A DNA stretch of 64,000 nucleotides from assembly GCF_000430705.1 (NCBI RefSeq), contig NZ_AUMN01000013.1:1-64000 (forward strand), in the 5' to 3' direction. The first letter of the stretch is position 1. Every line of letters begins with the position of its first letter. This DNA is from Arthrobacter castelli DSM 16402. Lineage in GTDB: Bacteria > Actinomycetota > Actinomycetes > Actinomycetales > Micrococcaceae. A program made the translations under genes and the position numbers. The notes under the pieces are model-generated. The model was not told where the DNA came from and searched no databases. It saw only the letters and a list, made by a program, of their open reading frames with translations. Positions 1 through 64,000 of the stretch are shown in pieces.

Positions 1-44
1 TAACAGCTCGGCCGGGACTCACCGTGTGGCGAGGCGCATATCGG

Positions 45-1022
45 TCAACAGCCGGCGCCGTTGGGGTTTTCGATGCAGTTGTCGGCGTAGAGGGATGTCT
101 CGGAGGTCCAGATACTCATCAAGTGCGGGTCTGAGGGCACCGCCGCCTCGCCCGCAACCGGCCGCCAAGGGCCACCGTCGACCGAATAATCGCCGGCGAA
201 ATACGTCACCAGCGACACGTTATAGTCACCGGTTTCGGTATACCGGTGGCTGGTGGCCGTTTCGGTATTCATCGCACCGACATCCAGCTTCGTCCCGCCG
301 GTGGTGGTGGTTTGTCCCGTCCCGTCGCCGTAATTCCACCGGTAGGAGACAGGCCACGCCCGCAACCGAATCTGAGCGTCCTCGAATTCGAAGGTGAACT
401 GCTGCTCCTCGGCAACGGCATACACATTGCTGTGCGCGTTCTTCAGCCCGAAATGCTCCGGCTGCGACACAATCTGAGCCGCCACAATGGGCTGGCTCTC
501 AAACTCGCGCAGAGTAATCACCACCGGCTCATCCCCGGCTGAGTCACCACCGGCCGGCGGCTCCGGAGGCTGACCCGAGTACAGGCAATCCTGCCGCCCC
601 GTCGGCGTCTCGGTCGGAGGACTCGTACTGGTATCGACCTCAATCCACTGGACCAAAATGCCGTCCTCGCCACCAGTGCACCGGGCATCGAGCTCCACAC
701 ACGTCGCCGGATCCAGATAATCACCGACATTCGCCGTACACACCCGCTCGTAGACATAACGGACGCCATCAGCGGGCGACGACGCCACCTGGTCCCCAAT
801 AGTGTCTCCATTTGGCTTGGTCCCTGAATCTGGCTTAGCCCCCGAAGGCTCACTGGGCATAACGCTCCAGCTCACATTGGACGCATTTGCGACGCCACCG
901 TCCTCAATCCCTGCGGACGTTCCATTGCTTCTCGCGTTTGCAGGTGAGGCCGAGAGCAGAGCAGTGGTGAGCAACAATCCACCAATAACAGCCTCGACAG
1001 CCGGTCTTCCCCCCTTGGACAT
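45..1022 (-). CDS. secreted PKD-domain protein
   Basis: A 325-residue predicted exported protein. The N-terminus has a basic start, a hydrophobic stretch and an Ala-x-Ala cleavage site around residues 1-30. Near residue 228 the motif WNYGDG, followed by HRYTETGDYNVSLVT, is typical of a PKD (polycystic kidney disease) beta-sandwich domain, which usually mediates protein or carbohydrate contacts outside the cell. The middle part is Pro/Thr/Ser-rich and has several cysteines, possibly disulfide-bonded. It begins 3 nt after the stop of the upstream DUF6318 lipoprotein gene, so the two probably form one operon. No enzymatic motif is visible. The PKD call is fairly firm; its role is unknown. Confidence 0.8.
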   Translation of the reverse strand: MSKGGRPAVEAVIGGLLLTTALLSASPANARSNGTSAGIEDGGVANASNVSWSVMPSEPSGAKPDSGTKPNGDTIGDQVASSPADGVRYVYERVCTANVGDYLDPATCVELDARCTGGEDGILVQWIEVDTSTSPPTETPTGRQDCLYSGQPPEPPAGGDSAGDEPVVITLREFESQPIVAAQIVSQPEHFGLKNAHSNVYAVAEEQQFTFEFEDAQIRLRAWPVSYRWNYGDGTGQTTTTGGTKLDVGAMNTETATSHRYTETGDYNVSLVTYFAGDYSVDGGPWRPVAGEAAVPSDPHLMSIWTSETSLYADNCIENPNGAGC

Positions 1023-1025
1023 GAC

Positions 1026-1703
1026 TTAGGTACCCTCAGGAGAACCGAAATCGAGCATTATCCAATGATCCTCATGGTAGAAGGCGATAACGGAAAACAG
1101 TTTTGCCGAAACCGGTTCAGATTCCCCAACTTCCTTCCCGCTTGAATCAAAGTATGTAATTGAATCCTGCCGGACACGCGCGAAGGAATTAATCGAGCCC
1201 GCTGTGTTCTCCTCAAACTTCGTGAAGTGGTCGACAAGCGTCAATGTCCCTCCCTTCATCCATCCGCCAGGAGAGTATTGTTCTTGAATGCGACCAGTAA
1301 TATTGGTGCATGTCTTACATCCTGGATCGGTAACAGCCCAAAACTTCTTCCAGTCATTCGTCACGTACCCGTAGCTGAAGAGTTCGAGCCACCATTTAGT
1401 GAACGCCTTAAGTCCGGCCTTGGTGTTCTTATCGGCCAGCGCCGGCTTTTCGGGCACCGGGATGTGGGCTGCGGGGCCGGTCGAGGATGCAGGCGTAGGT
1501 TCCGGGGTTGTGGGAGTCGGAGTTGACGTAGGCGTAGGTGTCATCGACCCGGACGGTGACGCGGACGTAGATTGAGAACTCTCTGGCGGCGTCGTCGGGT
1601 CCTCTGCCCCACTCGCCTGGCAGCCCGCCAGCGCCAGGGCAACGACGAGAGCGGATGACGCGATCGACATTTTGCACGTGGAAGATCTACGAGACTGGGC
1701 CAT
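1026..1703 (-). CDS. DUF6318 family lipoprotein
   Basis: A 225-residue protein with a lipobox (LALAGC, Cys at about residue 28), so it is probably processed by signal peptidase II and anchored to the outer face of the membrane. A Ser/Thr/Pro-rich linker (about residues 30-75) leads to a conserved domain with the pattern KAFTKWWLELFSYGYVTND and a CKTC pair. This matches the DUF6318 family, which is common in Arthrobacter and relatives and has no known function. Start chosen at ATG 1703 with AGGAC 5 nt upstream. It is transcribed ahead of the PKD protein gene and almost abuts it, so the two products may act together at the cell surface. Confidence 0.8.
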   Translation of the reverse strand: MAQSRRSSTCKMSIASSALVVALALAGCQASGAEDPTTPPESSQSTSASPSGSMTPTPTSTPTPTTPEPTPASSTGPAAHIPVPEKPALADKNTKAGLKAFTKWWLELFSYGYVTNDWKKFWAVTDPGCKTCTNITGRIQEQYSPGGWMKGGTLTLVDHFTKFEENTAGSINSFARVRQDSITYFDSSGKEVGESEPVSAKLFSVIAFYHEDHWIMLDFGSPEGT

Positions 1704-1733
1704 GAAAGTCCTGGTTCGATGGGCGCTGGCAAA

Positions 1734-1746
1734 TGAGTAGTACTCA
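1734..1746. promoter_or_regulatory. 13-bp palindrome upstream of the DUF6318 gene
   Basis: TGAGTA-G-TACTCA is a perfect inverted repeat around one central base. It lies 31 nt upstream of the DUF6318 start and 44 nt beyond the 3' end of purU. Its place fits a regulator site for the lipoprotein/PKD operon. No binding protein can be named from sequence. Confidence 0.35.
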
Positions 1747-1789
1747 GACTAACCCGGCACCAGCCCCAGGAGAAGACTTATCCACAGGG

Positions 1790-2713
1790 CTACCGCAACA
1801 CCACTGTCTTGCCGCCGGCCAGGATCACCCGTCCTTCGCAATGCCATTTCACCGCGTTGGACAGCGCCTTGCATTCGGTGTCGCGTCCGGCCGCGGCCAG
1901 GTCGTCCGGGCCGTAGGTATGGTCGACTTCGACGACTTGCTGGGAGATGATCGGTCCTTCGTCGAGCTCGCTGTCCACGTAATGCGCGGTCGCGCCAACG
2001 GTTTTCACGCCGCGCTGGTACGCCTGATGATACGGTTTCGCGCCCTTGAAGCTGGGCAAAAATGAGTGGTGAATGTTGATGCATTTGCCGCTGAGCCTGG
2101 TGCTGAGTTCGTCGCTGAGCACCTGCATGTAACGGGCGAGCACCACGAGTTCGATGTCGAGTTCGTCCAGCACCTCCACCAGCCTGGCTTCGGCTTCGGG
2201 CTTCGTGTCGCGGGTGACGGGGATGTGGAAGAACGGGATGCGATGCCATTCGACCAGAGATGCATGGTCGCGATGATTGGACACGACGCCGGCAATCTCG
2301 ACGGGCAGTGCGCCGGTGGTTGCCTCATACAGCAGGTCGTTGAGGCAGTGCCCATATCGGGACACCATGATCAGGATCCGCCGTTTGGCTCCGGCCGGCT
2401 CGAGTTGCCAGCGCATGCCGAATTGCTCCGCCACGGGCGCAAACGCCTCCCGCAGATCCTCGGTTCCGGCGGGCCGGGCGTCTTTCGCGGAGGCCATGTG
2501 GACCCGCATATAGAATCGGCCGTTGATGCGGTCGCCGAACTGCTGGTTATCGATGATGTCGCAGTTTTGCTCCACCAGGAAGCCGGAGACGGCGTGGACG
2601 ATCCCGGGGCTTTCGTCGCAGTCGAGGGTGAGGACGTGTTCGACGTCGGCGGGGCCGTCCGCACGGGATGTCGCCTGGGCGGGGCGACGGTGCAGGTGAT
2701 CAATCGGGGTCAT
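1790..2713 (-). CDS. purU: formyltetrahydrofolate deformylase PurU
   Basis: Hydrolyses 10-formyl-THF to formate and THF, which relieves folate loading when sarcosine-derived one-carbon units accumulate. The 307 residues have an N-terminal ACT domain (about 25-105: DCDESPGIVHAVSGF) and a C-terminal formyltransferase-fold domain with NIHHSFLPSF and DEGPII, which carry the conserved Asn, His and Asp of this family. Length is slightly above the usual ~285 because of a 20-residue N-terminal tail. It is the last gene of the glyA-soxBDAG-sdaA-purU unit, an arrangement known for actinobacterial sarcosine oxidase operons. A 16-bp tandem repeat overlaps its start codon, so the initiation site deserves care. 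Confidence 0.95.
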   Translation of the reverse strand: MTPIDHLHRRPAQATSRADGPADVEHVLTLDCDESPGIVHAVSGFLVEQNCDIIDNQQFGDRINGRFYMRVHMASAKDARPAGTEDLREAFAPVAEQFGMRWQLEPAGAKRRILIMVSRYGHCLNDLLYEATTGALPVEIAGVVSNHRDHASLVEWHRIPFFHIPVTRDTKPEAEARLVEVLDELDIELVVLARYMQVLSDELSTRLSGKCINIHHSFLPSFKGAKPYHQAYQRGVKTVGATAHYVDSELDEGPIISQQVVEVDHTYGPDDLAAAGRDTECKALSNAVKWHCEGRVILAGGKTVVLR

Positions 2714-2758
2714 CTCAACACTCGTTCATCTCAACACTCGTTCGTCTCAACACTCCGT
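2711..2758. repeat. 16-bp tandem repeat, three copies, at the sdaA/purU junction
   Basis: CATCTCAACACTCGTT occurs at 2711-2726 and again without change at 2727-2742; a third copy at 2743-2758 differs at two positions. The third copy covers the sdaA stop codon and last residues. The first holds the purU start codon and the second carries a duplicate ATG. It looks like a recent slippage expansion of the intercistronic segment. Confidence 0.85.
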
Positions 2759-4123
2759 GACATTGACGGCGAGACCGCCGCGGGAGGTTTCCTTGTACTT
2801 GGACTTCATATCGGCACCGGTATCGGCCATGGTCTTGATCGCCTGGTCGAGGGAAACCGAGTGCCGGCCGTCGCCTTTCATGGCCAGCCGCGCCGCGTTA
2901 ATCGCCTTGGAACTGGCGATGGCGTTCCGCTCGATACACGGGATCTGCACCAGCCCGCCGACCGGGTCGCAGGTCAGCCCAAGGTTGTGTTCAATCCCGA
3001 TTTCGGCAGCGTTCTCCACCTGCTCCACACTGCCGCCAAGCACTTCGCACAGCCCGGCCGCCGCCATCGAACAGGCCGAACCAACTTCGCCCTGGCACCC
3101 TACTTCGGCCCCGGAAATGGAGGCGTTCTCCTTGTACAGGATGCCGATGGCGGCGGCGGTGAGCAGGTAGCGCAGCACGCCGTCGTCGTCGGCCCCGTCA
3201 ATAAACTTCGCGTAATAATGCAGCACAGCGGGCACGATGCCGGCAGCGCCGTTGGTAGGAGCCGTCACCACGCGTCCGCCGGCCGCGTTCTCTTCGTTGA
3301 CCGCCAACGCGAACAGGTTCACCCAGTCCATCGCACGGATGGGATCCAGCTCGTCGGCCTGCTCGGTCAGTTGCCGGTGCAGTTTCGCTGCCCGCCGCGC
3401 AACCTTCATTCCCCCGGGCAGCGTGGTTTCCTCGGTGGTGCAGCCGTTGGTGACGCATTCACGCATCACGTCCCAAATGTGCAGCAGCGCGGCGCGGGTC
3501 TGATCGTCGGGGCGCCAGGCCCGTTCATTGGCCAGCATCAGTTCGCTGATCGACAGGCCGTTCTGCCGGCAATGCCGCACCAATTCGGCGGACGTGGTGA
3601 AGGGATACGGCAAGGGTGTGTCGTCGTCGACGATTTTGTCCTGCTGCGCTTCCGCCTCGGTAACGACGAACCCGCCGCCGATCGAGTAGTAGATCTCCTC
3701 GGCGAGCAGCCCGCCATCCTCGTCGAAGACGCTGAACTTCATCCCGTTGGGGTGGGCCGGAAGCGACTTGCGCCGGTGCAGGACGACGTCGGCAGACCGG
3801 TTGAAGCGCACCGGCTGGGTTCCGGCCAGCGACAGTTTTTCCTCGTCGCAGATCTCCCGGACGACGTCGTCGGAGCCGTCGGCCTCCACGGTTTCGGGAG
3901 CTTGTCCGGTCAACCCGAGGATGACCGCCTTGTCGGAGCCGTGCCCGAGGCCGGTGGCGCCGAGCGACCCGAACAGCTCGGCCTTAACCCGCTTGACGGT
4001 TCCGAGCCCGCGGCCGGCCGCGACCGATTCCACGAACAGCTTGGCCGCCCGCATCGGCCCGACCGTGTGACTGGACGACGGGCCGATGCCGACCGAATAG
4101 AGGTCGAGCGCGCTCAGTGCCAT
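2747..4123 (-). CDS. sdaA: L-serine ammonia-lyase (iron-sulfur type)
   Basis: Converts L-serine to pyruvate and ammonia. The 458-residue single-chain form has an N-terminal beta domain with the signature SSSHTVGP (residues 16-23) and a C-terminal alpha domain with GCQGEVGSACSMAAAGL and the CDPV and IPC cysteines that hold the [4Fe-4S] cluster. Length matches the one-polypeptide SdaA class. Start at ATG 4123, overlapping the soxG stop by 10 nt, which suggests translational coupling. In this operon it drains serine made by GlyA from sarcosine-derived glycine, giving pyruvate for growth. Confidence 0.96.
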   Translation of the reverse strand: MALSALDLYSVGIGPSSSHTVGPMRAAKLFVESVAAGRGLGTVKRVKAELFGSLGATGLGHGSDKAVILGLTGQAPETVEADGSDDVVREICDEEKLSLAGTQPVRFNRSADVVLHRRKSLPAHPNGMKFSVFDEDGGLLAEEIYYSIGGGFVVTEAEAQQDKIVDDDTPLPYPFTTSAELVRHCRQNGLSISELMLANERAWRPDDQTRAALLHIWDVMRECVTNGCTTEETTLPGGMKVARRAAKLHRQLTEQADELDPIRAMDWVNLFALAVNEENAAGGRVVTAPTNGAAGIVPAVLHYYAKFIDGADDDGVLRYLLTAAAIGILYKENASISGAEVGCQGEVGSACSMAAAGLCEVLGGSVEQVENAAEIGIEHNLGLTCDPVGGLVQIPCIERNAIASSKAINAARLAMKGDGRHSVSLDQAIKTMADTGADMKSKYKETSRGGLAVNVTEC

Positions 4124-4797
4124 CCCGGATCACTCCCCGATTGTGAGTGCGCCGGCAGCGGTTCTGCTGCGAACTCGGCCATTCCGTCCATCAGCCAGCG
4201 GCCCAGATGATCGGCAAAAGAAGACCTGGGCAGTAACCGGTAGGTCGGAGCGTCGTCGGTCTGCCACAGCACCACCGGCACGGCGCCGACTGCGGTGGAT
4301 ACCGCAGTGCCCGGGGTGAAGGCCCTGGGGTGCAGGTCGACTGCGCAGCTCTTTTCCAGCACGGCGCGGGCCGATGGTCCGGACAGCTCCAGGGTGGTGC
4401 GGTTGGCGGAAAGGTCGACGACGGATCCCGGCGCATCGCCGAGCCGTTCGGTGAGCTGGTCCACCAACGGTGACGCAGCGTCGTCGGTAATGACTAAAAA
4501 CTCGTCGGGGCCCTGCCACAACACCGTGTGGCCTGCGCCGTGGGTGGTCTGCCCGCAGACGGCCGGCAGCGGTGCGCCGAGCACCTCGCTGAGGGCGGAT
4601 GCGGCGGCCGATGCAGGATCGACCCGCAGCCCAATCATCGTCACGTACGGTATTTCCCGCAGGCGCACCGCCCGGGAACCTGTTACTTCCGCGGCCCGGA
4701 AGGCCTCGTGCAGGTGCTCCACCGGACTGTGCCGCCGCTCAGTCGGCCCGCTCGAGGCAGGGACCTGGATGTTGTCCTCCAACAATGTACTAGCCAT
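4114..4797 (-). CDS. soxG: sarcosine oxidase gamma subunit
   Basis: Smallest cofactor-free subunit of heterotetrameric sarcosine oxidase. The 227 residues show the family pattern of a GcvT-like fold: [21 protein letters not shown] near residue 50, [10 protein letters not shown] near 110 and [12 protein letters not shown] near 150. It contacts the alpha subunit and helps form the cavity where the folate-dependent step occurs. Start at ATG 4797 overlaps the soxA stop by 8 nt. The N-terminal 25 residues are variable and probably disordered. Family call is secure from both sequence and position. Confidence 0.93.
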
Positions 4798-7720
4798 CGC
4801 GCTTGCTTCCTTCCCGGTCGTACAGCACCGTGTCCGTTACTTCCACTTCCATCAACGTTCCATTCACCGGAGCGACCACCTGCCGGCCGATCCGTTCCCG
4901 GCCGCCCTTGATCAGCGCCAGCGCGAAGGACCTACCCAGCGCTTCACTGTGGTAGCTGGAGGTGACGTGTCCCAGCATCGGCACCGGCGCCTTTTCGGGG
5001 GTGATTGGCGTTCCTTGTTCGACCAGGTGCGCCCCTTCGGGCAGCCGGAAGGTCTTGTCCGCGGGCAGCAGGCCCACCAATTGTTTGCGGTCGCCGCGCT
5101 GCTGGTCCAGCCGCGCGTAGGACCGCTTGCCCAAAAAATCCTTCCGCTTGGAGACCACCCATTCCATGCCGGCGTCCTGCGGGGTGACCGTTCCGTCGGT
5201 GTCCTGCCCGGCGATGATGAAGCCCTTCTCCGCGCGGAGCACGTGCATGGTTTCCGTGCCGTAGGGGGTGATGTTGAATTCCGCCCCGGCCGCGGTCACC
5301 TGCTCCCACACGTCCAGCCCGAACCAGCCGGAGACGTTGATCTCGAAGGCCAGTTCGCCGGAGAAGGAGATCCGGCAGATCCGCGCCGGAATCCCGGAGG
5401 CCAGCGTGGTGTGCCGGAAATGCATGAACTCGAAGGCTTCCTGCGACACATCCAGGTCCGGTGCCAGCTTGGCGATCACCTCACGGGATTTGGGCCCGAC
5501 GACGGCAACGGTCGACCACTGTTCGGTCACCGACGTGCACATCACGTCCAGCTCCGGCCATTCGGTCTGCAGCCATTCCTCCAGCCATTCCAGCACCTTG
5601 GCGGCGCCGCCGGTGGTGGCGGTCATGAAGTACCGGTCCTCGTCGACCCGCAAGGTGACGCCGTCGTCGAACACCATCCCGTCCGTGGTGCACATGACGC
5701 CGTAGCGGCCCTTGCCCCGGGGCAGTTTCTTGAAGCCGTTGGTGTAGATCCGGTTCAGGAACTCGCCGGCGTCGGCACCGGCGATCTCGATCTTGCCCAG
5801 CGTGCTGGCATCCTGGAAGCCGACCGAAGTCCGGGCCGCGCGGCATTCGCGCCACACTGCGGCGTCCATGTCTTCCCCGGGCTGCGGGTAATAGCGCGGA
5901 CGCTTCCACTGGCCGACGTCCTCGAACACCGCGCCATGGTCCAGGTGCCAGGGGTGCATGGAGGTCAATCGGGCCGGGTCGAACAGGTCTCCACGTTCCC
6001 GGCCGGCGAGTGCCGCGAACGGCACCGGCATGTAGGGGGCGCGGAAGGTGGTGGTGCCGACCTGGCCGGGCCCCTGCCCCTCCAGCGCTTCGGCGATGAC
6101 ACCGATGGCATTGACCGCCGACGTCTTGCCCTGGTCCGCGGCGGTGCTCAGCGAGGTGTAGCGCTTGACCAGTTCCACGCTGCGCATTCCGGCGCCGGTG
6201 GCCCGGAGCACGTCGGCGACGGTGGAGTCGCGCTGCAGGTCGATGAAGTGCGTGTCCCAGCCGGCCGGTTCGCCGTCCAGCGCGGGGGTGAGCCACAGCG
6301 GCCGGGTGGGCGAAGCATCGGCGGCCGGGTCCGCCAGCACCGGCCATTCGGCCTGGCCGAAGCCGGTCTGCGCGGCCGCGGCGGCGCCGGCGAGTGCGCC
6401 GTCGTTGACGCATCCGTCCAGTGCGTAATTGCCCCGGGCAGCCCCGACGACCTGCTGGTCCTCGACCTGGTCCGCAGGCACGAATCCGACCAGCGTCTCG
6501 TCGAAGCGAAGCTTGCCTTGCCGCTGGCTGTGCAGGTGCACCACCGGGCTGAATCCGCCGGAAACGGCGAGCAGGTCGCATTCGATCTGCTCAACCGGAC
6601 CGGCGAGGCTGCCGTCGTCGGCCAGGCCACTGACCGTGACGCCGGAAAGTTGCCCGCCGGCAGCGTCCCCGTCACCGGCGGTCGGGTCGGCGGCGTCGGT
6701 GTCCACGACGGCGGAGCCGGTGAGGATCCGCAGTCCCTGGACCTGTTCAGCGGCGGCGCGGGCTGCGTCCGACAGTTCGGGACGGGCGTCGACGACGGCG
6801 GCCACCTCCACTCCGGCGCGGGCCAGGTCGGTAACGAGCCCGTAGACGCTGTCGTTCGTCGTCGTCACCACTGCCTTGCGCCCGGCGGCGACGCCGTAGC
6901 GGTTCAGGTAGCTGCGCACGGCCGAAGCGAGCATGATGCCGGGACGGTCGTTGTTGGCGAACACCAGCGGGCGTTCGTGGGCGCCGGTGGCGACGATGAC
7001 CTGCCCGGCACGGATGTGCCAGACCCGCTGCCGGGAGACATTCGCCGGGGCCTGCTCCCCCAGGTGGTCAGTCCGGTTTTCGACGGCGAGCACAAAGTTG
7101 TCGTCGTAGCTGCCAAACGCCGTGGTGCGGTGCAGCACGGTGCATTCTTCCGCTGCGTCCAATGCGTTCCGCGCCGTCTCGATCCACTCCGGAGCACCGG
7201 CCCCGTCGATCGTCTCGTCCGGCGAGGCCAGCAGCGACCCGCCCAGCTCCGGCTGGTCGTCGACCAGGATCACCCGGGCATCCGTCGCTGCGGCCGCCTG
7301 TGCGGCGGCCAGCCCGGCGGGACCTCCCCCGATCACGAGCACGTCGGTGTGCACGTACTTCTTGTCGTAGAGGGAGTCGTCCTCGGCCGGGTCCAGCCGG
7401 CCCTTGCCGGAGAGCAGCTCCATGTCCAGGCCGTCGATGGCCTCGACCATGGACGACTGCAGCATCGATTCGGCCACGCCGGTTTTCCCGGGCCTGTCGA
7501 CCCGGATCAGCGCGTTCGGCTCGGCCACGCCGTCGGCGAAGATGCCGCGCGGCCGGCCCAGGTACAGCGAGGGGGCAGCTTCGGTCCGGCCGGAAGCCAG
7601 CATGGCCGAGGCAACGGTATCTCCGGGGTGTGCGTCGAGCTTTTCGCCGTCGATGCTCAATTGCAGCGCCCTGCTGCGGTCGATCCGGCCGCCGTCGGGG
7701 ACGCGGTGTGCGTTGCTCAT
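4790..7720 (-). CDS. soxA: sarcosine oxidase alpha subunit
   Basis: Large subunit (976 residues) of heterotetrameric sarcosine oxidase, which turns sarcosine into glycine, H2O2 and a formaldehyde-level carbon passed to THF. Order of domains: an N-terminal 2Fe-2S-like segment without the cysteines (about 15-105), a dinucleotide-binding domain with [14 protein letters not shown] (GGGPAG at 131-136) for NAD+, and a C-terminal half homologous to GcvT (aminomethyltransferase) that binds THF. Start chosen at ATG 7720 rather than an upstream in-frame ATG at 7918, because a clear AGGAGG lies just before it and it overlaps the soxD stop by 4 nt (ATGA). Confidence 0.96.
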
Positions 7721-8031
7721 GCCGAGACCTCCTTGGTGTCGGGCTGTGTCTGCGGCTGTGTCTGTGGCGCGGCCCAGCCCATCGGGTAGGTGGTGATGAT
7801 CTTGTAGCTGTAGGTGTCGCGCACGGCGTTGAACCAGCGCCGGCACCCCAACCCGTGCATCCAGCGCTCGGCGAATTCGCCCAACGGATTGTCGCGGTAG
7901 AAGAGGAACCCGGCCCACTCGGCGTCGGTCAACTCGTCGGGGTTCGCCGGGTAGGGCACATGCGCCTGGCCCCCATAGGTGAATTCGTCTTCGTTGCGCG
8001 GGCCGCAGTGCGGGCAGTCGATCAAAATCAT
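7717..8031 (-). CDS. soxD: sarcosine oxidase delta subunit
   Basis: A 104-residue zinc-binding subunit of heterotetrameric sarcosine oxidase. The probable zinc ligands are visible: Cys6 and Cys9 (CPHC) plus His59 and Cys63 (WMHGLGC), the same spacing as in the characterised corynebacterial enzyme. Other family marks are [13 protein letters not shown] and DPLGEF-like [10 protein letters not shown]. Start at ATG 8031. A longer reading through an upstream frame would run antisense-like through soxB and is not credible. It lies 17 nt after soxB and overlaps soxA by 4 nt. The Gln/Thr-rich C-terminal tail (QTQPQTQP) is specific to this copy. Confidence 0.95.
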
Positions 8032-8048
8032 CTTTGGTCCTTTTAGCT

Positions 8049-9281
8049 TTAGTGGGCGACGGCGGCGGCGCCGTGCTCGTCGATCAGGGCGCCGCTGACA
8101 AACCGATCCAGGGCGAAGGGTTCGTTCAATTCGTGCGGCTCGTCGTGGGCAATAGTGTGGGCGAACGTGTAGCCGGCCGCCGGGGTCCCCTTGAACCCGC
8201 CGGTGCCCCAACCGCAGTTCACGTAGAGGTTGTCCACCGGCGTCTTGCCGATAATCGGCGAGGCATCCAGGGTGACGTCGACGACCCCGCCCCAGGTGCG
8301 CAAGACATGTGCCCGGGAGAACATCGGGAAGAGCTCGACGGCGGCAGCCATCTGTTCCTCGATGACGTGGAAGGAACCGCGCTGCCCGTACCCGTTGTAC
8401 GAATCCACCCCGGCGCCGAGTACCAGTTCGCCCTTGTGCGCCTGGGAACAGTAGACGTGGACGTGGTTGGACATCACCACGGTGGGGTGCACCTTTTCGT
8501 GCAGCTCGGAGACCAGTGCCTGCAACGGATGCGACTGGATGGGCAGCCGGAATCCGGCCATTTCGGCCAGCAGCGAGCTGTGCCCGGCGGCGGCCATCCC
8601 GACCTTGCCGGCGTTGATCCGGCCCAGGTTGGTTTCGACGCCGGTGACCCGGTTGCCGTCCTTGATGAACCCGGTGACTTCGCAGCCCTGGATGATATCC
8701 ACGCCCATCGCATCGCAGGCCCGGGCGAAGGCCCATGCCACATGGTCGTGCTTGGCGATGCCCGCCCGCGGCTGCCAGGTGGCGCCCATCACCGGATAGC
8801 GGATGTTGTCGGAGGTGTTCAGCACCGGGCAGATCTCTTTGATCTCGTCCGGCTCCACCCAGTGCGAGTCAACGCCGTTAAGCTGGTTGGCGAAGACCCG
8901 GCGGGTGCTGTCGCGCACTTCCTGCAGGGTGTGGGCCAGGTTCAGCACCCCGCGCTGGCTGAACAGGAAGTCGTAGTCGAGTTCCTCGGGCAGTCCCTCC
9001 CACAGGTTCAGCGCGGTGTTGTAGATCGCCGCGCTCTCGTCCCAGAGGTAATTCGAGCGGATGATGGTGGTGTTGCGGGCCATGTTGCCGCCGGCCAGCC
9101 AGCCGCGCTCCAGGATGGCGATGTTGGTCATCCCGTGGTTCCTGGCCAGGTAGTACGCGGTGGCGAGTCCGTGTCCGCCACCGCCGATGATCACGGCGTC
9201 ATAGGAGGATTTCGGCTCGGCATTGCGCCACAGGAATTCCTTGTGCTCGCCCAGCGAATCGTGGCTCATCGTGGTGGTCAT
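8049..9281 (-). CDS. soxB: sarcosine oxidase beta subunit
   Basis: The 410-residue catalytic flavoprotein subunit that oxidises sarcosine. An N-terminal Rossmann motif ([20 protein letters not shown], about residues 29-48) binds non-covalent FAD. The segment [14 protein letters not shown] near residue 175 contains the histidine region that, in the corynebacterial homologue, carries covalent FMN. The C-terminal [16 protein letters not shown] and [16 protein letters not shown] are typical of DadA-like amine oxidases. It overlaps the glyA stop by 4 nt (ATGA) and starts the soxBDAG block. Confidence 0.96.
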
Positions 9282-10645
9282 TTTCCGGCTCCGTCCTGGT
9301 AGAGGGGGAACTGGCGTGCCAGGTGCTCCACCCGGCCGCGCAGGGGCGCAAGTTCTGCCGCTGTTAGCAGGGCGCTTCCGACGTCGTCGTCCGTGCCGGC
9401 CGCGCCCGCCGCCATGGCCAAGGCGGTGGCCAGGATGTCGGCGACCTCGGTGAACTCCGCGTCGCCGAATCCCCGGGTGGCCAGCGCCGGGGTGCCGATC
9501 CGCAGGCCCGACGAGACCATCGGCGGCCGCGGGTCGAACGGAATGGAATTGCGGTTCACCGTGATGCCGATGGCGTGCAACAGGTCCTCGCCCTGCTTGC
9601 CATTGAGCGCCGAGTTTCGCAGATCCGCCAGCACCAGGTGGACGTCGGTGCCGCCCGAGAGAACCGTGATGCCGGCGTCGGCCACGTCGTCGGCGAGCAG
9701 CCGGTCGGCGAGGATCCGTGCGCCGTCGAGCGTGCGCCGCTGGCGCTGCCGGAACTCGTCCGAAGCTGCCAGCTTGAACGCCACTGCCTTGGCGGCGATC
9801 ACGTGCTCCAGCGGTCCGCCCTGCTGGCCGGGGAACACGGCACTGTTGATCTTTTTGGCGTATTCGGCCTTGCTGAGAATGACTCCGCCGCGCGGGCCGC
9901 CAAGGGTCTTGTGCGTGGTGGTGGTGACGACGTCGGCATAGGGCACCGGACTGGGGTGCAGTCCCGCGGCCACCAGCCCCGCGAAGTGGGCCATGTCGAC
10001 CATCAGGTACGCTCCGACGTCGTCGGCGATCTGCCGGAAGCGGGCGAAATCCAGCTGCCGGGAGTAGGCCGACCAGCCGGCGACGATCATCCGCGGCCTG
10101 TGCTCGCGGGCCAGCCGCTCCACCTCGTCCATCTCCACGCGATAGTCGGTTTCATCCACGTGGTACGGAACCACGTTGTAGAGCTTGCCGGAGAAATTGA
10201 TCCGCATCCCGTGAGTGAGGTGGCCGCCGTGGGCCAGATCCAGGCCCAGGATGGTGTCGCCCGGATCGAGCAGCGCGAACATGGCTGCGGCGTTGGCCTG
10301 GGCGCCGGAATGCGGCTGCACGTTCGCTGCCTCGGCGCCGAACAGCTCCTTGATCCGGTCGATGGCCAGCTGCTCGACGACGTCGACATGTTCGCAGCCG
10401 CCGTAGTAGCGCCGGCCCGGATAGCCTTCGGCATATTTGTTGGTCAGCACCGATCCCTGGGCGGCCATCACCGCGGCCGGGGCGAAGTTTTCCGAAGCGA
10501 TCATCTCCAGCGTGGTCTGCTGGCGGTTCAGCTCGGCGTCGATCGCGGCAGTGATCTCCGGATCCGCGTCCGCCAGCGTCCGGCCGAGCCCAGCTGCCTC
10601 GGTGGGAACCTCCGGCAGAGGCTCGGTGTGCAGGGCCGTACTCAT
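9278..10645 (-). CDS. glyA: serine hydroxymethyltransferase
   Basis: A PLP enzyme of 455 residues interconverting glycine plus 5,10-methylene-THF with serine plus THF. The PLP lysine is in [16 protein letters not shown]. Other conserved blocks are [21 protein letters not shown] and [10 protein letters not shown]. As first gene of the sox operon it uses both products of sarcosine oxidase, glycine and the one-carbon unit, to make serine for SdaA. Start at ATG 10645 with GGGAGG 6 nt upstream. Genomes of this type usually carry another, housekeeping glyA, so this copy is probably the catabolic one; that is inference. Its promoter lies in the 85-bp AT-rich gap shared with a divergent GntR gene. 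Confidence 0.96.
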
Positions 10646-10665
10646 GAAACCTCCCGTTGAAATAT

Positions 10666-10697
10666 GTTTAGTAAACTATTGATATATCAGATTGATA
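10666..10697. promoter_or_regulatory. palindrome cluster between glyA-sox operon and gntR
   Basis: Three inverted repeats sit together in the AT-rich divergent gap: GTTTAGTAAAC (10666-10676, palindrome around one base), TGATATATCA (10680-10689, perfect) and TATCA-GAT-TGATA (10685-10697). They are well placed to be operators where the adjacent GntR/FCD regulator controls both itself and the sarcosine operon. The true site among the three cannot be chosen by eye. Confidence 0.5.
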
Positions 10698-10729
10698 GCT
10701 ACGATATGCTTAAGCTCACACGGGAGTCA

Positions 10730-11458
10730 ATGGTGACGGAGAAAAATATCCCGCCACGCTCGATGGAAGGCGATGACGGCAGCATCATGAACGAGGCACC
10801 AGACTTACTTGAGGCGCACGACGTCGGACTCTCCATGGCCGAAAGTGCGTACCGGAAGGTGCGCGACAAGCTGATCACCCTGGACATCCGCCCCGGAGCG
10901 CCCATCAACGAGGCGGAGCTGGCCACCGAACTCGCGATCGGCCGCACCCCGCTGCGGGAAGGGCTCAAGCGGCTGGAGCGCGACCACCTGGTGGTCTCCT
11001 ACCCCCGCCGCGGGACCTTTGCCACCATGGTGGACATCACCGAACTGGCCCAGATTTCGGACATCCGCCTCTCGCTGGAGCCGCTGGCCGCGCGGCGCGC
11101 CGCCGAGGACGCCACGGACGAGGCACGCGACGAACTGAGGCGGCTGGCCGCATCGATCGCGGAACTGGACGGCGACTCCTCGGACCCGCGGGCGCTGATG
11201 CGCTTCGACATTGCCGTACACCGCGCCATCTATCACGCCGCCGGCAACCCGCACCTGGAAGACGTGCTGATCCGCTACGACAACCTCGCCGTGCGGATCT
11301 GGTTCCTGGTGCTCAACAAGCTGCCCCATGTCTCCGCGCACATCACCGAACACGCGGAACTGCTCCACGCCATTGCCGACGGCGATGCGGACCGGGCCGC
11401 CAAACTCACCCGCCAGCACGTGGCAGACTTCGAAAACTCCATCCGCACCGTGCTCTAA
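10730..11458 (+). CDS. GntR family regulator with FCD domain
   Basis: A transcription factor, probably sensing sarcosine, glycine or a related metabolite. After a variable N-terminus there is a winged helix-turn-helix (AYRKVRDKLITLDIRPGAPINEAELATELAIGRTPLREGLKRL) and then an alpha-helical FCD ligand domain with DIRLSLEPLAARRAA, DIAVHRAIYHAAGNPHLE and a conserved His in HITEHAELLHAI, the metal-binding pattern of FCD proteins. Several in-frame starts exist. ATG 10730 (or GTG 10733) was chosen because GGGAG precedes it; starts at 10664 or 10706 would run into the palindromes or lack a ribosome site. Divergent from glyA, which it likely controls. Confidence 0.88.
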   Translation: MVTEKNIPPRSMEGDDGSIMNEAPDLLEAHDVGLSMAESAYRKVRDKLITLDIRPGAPINEAELATELAIGRTPLREGLKRLERDHLVVSYPRRGTFATMVDITELAQISDIRLSLEPLAARRAAEDATDEARDELRRLAASIAELDGDSSDPRALMRFDIAVHRAIYHAAGNPHLEDVLIRYDNLAVRIWFLVLNKLPHVSAHITEHAELLHAIADGDADRAAKLTRQHVADFENSIRTVL

Positions 11459-11533
11459 GGCGAACCCGCGGAAAGCACCGCCACGCACCAGGAAGGACCG
11501 GGGGAAGTCTCCATCAACACACATAAAATGTGA

Positions 11534-11575
11534 CGTAAACCATCCCTGTTGGTAGACTCGGTTTACGGAGTTTAC
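11534..11575. promoter_or_regulatory. inverted and direct GTTTAC repeats before the Xre-RES operon
   Basis: CGTAAACC (11534-11541) and GGTTTACG (11560-11567) form a perfect 8-bp inverted repeat, and a further GTTTAC at 11570-11575 follows directly. The set ends 14 nt before the antitoxin start. This fits an autoregulatory operator bound by the antitoxin, as in other type II toxin-antitoxin operons. Binding is inferred. Confidence 0.5.
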
Positions 11576-11589
11576 AAGGTGGGATTGCG

Positions 11590-12198
11590 GTGGAAGCAGG
11601 AGAAGGCGGCGAGTGGGTCGCCGCTGCGGGAAATGAAGGAAACGCCCTCCGACAGTCAGGCGAAACCGTCGACGTATCCAGCGCGGACGGCTCCAACGGT
11701 GTCGACTCGTTCCTCAGCGAACTCCGACTGTCCCTGCAGAGACAGGGCAAGACTCTTAGAGAAGTCAATGTCAAAGTATTGGCTGAATCATTGGCACGTG
11801 GCTTGCCGGCCGACGACGAGACAAACCAGCTCTTGAACAAGGTCGGCCCATACTACGACACCCGGGGGCTACAGGAGTGGCTGAGACTCAGCAGGCAAGC
11901 CCTTCGGAAAAGGGCGAAAGCCCATAAACTGCTTGCCTGCAAAACCGACGACAACGTACTGCTCTATCCAGTGTGGCAATTCCTGGATGACGGGAGCGTC
12001 CTCCCCCACTTGGACGAGGTGCTGACGATTTTGGCCTCCGGTTCGCCGGAGGCGCCCTGGAGTTGGGGCGCATGGCTCACCGCCGTTGTGGATGACGAGC
12101 TCGACGGTAAATCCGCAGCCCAGTGGCTTCGGGACGGTTACGACCCAGAAAGTGTAAAAGCGCTGGCGCGGGAAGATGCTGCAAGTTGGGCCGCTTGA
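11590..12198 (+). CDS. Xre/MbcA-like antitoxin of a RES toxin pair
   Basis: A 202-residue protein starting at GTG 11590, preceded by AAGGTGGG. The first ~50 residues are low complexity. Next comes a segment typical of RES-associated antitoxins in actinobacteria: LQEWLRLSRQALRKRAKAHKLLACKTDDNVLLYPVWQF, a helix-turn-helix of the Xre type. The C-terminal part (PWSWGAWLTAVVDDELDGKSAAQWLRDG, then SVKALAREDAASWA) corresponds to the toxin-binding MbcA/ParS/Xre domain. It overlaps the next gene, a RES-domain toxin, by 4 nt. It should bind and neutralise the toxin and repress the operon. Confidence 0.82.
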   Translation: MEAGEGGEWVAAAGNEGNALRQSGETVDVSSADGSNGVDSFLSELRLSLQRQGKTLREVNVKVLAESLARGLPADDETNQLLNKVGPYYDTRGLQEWLRLSRQALRKRAKAHKLLACKTDDNVLLYPVWQFLDDGSVLPHLDEVLTILASGSPEAPWSWGAWLTAVVDDELDGKSAAQWLRDGYDPESVKALAREDAASWAA

Positions 12199-12818
12199 GC
12201 GGCGATCCGGGACTGGCAGAACCCCCGCCGGACTTGACGGGATTTCCATCGGTGGCGTTCGAGCCAACAATGGAGCTTTATCGGGCAGTTACGCCGGGAC
12301 GGGGCGCGTGCTGGTTTGGCTCAAACGGATCGCAACGCTTTGACCTCCGCCCTCCGAGAGGCACCTGCTATGCCGCAACGACTATCGAAACCGCAATACG
12401 CGAGAAGATGCGGCGCCGGATCCTTGGCCACGGAATCCCTCCAGATGTCATCCCCACCATCGAAGTCCATCGCATTCACCTGCCTCGGCCAGGCGAATAT
12501 GCGAACACTGCTCATGCACATGCCGTACGCCATGGCGCCAATAGAGAGCTGTCCGCCTCCACTGACTACGAGCTCACCCGGCAATGGGCAGAAGCGTTCG
12601 CTGCCGCCCAATTCGACGGCATCTTCTATGCCTCCCGGTTCACCTCCGAAATGGCTTGCAATTCCGTTGCAGTTTTCGGCGATGCGGGCGAAACAGATGA
12701 TGGATCCGAAGAGGTCTTGAAAGGCCTCGACGCCATTCACGCCGCTGGTATGCAAGACATGCTCACCCCGCCAATACGCTCAAGGCAGGCCGCAATTCGC
12801 AGACCGCCACCGATCTGA
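12195..12818 (+). CDS. RES-domain toxin
   Basis: RES toxins break down cellular NAD+, some by phosphorolysis (MbcT). The RES pattern is visible: LYRAVTPGRGACWFGSNGSQRFD with its conserved Arg, GTCYAATTIETAIREKM with the Glu, and a late FTSEMACNSVAVFGD with the Ser/Asn region. Start is uncertain: TTG 12195 makes a 4-nt overlap with the antitoxin stop and gives 207 residues, within family size. An ATG at 12123 lies well inside the antitoxin and would add a non-conserved Arg/Cys-rich tail. The C-terminal ~15 residues are basic and probably not part of the fold. The pair forms a complete type II toxin-antitoxin module. Confidence 0.82.
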   Translation: MSGDPGLAEPPPDLTGFPSVAFEPTMELYRAVTPGRGACWFGSNGSQRFDLRPPRGTCYAATTIETAIREKMRRRILGHGIPPDVIPTIEVHRIHLPRPGEYANTAHAHAVRHGANRELSASTDYELTRQWAEAFAAAQFDGIFYASRFTSEMACNSVAVFGDAGETDDGSEEVLKGLDAIHAAGMQDMLTPPIRSRQAAIRRPPPI

Positions 12819-12947
12819 GGTTTGTCATGGCCCCCTGCAAGGGCCGTGGCTGTGCTCTACAAGAGTTCTGAGGACGCCCCCTGCATCCTTGACAGTTATC
12901 CACTGACCGGATGAGGGTAACTGATACGCAACCAGAGACAGGCGGTC

Positions 12948-13916
12948 ATGACAAGGCGAACGAGCCGGGTGATCAACCGAGCGCGACCCGTCGCGCGCAC
13001 CTTGGCATGCACCATCTGCTTCGGCATTGCCGGATTGGTCTGGTCCACGCCCCGCTTTCACGTCCATCGGCTGCGCAAAGCCGCGACGTGCACCACCTGC
13101 GCCTCCCACCGGCGCATGCGGGCAGGTGTGATCTATGTGGTCGCGCTGCTCCTGCTCGCGGGGGCAAGCGCCCGCCCGCTGGAGGCGCTCTCGCCTGAGA
13201 TCCCCTGCGGCAGCCGCATCACCCGGGACGGGGAGATCGAGCAGGAGCCCCGGCTGCGAATCTCGCCGCCACCGGTGTGGAACGCTGCCCGTCACGTGCT
13301 GGTCGCGCCCATCAGCGGCGTGGGACTCCTCGCCGGACGCGCTCTCGGTATGGAGCCATGTTCCAGGCCGCCCATGCTGGTGATGTTCTGGCCGCCACCA
13401 CGCACCAGTGCCGGCGGCACGATGCTCGGCGACGTGTTCGTCGCATGGATGCCCGGCAGTCCGGCCAGCAGCCAGGCGTACGGCATCGGGAATGAAGGTA
13501 CGTACATACGCTACGGCCCGAACATCGCCCAACGCCGCATCAAAGAGCGGCAGCTGAGCGTGCACGAGTCGCGACATGTGAACCAGTGGGCGGTGACCAA
13601 CTTCCTGGCCGGCCCGGCCGCGTTCCCGGTTGCCTATGCCGTCGACGGTGTGTTGTTCCCCGGTTCGCGTAACCATTTCGAACGAGCCGCTGGTTTATCT
13701 GACGGGGGCTACCCGCCGGCGCCGGACAACTGGCCGGCCCCGCTTTGGCCGCAGACAGCGGCCCTTGCCCTCCTCGTGCTCATCATCCTGCGGCGCCGAA
13801 TCCGCTGGCTCGCTCGCATCGTCGTCGCGGGCCGCTCACAGCTGAAGGCGCACGCGCCGCGGCACTGCCCGGTCCACACCCGCGGCTGGTCGGCCGTGCG
13901 GGCCTCCCGGCACTAA
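12948..13916 (+). CDS. membrane protein with HEXXH motif, putative metallopeptidase
   Basis: A 322-residue protein of unknown function. It has a hydrophobic segment around residues 60-78 and another near the C-terminus (about 265-285), with an Arg-rich tail. Between them lies HESRH (206-210), a zincin-like HEXXH, in the context LSVHESRHVNQWAVTNF. About 35 residues later NHFERAAGLSDGGY offers Glu245 as a possible third metal ligand. A block GNEGTYIRYGPNIAQRRIKERQ precedes the motif. I read it as a membrane-tethered zinc peptidase-like domain, but no named family is recognised. It stands alone between the RES pair and the metal ABC operon. Confidence 0.6.
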   Translation: MTRRTSRVINRARPVARTLACTICFGIAGLVWSTPRFHVHRLRKAATCTTCASHRRMRAGVIYVVALLLLAGASARPLEALSPEIPCGSRITRDGEIEQEPRLRISPPPVWNAARHVLVAPISGVGLLAGRALGMEPCSRPPMLVMFWPPPRTSAGGTMLGDVFVAWMPGSPASSQAYGIGNEGTYIRYGPNIAQRRIKERQLSVHESRHVNQWAVTNFLAGPAAFPVAYAVDGVLFPGSRNHFERAAGLSDGGYPPAPDNWPAPLWPQTAALALLVLIILRRRIRWLARIVVAGRSQLKAHAPRHCPVHTRGWSAVRASRH

Positions 13917-13961
13917 ACAGCGAAAAATACCTCGCTGGCGCTGGGGCAACGGTGCTAGCGT

Positions 13962-13985
13962 AGTTGCAACAATGTCGCAGCAACT
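13962..13985 (+). promoter_or_regulatory. Nur-like box before the FecCD ABC operon
   Basis: AGTTGC and GCAACT form a perfect inverted repeat with a 12-bp spacer. Inside it, TTGCAA-CAATG-TCGCAG resembles the reported Nur box (tGCaa-n5-ttGCaa) bound by the nickel-responsive Fur-family regulator of Streptomyces. It lies 57 nt before the TTG start of the permease. The same words also occur in the IclR-type operators at 24349 and 25777, with different spacing, so which protein binds here is open. Confidence 0.45.
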
Positions 13986-14041
13986 GCGCCCCTGTCGACG
14001 GCGGTCATGCTGCAGCAGCCCGGCTCACGCAGGAGGCAAGA

Positions 14042-15157
14042 TTGAGCGTCGGAGTGCTCCGCGGCAGCACCGCGGCCCGGTCGGATTCCGCTCAGCTGAC
14101 CGCCGGGATGCGCCGCCGTACCCACGTCTGGACTACGTGCCTGCTGCTCGCCGTCGTCGTCAGCGCGGTGCTGTGCATCGGCATCGGTCCTGCCGACATC
14201 GACCCGGTCACCGTGCTGGCGATCATCGGCCACCACGTGGGGCTGCCGCTGGACGGCGCGCTAAATGGTGTGCAGCTCTGGACGCCCGCCCAGGACGCCA
14301 TCGTGTGGGGCCTGCGCACTCCCCGGGTGCTGCTGGGGCTTGCCGTAGGCGCGGCGCTGGCCATCTGCGGCGCCGCCTTGCAGGCCATGGTCCGCAACGT
14401 GTTGGCCGATCCCTACGTGCTGGGCATCTCCTCGGGAGCATCGACGGGCGCGGCCGGCGCGATTCTGTTCGGCTATGCGGCCGGGGCCGGACAATACGCC
14501 CTGCCGGTGAGTGCCTTTATCGGCGCGCTGCTGGCGTCGCTGCTGGTCTTCGCGCTCGCCCGCACGAACGGGCAGGTCACCTCCGTGCGCCTGCTGCTGT
14601 CGGGCATCGCGATCGGCTACGCGCTCTCTGCCGCGACCAGCTTCCTGATCTTCATGTCCGACGACGTCGCCGGCGCCCGGTCGGTGATGTTCTGGATGCT
14701 CGGCTCGCTGACGCTGGCCCGGTGGGGCGCGCTGCTGGCGCTCGTGTTCATCGTCGTCGTGCTCAGCGCGGGGTTTATGTATCTGTGGGCTCCCCGGCTC
14801 GATGCGCTCACTGCCGGCGATGAGACAGCGCGGACGCTGGGGGTGCGGCCGGACACCACACGCATCCAGCTGCTGCTCGTCGTCTCGCTGTGCACCGGCC
14901 TGGCCGTGGCCGCCTCGGGGGCGATTGGTTTCGTCGGCCTGGTGGTGCCGCATCTGGGCCGACGCATGGTCGGCGCCGCCCACGCCCGCCTGATTCCGGT
15001 GACCGCGCTGCTGGGTGCCGTGCTGCTGGTGTGGGCCGACGCGCTGGCACGGGTGCTGATGGAGCCGCGGGAGCTGCCGATCGGCATCATCACGGCCCTG
15101 GTCGGTGCGCCGTTCCTCATCGTGCTCATCCGCCGGATGACGGCGCAGCGGGCTTAA
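14042..15157 (+). CDS. FecCD-type ABC transporter permease
   Basis: Inner-membrane permease of 371 residues for a metal, metal chelate, haem or cobalamin. About ten hydrophobic segments and FecCD hallmarks are present: LRTPRVLLGLAVGAALAICGAALQA, NVLADPYVLGISSGAS and GAIGFVGLVVPHLGRR. Start set at TTG 14042 because AGGAGG ends 5 nt before it; an ATG at 13964 would start inside the Nur-like box and add a non-membrane tail. First gene of a permease, binding-protein, ATPase operon running towards the urease genes. Nickel (free or chelated) is the substrate suggested by context; siderophore or B12 uptake cannot be excluded. Confidence 0.9.
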   Translation: MSVGVLRGSTAARSDSAQLTAGMRRRTHVWTTCLLLAVVVSAVLCIGIGPADIDPVTVLAIIGHHVGLPLDGALNGVQLWTPAQDAIVWGLRTPRVLLGLAVGAALAICGAALQAMVRNVLADPYVLGISSGASTGAAGAILFGYAAGAGQYALPVSAFIGALLASLLVFALARTNGQVTSVRLLLSGIAIGYALSAATSFLIFMSDDVAGARSVMFWMLGSLTLARWGALLALVFIVVVLSAGFMYLWAPRLDALTAGDETARTLGVRPDTTRIQLLLVVSLCTGLAVAASGAIGFVGLVVPHLGRRMVGAAHARLIPVTALLGAVLLVWADALARVLMEPRELPIGIITALVGAPFLIVLIRRMTAQRA

Positions 15158-15198
15158 CCGTGATCCGTATTCCGTTCGTCGTTAACGAAAGGTCTGCC

Positions 15199-16230
15199 AT
15201 GCGTTTCTTCGGTCGGCGTGCCGTGCGCCCGGCGCTGCCAACCACTGCCCTGCTGGCCACCGCACTGCTGATGGTTTCGGGCTGCTCCGGTGCCGGTCCG
15301 AAGCAAAACCAGCATGACCGGGAGGCAGCATCCGCAGGATTCCCTGTCATAGTGGAGAACTGCGGCACCGAGGTCACTTTCGAGGCGCCGCCCGAACGCG
15401 TCATGCTGCTGGAGAGCGCGCCGGTGACAATACTCGACGGTATCGGTGTGTTCGACCGGGTCGTTGCCCGCGCCGGTTCCTTCCCGCCGGGGTATTACGA
15501 TGCGGGGCTGTCCCAGGCAGTCGAGTCGGTACCGTCGGTGTCGGATGAACTCAATGCTTCGGGGCATCTGATGATCTCCCAGGAGGCAGTCATTGGCCAG
15601 ACTCCCGACCTGGTGCTCGGGCTGCCCGAAGGCTTCTCGCGCCAGTCGCTGTCCGCGGCGGGAATCAACGTGCTCACCCAGGAGCTCTACTGCCCCGGCG
15701 GCGCCGACGGCGCCGACGAGGCAACATTCGCCACGCTCTATGACGAGATCAGGCGCTACGGGGTGGTCTTCGACCGCCGCGGCGCGGCCGCCGGGCTGAT
15801 CAAGGACCTGAAGTCCCGGGTGGAAGCGGTCAAGCAGCGCACCGCAGACGGCAAGGACCTCACGGCCGCCGTGCTGTATCCCACCGTCGGAGGCGGCCCG
15901 CTCTACGCCTATGGCAGCGCCAGCATGGCACAGCCGCAACTCGAGGCGGCCGGGCTGGCGAACGTATTCGCCGACTCGGACGAACGGGTCTTCGAAGTAC
16001 AGGCCGAACAGCTCATCGCCGCCGACCCCGATGTGCTCATCCTGCTCTACCAGGGCCGGGAGCAGGGCACGAAGCGGGCCGTCACGTCGCTGCCGGGGGC
16101 GCAGACCATCGATGCGGTGGCCGAAGACCGGATCATGACACAGCTGTTCAACTTCACCGAACCGGCCTCCCCGCTGACCGTGAAGGGCCTGGAGATGATT
16201 GCCGAACAGCTTGACCGGAGCACCGGCTGA
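15199..16230 (+). CDS. ABC transporter substrate-binding lipoprotein (FepB/BtuF type)
   Basis: A 343-residue lipoprotein with lipobox LMVSGC at about residues 25-30, then a binding-protein fold of the TroA/BtuF class joined by one long helix. Recognisable parts: VTFEAPPERVMLLESAPVTILDGIGV, TPDLVLGLPEG, then AADPDVLILLYQG. Start ATG 15199 with AAAGG 7 nt upstream; a GTG at 15160 in frame would lengthen the N-region and has no ribosome site. The ligand pocket residues do not reveal the substrate. It should deliver a metal or metal complex to the neighbouring FecCD permease. Confidence 0.9.
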   Translation: MRFFGRRAVRPALPTTALLATALLMVSGCSGAGPKQNQHDREAASAGFPVIVENCGTEVTFEAPPERVMLLESAPVTILDGIGVFDRVVARAGSFPPGYYDAGLSQAVESVPSVSDELNASGHLMISQEAVIGQTPDLVLGLPEGFSRQSLSAAGINVLTQELYCPGGADGADEATFATLYDEIRRYGVVFDRRGAAAGLIKDLKSRVEAVKQRTADGKDLTAAVLYPTVGGGPLYAYGSASMAQPQLEAAGLANVFADSDERVFEVQAEQLIAADPDVLILLYQGREQGTKRAVTSLPGAQTIDAVAEDRIMTQLFNFTEPASPLTVKGLEMIAEQLDRSTG

Positions 16231-16991
16231 TGCTCTCCGCCGCCGGTATCTCACATGCCTACGGTTCCACGCCCGTGCTGCGCGATGTCTCGCTCACCGC
16301 CCGCAACGGGGAGATACTCGGGCTCATCGGTCCCAACGGCAGCGGCAAGACCACACTGCTGCGCACGCTCTATGGTGCCCTCACCCCGGACACCGGCATG
16401 GTGACCTTCGACGGCGTCGATGTCCGCACGATCTCCGCCCGGCAGATCGCCCGGCAGATCGCCGTCGTCGTCCAGGAGCCTGCGGGAGACCTGATGCAGA
16501 CCGTCGCCGACACGGTGCTGATGGGACGGACCCCGCACCGCGGCCTGTTCGCCCGGCACTCGGCTCGGGACGAGAGGCTCGCCGTCTCAGCCCTGGAACG
16601 GGTCGGGGCACTGCATCTGGCCTCCCGCGGCCTCGACGAGCTCTCCGGCGGCGAGAAGCAGCGGGTTCTGATGGCCCGGGCGCTCGTGCAGCAGGCGCAG
16701 TGCCTGCTGCTGGACGAGCCGACCAACCATCTGGACATCAGCTACCAGCATCAGGTGCTGCAACTGGTCCGGGAACTGGCGCTGACGACCGTCGTCGTAC
16801 TTCACGACCTCAATCTCGCCGCGCGATACTGCGATTCGATCGTGCTGCTCTCAGCCGGGAACGTCCACGCCACCGGCACGCCGTCCGAGGTGCTCACCGC
16901 CGACACGGTGAAATCGGTCTACGGCGTCGAGGCCGACGACGTGCTGGCGGCGGATGGAACGCTGCAGCTACTCTTCCGCGGACAAGGATGA
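16230..16991 (+). CDS. ABC transporter ATP-binding protein (FepC/BtuD type)
   Basis: A 253-residue ATPase that powers the FecCD importer. Walker A GPNGSGKTT (about residues 34-42), Q-loop VVVQEPAGD, signature LSGGEKQR, Walker B CLLLDEPTNHLD and switch His in VVVLHDLN are all intact. Its ATG shares one base with the stop of the binding-protein gene. The 3' end overlaps the 3' end of the convergent Fur-family gene by 24 bp, so the two transcripts meet tail to tail. Confidence 0.95.
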   Translation: MLSAAGISHAYGSTPVLRDVSLTARNGEILGLIGPNGSGKTTLLRTLYGALTPDTGMVTFDGVDVRTISARQIARQIAVVVQEPAGDLMQTVADTVLMGRTPHRGLFARHSARDERLAVSALERVGALHLASRGLDELSGGEKQRVLMARALVQQAQCLLLDEPTNHLDISYQHQVLQLVRELALTTVVVLHDLNLAARYCDSIVLLSAGNVHATGTPSEVLTADTVKSVYGVEADDVLAADGTLQLLFRGQG

Positions 16992-17447
16992 CGCTGCACG
17001 GCAGGAGTCGCAGGTGCCCATGATCGAGCTGCGGTTGGGGTCGAAAGCGAACCCGCGCTGCCGCAGCATCCGGTCCGCTGCATCGTCGAACACGTCGGAG
17101 GGCAGGGCAATGACCTTCTGGCACACCACGCAGTGCCCATGGAGGTGGGTCGACGTCGCCAGGTGGTAGGCGGTCGCGCCTCCGGGCAGTTGCCGGTGCG
17201 CCACGATTCCCGTCGCGGCGAACAGCTCCAGGGAGCGGTAGACCGTTGCACGATGGACCCCGTCGTCGTCCGTCCGGGCGGCGACATCGTCGGCCGTCAG
17301 GTGCTCGGCGTGTGCTGCCAGCAGCTGGAGTATCCGGCGGCGGCCTGCGGTGACCCGCTCGCCGTGGGCACGCAGCTCCTGGATCGCCCGGCCGACGAGG
17401 ACATCCGCGTCTTCGGCGTGATGCTCGACGTGCCTGTTCACCGTCAA
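16968..17447 (-). CDS. Fur-family metal regulator (possible Nur)
   Basis: A 159-residue metalloregulator. The N-terminal winged helix contains ERVTAGRRRILQLLAAHAEHLTADDVAARTDDDGVHRATVYRSL, and the C-terminal dimer domain has HLHGHCVVC and GTCDSC, two CXXC pairs expected to hold structural zinc, with several nearby histidines for the sensing site. It begins 23 nt after ureG in the same direction, so it is probably the last gene of the urease operon. The product could be nickel-sensing (Nur); Fur, Zur and PerR types cannot be separated with certainty by eye. Start TTG 17447 has GGGG upstream; GTG 17441 is an alternative. Confidence 0.85.
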   Translation of the reverse strand: MTVNRHVEHHAEDADVLVGRAIQELRAHGERVTAGRRRILQLLAAHAEHLTADDVAARTDDDGVHRATVYRSLELFAATGIVAHRQLPGGATAYHLATSTHLHGHCVVCQKVIALPSDVFDDAADRMLRQRGFAFDPNRSSIMGTCDSCRAASSLSAEE

Positions 17448-17470
17448 CGTTCCCCGTCCCGGTCGCCGAT

Positions 17471-18208
17471 TTATTCGTGCGTGTGGACGTACCCGCCGTC
17501 TTCGTCGGCGTGGAAATGAGGCGCCATCGGACCCGGATCGGTCGGCACGTGCTCTCCGCTATGGTACTTGCCCTTGAGCTGGCGGACCCAGTCGCTGAGT
17601 TCATCGATGCTCTGCTGCCGCTTGCGGGACAGCGCCAGCACCGGTTTGCCGTCCCGGGCCGCCGTCGCATCGGCAACCATCTGCTCGACGTCAACGTCGA
17701 CATATTCGGCCAGGTCGATCTTGTTGATCACCAGCAGGTCCGCCCGTCCGATCCCGGGGCCTCCCTTCCTGGCCACGTCGCCGCCGCCGGCGACGTCGAG
17801 CACGAACAGCTGGGCGTCGATCAGCGATGGGGAAAAGGTGGCAGTGAGGTTGTCACCGCCGCTTTCGACCAGCACGATATCCAGCGGCGCGAAGTCCTGT
17901 TCCATGTCTTCGACGGCCAGCAGGTTCATGGTCACGTCGTCGCGGATGGCGGTGTGCGGGCAGGCGCCGGTCTCCACGGCACGGATGCGCTCGGCAGGCA
18001 GCACCCCTTCGGCGCGCAGGAACCTGGCGTCCTCGTCGGTGTAGATGTCGTTGGTGATCACGCCGATCCGGTACTCGTCCGACAGCGCGCGGCACAGGGT
18101 CGCGATCGTCGAGCTCTTCCCGGTGCCTACCGGGCCGGCCACGCCAATGCGCAGCGAGCGGGTCTGTGGCGCCGACGTCGGACTCGGTGCGGTTTCTTCA
18201 GCAGTCAT
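17471..18208 (-). CDS. ureG: urease accessory GTPase UreG
   Basis: SIMIBI-class GTPase of 245 residues that couples GTP hydrolysis to nickel delivery into urease. P-loop GPVGTGKSS (about residues 32-40), the conserved metal-binding CPH in [18 protein letters not shown] and the NKID base-recognition motif are all present. The C-terminus ends [15 protein letters not shown], a His-rich tail that may hold nickel. Start chosen at ATG 18208 with an AGGAGA site; a longer reading from 18346 enters ureD. The 88-nt gap to ureD contains a hairpin (18266-18273 with 18281-18288) that may tune downstream expression. Confidence 0.96.
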
Positions 18209-18296
18209 TTCTTCTCCTCGGTTATTGGGTCGTTGGTCTTGCCCCGGACGGGGGCCGCGTCGAAACCGCCGCCGGGAAATGGCGGCGGCCCCGGGC

Positions 18297-19157
18297 CTAC
18301 CGCGACCACGGCGGGCCCAGCCGGTTGAGCACCTCGTCCAGCGCATGCGAGAGGGCGAGGCTGTCCGCCGCGACCGCGCTGGCCTGGACGACGTCGTCGT
18401 CGAGGCCGACGCCGACGGTGTTGGCCTCGATCAAGTCGGCACGGTTGGTGCCGATCCCGGACGCCGGGTCGACGATCAGCATATTGCCCACGGCTTTGCT
18501 CCGGTCCGCCACTGAGGGGCTGTCCCATCCCTGGTACCGGTCGCCGAGCCGCAGATTCTGGTCATAGATGGGTCGATCGTCACGGACTACCCGGACGTGC
18601 TGGGCGATATTGCCTGGAGCCTCATTGTGCCGGCCGACGATCAGTTCCTCGCGCAGCAGGAACCGGGCGCTGGCCGCCAACGACACGCGGATGTCCTGCC
18701 GGTGGTCGCAATTACGCGCAGCGATGACGGGCTCGGGCAGCCAGATCAGCGTGGCGCCGTCGTCGACGCGCACCGTGAAAGTAATGACCGACTGTTCGCC
18801 GCTGGTGCCCGGCAGCGCCAGGGTCGCCGAAATCTCGTTGAGCACCAGCACCGCACCAGGCCCCACATACACGTCCAGCGACAGCCGGTCGCCGCCCAGG
18901 GGCCCGGCCGTTCCCGCGGACACCGAGACCCGGCCTGCTGCCGCGGCACCGTGGGCCCACGGTTCGAAGCCTTTGGGGTGGGTGGGGCGCAGCACGAACT
19001 GCCCCTCGGAGCGCAGCCGGGTCAGCCGGTTGGCGGCCCCGTCGACGTTCTGGCAGCTGACGGCCGCTCGGGCGGTCATGGCCGCGGCGTCGACCGGCGC
19101 GGCTGCCGGCGGGGCATGGGCCCCTGCCGTCGCGTCCGGATGGCTCTCACGAAGCAA
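18297..19157 (-). CDS. ureD: urease accessory protein UreD
   Basis: Scaffold protein that binds apo-urease together with UreF and UreG during nickel insertion. Core features are [51 protein letters not shown] and [11 protein letters not shown]. The N-terminus is uncertain. TTG 19157 gives 286 residues, has AGGAGG 9 nt upstream and overlaps the ureF stop by 11 nt. ATG 19079 would give 260 residues, closer to the core family, but lacks a ribosome site. The extra Ala/Pro-rich segment is probably disordered. Last but one in the ure genes proper, order ureABCFDG. Confidence 0.88.
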
Positions 19158-19821
19158 AGAGGCGCACCTCCTCGGCGGCATGGTGCTCGGCGACGACGTC
19201 GGACAGTGGTGCGCCGAAGGCGGGCAGCGTGGCCGGGTCGGCATCAGCGTACGTGGCGGCGTCGCCGGCGATCGTGTCGAGCAGCGGGACGAGTTCGGCC
19301 AGCGCGCGATGGGCGTCGAACGGATCCACGCTCATCAGTTTCACCACCGCCATCGCCGGTCCCATCAGCGTCTCGTGCAGCACACCGCGCGCCGCGTCGT
19401 CCGGCTCAAGGTCCAGCATCGCCGCGGCCGCGCCGAAGGCCACCGGATGGTTGAGCCGGCGTGGCAGGCGCTGTTGCAGCTGATGCGGGTGGATGGCCGT
19501 CATGGCCCGCAGCAACTGGCGTCCCAGTGTCCGGGACACCTGCCGCAGCGCCGGCGACGGGGTCCGCGCCTGGAACTCATCATCGAGGACGGAGACGTCC
19601 TCGAGCCGGTCGCCGAGGCACGCGCCGCAGGCAGCAGCGGCGAAGGCCGCGGCGACGGCCCCGCTGGTGGTGGCCCGGCCCGTGAGGAACCGCTTCAGGT
19701 CTTCGATGTCATTGACACGGCCCATCCTGATCGCCGATTCCAGGCCGCCGGAATGGGCATATCCTCCTGCGGGAAGCCGCCCATCGGACAGCAGCAGCAG
19801 CGCCTCAGTTCCGCGTGCCAT
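19147..19821 (-). CDS. ureF: urease accessory protein UreF
   Basis: All-helical accessory protein (224 residues) that joins UreD and UreG in the urease activation complex. The N-terminal signature LLLLSDGRLPAGGYAHSGGLESAI is clear, and later helices include LGRQLLRAMTAIHP and ETLMGPAMAVVKLMSVDPFDAHRAL. Its start abuts the ureC stop with no gap. No truncation or frameshift seen. Confidence 0.93.
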   Translation of the reverse strand: MARGTEALLLLSDGRLPAGGYAHSGGLESAIRMGRVNDIEDLKRFLTGRATTSGAVAAAFAAAACGACLGDRLEDVSVLDDEFQARTPSPALRQVSRTLGRQLLRAMTAIHPHQLQQRLPRRLNHPVAFGAAAAMLDLEPDDAARGVLHETLMGPAMAVVKLMSVDPFDAHRALAELVPLLDTIAGDAATYADADPATLPAFGAPLSDVVAEHHAAEEVRLFAS

Positions 19822-21531
19822 TCAGAAGAGGAAGTACCGCTGGCCCATGGGGACCTCGGCCGCGGGCTGATGCTCGATCAGCTCCCCATCGACCGTGACC
19901 CCATAGGTGTCCGGATCCACCTCGATCGATGGCATCGCGGAGTTCTGCGGCATATCGGCCTTGCCCCGGTCCCGGACGTTCTCGACGGCGACCAGGTCAC
20001 GCTCCACATTCAGCCGGTCGGCCAACCCGTCGTCGATCGCGGCCTGGGCGACGAAGGCCACGCTGGTGGCCGACGCCGTCGGGCTGTGGTGGTTGAATCC
20101 GGGCCTCGGCAGCACCGGTTGCGGCGTCGGGATCGACGCGTTCGGATCTCCGAGCGCAGCCGATGCGGCCATACCGCCCTTGATGACGGTGTGTGGCCGG
20201 ATCCCGAACAGCGCAGGCTGCCACAGCACCAGGTCAGCCATCTTGCCGACTTCGACCGAGCCGATATGTGGTTCCAGGCCGTGGGCGACTGCCGGGCAGA
20301 TCGTGTATTTGGCGACGTACCGACGGGCCCGGTTATTGTCGGCCCGGTCGTCTCCGGGCAGGGAGCCGCGCAGCCGCTTCATCCGGTGCGCCGTCTGCCA
20401 GGTGCGCAGGGCGACCTCCCCGATCCGGCCCATCGCCTGGGCATCGGAGGACATGATCGACAGCGCGCCGACATCCTGGAGCACGTCCTCGGCGGCGATG
20501 GTCCCGGCCCGCACCCGGCTTTCGGCGAACGCCAGGTCGTTGGGCACCTGCGGGTTGAGGTGATGGGCAACCATCACCATGTCGAGATGCTCATCGACGG
20601 TGTTGACCGTGAAGGGACGTGTCGGGTTGGTCGATGCCGGCAGCACGTTGGACTCCGCGGCGATACGGATGATGTCGGGGGCGTGGCCGCCGCCCGCACC
20701 TTCGGTATGGTACGAGTGGAAGGTCCTGCCGTCGACGGCCCGCAGCAGGTCTTCGACGAACCCCGCCTCGTTGAGGGTGTCGGAGTGGATGGCCACCTGC
20801 ACGCCTGAGTCATCGGCCACCCGCAGGGCGGCGTCGACCGCGGCCGGTGTGGCGCCCCAGTCCTCGTGGACCTTGAAACCACCGGCGCCGCCGCGCAGCT
20901 GCTCCCGCATGGCTTCCTCGGAGACGGTGTTGCCGCGTCCGAGCATCAGGTAGTTGACCGGAAGCGGTTCCATGCTCTCGAACATGCGCGCCAGCCACCA
21001 TGAGCCGGGAGTGGCCAGCGTGGCCTTCGATCCCTCGAAGGGGCCGGTGCCGCCGCCAACCATCGTAGTGGTGCCCACGGCCAAGGCCAGGTTGAACATA
21101 TCGGGACCCACGTAGTGGACGTGGGTGTCGATGGTGCCGGCCGTGAGGATCGTGCCGTTGCCGGCCATGATCTCCGTCGACGGGCCTATCACCAGGTTCG
21201 GGTCGATGCCGTCCATGGTGTCCGGGTTGCCGGACTTGCCAATGCCGCAGATCCGCCCGTCGCGGACGCCGACGTCGGCCTTAATGATTCCCCAATGGTC
21301 GAGAATGACTGCGCCGGTGATGACCAGGTCCGGTGTGCCCTCGGCGCGCGTCGCGCAGGACTGGCCCATCGACTCGCGGATCGACTTGCCGCCGCCGAAG
21401 ACGGATTCGTCGCCGCCGCCGGAGAGATCCTCGGTGACCTCGATCAGCAGATTGGTGTCGGCCAGCCGGATCCTGTCCCCGGTGGTCGGCCCATACGAGG
21501 AGACGTACTCGGACCGTGAAATCCTAACCAT
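19822..21531 (-). CDS. ureC: urease alpha subunit
   Basis: Catalytic subunit of urease (569 residues; family 566-573). The nickel site is recognisable: THVHYVGP with the two early histidines, [10 protein letters not shown] with the lysine that is carbamylated, [13 protein letters not shown], and later [22 protein letters not shown] with the flap cysteine region. ATG 21531 chosen because AAAGGAG lies 7 nt upstream and the protein then begins [19 protein letters not shown] as in homologues; an in-frame reading from 21780 would cover ureB. It hydrolyses urea to ammonia and carbamate, here probably including urea released by creatinase. Confidence 0.98.
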
Positions 21532-22066
21532 CAAGCGCTCCTTTGCAAAGACCCCGCAACCCCCACACGATGCGGCGCCCGCGGATCGGAACCAGCTGTA
21601 CTTCGGCGACTGCACCGGGTTCGAACCGCACGGCGCCGCCGGACAGGACGTTGAGCCGTTGGCCCCACGCCGTGTCGCGGTCGAATTCGAGGGCAGCGTT
21701 GACTTCGGCGAAGTGGAAGTGCGATCCGACCTGGATGGGGCGGTCGGCGGTGTTGGCAACGCGCATCGTGGTGGCCTCAAGGCCTTCGTTGATGGCGACG
21801 TCGTCGGGCGCCATCAGGATCTCGCCCGGAATGATCGGGGTCGTGTCCTCCACCTCAGGGCCGCTGCGCAGCGGGGCCTGCCGTTCGCCGGTGCCCGGCC
21901 TGCGCGGCTCGCTGGGGCTGTGGGTGCCCGAGGAGTGGGAACGCTCGGCATGGGAGTCGAACGAGGACCGATCGGGGCTGTCCTGGTCGGGATACTCGCG
22001 CCCCGGATAATCCGACGGGTGCGTGGCGTCGAGTGGTTGATTTTGGTCCTTGCCTGCTTCGCTCAT
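21524..22066 (-). CDS. ureB: urease beta subunit with N-terminal extension
   Basis: Structural urease subunit. The conserved fold starts near residue 77 ([18 protein letters not shown]) and continues through [26 protein letters not shown] and [18 protein letters not shown]. The first ~75 residues are a Ser/Glu/Asp/Pro-rich, probably disordered extension not found in typical ~100-residue UreB. ATG 22066 makes a 4-nt overlap with ureA; no good internal start exists closer to the core. The gene overlaps ureC by 8 nt. Confidence 0.93.
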
Positions 22067-22371
22067 TGGATCGGTCCTGTCACTGTCACGAGCTTGGTTC
22101 CGTCGGGGAAGGTGGCTTCGATCTGGACCTGGGCCAGCATTTCGGGCACGCCGTCCATCACATCACCGCGGGACAGTATGGTGCGCCCATGCTCCATCAG
22201 GTCCGCGACCGATTTCCCGTCGCGGGCGCCCTCGTAGAGCGCGGACGATATGACGGCTGTCGCTTCCGGCAGATTGAGTTTGAGCCCGCGCTCCCTGCGC
22301 TCCCAGGCGAGGTTGCTCGCGAGGTAGATCATGAGTCGCTCTTGTTCGTGCTGATTGAGGAACACGCACAC
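22063..22371 (-). CDS. ureA: urease gamma subunit
   Basis: Smallest urease subunit (102 residues), assembling with UreB and UreC into the trimeric enzyme. Typical features: [42 protein letters not shown], then [40 protein letters not shown] at the end. First gene of ureABCFDG and probably of a seven-gene unit ending in the Fur-family regulator. No ureE was found in the window. Confidence 0.96.
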
Positions 22372-22390
22372 CCCTTGATCACTGAGATTG

Positions 22391-22404
22391 GTCAGCCAGC
22401 TGAC
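22391..22404. promoter_or_regulatory. inverted repeat upstream of ureA
   Basis: GTCAGC-CA-GCTGAC, two 6-bp arms with a 2-bp spacer, sits 20 nt before the ureA start in the 112-bp gap to the cupin gene. It may be a urease-operon operator. It does not resemble the Nur-like box at 13962, and no clear -35/-10 pair could be assigned here. Confidence 0.35.
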
Positions 22405-22483
22405 TTATTCAGACGCTACCAGTTTCCTCCCTCCAAATCACCGGCTCGCTGAATTTCCCGGATGCCCCGGGTGGAACCCTGAC

Positions 22484-22912
22484 CTATGGCAGGCCTCGTC
22501 CGCTCACGGTTGACGCCTTGGCCGCCCGGGCGGCCTGTGCGGAGCCGAAGTCCGAGAAGTCCGCGTGGCCTGGAGGACCCCAGATCATCAGGATCCGCAG
22601 CGGCCCGTCGCCGGTATTGAGCAGGTCGTGCTCCGCCCCCGGGCGGGCCAGCACCGAATCGCCGCGGTCGACGTCGTAGACCGCGTCGCCAACGTGCATC
22701 CGGCCGGTTCCGTCGAGGACAAGATACAGCTCCTCCAGTTCACCGTCACCGGAGTGCGCGTGCCGGCCCTCGCTGCCGCCGGGGGCCAGTTCCCACGTCT
22801 GCACCGCCACGGGAAGCCGCGACTGCTCGAAGAAGTGCCACTGCATGGTCACCGGCCCATGGCCACCATGCAGGTCATATTCGAAGGTGTCCGCTCCTGC
22901 CCGTTCCAGCAT
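22484..22912 (-). CDS. cupin domain protein
   Basis: A 142-residue single-cupin protein. The beta-barrel motifs are GGSEGRHAHSGDGELEELYLVLDGTGRMHVGD (cupin motif 1 with HAH and a Glu) and RPGAEHDLLNTGDGPLRILMIWG (motif 2 with His), giving a plausible metal site. Start ATG 22912 with AAGGAG upstream. It follows the MHS transporter by 38 nt, so it probably shares that gene's IclR-type operator. The substrate is unknown; it may be an enzyme or binding protein for a creatine-pathway compound, but sequence alone does not tell. Confidence 0.85.
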   Translation of the reverse strand: MLERAGADTFEYDLHGGHGPVTMQWHFFEQSRLPVAVQTWELAPGGSEGRHAHSGDGELEELYLVLDGTGRMHVGDAVYDVDRGDSVLARPGAEHDLLNTGDGPLRILMIWGPPGHADFSDFGSAQAARAAKASTVSGRGLP

Positions 22913-22950
22913 GTTTCTCCTTCTTTCTCTGGTATCGCGTGAACCAGTTG

Positions 22951-24327
22951 TCACTTGTCCCGCAGCGGCGCCCCGCAGGTTTCCTTGGCGCACAGCACCG
23001 CGCTCAGTGCTATGGCCGCGGCTGCCATCAGGTACCAGCCGGGTGCGAGGCTGGTGTTCAGTACGCCGATCAACAGCGTGGCCATGAAGGGCGCCGTGCC
23101 GCCGAAGAGCGCATTGGACAGGTTGAAGCTGACCGCGAACCCGCTGTAGCGGATGGAGGTGGGGAACATTTCAGCCAGGAAGCTGGGCAGCGTTCCATCG
23201 TTCAGGGTCAGCATGGCTCCCAGTGCCATCTGGACCAGCACCACCACGGCGAAGCTTCCGGTGTCGAGCAGCATGAACGCCGGCACGGTGAAGACGATGA
23301 ACAGCACCGAGGCGCTGATCAGCATTTTCTTCCGTCCAAAGCGATCGGAGGCATGCCCGGTCAGGAAAATGAAGCCAATGTAGGCGATCAATGCGAACGT
23401 GGTCGCCATAAAGGCCTGTGTGGAATCGAACCCGAGTTCCTGGGTCATGTACGTCGGCATGTAGCTGAGCAGCATGTAGAACCCGACGGCGTTGAGCAGC
23501 ACTGCGCCGATGGCAATCAGCAGGGTCCGCCAGTGATTGCGGAACATGGCACGCACGGGGGCCTTGACGACGTCGTCCTCCTGGGCCAGATTGCGGAAGG
23601 CGGGCGTATCTTCCAGCCGGGTGCGGATGAACCGTCCGATAATGCCCATCGGCGCGGCGAGGAAGAACGGAATCCGCCATCCCCAGCTCTCCATGGCCTC
23701 GGCCGGCAACACACCGTAGAGCATCGCGGCCATCAGCGAACCGAGTAGCAGACCAGTGGCAGTGCTGGCCGGAACGACGGCGGCAAACAGGCCGCGCTTG
23801 CCTTTGGGCGCGTATTCGACCAGGAAGACGGAGGCACCTGCATATTCGCCGGCAGCGGAGAACCCCTGCACAATCCGCACCGCCAGCAGCAGCAACGGCG
23901 CCAGCACGCCGACGGCGGCGTAGCTGGGCAGCAGGCCGATGGCGAAGGTCGACATCGACATAATCAGGATGGACAGCGACAGCGCGGTCCGCCGTCCCAC
24001 CTTGTCGCCAATATGGCCCCAGATAAAGCCTCCGGCCGGACGCACGATAAAGGAGACCGCGAACAACCCGAAGGTGGCCAGCAGAGCCGTCTCGCCGGCT
24101 GATTCGGGAAAGAATACGGCCGCTATAGTTGCCGCGAGGTAGCCGTAGACCGCGTAGTCGAACCATTCAACGAAGTTACCGATGAAGCTGGCAGCAACCA
24201 CGCGGCGCCGGGTCTTCCCGTCCACGATCTCCGGTGCCTGCTGCGGTGCCTGCTGTGCCGCCTGCCCCGGATCATCCGCTTTCCGCCGATGCGCAGTCGC
24301 AGCCGTTGGAGTTGATTGTTCACTCAT
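22951..24327 (-). CDS. MHS-family MFS transporter
   Basis: A proton-coupled importer of the metabolite:H+ symporter family, about 458 residues with 12 predicted membrane spans. Marks: FVEWFDYAVYGYLA in span 1, GHIGDKVGRRTAL in the first cytoplasmic loop, RIVQGFSAAGEYAGASVFLVEYAP and DRFGRKKML in the mid loop. Relatives carry betaine, proline, ketoglutarate or other small acids. The shared operator with creatinase makes creatinine, creatine or sarcosine the likely cargo (inference). Start uncertain between ATG 24327 and ATG 24339; neither has a strong ribosome site. The Gln/Ala-rich N-terminal tail is unusual. Confidence 0.9.
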   Translation of the reverse strand: MSEQSTPTAATAHRRKADDPGQAAQQAPQQAPEIVDGKTRRRVVAASFIGNFVEWFDYAVYGYLAATIAAVFFPESAGETALLATFGLFAVSFIVRPAGGFIWGHIGDKVGRRTALSLSILIMSMSTFAIGLLPSYAAVGVLAPLLLLAVRIVQGFSAAGEYAGASVFLVEYAPKGKRGLFAAVVPASTATGLLLGSLMAAMLYGVLPAEAMESWGWRIPFFLAAPMGIIGRFIRTRLEDTPAFRNLAQEDDVVKAPVRAMFRNHWRTLLIAIGAVLLNAVGFYMLLSYMPTYMTQELGFDSTQAFMATTFALIAYIGFIFLTGHASDRFGRKKMLISASVLFIVFTVPAFMLLDTGSFAVVVLVQMALGAMLTLNDGTLPSFLAEMFPTSIRYSGFAVSFNLSNALFGGTAPFMATLLIGVLNTSLAPGWYLMAAAAIALSAVLCAKETCGAPLRDK

Positions 24328-24348
24328 AGTTCTACCCATCTTCGGTGG

Positions 24349-24407
24349 AGTTGCAATAGTCGCAACTGAGTTGCACCAACCGTAGATGTGGCTCCCGTCA
24401 CTGTCAA
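24349..24407 (-). promoter_or_regulatory. MHS transporter promoter with IclR-type operator
   Basis: Read on the minus strand, TTGACA (24407-24402), a 17-nt spacer and TACGGT (24384-24379) make a sigma-70-like promoter. Three bases later begins a 27-bp element (24375-24349) of pattern TGCAAC-N2-AGTTGCG-N3-ATTGCAACT. The same element lies at 25777-25803 at the creatinase promoter, 22 of 27 bases identical. It covers the expected transcription start, as a repressor site would. Confidence 0.7.
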
Positions 24408-24579
24408 TGGGTCAGGGCAGACAGTGCCGGGGCTTCACAGTGCAGAAGTGCAGGCTGGATCTGACGCGCAGGATGCGCCCATCAGGCAGGCGGGCCGGAG
24501 CAATCGAGCGCGAGGAACAGGCTGAAACCGGGCGCGGGCCACGTTGCCCGGTCGCCCGGCGTGAGACCTGTGAGGCCGG

Positions 24580-24852
24580 TCAGGCGGTGGCGAATCGCTG
24601 CGCGGAGCGGGCCTTATGCTTGGCCGCCTCCTCTTCGCGATTCTTGGGCGGGGCCGACGTCGTCAGCCGGCCGAGGAGGTCGGCAGTCACCGCTGCCACC
24701 TCCTCCACGGCGTCATCAAAGGCCTGCTGATTCGCCCGCGACGGCTTGGTACCGCCGCTGACCTTGCGCACATACTGCAGTGCGGCCGCGTGGATCTCTT
24801 CGTCGGTCGCCGCCGGTTCGAAGTTATGGAGTGTCCGAATATTCCTGCACAT
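24580..24852 (-). CDS. DUF2277 family protein
   Basis: A 90-residue cytosolic protein beginning MCRNIRTLHNFEPAATDEEI, followed by AALQYVRKVSGGTKPSRANQQAFD and a Lys/Arg-rich end. This is the conserved DUF2277 family, widespread in actinobacteria and often found beside regulators; function unknown. It lies 60 nt after the IclR gene in the same direction and may be co-transcribed. Full length for the family. Confidence 0.88.
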   Translation of the reverse strand: MCRNIRTLHNFEPAATDEEIHAAALQYVRKVSGGTKPSRANQQAFDDAVEEVAAVTADLLGRLTTSAPPKNREEEAAKHKARSAQRFATA

Positions 24853-24912
24853 ACACCAAGGCTAGGCACCGGGCGCAGCGAACGGAATAGATCCTTCACT
24901 CCATTCACCCGG

Positions 24913-25716
24913 CTATGTGCCGCCGAGCCGCTGGGTGACCTGACGGGCGGCGCGGACGCAGGCCTCGCCAATAGTTTTCACATTGTCCTCTTCGATCCGG
25001 AACTTGGGCGCCGGCGTCATCACGGCCGCCACGGTCGCCCCCCGGTGATCCTGCACCGGCGCCGCTATTCCCACTTCCTGGGGCGACGTTTCGCCGAAAT
25101 TGACGGCATATCCGCGCCTGGACACTTCGTGCAGCCGTTCGAGATAGGCGTCCAGCTGGTCATCACCACCGGGAACATTGTTCACGGTGTGGTCCTGGAG
25201 CAATTCACGCGTCCGTTGTTCACCTTCGGCCGCCAGGAACACCTGCACGGAGGAACTGGAGGCGGTGTTGTAGCGGGTTCCCAGGTCGGAGGTGTGCTTC
25301 ACCTCGAACCTGCTGGGCACCTGCTCCACGGAAATCGCCTCGGCGCCGTTCCACACCAGCAGCGCGCTGGTTTCGCCGGTGGTTTCGGACAGTTCCTGCA
25401 GCACCGGATAAGCGGCGCGCCGCACATCCATGTCGGCCAGCAACGGCCCGGCGAGCGCAATGATACCCAGTCCGAGCCGGTAGCGGCGGCTCGAGTCGCG
25501 CTCCACGACATTCTCCCGCTCCAGGGCGGCAAGAATTCTCGAGACAGTGCTCTTGTGCAGCCCGACAACCGGGGCAATCTCCGTCACACCAAGCAGCGGC
25601 GACGCGCTGCTGAAACAGCGCAGCACGGCAATGGTGTTCTCGATGACGGAGGTTCCGCGGGTGTCGGAACCGGTGCTGGGTGCGGCATCAGGCTGTGGAT
25701 TCATAGTGCCATTCAT
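24913..25716 (-). CDS. IclR family regulator of creatinine genes
   Basis: A 267-residue regulator. The N-terminal winged helix-turn-helix (about 22-85: SVIENTIAVLRCFSSASPLLGVTEIAPVVGLHKSTVSRILAALE) is followed by the IclR effector domain with SSSSVQVFLAAEG and EVSRRGYAVNFGETSPQEVGIAAPVQD. It is divergent from creatinase, with 154 bp between them, and the promoter there holds an operator that recurs at the MHS transporter. It is therefore the best candidate regulator of both, likely responding to creatinine, creatine or sarcosine. Start could be 25716 or the second ATG 25704. Confidence 0.9.
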   Translation of the reverse strand: MNGTMNPQPDAAPSTGSDTRGTSVIENTIAVLRCFSSASPLLGVTEIAPVVGLHKSTVSRILAALERENVVERDSSRRYRLGLGIIALAGPLLADMDVRRAAYPVLQELSETTGETSALLVWNGAEAISVEQVPSRFEVKHTSDLGTRYNTASSSSVQVFLAAEGEQRTRELLQDHTVNNVPGGDDQLDAYLERLHEVSRRGYAVNFGETSPQEVGIAAPVQDHRGATVAAVMTPAPKFRIEEDNVKTIGEACVRAARQVTQRLGGT

Positions 25717-25745
25717 CGTATCGGCATCCTGATTCGACCCACCTA

Positions 25746-25803
25746 TTGACAGTGACCCCGATCACTCGTAATCTGATGCAACCGAGTTGCGGTGATTGCA
25801 ACT
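25746..25803 (+). promoter_or_regulatory. creatinase promoter with IclR-type operator
   Basis: TTGACA (25746-25751), a spacer of exactly 17 nt and TAATCT (25769-25774) form a strong sigma-70-type promoter. Two bases later a 27-bp composite element starts (25777-25803): TGCAAC-N2-AGTTGCG-N3-ATTGCAACT, with GCAAC-CGA-GTTGC as an inner palindrome. Its position over +1 predicts repression relieved by an effector. The start codon of creatinase is 67 nt further on. Confidence 0.75.
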
Positions 25804-25870
25804 TAATACCGAACTGCCCGGACTGAATGGCAGCCAGGATTGTGCGAATGTCGAAAGAGGATTAACAAAC

Positions 25871-27124
25871 ATGACAACCGTGGATGAACGCATCACCAGT
25901 GTTTCCGAGCTGGAGCGCCTCAAGGTGCTGCACAACGGCAGCAAGCAGCCGCTGACCTTCTCCGATTCCGAGTTCGAGCGCCGCCTGAGCGGGCTGCGCC
26001 GGATCATGGCCGCCAAGGACCTCGACGCCGTCGTGCTGACCAGCTACCACGGCATCAAGTATTATTCTGACTTCCTGTACACGACGTTCGGCCGGAACTA
26101 CGCACTGGTCGTCACCGCCGAAGACTCTGTCTCCGTCACGGCGAACATCGACGCCGGCATGCCGTGGCGCACCAGCTACGGCGCGAACATCGTCTACACC
26201 GACTGGAAGCGCGACAACTTCTACTTCGGCCTGCAGGAGGCCCTGCGCGAGCGCGGCGTCAAGGCCCGCCGGCTGGGTGTCGAGGACGACTTCCTGCCGC
26301 TGCTGACGCGCCAGAAGATCCAGGGCGCCTTCGAGGGTGCGGAGCTGGTCGACGTCTCCCAGGACGCGATGCGCCAGCGGATGTTCAAGTCCGCCGAGGA
26401 GATCGAGGTCATCAAGCACGGCGCCCGCATCGGCGACCTTGGCGGCGAGGCGATCAAGGCCGCCATCCGCGAGGGCATCTCCGAGTACGAGGTCGCGCTG
26501 ATCGGCACCGAGGCCATGGTCCACGAGATCGCGGCCACCTTCCCGGATCAGGAGGTCCGCGACACCTGGGTCTGGTTCCAGTCCGGCATCAACACCGACG
26601 GCGCTCACAACTGGGCGACCACCCGTAAGCTGCAGCGCGGCGACATCCTGTCGTTGAACTGCTTCCCGATGACCTCGGGATACTACACGGCGCTGGAACG
26701 GACCATGTTCCTGGGCCAGCCCGATCAGCGTTCCCTCGAACTGTGGAACATCAACGTCGAGGTCCATAACCGCGGACAGGAACTGATCAAGCCCGGCGCG
26801 GTCTGCAAGGACATCGCGGCCGAGCTGAACGAAATCTACGTCTCCCACGGACTGCTGCCCAACCGCACCTTCGGTTACGGACACTCCTTCGGCGTGCTCA
26901 GCCATTACTACGGCCGGGAAGCCGGCCTGGAGCTGCGCGAGGACATCGACACCGTGCTGGAACCGGGAATGGTCGTGTCCATGGAACCGATGATCACCGT
27001 GGCCGATGGCCAGCCGGGCGCCGGCGGCTACCGCGAACACGACATCCTGGTGGTCGGCGAGGAAGATGTAGAGAACATCACCAAGTTCGGCTACGGCCCG
27101 GAACACAACATCATCGAAGCCTAG
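25871..27124 (+). CDS. creatinase (creatine amidinohydrolase)
   Basis: Hydrolyses creatine to sarcosine and urea. The 417-residue protein has the creatinase/aminopeptidase (pita-bread) fold and matches characterised creatinases closely: TSYHGIKYYSDFLYTTFGRNYALVVT, NIVYTDWKRDNF, DTWVWFQSGINTDGAHNWATT with His246 equivalent to the catalytic His232 of the Pseudomonas enzyme, GYGHSFGVLSHYYGREAGLELREDIDTVLEPGMVVSMEPM, and GPEHNII at the end. Start at ATG 25871; an in-frame ATG at 25796 falls inside the operator and is unlikely. First gene of a creatinase-creatininase-BCCT-deaminase operon. Confidence 0.96.
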   Translation: MTTVDERITSVSELERLKVLHNGSKQPLTFSDSEFERRLSGLRRIMAAKDLDAVVLTSYHGIKYYSDFLYTTFGRNYALVVTAEDSVSVTANIDAGMPWRTSYGANIVYTDWKRDNFYFGLQEALRERGVKARRLGVEDDFLPLLTRQKIQGAFEGAELVDVSQDAMRQRMFKSAEEIEVIKHGARIGDLGGEAIKAAIREGISEYEVALIGTEAMVHEIAATFPDQEVRDTWVWFQSGINTDGAHNWATTRKLQRGDILSLNCFPMTSGYYTALERTMFLGQPDQRSLELWNINVEVHNRGQELIKPGAVCKDIAAELNEIYVSHGLLPNRTFGYGHSFGVLSHYYGREAGLELREDIDTVLEPGMVVSMEPMITVADGQPGAGGYREHDILVVGEEDVENITKFGYGPEHNIIEA

Positions 27125-27212
27125 AGCTGCAACGACGACGGCGGCAGCACGGCAACTGCCCAAGCTGCCGCCGTCGTCATAGCCGTCACAGCCGAGAACA
27201 CCGGAGGCAAAA

Positions 27213-28004
27213 ATGCCCGCCACCACGAACGTATACCTGGACGAACTCGACGCATTCACCTACCAGCAGCGGCTCTCCGCCAACGGAGGCGTGGTGCTTA
27301 TACCCGCCGGTGCCATCGAGCAGCACGGGCCCCACCTGCCCCTGAACGTCGATGCGCTGCTATCCCGCCGGATGGCCGGCGCCACCGCGGAGCAGATGGA
27401 CGGGCTGGTGGCCTCCCCCATCACCTATGGCTACAAGTCCCAGCAGCGTTCCGGCGGCGGCAATCACCTGCCCGGAACCACCAGCCTGGACGGGGCAATC
27501 GTCACAGCCATCGCCCGCTCCCTGACCGCCGAATTCGCCCGGCACGGCGCGCGGAAGCTCGCCTTCATTAATGGACACTTCGAGAACTACCAGTTCCTCT
27601 ACGAGGGCGTGGACCTGGCCCTTCGCCAACTCCGCGCCGAGGGTGTGGAAAACCTGAAGGTCGTGTTGCTCTCCTACTGGGATTTTGTCGACGACATCAC
27701 AATCAATGAGCTCTACCCCAACGGTTTCACCGGATGGGACCTCGAACATGGCGGCGTCCTCGAGACGTCGCTGATGCTGCACCTCTACCCGCAAATGGTC
27801 AACATGGACCGGGTGGAGGACATCGCCCCGGCCCAATTGCCCAACTACGACGTGCTTCCGGTCCGGCCGGAACTCACGCCGGCATCGGGGTGCCTCTCGT
27901 CCGCGGCCGACGCCACCGCCGACAAGGGAGAAATTCTGCTCAAGCGTGCCTCCACAGGAATGGCGTCGGCACTGCAGAAAGAACTAAGGAACGATCAACG
28001 ATGA
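27213..28004 (+). CDS. crnA: creatininase (creatinine amidohydrolase)
   Basis: Interconverts creatinine and creatine. The 263 residues keep the binuclear metal site of the family: Glu36 and His38 in GAIEQHGPHLPLNVD, Asp47, and His122/Glu124 in INGHFENYQF. WDLEHGGVLETSLMLHLYP adds the second conserved Glu region. Length and spacing agree with the Pseudomonas enzyme. It follows creatinase by 88 nt, a gap without a clear promoter, and its stop overlaps the BCCT start by 4 nt (ATGA). Confidence 0.95.
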   Translation: MPATTNVYLDELDAFTYQQRLSANGGVVLIPAGAIEQHGPHLPLNVDALLSRRMAGATAEQMDGLVASPITYGYKSQQRSGGGNHLPGTTSLDGAIVTAIARSLTAEFARHGARKLAFINGHFENYQFLYEGVDLALRQLRAEGVENLKVVLLSYWDFVDDITINELYPNGFTGWDLEHGGVLETSLMLHLYPQMVNMDRVEDIAPAQLPNYDVLPVRPELTPASGCLSSAADATADKGEILLKRASTGMASALQKELRNDQR

Positions 28005-29743
28005 TCCAAAACCAAAAGGAACAGGTGCCCGCCCGCAGCGACGCCCCGGGCCCCCACGAGCCCCAAGCCGACGCGCCCGATGGCGACATACTCGAAACCG
28101 AGCCGCCAGTTGCGAGGAAGCAGCGTGCCGTCGACGACACAATCATCAAATGGCTTGCCGTCATCGGCATCATCGCCATCCTGACCTTCGCCATCGTGGT
28201 GCCGGATGTGGCGGCATAGGCGATCAGCGCCGGGCGCACCTTCGTGACCGAATACTTCACCTGGTTCTTTGTGCTCTACTCGGTGCTGGCCCTTGGCATC
28301 TGCGGGTGGCTGGCCTTCGGCCGGTTTGGACGCGTCCGGCTGGGCGGACCGAAAGCGAAACCGGACTACAGCAAGTTCGCCTGGTACTCGATGTTGTTCG
28401 CCTGCGGGCAGGGCATCGGGCTGATCTTCTGGTCCGTGGCCGAGCCCATCATGCTCCAGGGCGGCAGCCCGCTCTTTTCGGGCAATGAAGCCAATACCGG
28501 CGACGGCGCCGTCGCCTGGGCCTATTTCCACTGGGGACTGACCGCCTGGGCCATGTACTGCATCGTGGCCATCTGCCTGGCCTATTCGCACTTCAATCTG
28601 GGCAAGAAGCTCACGTTCCGGGACGCTGTGGTGGACTTCTTCCCGGCCAAGTCCCGCCGCGCCGTCGGCCTCGTCCTCGAACTGCTTGCCATCCTGGCCT
28701 GCGTGCTCGGGCTCGCCACATCCTTTGGCTTCGCCACCTTGCAGTTCACCTACGGGCTGACATCCTTCACCGGGATCGAGTCAACGATGCCGGTGTGGAT
28801 CGGCGTCATCGTCGCCTTCGGCGCCCTGACAGCAGTCTCGGTCTACTTCGGGATCAGCAAGGGGATGAAACGGATCAGCGAAATCAACTCCGTGCTGAGT
28901 ATCGTGCTCGTTATCGCGGTGCTGGTCTTTGGCCCGCTGGTGTTCCTGGCCTCGACCCTGCTGCAAACCTTCGGGGTCTTCTTCCAGAACTTCCTGTCAA
29001 TGAGCCTGTGGTCGGAATCATCGGTCGCGGCCGAAGGGATCAGCGCCTGGCAGGACAGCTGGGCCGGCTGGTGGACCGTCTTTATTTGGTGCTGGGTGAT
29101 TGCCTTCTCGGCCTTCGTCGGCCCGTTCATCGCCCGCATCTCAAGGGGCCGGACCATCAAGGAATTCATCCTCGGAGTGACGGTGGTGCCGTCGCTGATC
29201 GTGATGGTCTGGATCGGCATCCTCGGGGGCGCGGCGCTGTACTACGACAATAACGACGACGGCGCGATCTCGGACGAGGTCGCCGAAAGCACGGAGAGCG
29301 GGTTGTTCGCCATGCTCGACTACGTGCCGGTGGTTGGAACGGTGCTGCTGGTCATCGCCACAATCTTGGTGGCCACTTACTACATCACCTCCCTGGACTC
29401 CGGGGTCCACGCATTGTCCAGCTTCGTGGCCTCATCGAAGAGTCCCAGCAAGGGCTTCCGGGTGCTGCTGGTGGCCAGTATCGCCGCCATCACCGTGGCG
29501 CTGCTGACGCTCGGCGGGGTTTCGGTCATTGGCACAGTGCAGACCGGAACCATCATCGGGGCATTTCCGCTGGCCTTTATCCTGATCATCATGTTCGTCA
29601 ATCTGATCAGGCGGCTGCGGCGCAATGAGGCTATTCTGCGGGTGGCCCAGGACCAGGTGCAGGAGGCATCCGCGCCTTCAGACGCGCCCCGGGCACCAGG
29701 ATCTGACGGCGCGGTTGGCTCGGACGGTGCCAGCCGTGAATGA
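28001..29743 (+). pseudogene. BCCT-family transporter interrupted by an in-frame amber codon
   Basis: A betaine/choline/carnitine-type transporter, 581 codons long if read through. Codon 73 (28217-28219) is TAG. Reading resumes in the same frame without loss: the upstream part ends IIAILTFAIVVPDVAA in the first membrane span and the next codons give AISAGRTFVTEYFTWFFVLYS, the expected continuation. A substituted CAG, GAG or similar codon explains this. The downstream part keeps FACGQGIGLIFWSVAEPI and further spans to the C-terminus. Translation could restart at GTG 28244, giving a 499-residue protein lacking the first span. Options: null allele, restart, amber suppression or sequence error. 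Location predicts creatinine, creatine or sarcosine uptake. Confidence 0.85.
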
Positions 29744-30170
29744 GCATCATTTCGACGCCGCCGTGGCCGCCGCGCGGAGCAGCTACCAGGGCGGCGGGCT
29801 CCCCATCGGCTCGGCTTTGGCCCGGGGTGGACGACTGCTGGCCTCGGCGCATAACGAGCGGGTGCAGCAGGGCGATCCCACCGCGCACGCCGAAATCGCG
29901 TGCCTGCGGCAGGCCGGCCGGCAGAGCAGCTACGCCGACACTGTCCTGTACACCACCTTGGCGCCGTGCGCGATGTGTACGGGAGCAATCCTGCAGTTCA
30001 AGATCCCCACGGTTGTGATCGGCGAAGCCGAAACGTTCGAAGGTGACCTGGCCCGGCTGCGGCAGGCCGGAGTGGAAGTCACGGTGCTCGATAACCGCGA
30101 ATGCATCGAACTAATGGGCCGTTTCATCGGGGAGCAACCACAGCTCTGGGCCGAAGACATCGGCGAGTAG
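29736..30170 (+). CDS. yeast-type cytosine deaminase-like enzyme
   Basis: A 144-residue zinc deaminase of the CDA fold. Ligands and catalytic residues are His51, Glu53 (THAE), Cys78 and Cys81 (PCAMC). It resembles fungal cytosine deaminase along its length, including GGLPIGSALARGG, LYTTLAPCAMCTGAI and a C-terminus FIGEQPQLWAEDIGE very like FCY1. GTG 29736 overlaps the BCCT stop by 8 nt. In a creatinine operon it might deaminate creatinine to N-methylhydantoin or act on another cyclic amidine, but cytosine remains the default substrate. Confidence 0.88.
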   Translation: MNEHHFDAAVAAARSSYQGGGLPIGSALARGGRLLASAHNERVQQGDPTAHAEIACLRQAGRQSSYADTVLYTTLAPCAMCTGAILQFKIPTVVIGEAETFEGDLARLRQAGVEVTVLDNRECIELMGRFIGEQPQLWAEDIGE

Positions 30171-30196
30171 CAAGCTCAAGGCCCTTGCCCCACCTC

Positions 30197-30235
30197 GTTA
30201 CGTCCGTTCCGCAACTATTGCGGGACGGACGTAAC
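30197..30235 (+). terminator. long hairpin after the creatinine operon
   Basis: Arms 30197-30214 and 30218-30235 pair over 18 bp with one G-T wobble and a 3-nt loop (CTA). It begins 27 nt after the deaminase stop. Only a short T run (CTTTG) follows, so it may stop transcription weakly or protect the 3' end. Confidence 0.65.
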
Positions 30236-30428
30236 TTTGCGCAATGAAACCAGCCCACCGCCGTCGTCGGCTATAGTGACAAACAGCTTCACGAGATGCG
30301 GCCCGCTCCCTTGGGCAACAAGCTCCGACTTGGCCGCACACCAACCCCATGTTCGACGGGTGGTTCGGATGACGAAGCGGCCTGCATCAACCGTTGCGGG
30401 CAAGAGCAACGTGCGAAAGGAGCTGGCC

Positions 30429-30854
30429 ATGTCCAGCGAAACTTCCGTCCTCCCCCACCGTGATTCCGCGGACTACTGCATCGACCCGGCCGACCTGAAC
30501 CCCGCTGAGCGGTCCACGCCGGTCCCGCGGCCCACGCCCACCTCATCGGCCCCTTCGGCTCCATCCGGCGCTTCGGCCACTCCGCCCGCGCCTGCGCCCG
30601 CCAAGCAGATCGGCGTGCTGCCCGCCGTGAACCTCTACAACGGGACGGTCGGTTTCGCGCTGCCCCGCGGATGGGCGGAGTATTTCCACCCGGAGCCGTG
30701 GCGGATCGAAGGCGCGTTGCGCCAAGCAGTCAAGCCGGCGCAATGGAGCCCCTACCTCGAGGTGCTGACCATCACGGTCGCCAGTGCTGAAAACCGCACG
30801 GGCGAGCCGGTGCATTTCAGCCTGGTTCCGCTAATACACGGACGGGCGGGCTGA
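30429..30854 (+). CDS. hypothetical protein, Pro/Ala-rich N-terminus
   Basis: A 141-residue protein not recognised. Start at ATG 30429, preceded by AAAGGAG; an upstream in-frame ATG at 30237 lacks such a site. Residues 20-60 are Pro/Ser/Ala-rich and probably disordered. The remaining part, LPAVNLYNGTVGFALPRGWAEYFHPEPWRIEGALR and YLEVLTITVASAENRTGEPVHFSL, looks like a compact alpha/beta domain. No signal peptide or membrane span. It is followed after 3 nt by another unknown gene, so the two are probably an operon. Confidence 0.65.
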   Translation: MSSETSVLPHRDSADYCIDPADLNPAERSTPVPRPTPTSSAPSAPSGASATPPAPAPAKQIGVLPAVNLYNGTVGFALPRGWAEYFHPEPWRIEGALRQAVKPAQWSPYLEVLTITVASAENRTGEPVHFSLVPLIHGRAG

Positions 30855-30857
30855 ACC

Positions 30858-31235
30858 GTGGAACAGGAGCTGGTTGAGTTCGCGGCGTCGAGCCGGACCG
30901 GCAGTTGCATCCTTCACTGGCCGGGCCACACCGTACACATCGCCCAGGCAAGGCGCGGGAGCACCGAAATTGCCGCCCCGGTGCACCCCAAGGTGGAACC
31001 TGACTGGGGAACTGTCCACTTCATAGTTGCCGGGACGCCGAAGCTCATGTGGAACCATGACGCCGGTCGGTTGAGCGCAGCCCTCGCCGCGTCCACCGGA
31101 CAGGTCGCCTGGCGGCCACGAAACCGGTGCCTCGCAGTTCCCCGGATCGACGAGTCCGGGCTGTTCCGGTACACACTGTTCAGCCTCACCCCGCTCGAAC
31201 ACGCCGGGCTGTGCCGGCGCACCATCGAGGTATGA
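30858..31235 (+). CDS. hypothetical protein
   Basis: A 125-residue protein starting at GTG 30858, 3 nt after the preceding gene. Contains ELVEFAASSRTGSCILHWPGHTVHIAQARRGS, WGTVHFIVAGTPKLMWNHDAGRLSAALAAS and a basic VAWRPRNRCLAVPRIDESGLFRYTLFSLTP. The pattern suggests a small beta-rich cytosolic domain. No family recognised; paired with the gene before it. Confidence 0.65.
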   Translation: MEQELVEFAASSRTGSCILHWPGHTVHIAQARRGSTEIAAPVHPKVEPDWGTVHFIVAGTPKLMWNHDAGRLSAALAASTGQVAWRPRNRCLAVPRIDESGLFRYTLFSLTPLEHAGLCRRTIEV

Positions 31236-31298
31236 AGACCCGGGCCTGAGCCGCTGACCAGCCCCTGCCGGCGCCCTGTCCTGTAGAATGGAGACGGC

Positions 31299-31425
31299 GA
31301 AGGGGAGTAGCTCCCACTGCCTGAGTTCCGCCCACGGGCCGAATCAGGCGCAGAGGTCTGTCGACATACTGGCCGCCACGGCCCGGCAGCCCACCCGGCG
31401 GAACCGGGCGAGCGAGACCTTCGGT
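31299..31425 (+). promoter_or_regulatory. yybP-ykoY manganese riboswitch
   Basis: A structured leader with the family's conserved blocks: AAGGGGAGTAG at 31300-31310, an internal GTCGACATACT block near 31351-31362, and GAGACCTTCGGTC at 31414-31426. The AAGG of the first block pairs with CCTT of the last to close the main stem. It ends ~80 nt before the start of a VIT-type transporter. yybP-ykoY RNAs bind Mn2+ and switch on manganese export genes, which fits this neighbour. Confidence 0.8.
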
Positions 31426-31507
31426 CAGAACGGGCGCACCTGCCACACGCGGTGCGTCACTGGCCGGAGTGCAGCATTTTGGCCAGTTTTGCCGATCAGG
31501 AGAAGCT

Positions 31508-32623
31508 GTGACCGAAACATCCCACCACGGACCGGAAGAGAAACCCCGTCCGTCCGACATTCGCCGCTGGCAGCAGTACCTGGCGGATGAACAGGCAGAG
31601 GCGGCCGTGTACCGCCATCTGGCCCGCAAGCGCACCGGCGAGGAACGGGCCATCCTGCTGGAACTGGCCGGCGCCGAGGGCCGGCACGAAGAGCACTGGT
31701 ATCGGCTGCTCGGCGAACATGCGAACGCCACCCGCCGCCCCTCACTGCGCAACCAAGTACTCGGCTTTCTCGCCAAACGCTTTGGATCCGTCTTTGTGCT
31801 CGCCCTGGCCCAGCGCGCAGAAGGCCGCTCGCCTTACTTCGAGGACGACGACGCCACGCGCGCCATGGCGGCCGACGAACAGATCCACGAAGAAGTGGTC
31901 CGCGGTTTGGCCACCCGGGGGCGGAACCGACTGTCGGGATCCTTCCGCGCGGCAGTGTTCGGAGCCAACGACGGACTGGTCTCCAACCTCGCCTTGGTGA
32001 TCGGGATGAGCGCCACCGGCGTGGGCAGCGGAATCGTCCTGGCGGCTGGCATCTCGGGGCTGTTGGCCGGTGCGCTGTCCATGGGCGCGGGCGAATACGT
32101 CTCGGTCCGCTCGCAGCGTGAACTGCTGCGAGCATCCCGCCCCACCCAGATCACGCTCACGGCGGCGAAGCAGCTGGACATCGACGCCAACGAACTGGTC
32201 CTCGTCTACCGTGCCCGCGGCATGACGCAGGAAGCGGCCGAACACCGGGCCGCCGAGCGCATGGGCGTGTACGACTGCGACTGCGATCCCAGCCTCTCAC
32301 TGCAGGAACCCGAAGAGGAGGAGAATCAACAGGAGCACCAGGCCGTGGGCACGGGCTGGGGAGCCGCGCTGTCCAGCTTCTGCTTCTTCGCCTCCGGGGC
32401 GATCATCCCGGTGCTGCCCTACATTTTCGGCATGCAGGGCCTGGCGGCCGCCGTCGTCGCCGCAGCCCTGGTGGGACTGGCACTGCTGGCGACCGGCGCC
32501 GTCGTCGGCCTGCTCTCCGGTGCCCCGCCGGTCAAGCGGGCCTTGCGCCAGCTGGGGATTGGTTACGGCGCCGCAGCAGTCACGTATGTGCTGGGGCTGC
32601 TGTTCGGGGTCACTGTTGCCTGA
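31508..32623 (+). CDS. ferritin-like/VIT1 fusion transporter (Mn/Fe export)
   Basis: A 371-residue fusion. The N-terminal half (about 10-150) is a ferritin-like helical bundle with metal-binding patterns EERAILLELAGAEGRHEEHWYRLL and ADEQIHEEV. The C-terminal half is a VIT1/CCC1 transporter with FGANDGLVSNLALVIGMSA, LLAGALSMGAGEYVSVRSQRE and three later membrane spans. Such MbfA-like fusions move iron or manganese out of the cytosol. The riboswitch just upstream favours Mn2+. GTG 31508 is the start, with CAGGAG 7 nt before it; an in-frame ATG at 31469 has none. Monocistronic or with the matrixin gene 40 nt downstream. Confidence 0.9.
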   Translation: MTETSHHGPEEKPRPSDIRRWQQYLADEQAEAAVYRHLARKRTGEERAILLELAGAEGRHEEHWYRLLGEHANATRRPSLRNQVLGFLAKRFGSVFVLALAQRAEGRSPYFEDDDATRAMAADEQIHEEVVRGLATRGRNRLSGSFRAAVFGANDGLVSNLALVIGMSATGVGSGIVLAAGISGLLAGALSMGAGEYVSVRSQRELLRASRPTQITLTAAKQLDIDANELVLVYRARGMTQEAAEHRAAERMGVYDCDCDPSLSLQEPEEEENQQEHQAVGTGWGAALSSFCFFASGAIIPVLPYIFGMQGLAAAVVAAALVGLALLATGAVVGLLSGAPPVKRALRQLGIGYGAAAVTYVLGLLFGVTVA

Positions 32624-32663
32624 GCGCGTAGGATTGAGCATCTAACCAGTCCTTGGGGGACAG

Positions 32664-33749
32664 ATGACTGAAGGGCCGACGCCGCCGGCTGGCGATGATC
32701 ACGGACGGCAGACACCCGGGGGGCCACCCGACGAGCCGGCCCCCGGGCAATTTGGCGTGCGCCGTTCCCCCTCCGGCAGGGTGCCACAATGGGCATTGGA
32801 CGAAGCAGTCGGGTTCGAACGGCCGGAGCCCGACCACTGGCGTGACCACTCGCCGCAGCCGGCGCCGGCTTTCGGATACGCCCGCCCGCGTCGTCGGTCG
32901 CACTGGTTACGGAACATCCTCGTCCTGGCCACAGTGGTCTCGCTGGCCATCGGCGCCTGGTTCTATTCGGGACAGTCGCTGCTGCCGCAGCCCGGTGCCC
33001 CGGAGCAGGATCGCCCGGTGGCCGGGGGCAATCTGCTGGAGCCGGCTGATTCGGGCGCGACCAGCTTCCAGGTGGAACCGCCGCCGCCCGGGCAGGAAAT
33101 GCAGGGCGAACCGCTGGGAACACCGGCCCCGCTGGCCGAACGCAGCGACTCCTACCGGTTCATGAATGCCGGACAGGGAGCCCAGGACTATGTTGCCTAC
33201 GACCCCTGCCGCCCGGTGCACTATGTAGTCCGGGGTAAAAACATGCCCGACGACGGCATGCAGATGATCGAGGAAGCGATCGCCAGTGTCTCGAACGCCA
33301 CGGGACTGCAGTTCGTCTACGACGGCATGACCACAGAAAACCCTGTCGACCGGCGCAACCTGGTGCAGAAGCAGCGGTACGGCGACCGCTGGGCTCCGGT
33401 GCTCATTGCCTGGGTCACCGAACAGGAGGAGCCGGACGTCGCCGGCGGGACGATTGGCCTGGGCGGCAGCTCATACGTCTCCACCGGCGGCTCGCCCACC
33501 GCCTACGTCAGCGGCTCCATGCTGCTGGACGCCCCGCAGATTGAGCACCTGACCCGGTTCCCCGGCGGATACTCACGGGCCCGGGCGATCGTGATGCACG
33601 AACTCGGCCATGTGGTGGGGCTGGACCATGTCAGCGATCCAGACCAGCTGATGTATGCCGAATCGAACCTCGAAGTGACCGAGTTCGGTGCCGGAGACCT
33701 GACCGGGCTGGCCAAGCTGGGACGCGGGGAGTGCGTACCGGCGCTGTAG
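32664..33749 (+). CDS. membrane-anchored matrixin-like metalloprotease
   Basis: A 361-residue protein. The first ~75 residues are cytosolic and Pro-rich; one membrane span follows (LRNILVLATVVSLAIGAWFY, about 77-96). The external part holds a metzincin-type domain with the zinc motif HELGHVVGLDH near residue 312, followed by the Met-turn MYAE. DPCRPVHYVVRG opens the catalytic domain. Bacterial matrixins of this form are common in Actinobacteria; substrates are unknown. Start ATG 32664 after a GGGGGACAG ribosome-site region. Confidence 0.88.
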   Translation: MTEGPTPPAGDDHGRQTPGGPPDEPAPGQFGVRRSPSGRVPQWALDEAVGFERPEPDHWRDHSPQPAPAFGYARPRRRSHWLRNILVLATVVSLAIGAWFYSGQSLLPQPGAPEQDRPVAGGNLLEPADSGATSFQVEPPPPGQEMQGEPLGTPAPLAERSDSYRFMNAGQGAQDYVAYDPCRPVHYVVRGKNMPDDGMQMIEEAIASVSNATGLQFVYDGMTTENPVDRRNLVQKQRYGDRWAPVLIAWVTEQEEPDVAGGTIGLGGSSYVSTGGSPTAYVSGSMLLDAPQIEHLTRFPGGYSRARAIVMHELGHVVGLDHVSDPDQLMYAESNLEVTEFGAGDLTGLAKLGRGECVPAL

Positions 33750-33777
33750 GCGGGCCCTGGGGGCGATGCCCGCTTCT

Positions 33778-33835
33778 GCTGCGTTTCGGGATTCTCCATC
33801 CAGCGCGCGCATGGTGCAAAATCCCGAATCGCAGC
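33778..33835. repeat. imperfect 16-bp inverted repeat, REP-like
   Basis: GCTGCGTTTCGGGATT (33778-33793) and its near complement (33820-33835, one mismatch) enclose a 26-nt loop that itself has CCAT/ATGG arms. It lies 29 nt after the matrixin stop. It could be a bidirectional transcript end or a repeated extragenic palindrome; there is no T run. Confidence 0.55.
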
Positions 33836-33870
33836 AAGACCGGATTCGGAAGACTAATGATCCGATAGAA

Positions 33871-33888
33871 TGTCAGGACATACTTACA
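33871..33888. promoter_or_regulatory. inositol-regulon operator before iolG
   Basis: TGTCAGGACATACTTACA fits the pattern TGTNNNNACATNCTNACA shared with sites before iolC (51496) and the tautomerase gene (51950). It directly follows a TAGAAT -10-like hexamer (33866-33871). The nearby GntR/UTRA regulator is the likely binder. Confidence 0.55.
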
Positions 33889-33929
33889 TCAGTTTTATTC
33901 TGGGGACTCAACCAGGAAGCAGGGAATAC

Positions 33930-34937
33930 ATGCCGGAACTGAACCTCGGCCTCGTCGGACTGGGCCGAATCGGCCAGATGCACGCCGCCAACATCACCTC
34001 CACTGCCGGAATCGGCACGCTCAGCGTCTTCGACCTCAGCGAGGAACAGCTGAGCAAGGCAGTTGCCGATTTTGGCGCGACGGCATACGACTCCCTGCAA
34101 GAGCTGATCGGCTCCGGCATTGACGGGCTGGTCATCGCCGCCGGAACCTCGGCGCATGCCAGCCTCATCCGGGCAGGGGTCGACGCCGGAATTCCGGTGT
34201 TCTGCGAGAAGCCATTGGCCCCCGCCGCCGAGGTGCCCGAGCTCCTCGAATACATCCGCCACCGGAATGGCGTGGTGCAGATTGGCCACCAACGGCGGCT
34301 CGACTCCGGCTACCTTGAGGCCAAACGTGCCTTCGAGGCCGGTGAGCTCGGATGGATCCACACCCTCCGTGCCGTGACCTGCGATGCCCGACCTCCTGCC
34401 ATCGAGTTCCTGGCTACTTCTGGAGGCCTGTTCCGGGATTGCAGCGTCCACGACTTCGATATTCTCCACTGGCTCACCGGCCGGGAAATCACCTCGGTGT
34501 TTGCCCGCGGCAGCAACCGGGGCGACCCCCGGATCGGCGAAGTCGGCGACGTGGATACCGCCATGGCCATGATTACGTTCGACGACGGCACGCTGGGTTC
34601 GGTCACAGCTTCGAGGTACAACGGGGCCGGCCACGATGTACGACTGGAAGTGCAGGGGTCCGAATCGACCATGGTGGTCGGGCTGGACGAGCGCAGCGCG
34701 TTCCGTTCCGCCGAGGCCGACATCGGCTTCCCGACAGGGACATCCCACGCCGAGTTCATGAACCGGTTCGAAGATGCCTACCTCAGGGAGATGGAAGCAT
34801 TCACTGAAGTGATCCGCGGAGTGCGATCCAATCCCTGCACGCCCGAAGACGCGGTTGCGGCCTCCGCCATCGCCGACGCCGCCCAGCAATCGCTGGAAAC
34901 CGGACAACCGGTCGCGGTGCATCCAGTGGGACAGTAG
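33930..34937 (+). CDS. iolG: myo-inositol 2-dehydrogenase-like oxidoreductase
   Basis: A 335-residue Gfo/Idh/MocA dehydrogenase, expected to oxidise myo-inositol or an isomer to an inosose with NAD+. Rossmann motif GLVGLGRIGQMH at residues 7-18, the family EKP motif in CEKPLAP, and the catalytic region GGLFRDCSVHDFDILHWLTG with Asp and His. Start ATG 33930 with AGGGA upstream; a longer in-frame reading from 33870 would overlap the operator. It heads a plus-strand group iolG-gntR-iolB. A second iolG-like gene lies at 44049, so the two may prefer different inositols. Confidence 0.9.
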   Translation: MPELNLGLVGLGRIGQMHAANITSTAGIGTLSVFDLSEEQLSKAVADFGATAYDSLQELIGSGIDGLVIAAGTSAHASLIRAGVDAGIPVFCEKPLAPAAEVPELLEYIRHRNGVVQIGHQRRLDSGYLEAKRAFEAGELGWIHTLRAVTCDARPPAIEFLATSGGLFRDCSVHDFDILHWLTGREITSVFARGSNRGDPRIGEVGDVDTAMAMITFDDGTLGSVTASRYNGAGHDVRLEVQGSESTMVVGLDERSAFRSAEADIGFPTGTSHAEFMNRFEDAYLREMEAFTEVIRGVRSNPCTPEDAVAASAIADAAQQSLETGQPVAVHPVGQ

Positions 34938-34967
34938 GGCTGCCCGAAGCACCCTCCACTGCTAGCC

Positions 34968-34985
34968 TGTAAGTAAGTTTTCTTG
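34968..34985. promoter_or_regulatory. weak inositol-regulon half-site before gntR
   Basis: TGTAAGTAAGTTTTCTTG keeps the TGTAAGTA half of the operators at 33871 and 51496, about 11 of 18 positions. It is 51 nt before the GntR start and may serve autoregulation. Confidence 0.35.
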
Positions 34986-35035
34986 TCCTATCAACCAAAC
35001 AAACAGGTTGGCTCACAACACGTCAGGAGACGCAG

Positions 35036-35776
35036 ATGTCCCTAGCTATGAATCTGCATATCGACCGCGGCTCACCGGTACCCCTCTATCACCAGGTGGT
35101 GCAGGGCATTGAGCACGCTATCCACAGTGGCGACCTGGAACCGGGCGCCAAGCTGCAAAATGAGATCGACTTAGCCAAGCACTTGAACCTTTCACGTCCC
35201 ACCATGCGCAAGGCGATGGACGAGCTGGTCCGTTCCGGGCTGCTGGTGCGCAAGCGCGGTGTCGGAACCCAGGTGGTGGCCAACCAGGTCCGCCGTCCAC
35301 TCGAACTGTCCAGCCTCTTCGATGACCTGAACCGCGGCGGCTCCAAACCGACCACCGATGTTCTCGCTTTCTCGCATACCGAAGCCGACAAGCACGAGCG
35401 GGAGTTGCTGCACGTGGAGCCCGACGCTTCCGTTTACCGCTTCACCCGACTGCGCAGCGTCGATGGCAAACCCCTGGCACTGATGGAAAACCAGGTGCGC
35501 GACGACATCACCGAACTCGATGAGGCAATGCTGAAGGAGCACGGGCTGTATGAACTGCTCCGCTCGGCCGGGGTGAATTTCCGCCTGGCCCAGCAACGCA
35601 TCGGTGCGGTGATCGCCAACGAGTACCAAGCCGAGCAATTACAGGTCGAGCCTGGTGCCGCGCTGGTGACGATGGAGCGCACTGCTTTTGACGACACCGG
35701 ACGCGCGGTGGAAACCGGACGCCATGTCTACCGCGGCGATTCGTACAGCTTTGAACTGACGCTGGTCGAGCGCTGA
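35036..35776 (+). CDS. GntR/HutC-family regulator with UTRA domain
   Basis: A 246-residue transcription factor. Winged helix at about 15-75: PLYHQVVQGIEHAIHSGDLEPGAKLQNEIDLAKHLNLSRPTMRKAMDEL. The UTRA ligand domain follows with VYRFTRLRSVDGKPLALMENQV, GVNFRLAQQRIGAVIANEYQAEQL and MERTAFDDTGRAVETGRHVYRGDSYSF. Flanked by iolG and iolB in the same direction, so it is the probable regulator of inositol genes. The effector would be an inositol catabolite. It ends 36 nt before iolB. Confidence 0.92.
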   Translation: MSLAMNLHIDRGSPVPLYHQVVQGIEHAIHSGDLEPGAKLQNEIDLAKHLNLSRPTMRKAMDELVRSGLLVRKRGVGTQVVANQVRRPLELSSLFDDLNRGGSKPTTDVLAFSHTEADKHERELLHVEPDASVYRFTRLRSVDGKPLALMENQVRDDITELDEAMLKEHGLYELLRSAGVNFRLAQQRIGAVIANEYQAEQLQVEPGAALVTMERTAFDDTGRAVETGRHVYRGDSYSFELTLVER

Positions 35777-35812
35777 GGCGCCGGCCGAACGACCGATGGA
35801 AAGGGACACCAC

Positions 35813-36706
35813 ATGACCAACTGGTTCTACCCGGCGGGCACCGCCTCCGCCGAAGCATGGAACGTATCCCTGGGCGCCGACGAATCAAGCGCCCACGTGG
35901 ATGGCTGGAAGCATACGGGCATCAGGGTCGGCGCGTTCGACGCCGGGCAGCAGACTGAGCTGGCCGCCTCCGCTGAGGAGCGCATCGTCATCCCGCTGAG
36001 CGGCTCGTTCACCGTGTCCACGGCCACCGGCACGCATCAGCTCGACGGGCGCGCCTCGGTCTTCGCCGGCCCGACCGACGTCTTCTATTCAGGCACCAGC
36101 ACCGCCATCACCATCGGATCCGACGACGGCGGCCGGGTCGCAGTCGCGTCGGCACCGGCGTCGAACACGTACCCGGAACGGCTGATCAAGGCCGCAGACA
36201 TCCCCGTCGAACTGCGCGGCGCCGGCAATTGCTCCCGCGAAGTGCACAACTTCGGCACCCCCGCGGCCCTGGAGGCCGACCGGTTCATAGTGTGTGAAGT
36301 CCTCACACCATCCGGCAACTGGTCCTCCTACCCGCCGCACAAACACGACGAAGAGGCCGAAGGCGAAACCCAGCTCGAGGAGATCTACTACTTCGAAACC
36401 CAGGTCGCCAAGGACTCCCCCGCACCGTCCGACGCCGATGCCATGGGCTACCAGCGGGTCTACGCTTCCGACGACCGGCCCATCGACGTCAACGCGGAAG
36501 TACGCACCGGCGACGTCGTCCTCGTGCCGTATGGCTGGCACGGTCCGGCCATGGCGACACCGGGATACGACATGTATTACCTCAACGTGATGGCCGGCCC
36601 CGGTCCGATCCGCAAATGGCTCATCAGCGACGACCCGGCACACGGTTGGATCCGCCGGACCTGGGAGGACCAGGACATCGACCCCCGGCTGCCCTTCACC
36701 GGCTGA
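35813..36706 (+). CDS. iolB: 5-deoxy-glucuronate isomerase
   Basis: Converts 5-deoxy-D-glucuronate to 2-deoxy-5-keto-D-gluconate. The 297-residue bicupin has the expected metal-site motif YPPHKHDEEAEGETQLEEIYYFE (His/His/Glu) and GDVVLVPYGWHGPAMATPGYDMYYLNVMAGP with the later His. Length and C-terminus (GWIRRTWEDQDIDPRLPFT) match IolB. Start ATG 35813 with GAAAGGGA upstream. Confidence 0.95.
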   Translation: MTNWFYPAGTASAEAWNVSLGADESSAHVDGWKHTGIRVGAFDAGQQTELAASAEERIVIPLSGSFTVSTATGTHQLDGRASVFAGPTDVFYSGTSTAITIGSDDGGRVAVASAPASNTYPERLIKAADIPVELRGAGNCSREVHNFGTPAALEADRFIVCEVLTPSGNWSSYPPHKHDEEAEGETQLEEIYYFETQVAKDSPAPSDADAMGYQRVYASDDRPIDVNAEVRTGDVVLVPYGWHGPAMATPGYDMYYLNVMAGPGPIRKWLISDDPAHGWIRRTWEDQDIDPRLPFTG

Positions 36707-36745
36707 CGCCGGGACTGAAACCCGTCGGCTCCGCGGCAGCACCCC

Positions 36746-37756
36746 CTACGCGGAGCGCGGCGGTGCGGTGGATGAGCGTGCCACCAGATGGGGCGTGACA
36801 TACTTTTCCCGCGGTTTGCGCTCCGGCGAATCCATCCGGGACAGCAGGAATCGGGCGGCCTCATCCCCCACCCGTTCGCTATGGTCGTCGACAGTTGTCA
36901 GATCCAGCAGGTGGGAACCAGCCAGCGGGGAATTGTCGTACCCGATGATGGACAGGTCCTCGGGGACACGGCGTCCTGCTTCCCTAGCGGCGGCCAACGC
37001 CCCCATCGCCATGGTGTCGTTGGAGGCGAATACCGCGGTCAGCTCCGGGAAGGAATCGAGCAGTTCCCGGGCGGTCCGATACCCATTCTCCTCGCTCGCA
37101 CCGCCGCCGGCATGCACCATCGGCGCGTCCAGGCCGGCGGAATCCATGCATTCGGCGTACGCCCGGGCGCGCAGCCGTGCCGACTCGCCGTCGGCCGTCA
37201 TATGACCAATGTGCCGATGCCCCAACCCCAAGAGGTGGTCGGTGGCCATCCGGCCACCGGCGAAGTCGTCGTCGGCCACCGCGTCGGAACCGGCCACCCT
37301 GCTGGCACGATTGCCGGCCATCACAACGGGGATGCCCTCAACCGGCCGCATATTTTCCGTTGGCTCGGCGGCGATCACGATCCCGTCGACGCGCAGGGAG
37401 ATGAAACCGTCCAACGGCGAGGCGTCCACCTGCGAATTCAGCTCGCTGTCGACCACCGCGATCCGGAATCCGCGTTGCTCCAGGACGCCTTGCAGCCCGC
37501 GCAGCAGGTCCACGAACCAGAGGTTCCTGTAGTCGTCGATCACGACGCCGATGGTCCGTGTCGCTGCGCCGGCCAGGGTGCTGGCGGCCCTGCTGGGCTG
37601 GTATCCGAGCTTGTCGATGGCGTGCTGCACGGCCTCGCGACGGGATTCACTGACTCTCGGCGACCCTTGCAGCACCAGGGAGACCAGTGACTTGGAAACG
37701 CCTGCCGCCTGCGCCACGTCGTAAATCGTGGGGCGGCCACCTGCCGTGGAACTCAT
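36746..37756 (-). CDS. LacI-family regulator
   Basis: A 336-residue repressor. N-terminal helix-turn-helix RPTIYDVAQAAGVSKSLVSLVLQGSPRVSESRREAVQHAIDKLGYQP, then the hinge helix and a periplasmic-binding-protein-like effector domain (RTIGVVIDDYRNLWFVDLLRG, DDFAGGRMATDHLLGLGHRHIGH, LSIIGYDNSPLAG). Divergent from the oxidoreductase gene at 37910, whose promoter contains a LacI-type palindrome. Probably controls that two-gene operon and itself. Convergent with iolB. Confidence 0.93.
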   Translation of the reverse strand: MSSTAGGRPTIYDVAQAAGVSKSLVSLVLQGSPRVSESRREAVQHAIDKLGYQPSRAASTLAGAATRTIGVVIDDYRNLWFVDLLRGLQGVLEQRGFRIAVVDSELNSQVDASPLDGFISLRVDGIVIAAEPTENMRPVEGIPVVMAGNRASRVAGSDAVADDDFAGGRMATDHLLGLGHRHIGHMTADGESARLRARAYAECMDSAGLDAPMVHAGGGASEENGYRTARELLDSFPELTAVFASNDTMAMGALAAAREAGRRVPEDLSIIGYDNSPLAGSHLLDLTTVDDHSERVGDEAARFLLSRMDSPERKPREKYVTPHLVARSSTAPPRSA

Positions 37757-37800
37757 TGCCCCTTCACCACCGTTCCACCTTCCAAAACAAGAAAATGCTA

Positions 37801-37844
37801 TTGACAGGACATTAACACGATCCTACGCTCGATGGAGCGCTCCA
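37801..37844 (+). promoter_or_regulatory. promoter and LacI-type operator before the oxidoreductase/epimerase operon
   Basis: TTGACA (37801-37806), 17-nt spacer and TACGCT (37824-37829) form a promoter. Four bases later stands the perfect palindrome TGGAGCGCTCCA (37833-37844), with the central CG typical of LacI-family operators. It lies between the LacI gene and the gene it faces. Confidence 0.7.
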
Positions 37845-37909
37845 ATCATGCGCTGCATCCAGATTAGTCGGTCCTTTGCATGCCGGCGCCCCCGTCAAAG
37901 GAGAAATAC

Positions 37910-39088
37910 ATGCCAGAAGGTATTGGAGTTGCGGTAATTGGCGCAGGCATGGCCGGCAAGGCCCATGCCTCCGCCTACCGCACCGCTCCCACCCTGTTCA
38001 AGCCGACGCTGCCCCCGGTACGCCTGGTGTCCATCGGCGACATCAATCCCGAATTCGGTTCGGCGGCGGCGCGGCGCTTTGGCTATGAACGCACGGATTC
38101 GTCATGGCAGGCGATTGCGGAGGCCGACGATATCGACGTCGTCAGCGTGGTGATTGCCAACTCGCTGCACCGCGAAGCCGTCGATGGGCTGCTCGCGGCC
38201 GGCAAGCATGTGCTGTGCGAGAAGCCGCTCAGCGACAATCTGGATGACTCCCGAGCCATGGCCGCCACCGCCGCGGCGTCGTCGGCCATCGCCCGCGTTG
38301 GATTCACCTTCCGCCGCACACCGGGAATCGCCTACATTCGCGAACTCATTCAAAGCGGCGTACTGGGCAAGGTGCTGCACTTCAGCGGACGGTACTGGAC
38401 GGACTACGCCTCCGATCCGCAGGCTCCGATGAGCTGGCGCTATCAGGGCGCGGCCGGATCAGGGGCGCTGTCCGACGTCGGGAGCCACCTCAGTTACATC
38501 GCCGAGTTCCTCAGTGGCAGCACCGTCTCGGTGCAGGGTGGCCAGCTGAGCACGACCATCGGCAGCCGACCGAAGCCGCTCGGCGCCGTGATGGGCCATG
38601 ACCATGCGGAGGTCAGCGACGAATATGCCGACGTCGAGAATGACGACTACGCGGCATTCTCCGCCGAATTCGAACACGGTGTCGGCGCGTTGGAGGTCTC
38701 GCGGGTTGCCGCCGGACACGCCAATTCGCTGAACTTCGAGGTGTTCTGCGAGAACGGCGCAGCACGTTTCGACCAGCGGCGCCCGGCGGAAATCGAACTG
38801 TTCCTCAATGAGGGCCCGTCCTCGCGGAATGGTTACCGCCAGGTCGTGCTGGGGCCGGAACACCCGTACCTCTCGGGTGGTCTGGCCATGGACGCACCCA
38901 GCACCGGTTTCGGCCAGAACGAGGCCTTCGCCTACCAGGCACGGTCCTTCCTGGATGAGGTCGCAGGAGTCGACGCCGCTGAGGCGCTGCCGGTGTGCGC
39001 CTCCTTCGACGAGGGAGTGCACAACATGGAAATGCTGGCAGCGGTCGCCGAATCGGCCCGCGCCGACGGAAAGAAGGTATCACTGTGA
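37910..39088 (+). CDS. Gfo/Idh/MocA family oxidoreductase
   Basis: A 392-residue NAD(P)-dependent dehydrogenase. Rossmann motif AVIGAGMAGKAHASAY (about 7-22), EKP motif in CEKPLSDN, and a long C-terminal sheet domain. Larger than IolG (about 335-340) and of the subgroup found with sugar or cyclitol isomerases. Start ATG 37910 with AAAGGAG upstream. It overlaps the following TIM-barrel gene by 4 nt (GTGA). The pair likely handles an inositol isomer or a related sugar under LacI control; the substrate is not readable from sequence. Confidence 0.88.
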   Translation: MPEGIGVAVIGAGMAGKAHASAYRTAPTLFKPTLPPVRLVSIGDINPEFGSAAARRFGYERTDSSWQAIAEADDIDVVSVVIANSLHREAVDGLLAAGKHVLCEKPLSDNLDDSRAMAATAAASSAIARVGFTFRRTPGIAYIRELIQSGVLGKVLHFSGRYWTDYASDPQAPMSWRYQGAAGSGALSDVGSHLSYIAEFLSGSTVSVQGGQLSTTIGSRPKPLGAVMGHDHAEVSDEYADVENDDYAAFSAEFEHGVGALEVSRVAAGHANSLNFEVFCENGAARFDQRRPAEIELFLNEGPSSRNGYRQVVLGPEHPYLSGGLAMDAPSTGFGQNEAFAYQARSFLDEVAGVDAAEALPVCASFDEGVHNMEMLAAVAESARADGKKVSL

Positions 39089-40083
39089 AACTCGGCGTCT
39101 ACACAGCCATCCTGCACGACCGGCCGCTGCCCCAGGCCCTTGATGTAATTAAGTCCCTGGGGCTCGAAGCGGCCGAGATCAACTCCGGCGGGTTCCTGCC
39201 ACCGGTGCACATTCCGATCGACGACATCCTCAGCAGCCAGTCCGCACGAGACGACTACCTGGGAATCTTCGCCGACAAGGGCATCTCCCTGGCGGGGCTG
39301 AATGCCAACGGCAATCCGCTTCACCCCAACCCGGCCATCGGGAAGCCGCAGGCGGACAGCCTGCGCCGCACCATCCGGGCCGCCGGTGCGCTGGGCCAGA
39401 CCCGGGTGGTGACCATGTCCGGCCTGCCCGGTGGCGATCCTGCTTCGTCGGTGCCGAACTGGATTGTCAACGCTTGGAATTCCGGTGCGCTCGATGTGCT
39501 CGAGTACCAGTGGAATGAGGTCGCCGTCCCGTTCTGGCGGGAGATCGACCAGCTGGCCGCGGACAATGGCGTGAAGGTCGCCATCGAAATGCACCCGCAG
39601 AACCTCGTCTTCAGCCCTCCGACCATGCTCGAACTGATCGAACGGACCGGGGCGGAGAACATTGGCGCCGAGATGGACCCCAGCCATCTGTTTTGGCAGG
39701 GGATGGATCCCGTGGCTGCGGTGAAGCACCTGGGACCTGTGGTGTTCCATGCCGCGGCGAAGGATGTGAGGATCAACCGGAACGCGAATATCTACGGTGT
39801 GCTGGACAACCGGTTTCGGCGCCTCGGAGTCGATGAAGAGCGGACATCACTGGGCGGCCACGAATACGCTAACGAGTGGCCGAAAGACTCCGCCTGGGAC
39901 TTCGTGGCGCTCGGGCGCGGCCACGACACGGCCTTCTGGACGGATTTCCTCCACGCGCTCCATGACGTGGATCCGGAAATGGCCGTGAACATCGAGCACG
40001 AGGATGTCTCCCTCGGCGCGATCGAGGGCCTCGAGGTCGCCGCGGGCGTGCTCCGGGAAGCTGCTGCTTCCGTGCGGCAATAG
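39085..40083 (+). CDS. sugar phosphate isomerase/epimerase (TIM barrel)
   Basis: A 332-residue xylose-isomerase-like TIM-barrel protein (AP endonuclease family 2 fold). Recognised from KLGVYTAILHDRPLPQALDVIKSLGLEAAEINSGGFLPP, VKVAIEMHPQNLVFSP with its metal Glu and His, GAEMDPSHLFWQGMDP with Asp and His, and a late NIEHEDVS. Start GTG 39085 overlaps the preceding stop. It probably epimerises or isomerises the keto product made by that dehydrogenase. Confidence 0.87.
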   Translation: MKLGVYTAILHDRPLPQALDVIKSLGLEAAEINSGGFLPPVHIPIDDILSSQSARDDYLGIFADKGISLAGLNANGNPLHPNPAIGKPQADSLRRTIRAAGALGQTRVVTMSGLPGGDPASSVPNWIVNAWNSGALDVLEYQWNEVAVPFWREIDQLAADNGVKVAIEMHPQNLVFSPPTMLELIERTGAENIGAEMDPSHLFWQGMDPVAAVKHLGPVVFHAAAKDVRINRNANIYGVLDNRFRRLGVDEERTSLGGHEYANEWPKDSAWDFVALGRGHDTAFWTDFLHALHDVDPEMAVNIEHEDVSLGAIEGLEVAAGVLREAAASVRQ

Positions 40084-40103
40084 CAACAGACAGGCACGAC
40101 GGC

Positions 40104-40137
40104 GGCTGCCGGCCAGTGATTGCGCTGGCCGGCAGCC
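40104..40137 (+). terminator. GC-rich hairpin after the epimerase gene
   Basis: GGCTGCCGGCCAG (40104-40116) pairs perfectly with 40125-40137 across an 8-nt loop, 20 nt after the stop. No T run follows, so termination may need Rho, or it may be an mRNA-end stabiliser. Confidence 0.6.
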
Positions 40138-40320
40138 AAGATCCGATACAATAGAAGAGCCTGAAAGATGCTGGCTGGTGTGGTTATTCCAGCCCTCGAT
40201 ACTCCCGAGATGAAGTCGCGCCACACGGCGCGAACCCGAGGCGCCCAATCCCTCAACGCAGGGTCGGCGGCGCCCCCGGTGAGCATCGATGGCGCCGTCG
40301 TCCCGGACAAGGAACGGACG

Positions 40321-40569
40321 ATGAACAAGAAGAGTGTCTTTCTCTCCCAGGTTATTATGACCTTCATTATGGCCGCCACGATGTCGGGCATCATGGGCCT
40401 CATATTCGCGGGACCATCTATGGAGTGGCTGACCGGATGGCCCCGGCAGTTCATTATCGCGTGGCCCATCGCGTTCGCACTCACGATGGTCGCCTGGCCC
40501 GCGTCGATGGCACTGACCGGGACGATCCTTCGGTCCCGGGATGACAAGCATGCGACTGAAAATGCTTGA
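40321..40569 (+). CDS. small DUF2798-like membrane protein
   Basis: An 82-residue protein with two membrane spans (VFLSQVIMTFIMAATMSGIMGLIFA and QFIIAWPIAFALTMVAWPAS). The order of a basic start, Met-rich first span and a W-rich second span fits the DUF2798 family, function unknown. ATG 40321 chosen: the in-frame upstream stretch from 40168 is polar, not conserved and has no ribosome site. Confidence 0.72.
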   Translation: MNKKSVFLSQVIMTFIMAATMSGIMGLIFAGPSMEWLTGWPRQFIIAWPIAFALTMVAWPASMALTGTILRSRDDKHATENA

Positions 40570-40640
40570 CCGAAGTCGGCTGCATGCCTGTTCAGTGCGG
40601 GGCATGGAATGTAGTTCTTCGCCCCGGAGCTCCCCCGGGC

Positions 40641-40820
40641 TCAATCCGCGGAAGTGTGAAAGAGAGGGCCGCCAGCAAATCCTTTGCAGCGCTGACGCGG
40701 ATCATCAAGACTTTCGATTTCCTCGAGGTAGGCCATCACACGACGTTGGACCGCGCCGTCAAGCTTCTTGTACTCACGATCGAACTCTACGGTGGTCTCA
40801 ACATGCCACCGTGGGGTCAC
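40641..40820 (-). pseudogene. relE: truncated RelE-type toxin
   Basis: A 59-residue remnant of a RelE-family mRNA interferase. GTG 40820 overlaps the relB stop by 4 nt (GTGA), the usual relBE layout. It reads HVETTVEFDREYKKLDGAVQRR and YLEEIESLDDPRQRCKGFAGGPL, matching the first two thirds of the family, then ends FHTSAD-stop. The catalytic C-terminal part (normally LWRYRVGDYR to HRREVY) is missing in every frame downstream. The toxin is therefore very probably inactive. Confidence 0.75.
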
Positions 40821-41038
40821 TGGTGCGTCTCAGCCTTCAACCCGGGCAATGGCCTGCTACGGCGGCCACCTGCCTCGAACGCGTCGATGGCCGAATCAGC
40901 TTCAAACGCATCCTCAAGGTCCGGCAAATACTCATGAAGCGCAGTCCGCACGTAGAAGCTCTTCGAGCGTCCTGTTCGCTGTGCGAGACCATCAAGGCGG
41001 GCTTCTTCCTCAGGCGTAAGCCGGATCGAGATAGTCAT
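40817..41038 (-). CDS. relB: RelB-family antitoxin
   Basis: A 73-residue ribbon-helix-helix protein. MTISIRLTPEEEARLDGLAQRTGRSKSFYVRTALHEYLPDLED is a typical DNA-binding and dimer segment; the rest is the toxin-binding tail, ending in a Pro/Arg-rich stretch. It precedes a truncated relE. It may persist as an anti-toxin against relE copies elsewhere or simply be decaying. Confidence 0.82.
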   Translation of the reverse strand: MTISIRLTPEEEARLDGLAQRTGRSKSFYVRTALHEYLPDLEDAFEADSAIDAFEAGGRRSRPLPGLKAETHQ

Positions 41039-41184
41039 AACTGCACCTTCCTGAACATTCTAAGACAAGTTTAGACCCGCCAGTATGAGGAACCGTCGAT
41101 CTGCGCTCAGCGCATAGGCCCGCACGCCGAGCGTCTGACTGGCCGATCCCTTAACCACAGACTCACCTCATCGGGTTTCCGCTC

Positions 41185-41547
41185 TTAGTTACCTGGTTCA
41201 GGTTTGACCGCCAGCACTGGAACGGGCGATTCCAACAGCAGCCGCTGGCTGACACTGCCCAGCAGTGCCTTCCCCACCCGGCTGCGGCGCTTCAGGCCGA
41301 TCACCAGGCGGTCCGGGTGGTGAGTGTCTATTTCGTCGAGGACCGCGTCGACCGGGTCCCGGTCTTCGCGTCCGCTGCGATCGACCACTTGCACGTTCAC
41401 GCCGTCGCCGGCCCCTGAAAGGTCCAGCGAACCGAGGGTGAGATTGACGGCGATCAGGTCCGTTGTCAGTGACCGCGCCTCGGCGACGGCCGACTCCAGG
41501 GCATTCGTGCCTTCGGGGCTGTCCGTGACGGCAACCATTACTGTCAT
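41185..41547 (-). CDS. universal stress protein, UspA family
   Basis: A 120-residue single-domain Usp. MTVMVAVTDSPEGTNALESAVAEA begins the alpha/beta fold, and VIGLKRRSRVGKALLGSVSQRLLLESPVPVLAVKP carries the ATP-binding G-rich loop region. It is shorter than the usual ~140 residues, with a compact middle part. Lies 32 nt after the iolT-like porter and is probably co-transcribed. Confidence 0.88.
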   Translation of the reverse strand: MTVMVAVTDSPEGTNALESAVAEARSLTTDLIAVNLTLGSLDLSGAGDGVNVQVVDRSGREDRDPVDAVLDEIDTHHPDRLVIGLKRRSRVGKALLGSVSQRLLLESPVPVLAVKPEPGN

Positions 41548-41579
41548 TGTGCCAAGCCTTTCTCGAAGTATTGCAGCCG

Positions 41580-43001
41580 TTATCGTGAGTGCTCGTAGCG
41601 GAAATCATCCTCGAACTGCTCAAGGGTCTTGTGCCTGGTCTCAGGGACCATCTTATAGACGAAGAGGATCGCCAACACGCCGACACCGGCGAAGATGAAG
41701 AACGTCGAGCCGATTCCCAGCGCCTCCACCGTCGGCGGGAACGCGAACGCAACGATGGCGTTGGCAATCCAGAGCATGAACACGCAAACACCCATGGCGA
41801 AGCTGCGGATCTTGAGGGGGAAGATCTCGGATAGAAGCAGCCAGACGAGCGGCCCCATGGTGCCCTGCATGCAGAAGACGAAGGCGACGACAAATACGAG
41901 AATCAAATACGACTTGAACGTGCTCTCCGGGAGCAGCACCGACGACAGCCCCACCAGGATGTGGAAGGTGGTGGTGAGCATGAAACCGCCGAGAAGCATC
42001 TTGCGCCGGTCGATTTTGTTGATCAGCAAGATGCCGACGGTGATGCCCAGCACGCCGAACAGGCCGTTGAGCGTGTTGAAAATGATGGCTCCGTTGCCGG
42101 AGAATCCTGCACGTTCCAGCAGTTGCGTGCCGTAGTACATGATCGAATTGATGCCAGTCAGCTGCTGGAACACGCCGAGCCCAATGCCGATGATGATGAG
42201 CCGGCGGATCCACGGTACCGCCAGATCTGCCCAGCCACCGGTCTGTGCTTCCTTTTCCTCTTCGGCCAACGCGTGGACTTCTGCCATTTCGGCGTCGGCG
42301 CGCTCTGGGTCGCGCACTTGCATCAGCACTGCGCGTGCCTCGTCGTCTCGGCCTTGGGACAGCAGCCAGCGGGGGCTCTCTGGCATCCTCAGCATTCCGA
42401 TGAACAGTGCGATAGCGGGCAGGAGCGCAACGGCCAGCATGTAGCGCCATACGGCGTCGTGCTCACCCCAGAACTGGAAGATCAGTGCATTGATCACGAA
42501 GGCCGCGAACTGGCCGGACACGATCATTACCTCATTACGGGTCACGAGGCTGCCGCGGCGTTCCACTGGGGAGACTTCCGCCAAGTACACCGGCACCGTC
42601 GCCGACGCACCGCCGACAGCCAGGCCAAGGATAAATCGGAACACGGCGAGCAGTTCCCAATTCGGCGCCAGCACGCAACCGAGGGTTCCCGCCATGAAAA
42701 TCACCGCGAGCACCACGATGTTGTGCCGTCTGCCGTAGGCGTCCGAAAGCCGGCCGCCTGCCAGTGCACCAATGGCAGCACCGAAAATCAGGATGCTGAC
42801 GACGAGACCCGTTGTAAAGTCCGTAAGCCCCAAATCCTGTTCCATCGGCCCAATGGCGCCGTTGATGACCCCTGTGTCGTACCCGAACAACAGGCCACCG
42901 AAGGTGGCGATGACCGCGACAAGCCCCAGGCGCTTGTTATGCGGTCCCGGAGTGTTCGGGGGCAATTTCAGATGTTGCGTTTGTCCAGCTTCCTGGCTCA
43001 T
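41580..43001 (-). CDS. iolT: sugar porter family MFS transporter (inositol uptake)
   Basis: A 473-residue, 12-span MFS transporter of the sugar porter family. Marks: GLLFGYDTGVINGA in span 1, GGRLSDAYGRRHN, PVYLAEVSPVERRGSL at the end of span 6, and QQLTGINSIMYYGTQLL in span 7. It lies downstream of the iol gene block and most resembles proton-coupled myo-inositol transporters (IolT). A glucose or other polyol specificity remains possible. Confidence 0.88.
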   Translation of the reverse strand: MSQEAGQTQHLKLPPNTPGPHNKRLGLVAVIATFGGLLFGYDTGVINGAIGPMEQDLGLTDFTTGLVVSILIFGAAIGALAGGRLSDAYGRRHNIVVLAVIFMAGTLGCVLAPNWELLAVFRFILGLAVGGASATVPVYLAEVSPVERRGSLVTRNEVMIVSGQFAAFVINALIFQFWGEHDAVWRYMLAVALLPAIALFIGMLRMPESPRWLLSQGRDDEARAVLMQVRDPERADAEMAEVHALAEEEKEAQTGGWADLAVPWIRRLIIIGIGLGVFQQLTGINSIMYYGTQLLERAGFSGNGAIIFNTLNGLFGVLGITVGILLINKIDRRKMLLGGFMLTTTFHILVGLSSVLLPESTFKSYLILVFVVAFVFCMQGTMGPLVWLLLSEIFPLKIRSFAMGVCVFMLWIANAIVAFAFPPTVEALGIGSTFFIFAGVGVLAILFVYKMVPETRHKTLEQFEDDFRYEHSR

Positions 43002-43068
43002 GTCCGTCCTCCAATGAATCTTTCGCCGTTCGGGGTGCCGCCAGTTCAGCTCCGGTGGCCGGGCCGCG

Positions 43069-43950
43069 TCAGCCCGCCTGCTGCACCCGGCCGATGTAGT
43101 CGTTAATGGATTTCATTTGGTAGCGGGAGACCTCTTCGGCGTTTTCGTTTTCCGCGAAGACGCAGGAGGCCATCACCGTCTCTTCCCGATCCAGGAACCC
43201 GTTTTCGGCCAGCCCGGAGAAGAGCTCGTCGAAGTTCACATCCCCGTCGCCGACCTTCAGATGCTGATGCACCCGCGCCGGGCTGCCGGCCGGATTGGTG
43301 ATGTACCGCAGCCCGTTGGAACGGTGATGATCCATCGTGTCGGCGATGTGGACCACCTGCAGCCGGTTTCCGGCAGCCCGGATAATGTCCAGCGGCGCGT
43401 CCTGCATGTGGAACGTGTGGGGCGCGACGTATGCCATCCCGATGTTCGGCGAGTTCACCCCGCGGATCACCCGCAGCGCGGCCAGGCCCTGCTCCACGTA
43501 GTCGTCGGGATGAGGGTCGATGGCAACCTGCATTCCTTCCCGCTCGATGACGGGCAGCAGCTCCTCCATCGAGCGGTAGAAGGCCCGCTCGGATTCTTCG
43601 GGCTGCTCCGGGCGGCCGCTGAATTCGGTGTTCATCTGGTTCACGCCCAGGTCGGCCGTCATCCGGATGGCGCGCTTCCAATACCTGACCGCGGCTTCCC
43701 GGGCATCAGGGTCCGGCCCGGACCAGCGCTGGACCGGGAGCACGGAGGCGATTTCGACGCCGGCCTTCCGGCAGGCAGCCTTCAGGTCTGCCACCAACTC
43801 GTCATCGGCCTTGGGGTGGTTGTAGAACGGAATGAAATCCTGGTGGGGCGTCAGCTGCAGATGCTTGTATCCAAGGTCTGCAGCGAGCTGCGGAAATTCC
43901 AGTAACCCGTGGGTGTGGTGGAAAGGGGTGGGGTCCAAAGCTATCTTCAT
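43069..43950 (-). CDS. sugar phosphate isomerase/epimerase (IolH-like)
   Basis: A 293-residue TIM-barrel protein of the AP-endonuclease-2 superfamily. MKIALDPTPFHHTHGLLEFPQLAADLGYKHLQLTPHQDFIPFYNHP and later VAIDPHPDDYVEQG, VVHIADTMDHH provide His, Asp and Glu metal ligands. ATG 43950 chosen over 44133, since the extra segment is not conserved and GGAG lies near 43950. Found in actinobacterial iol clusters; its precise reaction is not settled. Confidence 0.86.
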   Translation of the reverse strand: MKIALDPTPFHHTHGLLEFPQLAADLGYKHLQLTPHQDFIPFYNHPKADDELVADLKAACRKAGVEIASVLPVQRWSGPDPDAREAAVRYWKRAIRMTADLGVNQMNTEFSGRPEQPEESERAFYRSMEELLPVIEREGMQVAIDPHPDDYVEQGLAALRVIRGVNSPNIGMAYVAPHTFHMQDAPLDIIRAAGNRLQVVHIADTMDHHRSNGLRYITNPAGSPARVHQHLKVGDGDVNFDELFSGLAENGFLDREETVMASCVFAENENAEEVSRYQMKSINDYIGRVQQAG

Positions 43951-44048
43951 GGCGATCACTCCACTGTGTTGCAGGTCATAGGGAAAAGTGGCTAAAAATG
44001 TGGGGCCGGCCATCGTGCTCAGCCGGCCCCATGGGGTCGTGATTGGTG

Positions 44049-45074
44049 TTAGCGGTACAGCGCCGGTTTCTGCTCCAGCTTGATGGAGACTCTCTCCCGA
44101 CCGGCCTGTGCCTGCACGCCGGCTTCGCAGCATGCGGCCGTGGCATAGCCGTCCCAGGCACTCGGGCCGCCGATTTCTCCACGTTTGGCGGCGTCCACCC
44201 AGGACTGCACCTCGGCATCGAAGGCCGCCCCGAAACGTTGCTCAAAGCCGGGCGTGACTTGTCCTCCCCAGCGTCCGCCGGAGCGCACGTACGGACCGCC
44301 GTCGCCGCCGATGTTGACGATGCCGTCCTCGAAGGCGACCTGGGTGGTGACCTGGTAGCCGAACTTGGCATTGACGAAGATTTCGACGTCGGCCAGCACC
44401 CCGGACTCGGTCTCCAGCAGCACATGCTGGGGATCGTGCTGGCCGTTGGGCGCGCTGGATGTCTTACGGCCCAGCCGCACCTGCACCGAGGTGATTTCCT
44501 CGCCGCTGAGGTAACGGACGACGTCGAACTCGTGGACAACCGAGTCGTTGATCAGCATCTCGTTGGTGAATCCCTCAGGAGTTGCTGGATTGCGGTGGGC
44601 GCAATGGATCATCAGGGTCTCGCCCAGCTCCTTGCGGTCAATCATCGACCCCAGGGCGGCGTATTCGGTGTCGAAGCGGCGCATGAAGCCGACCTGGATC
44701 CGTTTCCGTCCGAGCTTTTCTTCGGCGCGCACCACGTTGTAGGCCGATGCGGAATCGGGGGTCAGCGGCTTCTCGCACAGGATCGGGATGTCCCGTTCCA
44801 GGGCCTTGTAGAGGATGTCCTCATGCAGGAATCCCGGCGTGGCAATGAGTACTGCGTTGATATCGTCCCGGGCAAAGGCCTCGTCTGCGGCGCCAAGGGC
44901 GACGGCGTTGTGGGAACCTGCCGGCAGCGCATCGATGGCGGCTTGTGCCCGCTGGAGATCGACGTCGACGACGGCGGCCACCTCGGCCCCGACGATCCGG
45001 TGGTGGAGGCGCTGGACGTGATCGGAGCCCATGCGTCCGGCGCCGATGATGGCGACACGGAGATTGTCGGTCAT
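44049..45074 (-). CDS. iolG: inositol 2-dehydrogenase
   Basis: A 341-residue Gfo/Idh/MocA enzyme expected to oxidise myo-inositol to 2-keto-myo-inositol with NAD+. AIIGAGRMGSDHVQRL (Rossmann, 8-23), CEKPLTPDSA (EKP), VGFMRRFDTEYAALGSMID and NDSVVHEFDVVRYLSGEEI with the catalytic Asp and His match bona fide IolG. Part of the minus-strand iol block, 26 nt after iolE. Closer to characterised IolG than the copy at 33930. Confidence 0.93.
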   Translation of the reverse strand: MTDNLRVAIIGAGRMGSDHVQRLHHRIVGAEVAAVVDVDLQRAQAAIDALPAGSHNAVALGAADEAFARDDINAVLIATPGFLHEDILYKALERDIPILCEKPLTPDSASAYNVVRAEEKLGRKRIQVGFMRRFDTEYAALGSMIDRKELGETLMIHCAHRNPATPEGFTNEMLINDSVVHEFDVVRYLSGEEITSVQVRLGRKTSSAPNGQHDPQHVLLETESGVLADVEIFVNAKFGYQVTTQVAFEDGIVNIGGDGGPYVRSGGRWGGQVTPGFEQRFGAAFDAEVQSWVDAAKRGEIGGPSAWDGYATAACCEAGVQAQAGRERVSIKLEQKPALYR

Positions 45075-45100
45075 GGTTATCTTCCTTACTGGCTTCGGTG

Positions 45101-46018
45101 CTAGGCGACAGTGGTGCGCGAGCCGCAGCTGAGCAGATATGTGCGGGTGCGGTCGGCGATGGGCATCGGCACGTCGAAGGCGACCGGATACATGTCCTGT
45201 TCGACGATGCCGAAGATGGGCCGGTCCAGGGCCTCGGCAGCCTCGATGACGGCGCGCAGGTCGGGCAGCCCGTCGGGCGGTTCAACCATGACGCCGGCCA
45301 GGTTCGCCTCGGCCCAGGTCATGTTTTGCGCCTTGACCCGGGAGAGCACGTCCGGGTTGACCTGCTTCAGGTGCAGGTAGCCGATACGCTCGGGGTACTT
45401 GTGGATCAGGTCGAGGCTGTTGGCACCGCAGTACTCTGCGTGCCCGGTATCGAGGCACAGGTTGAGCACGTCCGGTGTGGACTCGGCGAGCAGGTGTTCG
45501 ATGTCCTTTTGTGCTCCGACATGGGCGTCGGCGTGCGGATGGAACTGCTGCTTCAGCCCGTAGTACTCGGCAAGGACCTTGCCGAGCTTATTGTGCCCGG
45601 CGAGCAGGTCGCTCCACTGCTTGCCGTCGAGGTGTTCATTTTCGACTGCTTCACCGGTAACGTCGTCGCGCCACATGGCGGGTATGACGACAATGTGCTC
45701 ACCGCCCATCGCCGCCGTCAGTTCGGCCACCCGCCGGGCCGGTTCCCACGCGGCATCCCACTGGTCCAGGCCACGGTGGAAGGCCGTGAAGACGGTGCCG
45801 GCGGAGACCTTCAGGTCCCGCTGGGCCAGCTCGTCGGCCAGCCGGGACGGATCGGTGGGCAGGTAGCCGTACGGGCCGAGTTCGATCCACTTGTGGCCGG
45901 ATTCGGCGGCTTCATCGAGGAAACGTTGCCACGGCGTTTGCTTGGGATCGTCCGGGAACCAGACACCCCACGAATCGGGCGCAGTGCCGATAATCAGCTT
46001 GTTCTCAATCTCGTTCAT
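45101..46018 (-). CDS. iolE: inosose dehydratase-like TIM-barrel protein
   Basis: A 305-residue TIM-barrel protein that fits 2-keto-myo-inositol dehydratase. The start IIGTAPDSWGVWFPDDPKQTPWQRFLDEAAESGHKWIELGPYGYLP is characteristic. FHPHADAHVG, LCLDTGHAEYCG and IVEQDMYP provide the metal-binding His, Asp, His and Glu. Positioned between iolA and iolG, as expected. Confidence 0.9.
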   Translation of the reverse strand: MNEIENKLIIGTAPDSWGVWFPDDPKQTPWQRFLDEAAESGHKWIELGPYGYLPTDPSRLADELAQRDLKVSAGTVFTAFHRGLDQWDAAWEPARRVAELTAAMGGEHIVVIPAMWRDDVTGEAVENEHLDGKQWSDLLAGHNKLGKVLAEYYGLKQQFHPHADAHVGAQKDIEHLLAESTPDVLNLCLDTGHAEYCGANSLDLIHKYPERIGYLHLKQVNPDVLSRVKAQNMTWAEANLAGVMVEPPDGLPDLRAVIEAAEALDRPIFGIVEQDMYPVAFDVPMPIADRTRTYLLSCGSRTTVA

Positions 46019-46030
46019 GAGAGCTGGCTC

Positions 46031-47527
46031 CTAGTTGGAGGGGAAGTTGAAGGTGGCGTTGGAGGTGTGGGCTGGTTCGGGCCAGCGTTGGGTGATGACT
46101 TTGTTGCGGGTGTAGAAGCGAATGCCGTCGGGTCCGTAGATGTGCAGGTCCCCGAACAGGGAATCGTTCCACCCGCCGAAGGAGTGCCAGGCCACCGGTA
46201 CCGGCAGCGGGATGTTGACCCCGACCATGCCGACCTGCACCGAACGCTGGAACTTCCGGGCGTAGGCACCCGAGGAGGTGAACACCGCGGTGCCGTTACC
46301 GTACGGGTTGGCGTTGATCAGCCCGATCGCCTCGTCCAGGTCCGCGGCGCGGACCACGACGAGGACGGGTCCGAAGATTTCCTCGGTGTAGGCACTCATG
46401 TCGGTCTTCACCCGGTCGATGACGGTGGGCCCGACGAAGAACCCCTCCTCATTACCCTCCACGACCAGATCCCGGCCGTCCACGACCAGGGCGGCACCAT
46501 CGGCCTCGGCCTCACCCACAATCCGGGTGACCTTCTCCCGCGCGGCGGGGGTGATCACCGGGCCCATATCCGAACCCGGATCAGTGCCCTCAGCGACAGT
46601 GACGTTGTTCGCGCATTCGGCGACCTTCTCCACCAGGGCATCGGCGGCATCGCCGACCGCGACCGCGACGGAGATCGCCATGCACCGTTGGCCGGCCGAC
46701 CCGAACGCCGCCGCGTTCAAATGATCCGCGGCCAGGTCCAAGTCGCCGTCGGGAAGGACGACGGCGTGGTTCTTCGCCCCGCCCAGGGCCTGGACCCGCT
46801 TACCATGGGCCGTGGCCGTCTCATGCACATACTTCGCGATCGGCGTCGAACCCACAAACGAGACACCGTCCACCTCCGGGTGGGTCAACAGACCGTCGAC
46901 GGCCTCCTTATCCCCGTGCAGCACATTGAACACCCCGTCCGGCAGGCCCGCCTCCTGCCACAACCGGGCCATCAGCATTGAGGCCGACGGGTCCCGCTCC
47001 GATGGTTTGAGGATGAAGGCGTTACCGGTGGCGATCGCGACCGGAGCCATCCACAACGGCACCATCACCGGGAAATTGAACGGAGTAATACCGGCCACCA
47101 CGCCCAGCGGCTGCCGGAACGAATACACATCAATACCGGTCGAAACCTGATCCGAATACTCACCCTTGAGGTGCTCGACAATGCCGCAGGCGAACTCGAC
47201 GACCTCCAGGCCGCGGCCGATCTCACCGGCGGCATCGGAGAGGACCTTGCCATGCTCGGCCGTGACCAACTCCGCCAACTCATCCACATGGGCCGACAAC
47301 AACTCCCGGAACCGGAACAACACCGCCGTCCGCTTCGACAACGACACCTCAGCCCACGCATCAGCAGCAGCACGGGCAGCCGACACCACACTCTTAATAT
47401 CGTCCTGGTTCGCCAACCGCAACTCACCAGTGACCTGCCCCGTGGCCGGGTTAAACACATCCTGCGACCGCGACCCCGAACCAGCAGTCACCTCACCATT
47501 AATAAAATGCGCAATCGTACTCGCCAT
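46031..47527 (-). CDS. iolA: methylmalonate-semialdehyde dehydrogenase
   Basis: A 498-residue CoA-acylating aldehyde dehydrogenase that converts malonate semialdehyde to acetyl-CoA, the last inositol step (also used for methylmalonate semialdehyde from valine). IAHFINGEVTAGSG, FNFPVMVPLWM, the catalytic Cys in AAFGSAGQRCMAIS and GSDMGPVITP are diagnostic. Start ATG 47527 with AGGAGA; the 5-residue longer reading is also open. Confidence 0.95.
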   Translation of the reverse strand: MASTIAHFINGEVTAGSGSRSQDVFNPATGQVTGELRLANQDDIKSVVSAARAAADAWAEVSLSKRTAVLFRFRELLSAHVDELAELVTAEHGKVLSDAAGEIGRGLEVVEFACGIVEHLKGEYSDQVSTGIDVYSFRQPLGVVAGITPFNFPVMVPLWMAPVAIATGNAFILKPSERDPSASMLMARLWQEAGLPDGVFNVLHGDKEAVDGLLTHPEVDGVSFVGSTPIAKYVHETATAHGKRVQALGGAKNHAVVLPDGDLDLAADHLNAAAFGSAGQRCMAISVAVAVGDAADALVEKVAECANNVTVAEGTDPGSDMGPVITPAAREKVTRIVGEAEADGAALVVDGRDLVVEGNEEGFFVGPTVIDRVKTDMSAYTEEIFGPVLVVVRAADLDEAIGLINANPYGNGTAVFTSSGAYARKFQRSVQVGMVGVNIPLPVPVAWHSFGGWNDSLFGDLHIYGPDGIRFYTRNKVITQRWPEPAHTSNATFNFPSN

Positions 47528-47546
47528 TTCGTTTCTCCTCACGTTC

Positions 47547-49466
47547 TTAGCCCAGCAGCGGGCGCTGTGTTGCCTTGTGGTCTGAATAGGTCTTGTATGC
47601 CTGTTGGGTGGATTCCAGTTCCGACGTTTCTGCCACCGGAACGTCCCACCAGGATTCCGAGTCCGGAGCGGGAATCAGCGGATCGGAATTGATGTGCACC
47701 AGCACCGGTCCATCGGCAGGATCCGAGGCCTTGGCCTGGCGGAGAGCCTCTTCGAAGTCGCTGATGGTGTTCTCTCCGGGTTCGACGCGGAGCACCTTCA
47801 CGCCCAGCGATTCGGCGTTGGCAGCCAGGTCGACCGGTAGCGTGTCGCCGGCGTCGAAACTGTGCTGTTCCTCATCGAGGTAGCGGTACTTGGTGCCGAA
47901 GCGCTCCGAGCCCAGTTCCTCCGACAGGGAGCCGATGGACTGGTATCCGTGGTTCTGGATCAGCACCACGATGACCTTGATCTTCTCCGCAACAGCGGTG
48001 ACCAGTTCGGTGTGCATCATCAGGTATGAACCGTCGCCGACCATGATGAACACGTCCCGGTCCGGCGCTCCCCTGCGGACCCCGATGCCGCCGGCGATTT
48101 CGTACCCCATGCAGGAGTAGCCGTACTCCACGTGGTAGCCGGACGGATCGCGGACCCGCCACATCTTGTGCAGGTCGCCGGGCAGTGAACCGGCGGCGCA
48201 GACGACGACGTCGCGTGGCTCGGAAATGCTGTTGACCGCACCGATGATTTCGGCCTGGGCCGGCAGTGGGGTGTGCCGGGTGCTGTGTGCGGCGTCGACG
48301 ATGCCGTCCCACGTCTGCTTCTCGGCGGCCACGGCCTGTTCCAGGTCCGCGCCGGTGCGATAACCGTCCAGCAGACCGGTCAGCTTCACCAGTGCCTTGC
48401 GAGCATCCGCCACCACGGGGACCGAGGTGCCGTTCTTATAGGCGTCCAGCGGGGCGACGTTAATGTTGACGAAACTGACGTCGGGGTTGGCGAAGGCGGT
48501 GCGCGAAGCAGTGGTGAAGTCCTCGTAGCGGGTGCCGATCCCGATCACCAGGTCCGCTTCGGCCGCCAGCCTGTTGGCCGCCGTCGTGCCCGTTGAACCG
48601 ATGGCACCCAGCGAGAACGGATGGTCCCACGGCAGTACTCCCACTCCTGCCTGGGTGGAGCCCACCGGGATTCCGGTGGTTTCGACGAAAGCGGCCAGCT
48701 GCTCGGTCGCGAAGGCGTAGAGCACGCCGCCGCCGGCGACAATCAGCGGCCGCTTGGCGGTCTTGATTGCTTCCGCGGCCGCTGCCAGGTCGGCCTCTTC
48801 CGGCTCGGGACGGCGGATCCGCCAGTCGCGTGCGGCGAGGAACTCTTCGGGGACCTGCATAGTTTCGGCCTGCACGTCCTGCGGCAGCGAGATCGTCACG
48901 GTGCCGGTCTCTGCCGGGTCCGTCAGCGTCCGCAGCCCATTGAACATGGCGGAGAACAACTGCTCCGGGCGGGTGACCCGGTCGAAGTATTTGGACAACG
49001 GCCGGAATGCATCGTTGACGGAGATGTCATAGGCATCCGGGCGTTCGAGCTGCTGGAGTACCGGGTCCGGCGCACGGGTGGCGAAGGTGTCGCTGGGCAG
49101 CAGCAGCACCGGCAGCCGGTTGATGGTGGCCAGCGCGGCGCCGGTCAGCATGTTAGTCGCACCGGGACCGATCGACGCGGTGACCGCATAGGTGGACCGA
49201 CGGCGCTGCATTCTGGTGTAGCCCACGGCCTGGTGGACCAGCCCCTGCTCGTTGCGGCCCTGGTAATAAGGCATGGCCGCCGGATCCGCTGCCTGGTACT
49301 GCTTCAGTGCCTGGCCCACTCCTGCCACGTTTCCGTGCCCGAAGATCCCGAACATGCCGGGGATGAGCCGCTCGCGGTATTCCTCGCTGCCGATCCGGTC
49401 CACGGTGTACTGCTTGGACAGGAATTCGACCAAAGCCTGTCCCACTGACATGGTGCGGTGTGCCAT
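47547..49466 (-). CDS. iolD: 3D-(3,5/4)-trihydroxycyclohexane-1,2-dione hydrolase
   Basis: ThDP-dependent ring-opening enzyme of 639 residues, giving 5-deoxy-glucuronate. MSVGQALVEFLSKQYTV, PGMFGIFGHGNVAGVGQAL with the activating region, and MVGDGSYLMMHTELVTAVAEKIKVIVVLIQNHGYQSIG (ThDP/Mg motif GDG...N) are present. Two nt separate it from the aldolase gene. Full length. Confidence 0.96.
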   Translation of the reverse strand: MAHRTMSVGQALVEFLSKQYTVDRIGSEEYRERLIPGMFGIFGHGNVAGVGQALKQYQAADPAAMPYYQGRNEQGLVHQAVGYTRMQRRRSTYAVTASIGPGATNMLTGAALATINRLPVLLLPSDTFATRAPDPVLQQLERPDAYDISVNDAFRPLSKYFDRVTRPEQLFSAMFNGLRTLTDPAETGTVTISLPQDVQAETMQVPEEFLAARDWRIRRPEPEEADLAAAAEAIKTAKRPLIVAGGGVLYAFATEQLAAFVETTGIPVGSTQAGVGVLPWDHPFSLGAIGSTGTTAANRLAAEADLVIGIGTRYEDFTTASRTAFANPDVSFVNINVAPLDAYKNGTSVPVVADARKALVKLTGLLDGYRTGADLEQAVAAEKQTWDGIVDAAHSTRHTPLPAQAEIIGAVNSISEPRDVVVCAAGSLPGDLHKMWRVRDPSGYHVEYGYSCMGYEIAGGIGVRRGAPDRDVFIMVGDGSYLMMHTELVTAVAEKIKVIVVLIQNHGYQSIGSLSEELGSERFGTKYRYLDEEQHSFDAGDTLPVDLAANAESLGVKVLRVEPGENTISDFEEALRQAKASDPADGPVLVHINSDPLIPAPDSESWWDVPVAETSELESTQQAYKTYSDHKATQRPLLG

Positions 49467-49468
49467 TG

Positions 49469-50419
49469 TTACTCCGTTATTCCCTCTGCCTGGGCGTTGC
49501 CGCCGGTCGGATGGTGGTTGAGCAGTGAGGCGGCGGTGGCCACGGCGGCCGCCACGTCGCCGTCCCGGGGGTATAGCAGTGTGCGGCCGACGGTCAGCCC
49601 CTGGACCCCGGGAAGCGCCAGCGCCGCTTCCCAGCTGGCGAAGACGTCGTCGGGCGCGCCGGTTGGATCGCCGCCCAGGAGCACCGTCGGCATCGTCGTC
49701 GCCGCCATCACCCGTTCCATGTCGGCTACGACGGGCAGCTTCATCCAGGTGTACGCGCTGGTGGATCCAAGTGCGGAGGCAATGGCCACCGATTTAATCA
49801 CGGCGTCGGTGCTCAGGTCGTTGCGGACCTTGCCGTTGTCCCTGACGGAAAGGAACGGCTCGACCATTGCCACGAGCTTTCGCGCTGCGAGTTCGTCGAC
49901 GGCCCGCGCCGAAGCCTCCAATGCCGAAGCCGTGTCGGGGTCGTCCAGGCAGATCCGGGTCAGCATTTTGCCGCCGGTTGCGCCGATCCCGGCGAGCGCC
50001 TTCGCGGTATGGCCGGTGAAACGGTCGTCAATCTCGTTGACCAGTCCGGTGAGTCCGCCACGGTTCATGGAGCCAAAGATCAGCTTGCCATCGAGCGCAC
50101 CCAGCAGCAGCAGATCGTCGAGAATGTCCGGGGACGCGAGGACGCCGTCCACGGCCGGGTTCGCCAGAGCGTTCTGCAGCCGGTCGAGCAGGTCATGCCG
50201 GTCGGCCATCGCGGCTGGATTGTCGCGCACCGCGAGCGCTCCCCGGGCCGGATGATCCGCCGCCACGATAAAGTTCTGGCGTCCAGGCAGGAGTCCTGGG
50301 TGCGGGCGCCGGCCCAAGGCGGCACGGCGGACCGCGTCCGGATCCTGCAACCGGATATCGCTCAACTCCCGGTAGCGCTGCGGGTCGGCCGCCTTGTTCA
50401 CCACTGGATTTGCCGTCAC
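49469..50419 (-). CDS. Cgl0159-type (beta/alpha)8 aldolase of the iol cluster
   Basis: A 316-residue protein of the class I aldolase-like group seen in actinobacterial iol clusters, probably cleaving 2-deoxy-5-keto-D-gluconate 6-phosphate to malonate semialdehyde and DHAP, replacing IolJ. NFIVAADHPARGALAV, GKLIFGSMNRGGL and TWMKLPVVADMERVM (probable Schiff-base Lys) are the main blocks. Its ATG overlaps the iolC stop by 4 nt. The reaction is inferred from place. Confidence 0.85.
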   Translation of the reverse strand: MTANPVVNKAADPQRYRELSDIRLQDPDAVRRAALGRRPHPGLLPGRQNFIVAADHPARGALAVRDNPAAMADRHDLLDRLQNALANPAVDGVLASPDILDDLLLLGALDGKLIFGSMNRGGLTGLVNEIDDRFTGHTAKALAGIGATGGKMLTRICLDDPDTASALEASARAVDELAARKLVAMVEPFLSVRDNGKVRNDLSTDAVIKSVAIASALGSTSAYTWMKLPVVADMERVMAATTMPTVLLGGDPTGAPDDVFASWEAALALPGVQGLTVGRTLLYPRDGDVAAAVATAASLLNHHPTGGNAQAEGITE

Positions 50420-51387
50420 GCCAGCACCGTGCGTCCGCGCTCGGCCAACAAGGCTTTCACCTCGTCGGGCGTGGGCATCGCATCGGCGCAGGAGAGCCGG
50501 GAGGCAACAATGGCGCCGGAGGCATTGGCATAGTCGAGCACCTGCTCCAGCGGCCAGCCGGAGAGTAGTCCATGGCAGAAGGCGCCGCCAAAGGCGTCGC
50601 CGGCGCCCAATCCGTTGACCGTTTCCACGGGGACGGGTGCGGAGATCACCCGCTCGTCCTTGGTCGCTGCCATCACTCCCTCGGATCCGAGCTTGACGAC
50701 GGCGATTTCGACGCCGGCTTCCAGCAGCCGGTCTGCCTGCTCATCAGGAGTGCCTTGGCCGACGGCGACCGCGCATTCCGTGTCGTTGCCGATGGCTACG
50801 GTCACCTCGGGGAGGACATGGGCGACGGCGTCGCGGGCTTCCTGCTCCGAGTCCCAGAACATCGGCCGGTAGTCGAGGTCGAGGACGGTGAACTGGCCGG
50901 GTTGCAGATCCTTGCGCCGCCGGGCGGCATGGGCCTGAACGTGGGCCGCCCGGCTGGGCTCCTGCGCGAGTCCGGTGACGGTTGACCAGAAAATCCGGGC
51001 GCTGCGGATGGCTTCGAGGTCCAGCTCTTCGGCCTTGATTTGCCAGTCCGGGGCAGTGGGCGTCCGGTAGAAGTACAGCGGGAAATCTTCGGGCGGCTGG
51101 ATGGCGCAGAACGTGACAGGAGTGGGCCAGACGTCCACCTCGGTGACGAAGCGGTCGTCGACGGCGAACTTGGCCAGCTCACGGTGGAGGTACGTGGCGA
51201 AGGGGTCCTTTCCGGTGCGGGTGATCACCGCGGAGTCGCTGCCGTGCCGGGCGGCAGCGACTGCTACGTTGGTCGGCGAACCGCCCAGATACTTCCGGAA
51301 TGTCGCCACATCTTCCAAAGCCGCGCCGATCTGCTCCGGGTAGATGTCGACGCTGATCCGACCGATGGTCAGTACATCGTGGGCCAC
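50416..51387 (-). CDS. iolC: 5-dehydro-2-deoxygluconokinase
   Basis: PfkB-family kinase (323 residues) that phosphorylates 2-deoxy-5-keto-D-gluconate. LTIGRISVDIYPEQIGAALEDV, FRKYLGGSPTNVAVAAARHG and the ATP/catalytic motif VNGLGAGDAFGGAFCHGLL with its Asp base are intact. GTG 51387 chosen with AGAGG upstream; an ATG at 51462 would add an unrelated Cys-containing tail. First gene of the long minus-strand iol operon; an 18-bp operator-like site lies 109 nt upstream. Confidence 0.94.
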   Translation of the reverse strand: MAHDVLTIGRISVDIYPEQIGAALEDVATFRKYLGGSPTNVAVAAARHGSDSAVITRTGKDPFATYLHRELAKFAVDDRFVTEVDVWPTPVTFCAIQPPEDFPLYFYRTPTAPDWQIKAEELDLEAIRSARIFWSTVTGLAQEPSRAAHVQAHAARRRKDLQPGQFTVLDLDYRPMFWDSEQEARDAVAHVLPEVTVAIGNDTECAVAVGQGTPDEQADRLLEAGVEIAVVKLGSEGVMAATKDERVISAPVPVETVNGLGAGDAFGGAFCHGLLSGWPLEQVLDYANASGAIVASRLSCADAMPTPDEVKALLAERGRTVLA

Positions 51388-51495
51388 GTTGTCCGCCTCT
51401 CTCTTCTGCCATATCTGGTCCGGCAAGAGCCTCGGGCCCTGTGATCCGAAGCACAGAACCACTCTGCAATACCGGCATATGTCCTGTCAAATGTT

Positions 51496-51513
51496 TGTGC
51501 TGACATACTTACA
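51496..51513. promoter_or_regulatory. inositol-regulon operator before iolC
   Basis: TGTGCTGACATACTTACA differs at only three of 18 positions from the site before iolG (33871) and fits TGTNNNNACATNCTNACA. TTGACA stands on the minus strand at 51490-51485, but no convincing -10 was found. Confidence 0.55.
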
Positions 51514-51526
51514 ACATAGTTCCGAT

Positions 51527-51931
51527 TCAGAATACCGGCACGCCAAGCTCTCCGGTTACGTACTGGGCCCGGCCGAAACCGAAGGACCAGTCGCCGGGCG
51601 AGTTTTCGAGGTACCCAATGAATACATCCTCACCGGCGACTCCCACTTCCGAGAGCCCTGAGGCAATGCGCGCAAACAGCGCATTCTTCGCTTCCTGGCT
51701 CCGGCCGGCCTGGGTGAAAATCTGGATCATCACCACATCGTTGCTGCGCTCGAAGCCCAGCCCGGCATCCTGGGCGCGGAGCTGCCCTGCTGGATGCTCG
51801 GTGAGGATATGGAACAGGTCGCGCGACGGAATTCCGTACTCATCGACGATGGCCCCGTGGATCCGGTCGCTGACTGCCTCAAGCTCGGCGACACTGCGCC
51901 CGGCATTGATATCGATACGCACTAAAGGCAT
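51527..51931 (-). CDS. tautomerase family protein
   Basis: A 134-residue tautomerase-superfamily protein with the catalytic N-terminal Pro2 (MPLVRIDINAGRS). ILTEHPAGQLRAQDAGLGFERSNDVVMIQIFTQAGRSQEAKNALFARI and DVFIGYLENSPGDWSFGFG follow the usual fold. An inositol-regulon-like operator lies 19 nt upstream, so a role in keto/enol conversion of an inositol intermediate is plausible but unproved. Confidence 0.88.
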   Translation of the reverse strand: MPLVRIDINAGRSVAELEAVSDRIHGAIVDEYGIPSRDLFHILTEHPAGQLRAQDAGLGFERSNDVVMIQIFTQAGRSQEAKNALFARIASGLSEVGVAGEDVFIGYLENSPGDWSFGFGRAQYVTGELGVPVF

Positions 51932-51949
51932 AGCATCCTCTCGATAGTT

Positions 51950-51967
51950 TGTCTTTACATGCTAACA
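51950..51967. promoter_or_regulatory. inositol-regulon operator before the tautomerase gene
   Basis: TGTCTTTACATGCTAACA fits TGTNNNNACATNCTNACA exactly and is framed by GTTTGT/ACAAAC arms (51947-51952 and 51965-51970). Confidence 0.55.
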
Positions 51968-52001
51968 AACTGTCGAACTGGCTTCCAGAGTGCGCATCCC
52001 T

Positions 52002-52817
52002 CTACTCCCGCACGGAACCTTCCAGCATCCCGCGGATGAAATGCCGCTGCAGCAGCAGGTACACGACGACGACGGGCAGCGCCACCAGCACGGCGGCGGC
52101 GGCCAGCAGCGCGGTTTCCTGCACATGCTGACCCTGGAAGAACGCCAGCGCCAACGGTGCGGTGCGCAGGTCCCCGTTGGGTGACATCACCAACGGGATC
52201 AGGAATTCGTTCCAGGTCCACATGAACGTCAGCACCACCAGGGTGACGACGGCCGGCCGTGCCACGGGCAGCAGCACCGAGATCAGCGTGCGGAAGGATC
52301 CCGCGCCGTCCAGGGTGGCTGCTTCAATCAGTGACGTGCTGGAGGCCCGGAAGCTGGCCCGCATCCAGAAGGTGCCGAATGCCACCGATTGGGCGATCTG
52401 CGGCAAGGCGATGGCCCACAGCGTGTTGGTCAGTCCTACGGCGCGGAAGTCGAAGAACAGCGGCACCACGATGGCCTCGGCCGGGACCATGATGCCGAGC
52501 AGGAACAGGTAGAACAGCACCTGGGATCCGCGGAAGGTCATGGTGCCGAAGGCGTAGCCGGCCAGGATGGACAACACGGCCGCGCTGACCACCACGATGG
52601 CGGCGACTGCAACGGAGGTGAGCATATAACTGGAGAAGTTGCCCTGTTGCCAGGCATCGACGAAATTGCCCGGATGCAGCCCCAGGAAACCTCCGCCGGC
52701 GTCGGCGCTTTGTGGCGCGAACGCGTTGGCCAGGATGATCAGCACCGGCCCCAGGGCCATCGCCGCGAACAGGAACAGCACCACGTAGTTCATCAGCCGT
52801 TCGGAACGTGAAATCAT
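52002..52817 (-). CDS. carbohydrate ABC transporter permease (MalG type)
   Basis: A 271-residue permease with six membrane spans. The EAA loop SLIEAATLDGAGSFRTLISVLLPVARPAVV couples it to an ATPase. It overlaps the partner permease by 4 nt. No ATPase gene lies in the operon, so a shared MsmK-like ATPase elsewhere is expected, as is common for sugar systems. Confidence 0.92.
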   Translation of the reverse strand: MISRSERLMNYVVLFLFAAMALGPVLIILANAFAPQSADAGGGFLGLHPGNFVDAWQQGNFSSYMLTSVAVAAIVVVSAAVLSILAGYAFGTMTFRGSQVLFYLFLLGIMVPAEAIVVPLFFDFRAVGLTNTLWAIALPQIAQSVAFGTFWMRASFRASSTSLIEAATLDGAGSFRTLISVLLPVARPAVVTLVVLTFMWTWNEFLIPLVMSPNGDLRTAPLALAFFQGQHVQETALLAAAAVLVALPVVVVYLLLQRHFIRGMLEGSVRE

Positions 52818-53764
52818 GCATCCTCCCGTTCGCCGATCCGGTTCACGGCCAGGTTGATCAAGAAGATCATCACCGTCAGCACGATCGCGATGGCCGCCGC
52901 GGACCCGACCTGGCCGAGTTCAAACGCCCGGCGGAACACTTCATAGGACGGCACCGACGTCGAATTGCCCGGGCCTCCGCCGGTCGTGACGTAGATCAGG
53001 TCGAACGTCTTCAGCGCCGCGATGATGGTCAGCGTCAGTGCCACCACAATCTCTCCGCGCACCGCCGGCAGGGTGACGGCGAAGAACTCCCGCACCGGCC
53101 CCGCGCCATCCAGCCGGGCTGCCTCATACAGGTCCCCCGGGATGCGGCTCATGCCGGCCAGCAGCAACACGGTCACCAGTCCGGTCTGCACCCAGGTTCC
53201 GATCAGTCCCACGGCGGGCAGCGCCAGCAGGTAGTCTCCCAGCCAGGGCCGCGCCAGCTCCTGGAGGCCGAGCGAGGTCAGCACCGAATTGAGGGTGCCG
53301 TCCGGGGCGTAGATCTGCCGCCAGGCGATGGCGACCACGACCAGGGCGATCACCTGCGGCAGGAACACAATGGTGCGGAAGGCGGCCAACCCGCGCACCC
53401 GGGCGCGTTGCAGCACGGCGCCGAGGGCCAGTCCGATGATAACGGGCAGCACGGCGTAAAAGAAGATCAGCACCAGGGCATGCACAAACGAGGCACGCAA
53501 TTCAGGATCGGTCAGCACCTCAACGTAGTTGTCGAAACCAACGAAGGTCGCCAGCGACAACCCGTCCCACTCGTACAGCGAGATCTGCCCGGCACGAATC
53601 AGCGGATACAGCAGGAACGCCGCATAGGCCACAAAGGCCGGCAGCAGGTACAGATACGGCGTGAGTCCGGACCGTGAATTCACTGATGGGCGACGGCGAC
53701 GGCGCTGCCGGGCCACGCCGGCCGCGGCGCCCAACTCAGCTGCCTGAGTTGATGAACTCTTCAT
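52814..53764 (-). CDS. carbohydrate ABC transporter permease (MalF type)
   Basis: A 316-residue permease. An Arg-rich cytoplasmic N-terminus (ARQRRRRRPS) leads to the first span PYLYLLPAFVAYAAFLLYPLIRAGQISLYEW, and the EAA loop is GDLYEAARLDGAGPVREFFAVTLPAVRG. Its 5' end overlaps the 3' end of the binding-protein gene by 29 nt if ATG 53764 is used; an internal GTG or later start is possible. Partner of the MalG-type permease. Confidence 0.9.
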   Translation of the reverse strand: MKSSSTQAAELGAAAGVARQRRRRRPSVNSRSGLTPYLYLLPAFVAYAAFLLYPLIRAGQISLYEWDGLSLATFVGFDNYVEVLTDPELRASFVHALVLIFFYAVLPVIIGLALGAVLQRARVRGLAAFRTIVFLPQVIALVVVAIAWRQIYAPDGTLNSVLTSLGLQELARPWLGDYLLALPAVGLIGTWVQTGLVTVLLLAGMSRIPGDLYEAARLDGAGPVREFFAVTLPAVRGEIVVALTLTIIAALKTFDLIYVTTGGGPGNSTSVPSYEVFRRAFELGQVGSAAAIAIVLTVMIFLINLAVNRIGEREDA

Positions 53765-55115
53765 AATCGGCTTGCGCCTTCTGCAGGAATTCTTTGGCGG
53801 TCAGGCGGCCGGCGATCAGCCCTTGCAACCCGGCTCCGAGGGTCTCTGCCATGGTGGGGGTTGCGTAATCGAGGTACGGCAGGATACTTCCCTCAGTGGT
53901 GACTTCGCCGTACACCTCGAAGACATCCTTCAGTACGCCTGACTCCGGCGCATAGGAGGCTGTGTCCAGCACGGGGACGTTGCCGGTGTCGGCGAGGACC
54001 TGCATTGCCTCATCGGAGGTGATGAAGTCGATGTATGCCGCGGCGGCGTCGGGATGGTCGCTGCCGCTGGTGATGGCGAAAGGCAGGCCGGTGCCACCGG
54101 TGGTGACCGGCGGGTCCCCGGCCTCGACCGGCGGCGGAGCCATGAAGCCGACATTGCTGCCCATTTCGCTGTCCAGCCCGGCGGCCAGCCACGAGCCGGC
54201 GACCAGGAACACGCCCTCGCCTGAGGCGAACTGGTTCCAGGCATCGTTGTAGGCCGTGCCGTTGGGAGCCTTGCCCAGGTAGCCTTTGGCGGCCCAGCGT
54301 CCCAGCTGCTTGGCGGCCTGGCGGTTTTCCGGCGTCGTCCAGGAGACGCCCTCATTGCCCAGCGCCAACGTCGTAATCACATCGACGGGCACGTGGGCTC
54401 CCTGCACCGGGCCAAACACGTGCAGCGCCGGCCACTGCTCCAGGTTGCCCAGATTGATCGGCACTTCCCCGGCCTTCTTCGCCGTGGCCAGGGCATCCTC
54501 GAACTCCGCCCAGGTCTTCGGCGGCTCGAGGCCCAGCTTGTCCAGTTTGCTCTTGGAATAGAAGATCCCCACGACTTCGCCCACTTGGGGCAGCCCGTAG
54601 AGATTGCCTTCACCGAAGGTTTTCCCGTCCGCACTGTAGGTCGAGTACTGCAGGATCGACTCCGGGTAGCGGTCCTTCCAGCCGTACGCTTCGGCGTACG
54701 GCTCCAGGCTGATGATCTGGTTGGCCTTGACGAAGGCTCCCATATCGGACCGACCGTTGTTGGCCTGCACGACGTCGGGAGCGTCTTTACCGGACAGAGC
54801 CAGCCGCAGGGTGGTGCCCAGATCATCGAAGGATTGGGAGTTCCGGTCGATGGTGACGTTGGGATATTTCTCTTCGAAGGCGGCATTGAGCCGGGTGATC
54901 TGCTTGTTCTGCCCGCCGCGCACCTCCTGGTCCCACACCGACAGGGTGATCTCGCCCAGGCTGGCGATATCGGTGGTGACCTCCGCGCCGCCGGCGGAGG
55001 TTTCCTGGCTCGATTCGATGTTCGACCCCGGCGTACAGGCTGACAGGGCCAGGGTGGAAACCGCCGCCAAGGACACGACCTTGGCGATGGGGCTGGGCTG
55101 GCGTTTCATTGGCAC
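53736..55115 (-). CDS. sugar-binding lipoprotein of ABC transporter
   Basis: A 459-residue family 1 extracellular solute-binding protein. Lipobox LALSAC at about residues 20-25; then ITLSVWDQEVRGGQNKQITRLNAAFEEKYPNVTI, NLYGLPQVGEVVGIFYSKSKLDKLG and GTGLPFAITSGSDHPDAAAAYIDFIT. Such proteins bind mono- or oligosaccharides or polyols. Adjacent to the inositol genes, so inositol or a glycosylated inositol is a candidate; not provable here. Confidence 0.92.
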   Translation of the reverse strand: MPMKRQPSPIAKVVSLAAVSTLALSACTPGSNIESSQETSAGGAEVTTDIASLGEITLSVWDQEVRGGQNKQITRLNAAFEEKYPNVTIDRNSQSFDDLGTTLRLALSGKDAPDVVQANNGRSDMGAFVKANQIISLEPYAEAYGWKDRYPESILQYSTYSADGKTFGEGNLYGLPQVGEVVGIFYSKSKLDKLGLEPPKTWAEFEDALATAKKAGEVPINLGNLEQWPALHVFGPVQGAHVPVDVITTLALGNEGVSWTTPENRQAAKQLGRWAAKGYLGKAPNGTAYNDAWNQFASGEGVFLVAGSWLAAGLDSEMGSNVGFMAPPPVEAGDPPVTTGGTGLPFAITSGSDHPDAAAAYIDFITSDEAMQVLADTGNVPVLDTASYAPESGVLKDVFEVYGEVTTEGSILPYLDYATPTMAETLGAGLQGLIAGRLTAKEFLQKAQADYEEFINSGS

Positions 55116-55220
55116 TCCTCGGTTTACTCCATTTCATTGTCGCGCAGAAACGCCGGACGATGGTGGATCAGCGCCAGTGTTCCGGCCACTGTACTCATGG
55201 CAACCAGCAGCGGGGCATAG

Positions 55221-55258
55221 AAAAACCCCGGGACCCGGCGATGCCGGCTCCCGGGGTT
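55221..55258 (-). terminator. rho-independent terminator of sucCD
   Basis: On the minus strand, arms 55258-55249 and 55233-55224 form a 10-bp GC-rich stem; after one mismatch a 5-bp inner stem (55247-55243 with 55239-55235) closes a 3-nt loop. A run of five Ts (55225-55221) follows at once. It lies 20 nt after the sucD stop. Confidence 0.9.
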
Positions 55259-55277
55259 CTCTGTGCCCCGTTGGACG

Positions 55278-56180
55278 TCAGGACCCCTGGACGATATTGC
55301 GCAGCAGCTGGGCAGTCTCGGACGGCGTCTTGCCGACCTTGACGCCGGCGGCCTCAAGCGCTTCCTTCTTCGCGGATGCGGTTCCGGCGGATCCGGAGAC
55401 GATGGCGCCGGCATGGCCCATCGTCTTGCCCTCAGGCGCGGTGAACCCTGCGACGTAGCCGACGACCGGTTTGGACATGTTCGCCTTGATGTAGTCGGCG
55501 GCGCGTTCCTCGGCATCGCCTCCGATTTCGCCGATCATCACGACGGCCTCGGTCTCCGGGTCGGCTTCGAATGCAGCCAGGGCGCCGATATGGGTGGTGC
55601 CGACCACCGGGTCGCCGCCAATGCCGATGGCGGTGGAGAAGCCCAGGTCACGCAATTCGTACATCATCTGGTAGGTCAGCGTGCCGGACTTGGAAACCAG
55701 CCCGATCGGTCCCTTGCCCGTGATGTTCGCCGGGGTAATGCCGGCCAGCGACTCTTCCGGGGTGATGATGCCGGGACAGTTCGGGCCGATGATGCGGGTG
55801 ATCTGGTTGCCGTCGGCGTCGACCTTCGACTGTGCCAGTGCCCAGAACTCGGCGGTGTCCTGCACCGGTACGCCCTCGGTAATGACGACGACGAGGCCGA
55901 TGCCGGCTTCGATCGCCTCCTCGACGGCGCTCTTGGTGAAGGCCGGCGGGACGAAGACGACTGACACGTTGGCGCCGGTTTCCTCCATGGCCTCGGCCAC
56001 TTTGCCGTAGACGGGCAGTTCCGTCTCACCGTGGGTGACAGTGGTTCCTGCCTTGCGGGCGTTGACGCCACCGACAATGTTGGAGCCGGCCTTGAGCATC
56101 AGCGCCGTGTGCTTGGACCCTTCACCGCCGGTGATGCCCTGGACGATGATCTTGGAGTCGTTGTTCAAGAAGATTGACAT
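55278..56180 (-). CDS. sucD: succinyl-CoA synthetase alpha subunit
   Basis: A 300-residue subunit of the TCA-cycle ligase making succinate, ATP and CoA. CoA-binding Rossmann domain [13 protein letters not shown]; active-site phosphohistidine in [13 protein letters not shown]. Other family blocks: [27 protein letters not shown]. Follows sucC by 32 nt in one operon and ends in a strong terminator. Confidence 0.97.
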
Positions 56181-56212
56181 GTGTTTGGTTCCTTAGATCT
56201 CGACCGGCTCGA

Positions 56213-57382
56213 TCAGCGAGCGGAGAAAGCGAGCTCGGCGGCCTTGTCGGCGCCCTCGTCCATGGTTTGGGCCAGTGTGACCAGCGGGTGGTTGGCATCG
56301 GACAGAATCCGGCGGCCCTCTTCGACGTTATTGCCATCCAGCCGGACAACCAGCGGCTTGTTCGCCTCGTCGCCGAGGATCTTCAGCGCACTGACGATGC
56401 CGTTGGCCACGGCGTCGCAGGCGGTGATGCCACCGAAGACGTTGACGAACACACTCTTGACCTGGTCGTCATTGAGGATGACGTCGAGTCCTGCGGCCAT
56501 GATCTCGGCCGAGGCGCCCCCGCCGATGTCCAGGAAGTTGGCCGGTGCCGCATCCCCGTGTTTCTCGCCGGCGTAGGCGACAACGTCGAGAGTGGACATG
56601 ACCAGTCCGGCTCCGTTGCCAATGATTCCCACTTCGCCGTCGAGCTTGACGTAGTTCAGGCCCGCGGCCTTTGCCTTGGCTTCCAGCGGATCCGCGGACT
56701 CTTTGTCCTCCAGCTCCGCGTGATCTTCATGGCGGAAGGCGGCATTCTCGTCGATGGTGACCTTGCCGTCGAGGGCAATGATCGTGCCATCGCCGGTCTT
56801 CACCAGCGGGTTGACCTCGACCAGCGTGGTGTCTTCGGCGGTGAAAACATCCCACAGCTTGACGATGGTGTTGATGATTCCTTCGCGGACATCGGCCTCG
56901 AACCCGGCTGCCTCGACGATTTCGGCCGCCTTGGCCGCATCGACGCCTTTGCCGGGGTCGATGGCGATCTTCGCCAGCGCCTCGGGACGCTCCTCGGCCA
57001 GCTGCTCGATCTCCACGCCGCCTTCGACGGAGCACAGTGCCAGGTAGTTGCGGTTGGCCCGGTCCAGCAGGATGGAAAAGTAGTACTCCTCGGCGATGTC
57101 CGCGCCCTGGGCGATCATCACCTGATGGACGGTGTGGCCCTTGATGTCCATCCCCAGAATGTCAGTGGCATACTGGAATGCTTCGTCAGCGCTCTTGGCA
57201 ACTTTGACGCCGCCGGCCTTGCCGCGGCCACCCACCTTCACCTGGGCTTTGACGACAACGACTCCGCCGATTTTTTCGGCAGCCGCTTTGGCTTCTTCGG
57301 GGGTATGGGCCACGATCCCAGCAAGCACGGGCACACCGTGTGCTTCGAATAGATCGCGTGCCTGGTATTCAAACAGGTCCAC
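56213..57382 (-). CDS. sucC: succinyl-CoA synthetase beta subunit
   Basis: A 389-residue ATP-grasp subunit. [59 protein letters not shown] and [23 protein letters not shown] are all standard. Binds nucleotide and succinate and partners SucD. Full length, no oddities. Confidence 0.97.
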
Positions 57383-57551
57383 GGATTTACTGTCCTTCTA
57401 CGTCGAAGTCGATGGTTAGTTCCACAGGGAACAATAGTTCAGTCTGGCGCGCAGCCGGTCCTACATTACCGCTTTCGTGAGTAACCACACAGTTCTATAT
57501 GTTGTAGAAAAGCTGGTTCCTGCGCTAAGCAGCCGCGGCCGAGGCCGACTC

Positions 57552-59219
57552 TTAGCGGTGGGTTCCGGCAGCGGCGCGGTGCCTCAGGACCACAAAGGAC
57601 GCAGCGCCCACCAGCACCAGCAGTCCCAGCAGCAATGGCAAGACCACCACTCGGGAGTCGGCCTGAGCAGCAGCGGCCTCCTCACCGGCGTCGTCGGCCA
57701 GCTGCTCCGGCGGAGCGAGTTGTGCACTGTCAGCGGAGTTAATCGGAACGGCCTCACCGTCGCTGAGGACCGTTATGGTCATCTGCTGCTTCGCCGTCGA
57801 TCCGTACCGGTCGGTGCTGACGATGGTGAAGGTGTATACACCCGCGGCTTCCGGCTTCGGCGTGCCGGTCAGCACACCGCCATCCAAGTGCATCCCGGCC
57901 GGCAGGTTTCCGACTTGGCTGCCGCCATGTCCGGCACCAGCTCCGCCTTCGCTGTCGGCCACCGACTGGGTCACCGGTCCAACACCCTGCAGTCTCGACG
58001 ATCCCCTCAGCACATCGGCCACCGAGATCGAGTCCCCCGCGGGCCAGGGGGCCGTCTTCAGGGACGGGTTGCCTCCGCCTGTTCCGCTCAATTCGGAACC
58101 GGCGACCGTATAGGTAAACGGCCCCGACCCACCGTCAGTATGCAATGCCACGGCCTTATATGGTTCGCCCGCCTGCGCCGGCTCCAGCGGCGGCATCTCG
58201 ATGTCGACGTCACGCGCTTCGATCCTGATGGTGTAGCTCTGCATCGAACTCTGATGCTTCGTAAAGTACTCAACGGTGAACGAGTACGTCCCGACGTGCT
58301 GGGCGGTACCGGCAATTTCGCCGGTCTCCGAGTCCAGCATGAGTCCCGGCGGAAGTTCGCCGGAGACGACCCTGTACTTTCCATCCCCGTCGACGCCCTC
58401 CAGTTCGGCGGACACCTGGGATCCGGCGAGGACACTGGCGGTCTTGCTGCTGCCGGGCACCAGCACCAGCTTTTCCACCTTCGGCTCGGTGCCGGCGTCG
58501 CCTGACTTATCATTGCCGCCGCCCGACGGCGTCGTTGGCATTGTGGTCTCTGCGCCGCCCGGGCCGGCGCCCCCGCTGCTGCCGCCGTTGTCCGGGACCG
58601 GGGCGTCGGAGGGCACATCGACCGTTGGATAATCGGGCTCCGGGCTGTCGGATGGCGTCGGCTGCGGGGGTGGCGACGGCGAAGTCGGGCCGGTGTTCGT
58701 TCCGCCATCGGATGAGCCGGTTCCTGCACCACTTCCGTTGCCACCGTCTCCGCTGCCGCCGGTTCCACCATCGTTGGTGCCACTGCCGTCATCTGCAGGA
58801 CTGTCGTTGCCGGTTCCATCATCGGCGGTGCCGCCGCCGTCACCGGTGGCGCCGTCGTCGTTCCCGCCGTCACTCGCACCGTCGTCGTTGGTGGAACCAT
58901 CGTTGGTGGAGCCGTCGCCATTTGCGCCGCCGCCGCCGCCGTCGTTGCCGCCCTCTCCGGGCGTGCTGTCGGCGCCGCCATCCCCGCCCGGCTCCGTGGC
59001 CTGCCCGCCGCCGGATGTATCGCCTGGTGAAGGGGGCGAACTTTCCAAACCACCCACGGGGACGTTCACCGATTCGTCGCTCGAACTGGCGCCGGCGGGC
59101 GAGGCCATGGACGTCGCCGCGGCGGGCGCCGAGGCATGCCAAACGAGGCCCATTGCCATCACAAGAAGTGACAGCAAGATCGCATACCATACAGGCATGC
59201 GCTCCGCCGAGCGGTACAT
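57552..59219 (-). CDS. surface protein with low-complexity region and He_PIG domains
   Basis: A 555-residue predicted cell-surface protein. N-terminal signal/anchor (about 9-35), then ~170 residues of Gly/Asp/Ser/Asn-rich repeats (blocks such as DGGNDDGATGDGGG), a Pro-rich linker, and two putative Ig (He_PIG) domains: LPPGLMLDSETGEIAGTAQHVGTYSFTVE and LPAGMHLDGGVLTGTPKPEAAGVYTFTIVSTD. A C-terminal span VVVLPLLLGLLVLVGAASFVVL followed by basic residues anchors it; no LPXTG is seen. Likely an adhesin or stalk-like protein. Codon use follows the neighbours. Confidence 0.82.
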   Translation of the reverse strand: MYRSAERMPVWYAILLSLLVMAMGLVWHASAPAAATSMASPAGASSSDESVNVPVGGLESSPPSPGDTSGGGQATEPGGDGGADSTPGEGGNDGGGGGANGDGSTNDGSTNDDGASDGGNDDGATGDGGGTADDGTGNDSPADDGSGTNDGGTGGSGDGGNGSGAGTGSSDGGTNTGPTSPSPPPQPTPSDSPEPDYPTVDVPSDAPVPDNGGSSGGAGPGGAETTMPTTPSGGGNDKSGDAGTEPKVEKLVLVPGSSKTASVLAGSQVSAELEGVDGDGKYRVVSGELPPGLMLDSETGEIAGTAQHVGTYSFTVEYFTKHQSSMQSYTIRIEARDVDIEMPPLEPAQAGEPYKAVALHTDGGSGPFTYTVAGSELSGTGGGNPSLKTAPWPAGDSISVADVLRGSSRLQGVGPVTQSVADSEGGAGAGHGGSQVGNLPAGMHLDGGVLTGTPKPEAAGVYTFTIVSTDRYGSTAKQQMTITVLSDGEAVPINSADSAQLAPPEQLADDAGEEAAAAQADSRVVVLPLLLGLLVLVGAASFVVLRHRAAAGTHR

Positions 59220-59297
59220 TGTCTTTCCCCTGTGCGAGTGAATTCCTGGTGCGAGGTGCCTGGAAAGGCGCTTCTTATTCAGTTGGTGCCGTTATAT

Positions 59298-61700
59298 TCA
59301 GGTGGTGCTGGAGACTGACCCCTCGACCTTGCTCAGCGGCGCATACCGGAGCAAGAGACGCTTCTCCCCTTCGTCAAACTTTACCTTGGCGACGGTCTTG
59401 TCTCCAGATCCTTCCAAGGATATAACAATTCCATTACCAAAGCTGCTATGACTCACTTTATCCCCGGTTGTCAAGGCCGGGATTTCCTTGTTTGGCTGCA
59501 CCCGCCCGGCCGCCGGTGCGGATCGGGCGCCTGAGCCGCCCGCAGCGCCTGCTCCCCAGTAGGAACCGCCGGACTGGTCTCGTCCGGATGTGGCGCCCCA
59601 ACCACTGCCGGCCAGGTTCCGGACTTTGCCTTCACGCTTCCACTGGACCAGCTCCTGCGGCACTTCCTCAATGAACTGGCTGGCCGGGTTGAACTGGCTC
59701 TGGCCCCACATACTCCGCCGTTCAGACCGTGTGAGGTAAAGCCGCTGGCGTGCCCGCGTCAGCCCGACGTACGCCAGCCGGCGCTCCTCGGCCAGCTCAG
59801 CGGGGTCGGCCATGGACCGCTGATGAGGGAAGATACCGTGCTCCAGCCCGGTGAGGAACACCACCGGGAATTCCAGTCCCTTTGCGGTGTGCAAGGTCAT
59901 CAGCGTGACCACTCCCTGGCGCCTGGCTTCTTCGGCCTGCGCCGCGATTTCCTCCTCCGTGGCGCCGTCGGCCGGCTGATCCGGGATCTGGTCGGCGTCG
60001 GCCACCAGCGACACCTGCTCCAGGAACGCCCCCAGCGTTCCGTCCGGGTTGTCCTGTTCATACTCACGGACAACTGCCACCAATTCGGCCAGGTTCTCCA
60101 CCCGGGATTCGTCCTGCGGGTCGGTGCTCTGCCGCAGCCCGGCCAGGTATCCGGTCTGTTCCAGCACGGCTTCCAACGCCGCTGCCGCTCCCGATCCGTC
60201 GGCCACTTCCCGGAGGTCGTCGAGCAGTTTGACGAAGGAGGTGACCGCCTTGATGGCCCGGGTCGCCAATGGCGGCGCTTCGTCGCACCGGCGCATAGCC
60301 TCCATGAAGCTGATGCGTTCCCGTTCCGACAGTGCCACCAAGGCACCTTCGGCCCGGTCGCCGATGCCGCGCTTGGGCTCGTTCAGGATCCGGCGCAGAT
60401 TCACGACGTCGTCCGGGTTCACCAGCACGCGAAGGTAGGCCAGCGCGTCCTTGATTTCTTTCCGTTCGTAGAAGCGGGTGCCTCCCACCACCTTGTACGG
60501 CAATCCCACGCGCATCAGGATTTCCTCCAGCGAACGGGACTGCGCGTTGGTGCGATAGAAGATGGCTATATCTCCCGGACGTACGCCGTCTTCATCCTGC
60601 AGCCGGTCGATTTCCTCAGTGATGAAACGTGCCTCTTCATGCTCGTTCTCACCGACGTAGCCGATGATCCCTTCCCCTTCACCCTCGGCGGTCCAGAGGC
60701 GTTTCACGGGCCGGTCCGGGTTGCGGGAAATGACGGCGTTGGCGGCGGACAGAATGGTCTGGCTGGAACGGTAATTCTGTTCCAGCAGGATGGTCCGTGC
60801 GTCCGGATAATCTTTCTCGAATTCGACGATGTTCCGCACATCGGCGCCCCGGAAGGCATAGATGGACTGGTCAGAGTCGCCGACCACCGTCAATTCCGAG
60901 CGGTCCGTGGCCTCTGCGGCGCCGACGAGTTCGCGCACCAACGCGTATTGGGCGTGGTTGGTGTCCTGGTATTCGTCGACCAGCACATGGCGGAAACGAC
61001 GGCGGTAGGAGTCGGCAATTGCCGGAAAGGCCCGGAACATGTATACGGTCTGGGCAATCAGATCGTCGAAATCCATCGCGTTGGCCGCCCGCAGCCGTTG
61101 GGTGTACCCCTTGTAGACCTCCGCGACCGCCTGCTCAAACGGGTCCGCGTAGTTGGCCGAGGAGGCGAAATCGTCGTCGTCAATCAGTTCATTCTTCAGC
61201 GCCGAGATCTTGTGCTGGATGGTCCGCGGCGTGAACCGTTTGGAATCCAACTCGTGCTGTTTGGCCACCTGGGTGATCAGCCGGAGGGAATCGGCTGCAT
61301 CGTAGATAGAGAAGTTGGAATTGATTCCAATGCTCTTGGCCTCTCGCCGGAGGATACGCACGCAGGAGGAGTGGAACGTGGAGATCCACATATTGTTGGC
61401 GGCCCCGCCGACCAGCGAACCGATACGTTCACGCATTTCCGCAGCGGCCTTGTTGGTGAAGGTAATGGCCAGGACCTCGCCCGACCGGGCCCGGTGCGTC
61501 GCCAGCAGGTAGGCGATGCGGTGGCTGAGCACCCGTGTCTTTCCGGATCCCGCGCCGGCGACAATCAGCAGCGGCGAGCCCGCGTGCTTGACGGCCTCCT
61601 CCTGTTGCGGGTTCATACCGGCCAACAGCTCATGCTGAGTGGGCAAGGGTGCCCCCTGCCGGGCGTCGGGCTCTGCCAGTTCCGAGTAGAGAGAATTCAT
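59298..61700 (-). CDS. pcrA: ATP-dependent DNA helicase PcrA/UvrD
   Basis: An 800-residue superfamily 1A 3'-5' helicase in repair and plasmid/replication housekeeping. Walker A VAGAGSGKTRVL (about 48-59), motif II VLVDEYQDTN, VVGDSDQSIYAFRGA, and motif VI YVGLTRARQRLYLTRSERR. The C-terminal tail ends in a Tudor-like GDKVSHSSFGNGIVISLEGSGDKTVAKVKFDEGEKRLLL, typical of PcrA. Start ATG 61700. No truncation. Confidence 0.96.
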   Translation of the reverse strand: MNSLYSELAEPDARQGAPLPTQHELLAGMNPQQEEAVKHAGSPLLIVAGAGSGKTRVLSHRIAYLLATHRARSGEVLAITFTNKAAAEMRERIGSLVGGAANNMWISTFHSSCVRILRREAKSIGINSNFSIYDAADSLRLITQVAKQHELDSKRFTPRTIQHKISALKNELIDDDDFASSANYADPFEQAVAEVYKGYTQRLRAANAMDFDDLIAQTVYMFRAFPAIADSYRRRFRHVLVDEYQDTNHAQYALVRELVGAAEATDRSELTVVGDSDQSIYAFRGADVRNIVEFEKDYPDARTILLEQNYRSSQTILSAANAVISRNPDRPVKRLWTAEGEGEGIIGYVGENEHEEARFITEEIDRLQDEDGVRPGDIAIFYRTNAQSRSLEEILMRVGLPYKVVGGTRFYERKEIKDALAYLRVLVNPDDVVNLRRILNEPKRGIGDRAEGALVALSERERISFMEAMRRCDEAPPLATRAIKAVTSFVKLLDDLREVADGSGAAAALEAVLEQTGYLAGLRQSTDPQDESRVENLAELVAVVREYEQDNPDGTLGAFLEQVSLVADADQIPDQPADGATEEEIAAQAEEARRQGVVTLMTLHTAKGLEFPVVFLTGLEHGIFPHQRSMADPAELAEERRLAYVGLTRARQRLYLTRSERRSMWGQSQFNPASQFIEEVPQELVQWKREGKVRNLAGSGWGATSGRDQSGGSYWGAGAAGGSGARSAPAAGRVQPNKEIPALTTGDKVSHSSFGNGIVISLEGSGDKTVAKVKFDEGEKRLLLRYAPLSKVEGSVSSTT

Positions 61701-61809
61701 GGTGCTTTAAGTCTAGGCGCTGCCGGTGACAGAACCTTATCCGCCGCTCGTGGCGGACGGCTTTGAGCTGATGGCGAAGTATCCGCCGACGGAACCCCTG
61801 AGGCTTAAC

Positions 61810-61850
61810 GAGGTGGAGCCGGCGGACATTCGGCCCGCCGGCTCCACCTC
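61810..61850 (-). terminator. hairpin between the permease gene and pcrA
   Basis: A perfect 16-bp stem (61810-61825 with 61835-61850) and 9-nt loop, 31 nt after the permease stop on the minus strand and before pcrA. It probably ends the permease transcript; the T run is short. Confidence 0.75.
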
Positions 61851-61880
61851 TTCACTCCTGTTCAGCAGCGTCTCAGTGTG

Positions 61881-63557
61881 TCACTCCGGGATGTTCGTCT
61901 CGTCGACCGGGGTGCGGCGGATGTAGTCCGCCGCGCGCTGGGCGGGGAGCCGCCAGTGCACGCCGAGGTAGTACACCGCAATGGAGAAGATGGCGCAGGC
62001 AAGCGCGCCGGTGCTGAGGGTCAGCGGCCCGGCATCGCCGTTGAGGAAGATGCCTTGTTCCGCTTGTCCGTCCCCGTTGATGTCTCCGAAGTAGCTGATC
62101 ACCATCAGGCCGGCGGTCCAAATGGGGAACCAGAGTCCTGACTTAATATCGAGCGGTGGGAGTTTGATCTTGGCCGTGAAGTGATAGATCACGTAGACGA
62201 CGTATCCCAGAAGCAGGGCGATGAGCATCTTCTCGTTGATCGCCCACCCGGCCCAGTACACCAGCAGGCTGGAGCTGATAAAGGCGATGATCGGCAGAAT
62301 GTCGCCGCCGGGCAGCTTGAACGGCCGCTCCTGGTCGGGCAGCTGCCGGCGCAGGGCCCCGACCGCCACCGGACCGGAACCGAAGGAGAGAGCGAATGCG
62401 GAGGTGATGAAGCCGATGAACAACTGCCAACTGGGGAACGGAAGGAAGAAAATACAGCCGACGACGAACGTCAGCACCACCGAAGGCCACGGGATGCCGC
62501 GGCTGTTCAGGATGGTCAGCCACTGCGGGAAGTTCTCGTTGCGCGCATTGGCGTAGGACAACCGGCTGGTCACGCCGGCATAGATCAACCCGGTGTCAGC
62601 GGGCGAAATGATCGCATCCAGCCGCAACAGCCAGGCCAGCCATACCGCACCGAGCACCAGCGCCAGTCCAGCCAAGGGGCCGGCAGCCTCATCGAAGGTC
62701 AGGGCGGACCACCCCTCGGAGAGCAACTCGGACGGCAGGGCGGTGATGAAGGCAATCTGCAGCAGTACATAGACAGCCATGGTGATCACGATCGAACCGA
62801 TCAGCGCGAACGGGATGTTCTTCTTGGGATTGTCGCTCTCGCCGGCGTACTCGACGGCGTTGCGGAACCCGAGGTAGGAGAAGCCGATTCCGGCCGCCGG
62901 AATAGCGACCAGTACGGCGCCCCAGCCTTCGGGCGCGAAGCCGTGGGCGCTCAGGTTCCCCGGGTTGAACTCAAGGAAGAAGAGCATGGCGATTAGCAAG
63001 GCGATGACCGCGAGCTTCCACCACACCAGGACGTTGTTGAACTTGGTGAACAACCTGACGCCCATAATGTTGATCAGGCTGTAGAGGAACATCAAGCCGA
63101 CGGCCACTGCACCGCCGGGAGCGGTCAGCAGGAACGGCCCTTCTTCTGACTGGTACATCAGCCATGGGATGTAAGGATTGGCGTACTGCACTGTCGCCAG
63201 CACTTCGACCGGCGTCACAGCCGCAGCCGCCAGCCAGCTGATCCACCCCGAGCCATAACTGGCGAAGGAACCAAAGGCGTAATGCGGGAATCGGACAATA
63301 CCGCCGGAAACCGGGAACATGGTGGCAAGTTCGGCGTAGACGAAGCCAATCATCATCACCATGATGCCGCCCAGGATCCACGAGAAAATGGCGGCGGGCC
63401 CGGCAATTTGGGAAGCGTACAACGCGCCGAACAGCCAGCCGGAGCCAATGATGGCCCCCACGCCGGTAAATAGCAGGCTGAGCTTGGACACGTGTTTCTT
63501 CAGCCCGGTATCGAGCTGAACTTCAACGTGTCCGAGCCTCGGTTTCATCTCGGTCAT
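61881..63557 (-). CDS. APC-family amino acid permease
   Basis: A 558-residue transporter with 12-14 predicted spans. LSLLFTGVGAIIGSGWLFGALYAS in span 1 with the unwound GAIIGSG typical of APC carriers, then GGIVRFPHYAFGSFASYGSGWISWLA and GFSYLGFRNAVEYAGESDNPKKNIPFALIGSI. The substrate is an amino acid or amine; type not clear. Monocistronic. Confidence 0.9.
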   Translation of the reverse strand: MTEMKPRLGHVEVQLDTGLKKHVSKLSLLFTGVGAIIGSGWLFGALYASQIAGPAAIFSWILGGIMVMMIGFVYAELATMFPVSGGIVRFPHYAFGSFASYGSGWISWLAAAAVTPVEVLATVQYANPYIPWLMYQSEEGPFLLTAPGGAVAVGLMFLYSLINIMGVRLFTKFNNVLVWWKLAVIALLIAMLFFLEFNPGNLSAHGFAPEGWGAVLVAIPAAGIGFSYLGFRNAVEYAGESDNPKKNIPFALIGSIVITMAVYVLLQIAFITALPSELLSEGWSALTFDEAAGPLAGLALVLGAVWLAWLLRLDAIISPADTGLIYAGVTSRLSYANARNENFPQWLTILNSRGIPWPSVVLTFVVGCIFFLPFPSWQLFIGFITSAFALSFGSGPVAVGALRRQLPDQERPFKLPGGDILPIIAFISSSLLVYWAGWAINEKMLIALLLGYVVYVIYHFTAKIKLPPLDIKSGLWFPIWTAGLMVISYFGDINGDGQAEQGIFLNGDAGPLTLSTGALACAIFSIAVYYLGVHWRLPAQRAADYIRRTPVDETNIPE

Positions 63558-63782
63558 GCTTGTAACTCCTCTTTGAGCTCCTGTGGGAGCCGTCCCCTGC
63601 GGCCCTGGTCAGGCCTTTCGACTGGTGGATGGCATCGTGGGCGTAGTCACATTATCAGCTTACGCCGGGTCTGCTCCATCCGAAGCAGGATGCTCCCCTC
63701 GGAGTGTTGCAGGCCCGCTGATGCACGTCGGGACGACGCAAGGTTGTAAGCTGGATGGCGCGTCCGGCCGCGGGCGCGCCAG

Positions 63783-63856
63783 GCGTGAGTAGCTCAGCTG
63801 GATAGAGCATCCCTCTCCTAAAGGGAAGGCCGCGGGTTCGAATCCCGCCTCGCGCA
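63783..63856 (+). tRNA. tRNA-Arg (anticodon CCT)
   Basis: A full cloverleaf: acceptor GCGTGAG (63783-63789) with CTCGCGC (63849-63855), one G-T wobble; D arm GCTC/GAGC; anticodon stem TCCCT/AGGGA with loop CTCCTAA, anticodon CCT, reading AGG; T arm GCGGG-TTCGAAT-CCCGC. Discriminator A; CCA is not encoded. No integrase is visible in the 144 nt that follow. Confidence 0.95.
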
Positions 63857-64000
63857 CTATCGACAGCGCGGCGCGCCCTCGACGGCACAGTGTTGCACCT
63901 GGTGGCACCGTCTGCATACACGAGGCAGCGGAGGGAGAGGCCCCGGAAGGAGCGGGAACGGACGTGGACACTGACGCCCACTCCACAGCTGGAGCCACGG

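Follow-up and report, generated by a model that had tools for sequence, protein, structure and literature searches.

A BCCT-family transporter gene in a creatinine/creatine degradation cluster is interrupted by an in-frame amber codon, probably a very recent nonsense mutation

A BCCT-family gene encoding a putative creatinine/creatine transporter is interrupted by an in-frame TAG codon in the window, i.e. the whole stretch of 64,000 nucleotides that we analyzed. The stop is probably a very recent nonsense mutation, private to the strain or species, in a cluster for creatinine and creatine degradation. A null allele is the most likely explanation, and a base-call error ranks second. The features of the window relevant to this conclusion are as follows.

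8049 to 9281, minus strand: sarcosine oxidase beta subunit (TIGR01373, 612.3 bits, cut-off 529.45; match at 8076-9254)
22951 to 24339, minus strand: MFS transporter, intact (PF07690 match at 23104-24183)
24913 to 25716, minus strand: IclR-family regulator, divergent from the cluster
25871 to 27124, plus strand: creatinase, intact open reading frame ending with TAG (best PDB match 1chm, creatine amidinohydrolase, E 5.1e-166)
27213 to 28004, plus strand: creatininase (TIGR04448, 333.3 bits, cut-off 235), its stop codon overlapping the ATG of the BCCT gene
28001 to 29743, plus strand: interrupted gene of a BCCT-family transporter, putatively for uptake of creatinine/creatine; 580 codons when counted through the TAG
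28001 to 28216, plus strand: the 72 codons preceding the stop, predicted to encode the N-terminal tail, helix 1, and a few residues at the beginning of helix 2
28217 to 28219, plus strand: in-frame amber codon TAG, codon 73, read in the sequence
28244 to 28246, plus strand: GTG, codon 82, possible restart site (anti-Shine-Dalgarno pairing of -2.3 kcal/mol)
29736 to 30170, plus strand: CMP/dCMP-type deaminase, with a GTG start overlapping the end of the BCCT gene by 8 bases

The reading frame of the BCCT gene opens at ATG 28001. This start codon shares bases with the TGA codon of the creatininase gene (ATGA) and corresponds to the likely start sites of three related loci (L009, L010, and L011). 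The TAG is therefore codon 73, as the earlier note had reported. If the TAG is taken as X, the frame remains open for 580 codons and ends with the TGA codon at 29741-29743. Homology to BCCT proteins was detected on both sides of the stop by profile and PDB comparisons. The PF02028 profile scored 455.8 bits across the stop in a search of the strain's own genome, and the part located downstream from the stop scored 442.8 bits by itself (cut-off of 27). BCCT chains of the PDB aligned across the TAG, from query residue 53 for 8zw8 and from residue 23 for BetP. Thus, frame and homology continue without any shift around the stop, also in agreement with the earlier note, and the gene does not provide an intact full-length membrane-protein frame, since it is broken at codon 73. 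The other genes that matter here, encoding the creatinase, the creatininase, the regulator, the MFS transporter, and the sarcosine oxidase beta subunit, are open; the latter enzyme catalyzes a later step of the pathway, also encoded within the window.

The position of the stop in the protein was deduced from an AlphaFold2 model, which was built from a 20-sequence alignment with the TAG entered as Q (mean pLDDT of 80.3, pTM of 0.80; mean pLDDT of 89 for residues 71-80). In the model, helix 1 extends from residue 36 to residue 66 and helix 2 from residue 68 to residue 106. Residue 73 is thus modeled where helix 2 begins on the outer side, and not in the first membrane span, where the earlier note had placed the stop. 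According to the model, the stopped product would contain the tail and helix 1 and would end a few residues into helix 2.

The stop appears to be solitary. The draft genome of the strain (4.59 Mb, 49 contigs, completeness of 98.95%) contains eight BCCT places, and a stop was detected only in the gene interrupted at codon 73. The searches of this genome detect stops within matched parts only. Within these limits, no internal stop was found in the seven other BCCT places, in 85 MFS places (a single flagged stop was the TAG terminator of a 459-residue open reading frame), in 121 ABC places (150 of the 200 first-look candidates were scored), in seven soxB-type places (a single flagged stop was the terminator of a 435-residue open reading frame), or in the one creatininase place. 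At the family level, a search of 395 genomes (threshold of E <= 1e-140) identified 54 orthologous places in 53 genomes. The gene of the window was the only one of these 54 with a stop. The site aligned to codon 73 is a sense codon in all 68 named relatives (loci L009 to L076, L124 and L156 being left out), based on an ungapped alignment counted from codon 82. It is also a sense codon in the 29 family loci that were fetched from the 53 other places, a set overlapping the named relatives, and in one other genome of the genus. The BCCT gene therefore combines a premature stop with intact relatives, the pattern of a nonsense pseudogene. The residues found at this position in the 68 relatives are Ala (24), Ser (14), Asp (8), Glu (7), Gly (6), Thr (4), Asn (4), and Arg (1). 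Since the column is variable, it provides no hint of a conserved recoding site. When plasmids were searched for the BCCT gene, no place reached a query coverage of 80%. As a separate observation, one in-frame TAA is present in a BCCT place of a different genome within the order (G034:C67:4607-6064, among the places listed for 119 genomes of the order), indicating that broken BCCT genes occur elsewhere.

Downstream from the TAG, the gene contains no second stop, no frameshift, and no clear sign of relaxed selection. Comparison of this part with the corresponding region of L009 gave a dN of 0.127 and a dS of 1.064, the latter being near saturation, and its GC3 is 0.856. Private amino acid changes in the BCCT protein numbered 18 for the window and 10 for L009 (two-sided binomial P = 0.18); the respective counts were 12 and 23 for the creatinase and 16 and 9 for the creatininase. 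The integrity of the downstream part implies that the stop is either recent or not real. The recent origin proposed in the earlier note is supported by this integrity and by the lack of a stop in the relatives examined. Catabolic transporter genes that have become nonsense pseudogenes in single strains are of a known kind. The BCCT gene resembles them in having a single stop in a conserved gene, intact relatives, and no further decay, and differs in the identity of the gene alone.

If the stop is real, ribosomes would halt after 72 residues, with the tail and helix 1 completed and helix 2 just begun, and no working transporter would be produced from the BCCT gene. We infer that transport is lost by this nonsense allele. 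A bare stop is no proof of lost function, as low-level restart or leakage could occur. Loss of the transporter might be tolerated if its substrate is used only at times or if the nearby MFS transporter brings in creatine. The TAG may also exert polarity on the overlapping deaminase gene. Homologs of this deaminase gene were found near the cluster in five of the 68 named relatives (flanks of up to 5 kb) and in none of the 29 family loci (flanks of about 1.5 kb).

The main competitor of the null allele is a base-call or assembly error, the gene being intact in the cell. We regard this explanation as a tentative second choice, clearly less probable than a genuine mutation. The genome is a draft of 49 contigs, and both the lack of the stop in the relatives examined and the otherwise undecayed BCCT gene are as expected of an intact gene. 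A single wrong base would be enough, since the codon found at the site is one base away from TAG in 15 of the 68 relatives. An error of this type would produce exactly the sequence expected for the null allele, as the data consist of the assembled sequence of one strain, and the missing decay is equally expected in both cases. The excess of private changes in the window is not significant and cannot distinguish a recent loss from a somewhat older one. Against an error, the sampled part of the genome does not appear to be error-ridden, because the MFS, ABC, soxB-type, creatininase, and remaining BCCT places contain no further internal stop. Despite these clean families, a lone base-call error is possible. 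No repeat of at least 14 bases was found between 27900 and 28600.

Translation could alternatively resume downstream from a genuine stop, at GTG 28244 or later, leading to a shortened transporter devoid of helix 1 and of the start of helix 2. The GTG proposed as a restart site in the earlier note does exist as codon 82, only 24 bases separate it from the stop, and the downstream frame is free of clear relaxation. However, its pairing with the anti-Shine-Dalgarno sequence is at the background level, being equal to the median of 2000 random positions of the window. This test is coarse, since the pairing of the actual start, ATG 28001 (-5.1 kcal/mol), falls in the best quarter of random positions (-4.1 kcal/mol) and not in the best 5% (-6.6 kcal/mol). 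The GTG is not a conserved start either, since the codon-82 site is GTG in 15 and GTC in 46 of the 68 relatives. The product would begin within helix 2, at the cost of helix 1 and of 14 residues of helix 2 in the model, and the next in-frame start with a stronger pairing, ATG 28553 (-5.5 kcal/mol), would remove codons 1-184. In BCCT proteins, the LeuT-fold core is formed by helices 3-12, and some leftover activity of a restart product is therefore conceivable. Nothing in the analysis favors restart, which is unlikely, as is read-through of the TAG.

Read-through, whether due to a suppressor tRNA or to a programmed leaky stop, would generate the full-length transporter. Because eight kinds of residues are tolerated at the site in the relatives, nearly any inserted residue could work. 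The search for an amber-suppressor tRNA, suggested in the earlier note, was performed with a covariance model (Rfam), which returned 45 matches, and with ARAGORN, which was run around these matches and on the window and revealed 46 tRNA genes, including a tRNA-Arg (tcg) missing from the Rfam matches. The only tRNA gene of the window, identified by ARAGORN, encodes tRNA-Arg (cct). None of the 46 tRNA genes found in this genome, which is 98.95% complete, has a CTA (CUA) anticodon. PylS was not found, the best score being 12.4 bits for a cut-off of 550. TAG is used as a terminator by 15 of the 47 long open reading frames of the window, including the neighboring creatinase gene, compared to 22 for TGA and 10 for TAA (mechanically called, largely non-overlapping frames of 150 residues or more with a GC3 above 0.7). 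The RNA segment of 114 nucleotides starting at the TAG did not fold beyond chance (z of -0.07, 95 of the 200 shuffles being as good), and no relative examined has a stop at the site. Suppression by a tRNA, pyrrolysine insertion, and reassignment of TAG found no support in the tRNA, PylS, and terminator data, and a structured element downstream from the stop was rejected based on the fold. Read-through is the least probable of the explanations considered. Scarcely more probable, and less so than restart by itself, is a role of the amber codon as a functional switch, in which trace read-through or restart would tune creatinine uptake by a protein that is either full-length or devoid of helix 1. 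Of the four outcomes listed in the earlier note, a dead transporter and an erroneous base both survive, read-through is unsupported, and restart at the GTG is weak.

The substrate of the transporter is suggested by its neighbors. A creatininase homolog is present in the flanking sequence fetched for each of the 68 named relatives (at most 5 kb), and a creatinase in that of 59. The 29 fetched family loci all harbor a creatininase gene (flanks of about 1.5 kb). As a control, neither enzyme is encoded at the seven other BCCT loci of the strain (flanks of about 1.5 kb), whose products are 28-35% identical. The linkage is informative because loci were chosen by BCCT similarity and not by neighborhood. 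It extends across taxa, since the clade includes members from Actinobacteria (Arthrobacter, Glutamicibacter, Kocuria, and others), Halomonas, Billgrantia, Zobellella, Thauera, and Brachyspira. As creatininase genes flank the members of this clade, the BCCT protein of the window is probably a creatinine/creatine transporter.

Relative to known BCCT proteins (PF02028; BetP, BetT, and CaiT types), the product of the window gene scores above the PF02028 cut-off and aligns over most of its length with 8zw8, a trimethylamine transporter, and with BetP. The part following the stop matched five BCCT models of NCBIfam and reached the cut-off of none of them, including betaine_BCCT (370.3 for a cut-off of 650) and the general model TIGR00842 (357.4 for 407.55), a shortfall partly due to the missing N-terminus since this fragment alone was scored. 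The clade differs from the known types in adjoining the creatininase gene and in its probable substrate, creatinine or creatine. In the available part of the report on Arthrobacter sp. Rue61a, a BCCT protein is treated under osmoprotection, and the strain is described as growing on creatine and not on creatinine (PMC3534580). Among the literature matches listed, no title names a BCCT transporter for creatinine; we do not claim that the link between BCCT and creatininase genes is new.

The intact MFS gene adjoins the IclR-family regulator gene, and homologs of the MFS gene (62-85% identical) are present in the flanks of 19 of the 68 relatives. In Corynebacterium glutamicum ATCC 14067, the putative MFS protein CreT is required for growth on creatine; according to the available part of that report, creT is in an operon with a creatininase gene and the creT deletion strain fails to grow on creatine (PMC8864220). 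CreT and CrnT of this species count among the closest known systems, CreT differing from the BCCT protein of the window in being described as a putative MFS transporter. The MFS gene may thus be a candidate for a second creatine transporter. If it covers creatine uptake, the BCCT transporter could be dispensable.

For this organism, the stop codon is a small matter, warning that its creatinine transporter has probably been either inactivated or miscalled. Of more use is a by-product of the analysis, the creatininase-linked BCCT clade, a candidate family of creatinine/creatine transporters whose substrate is directly testable.
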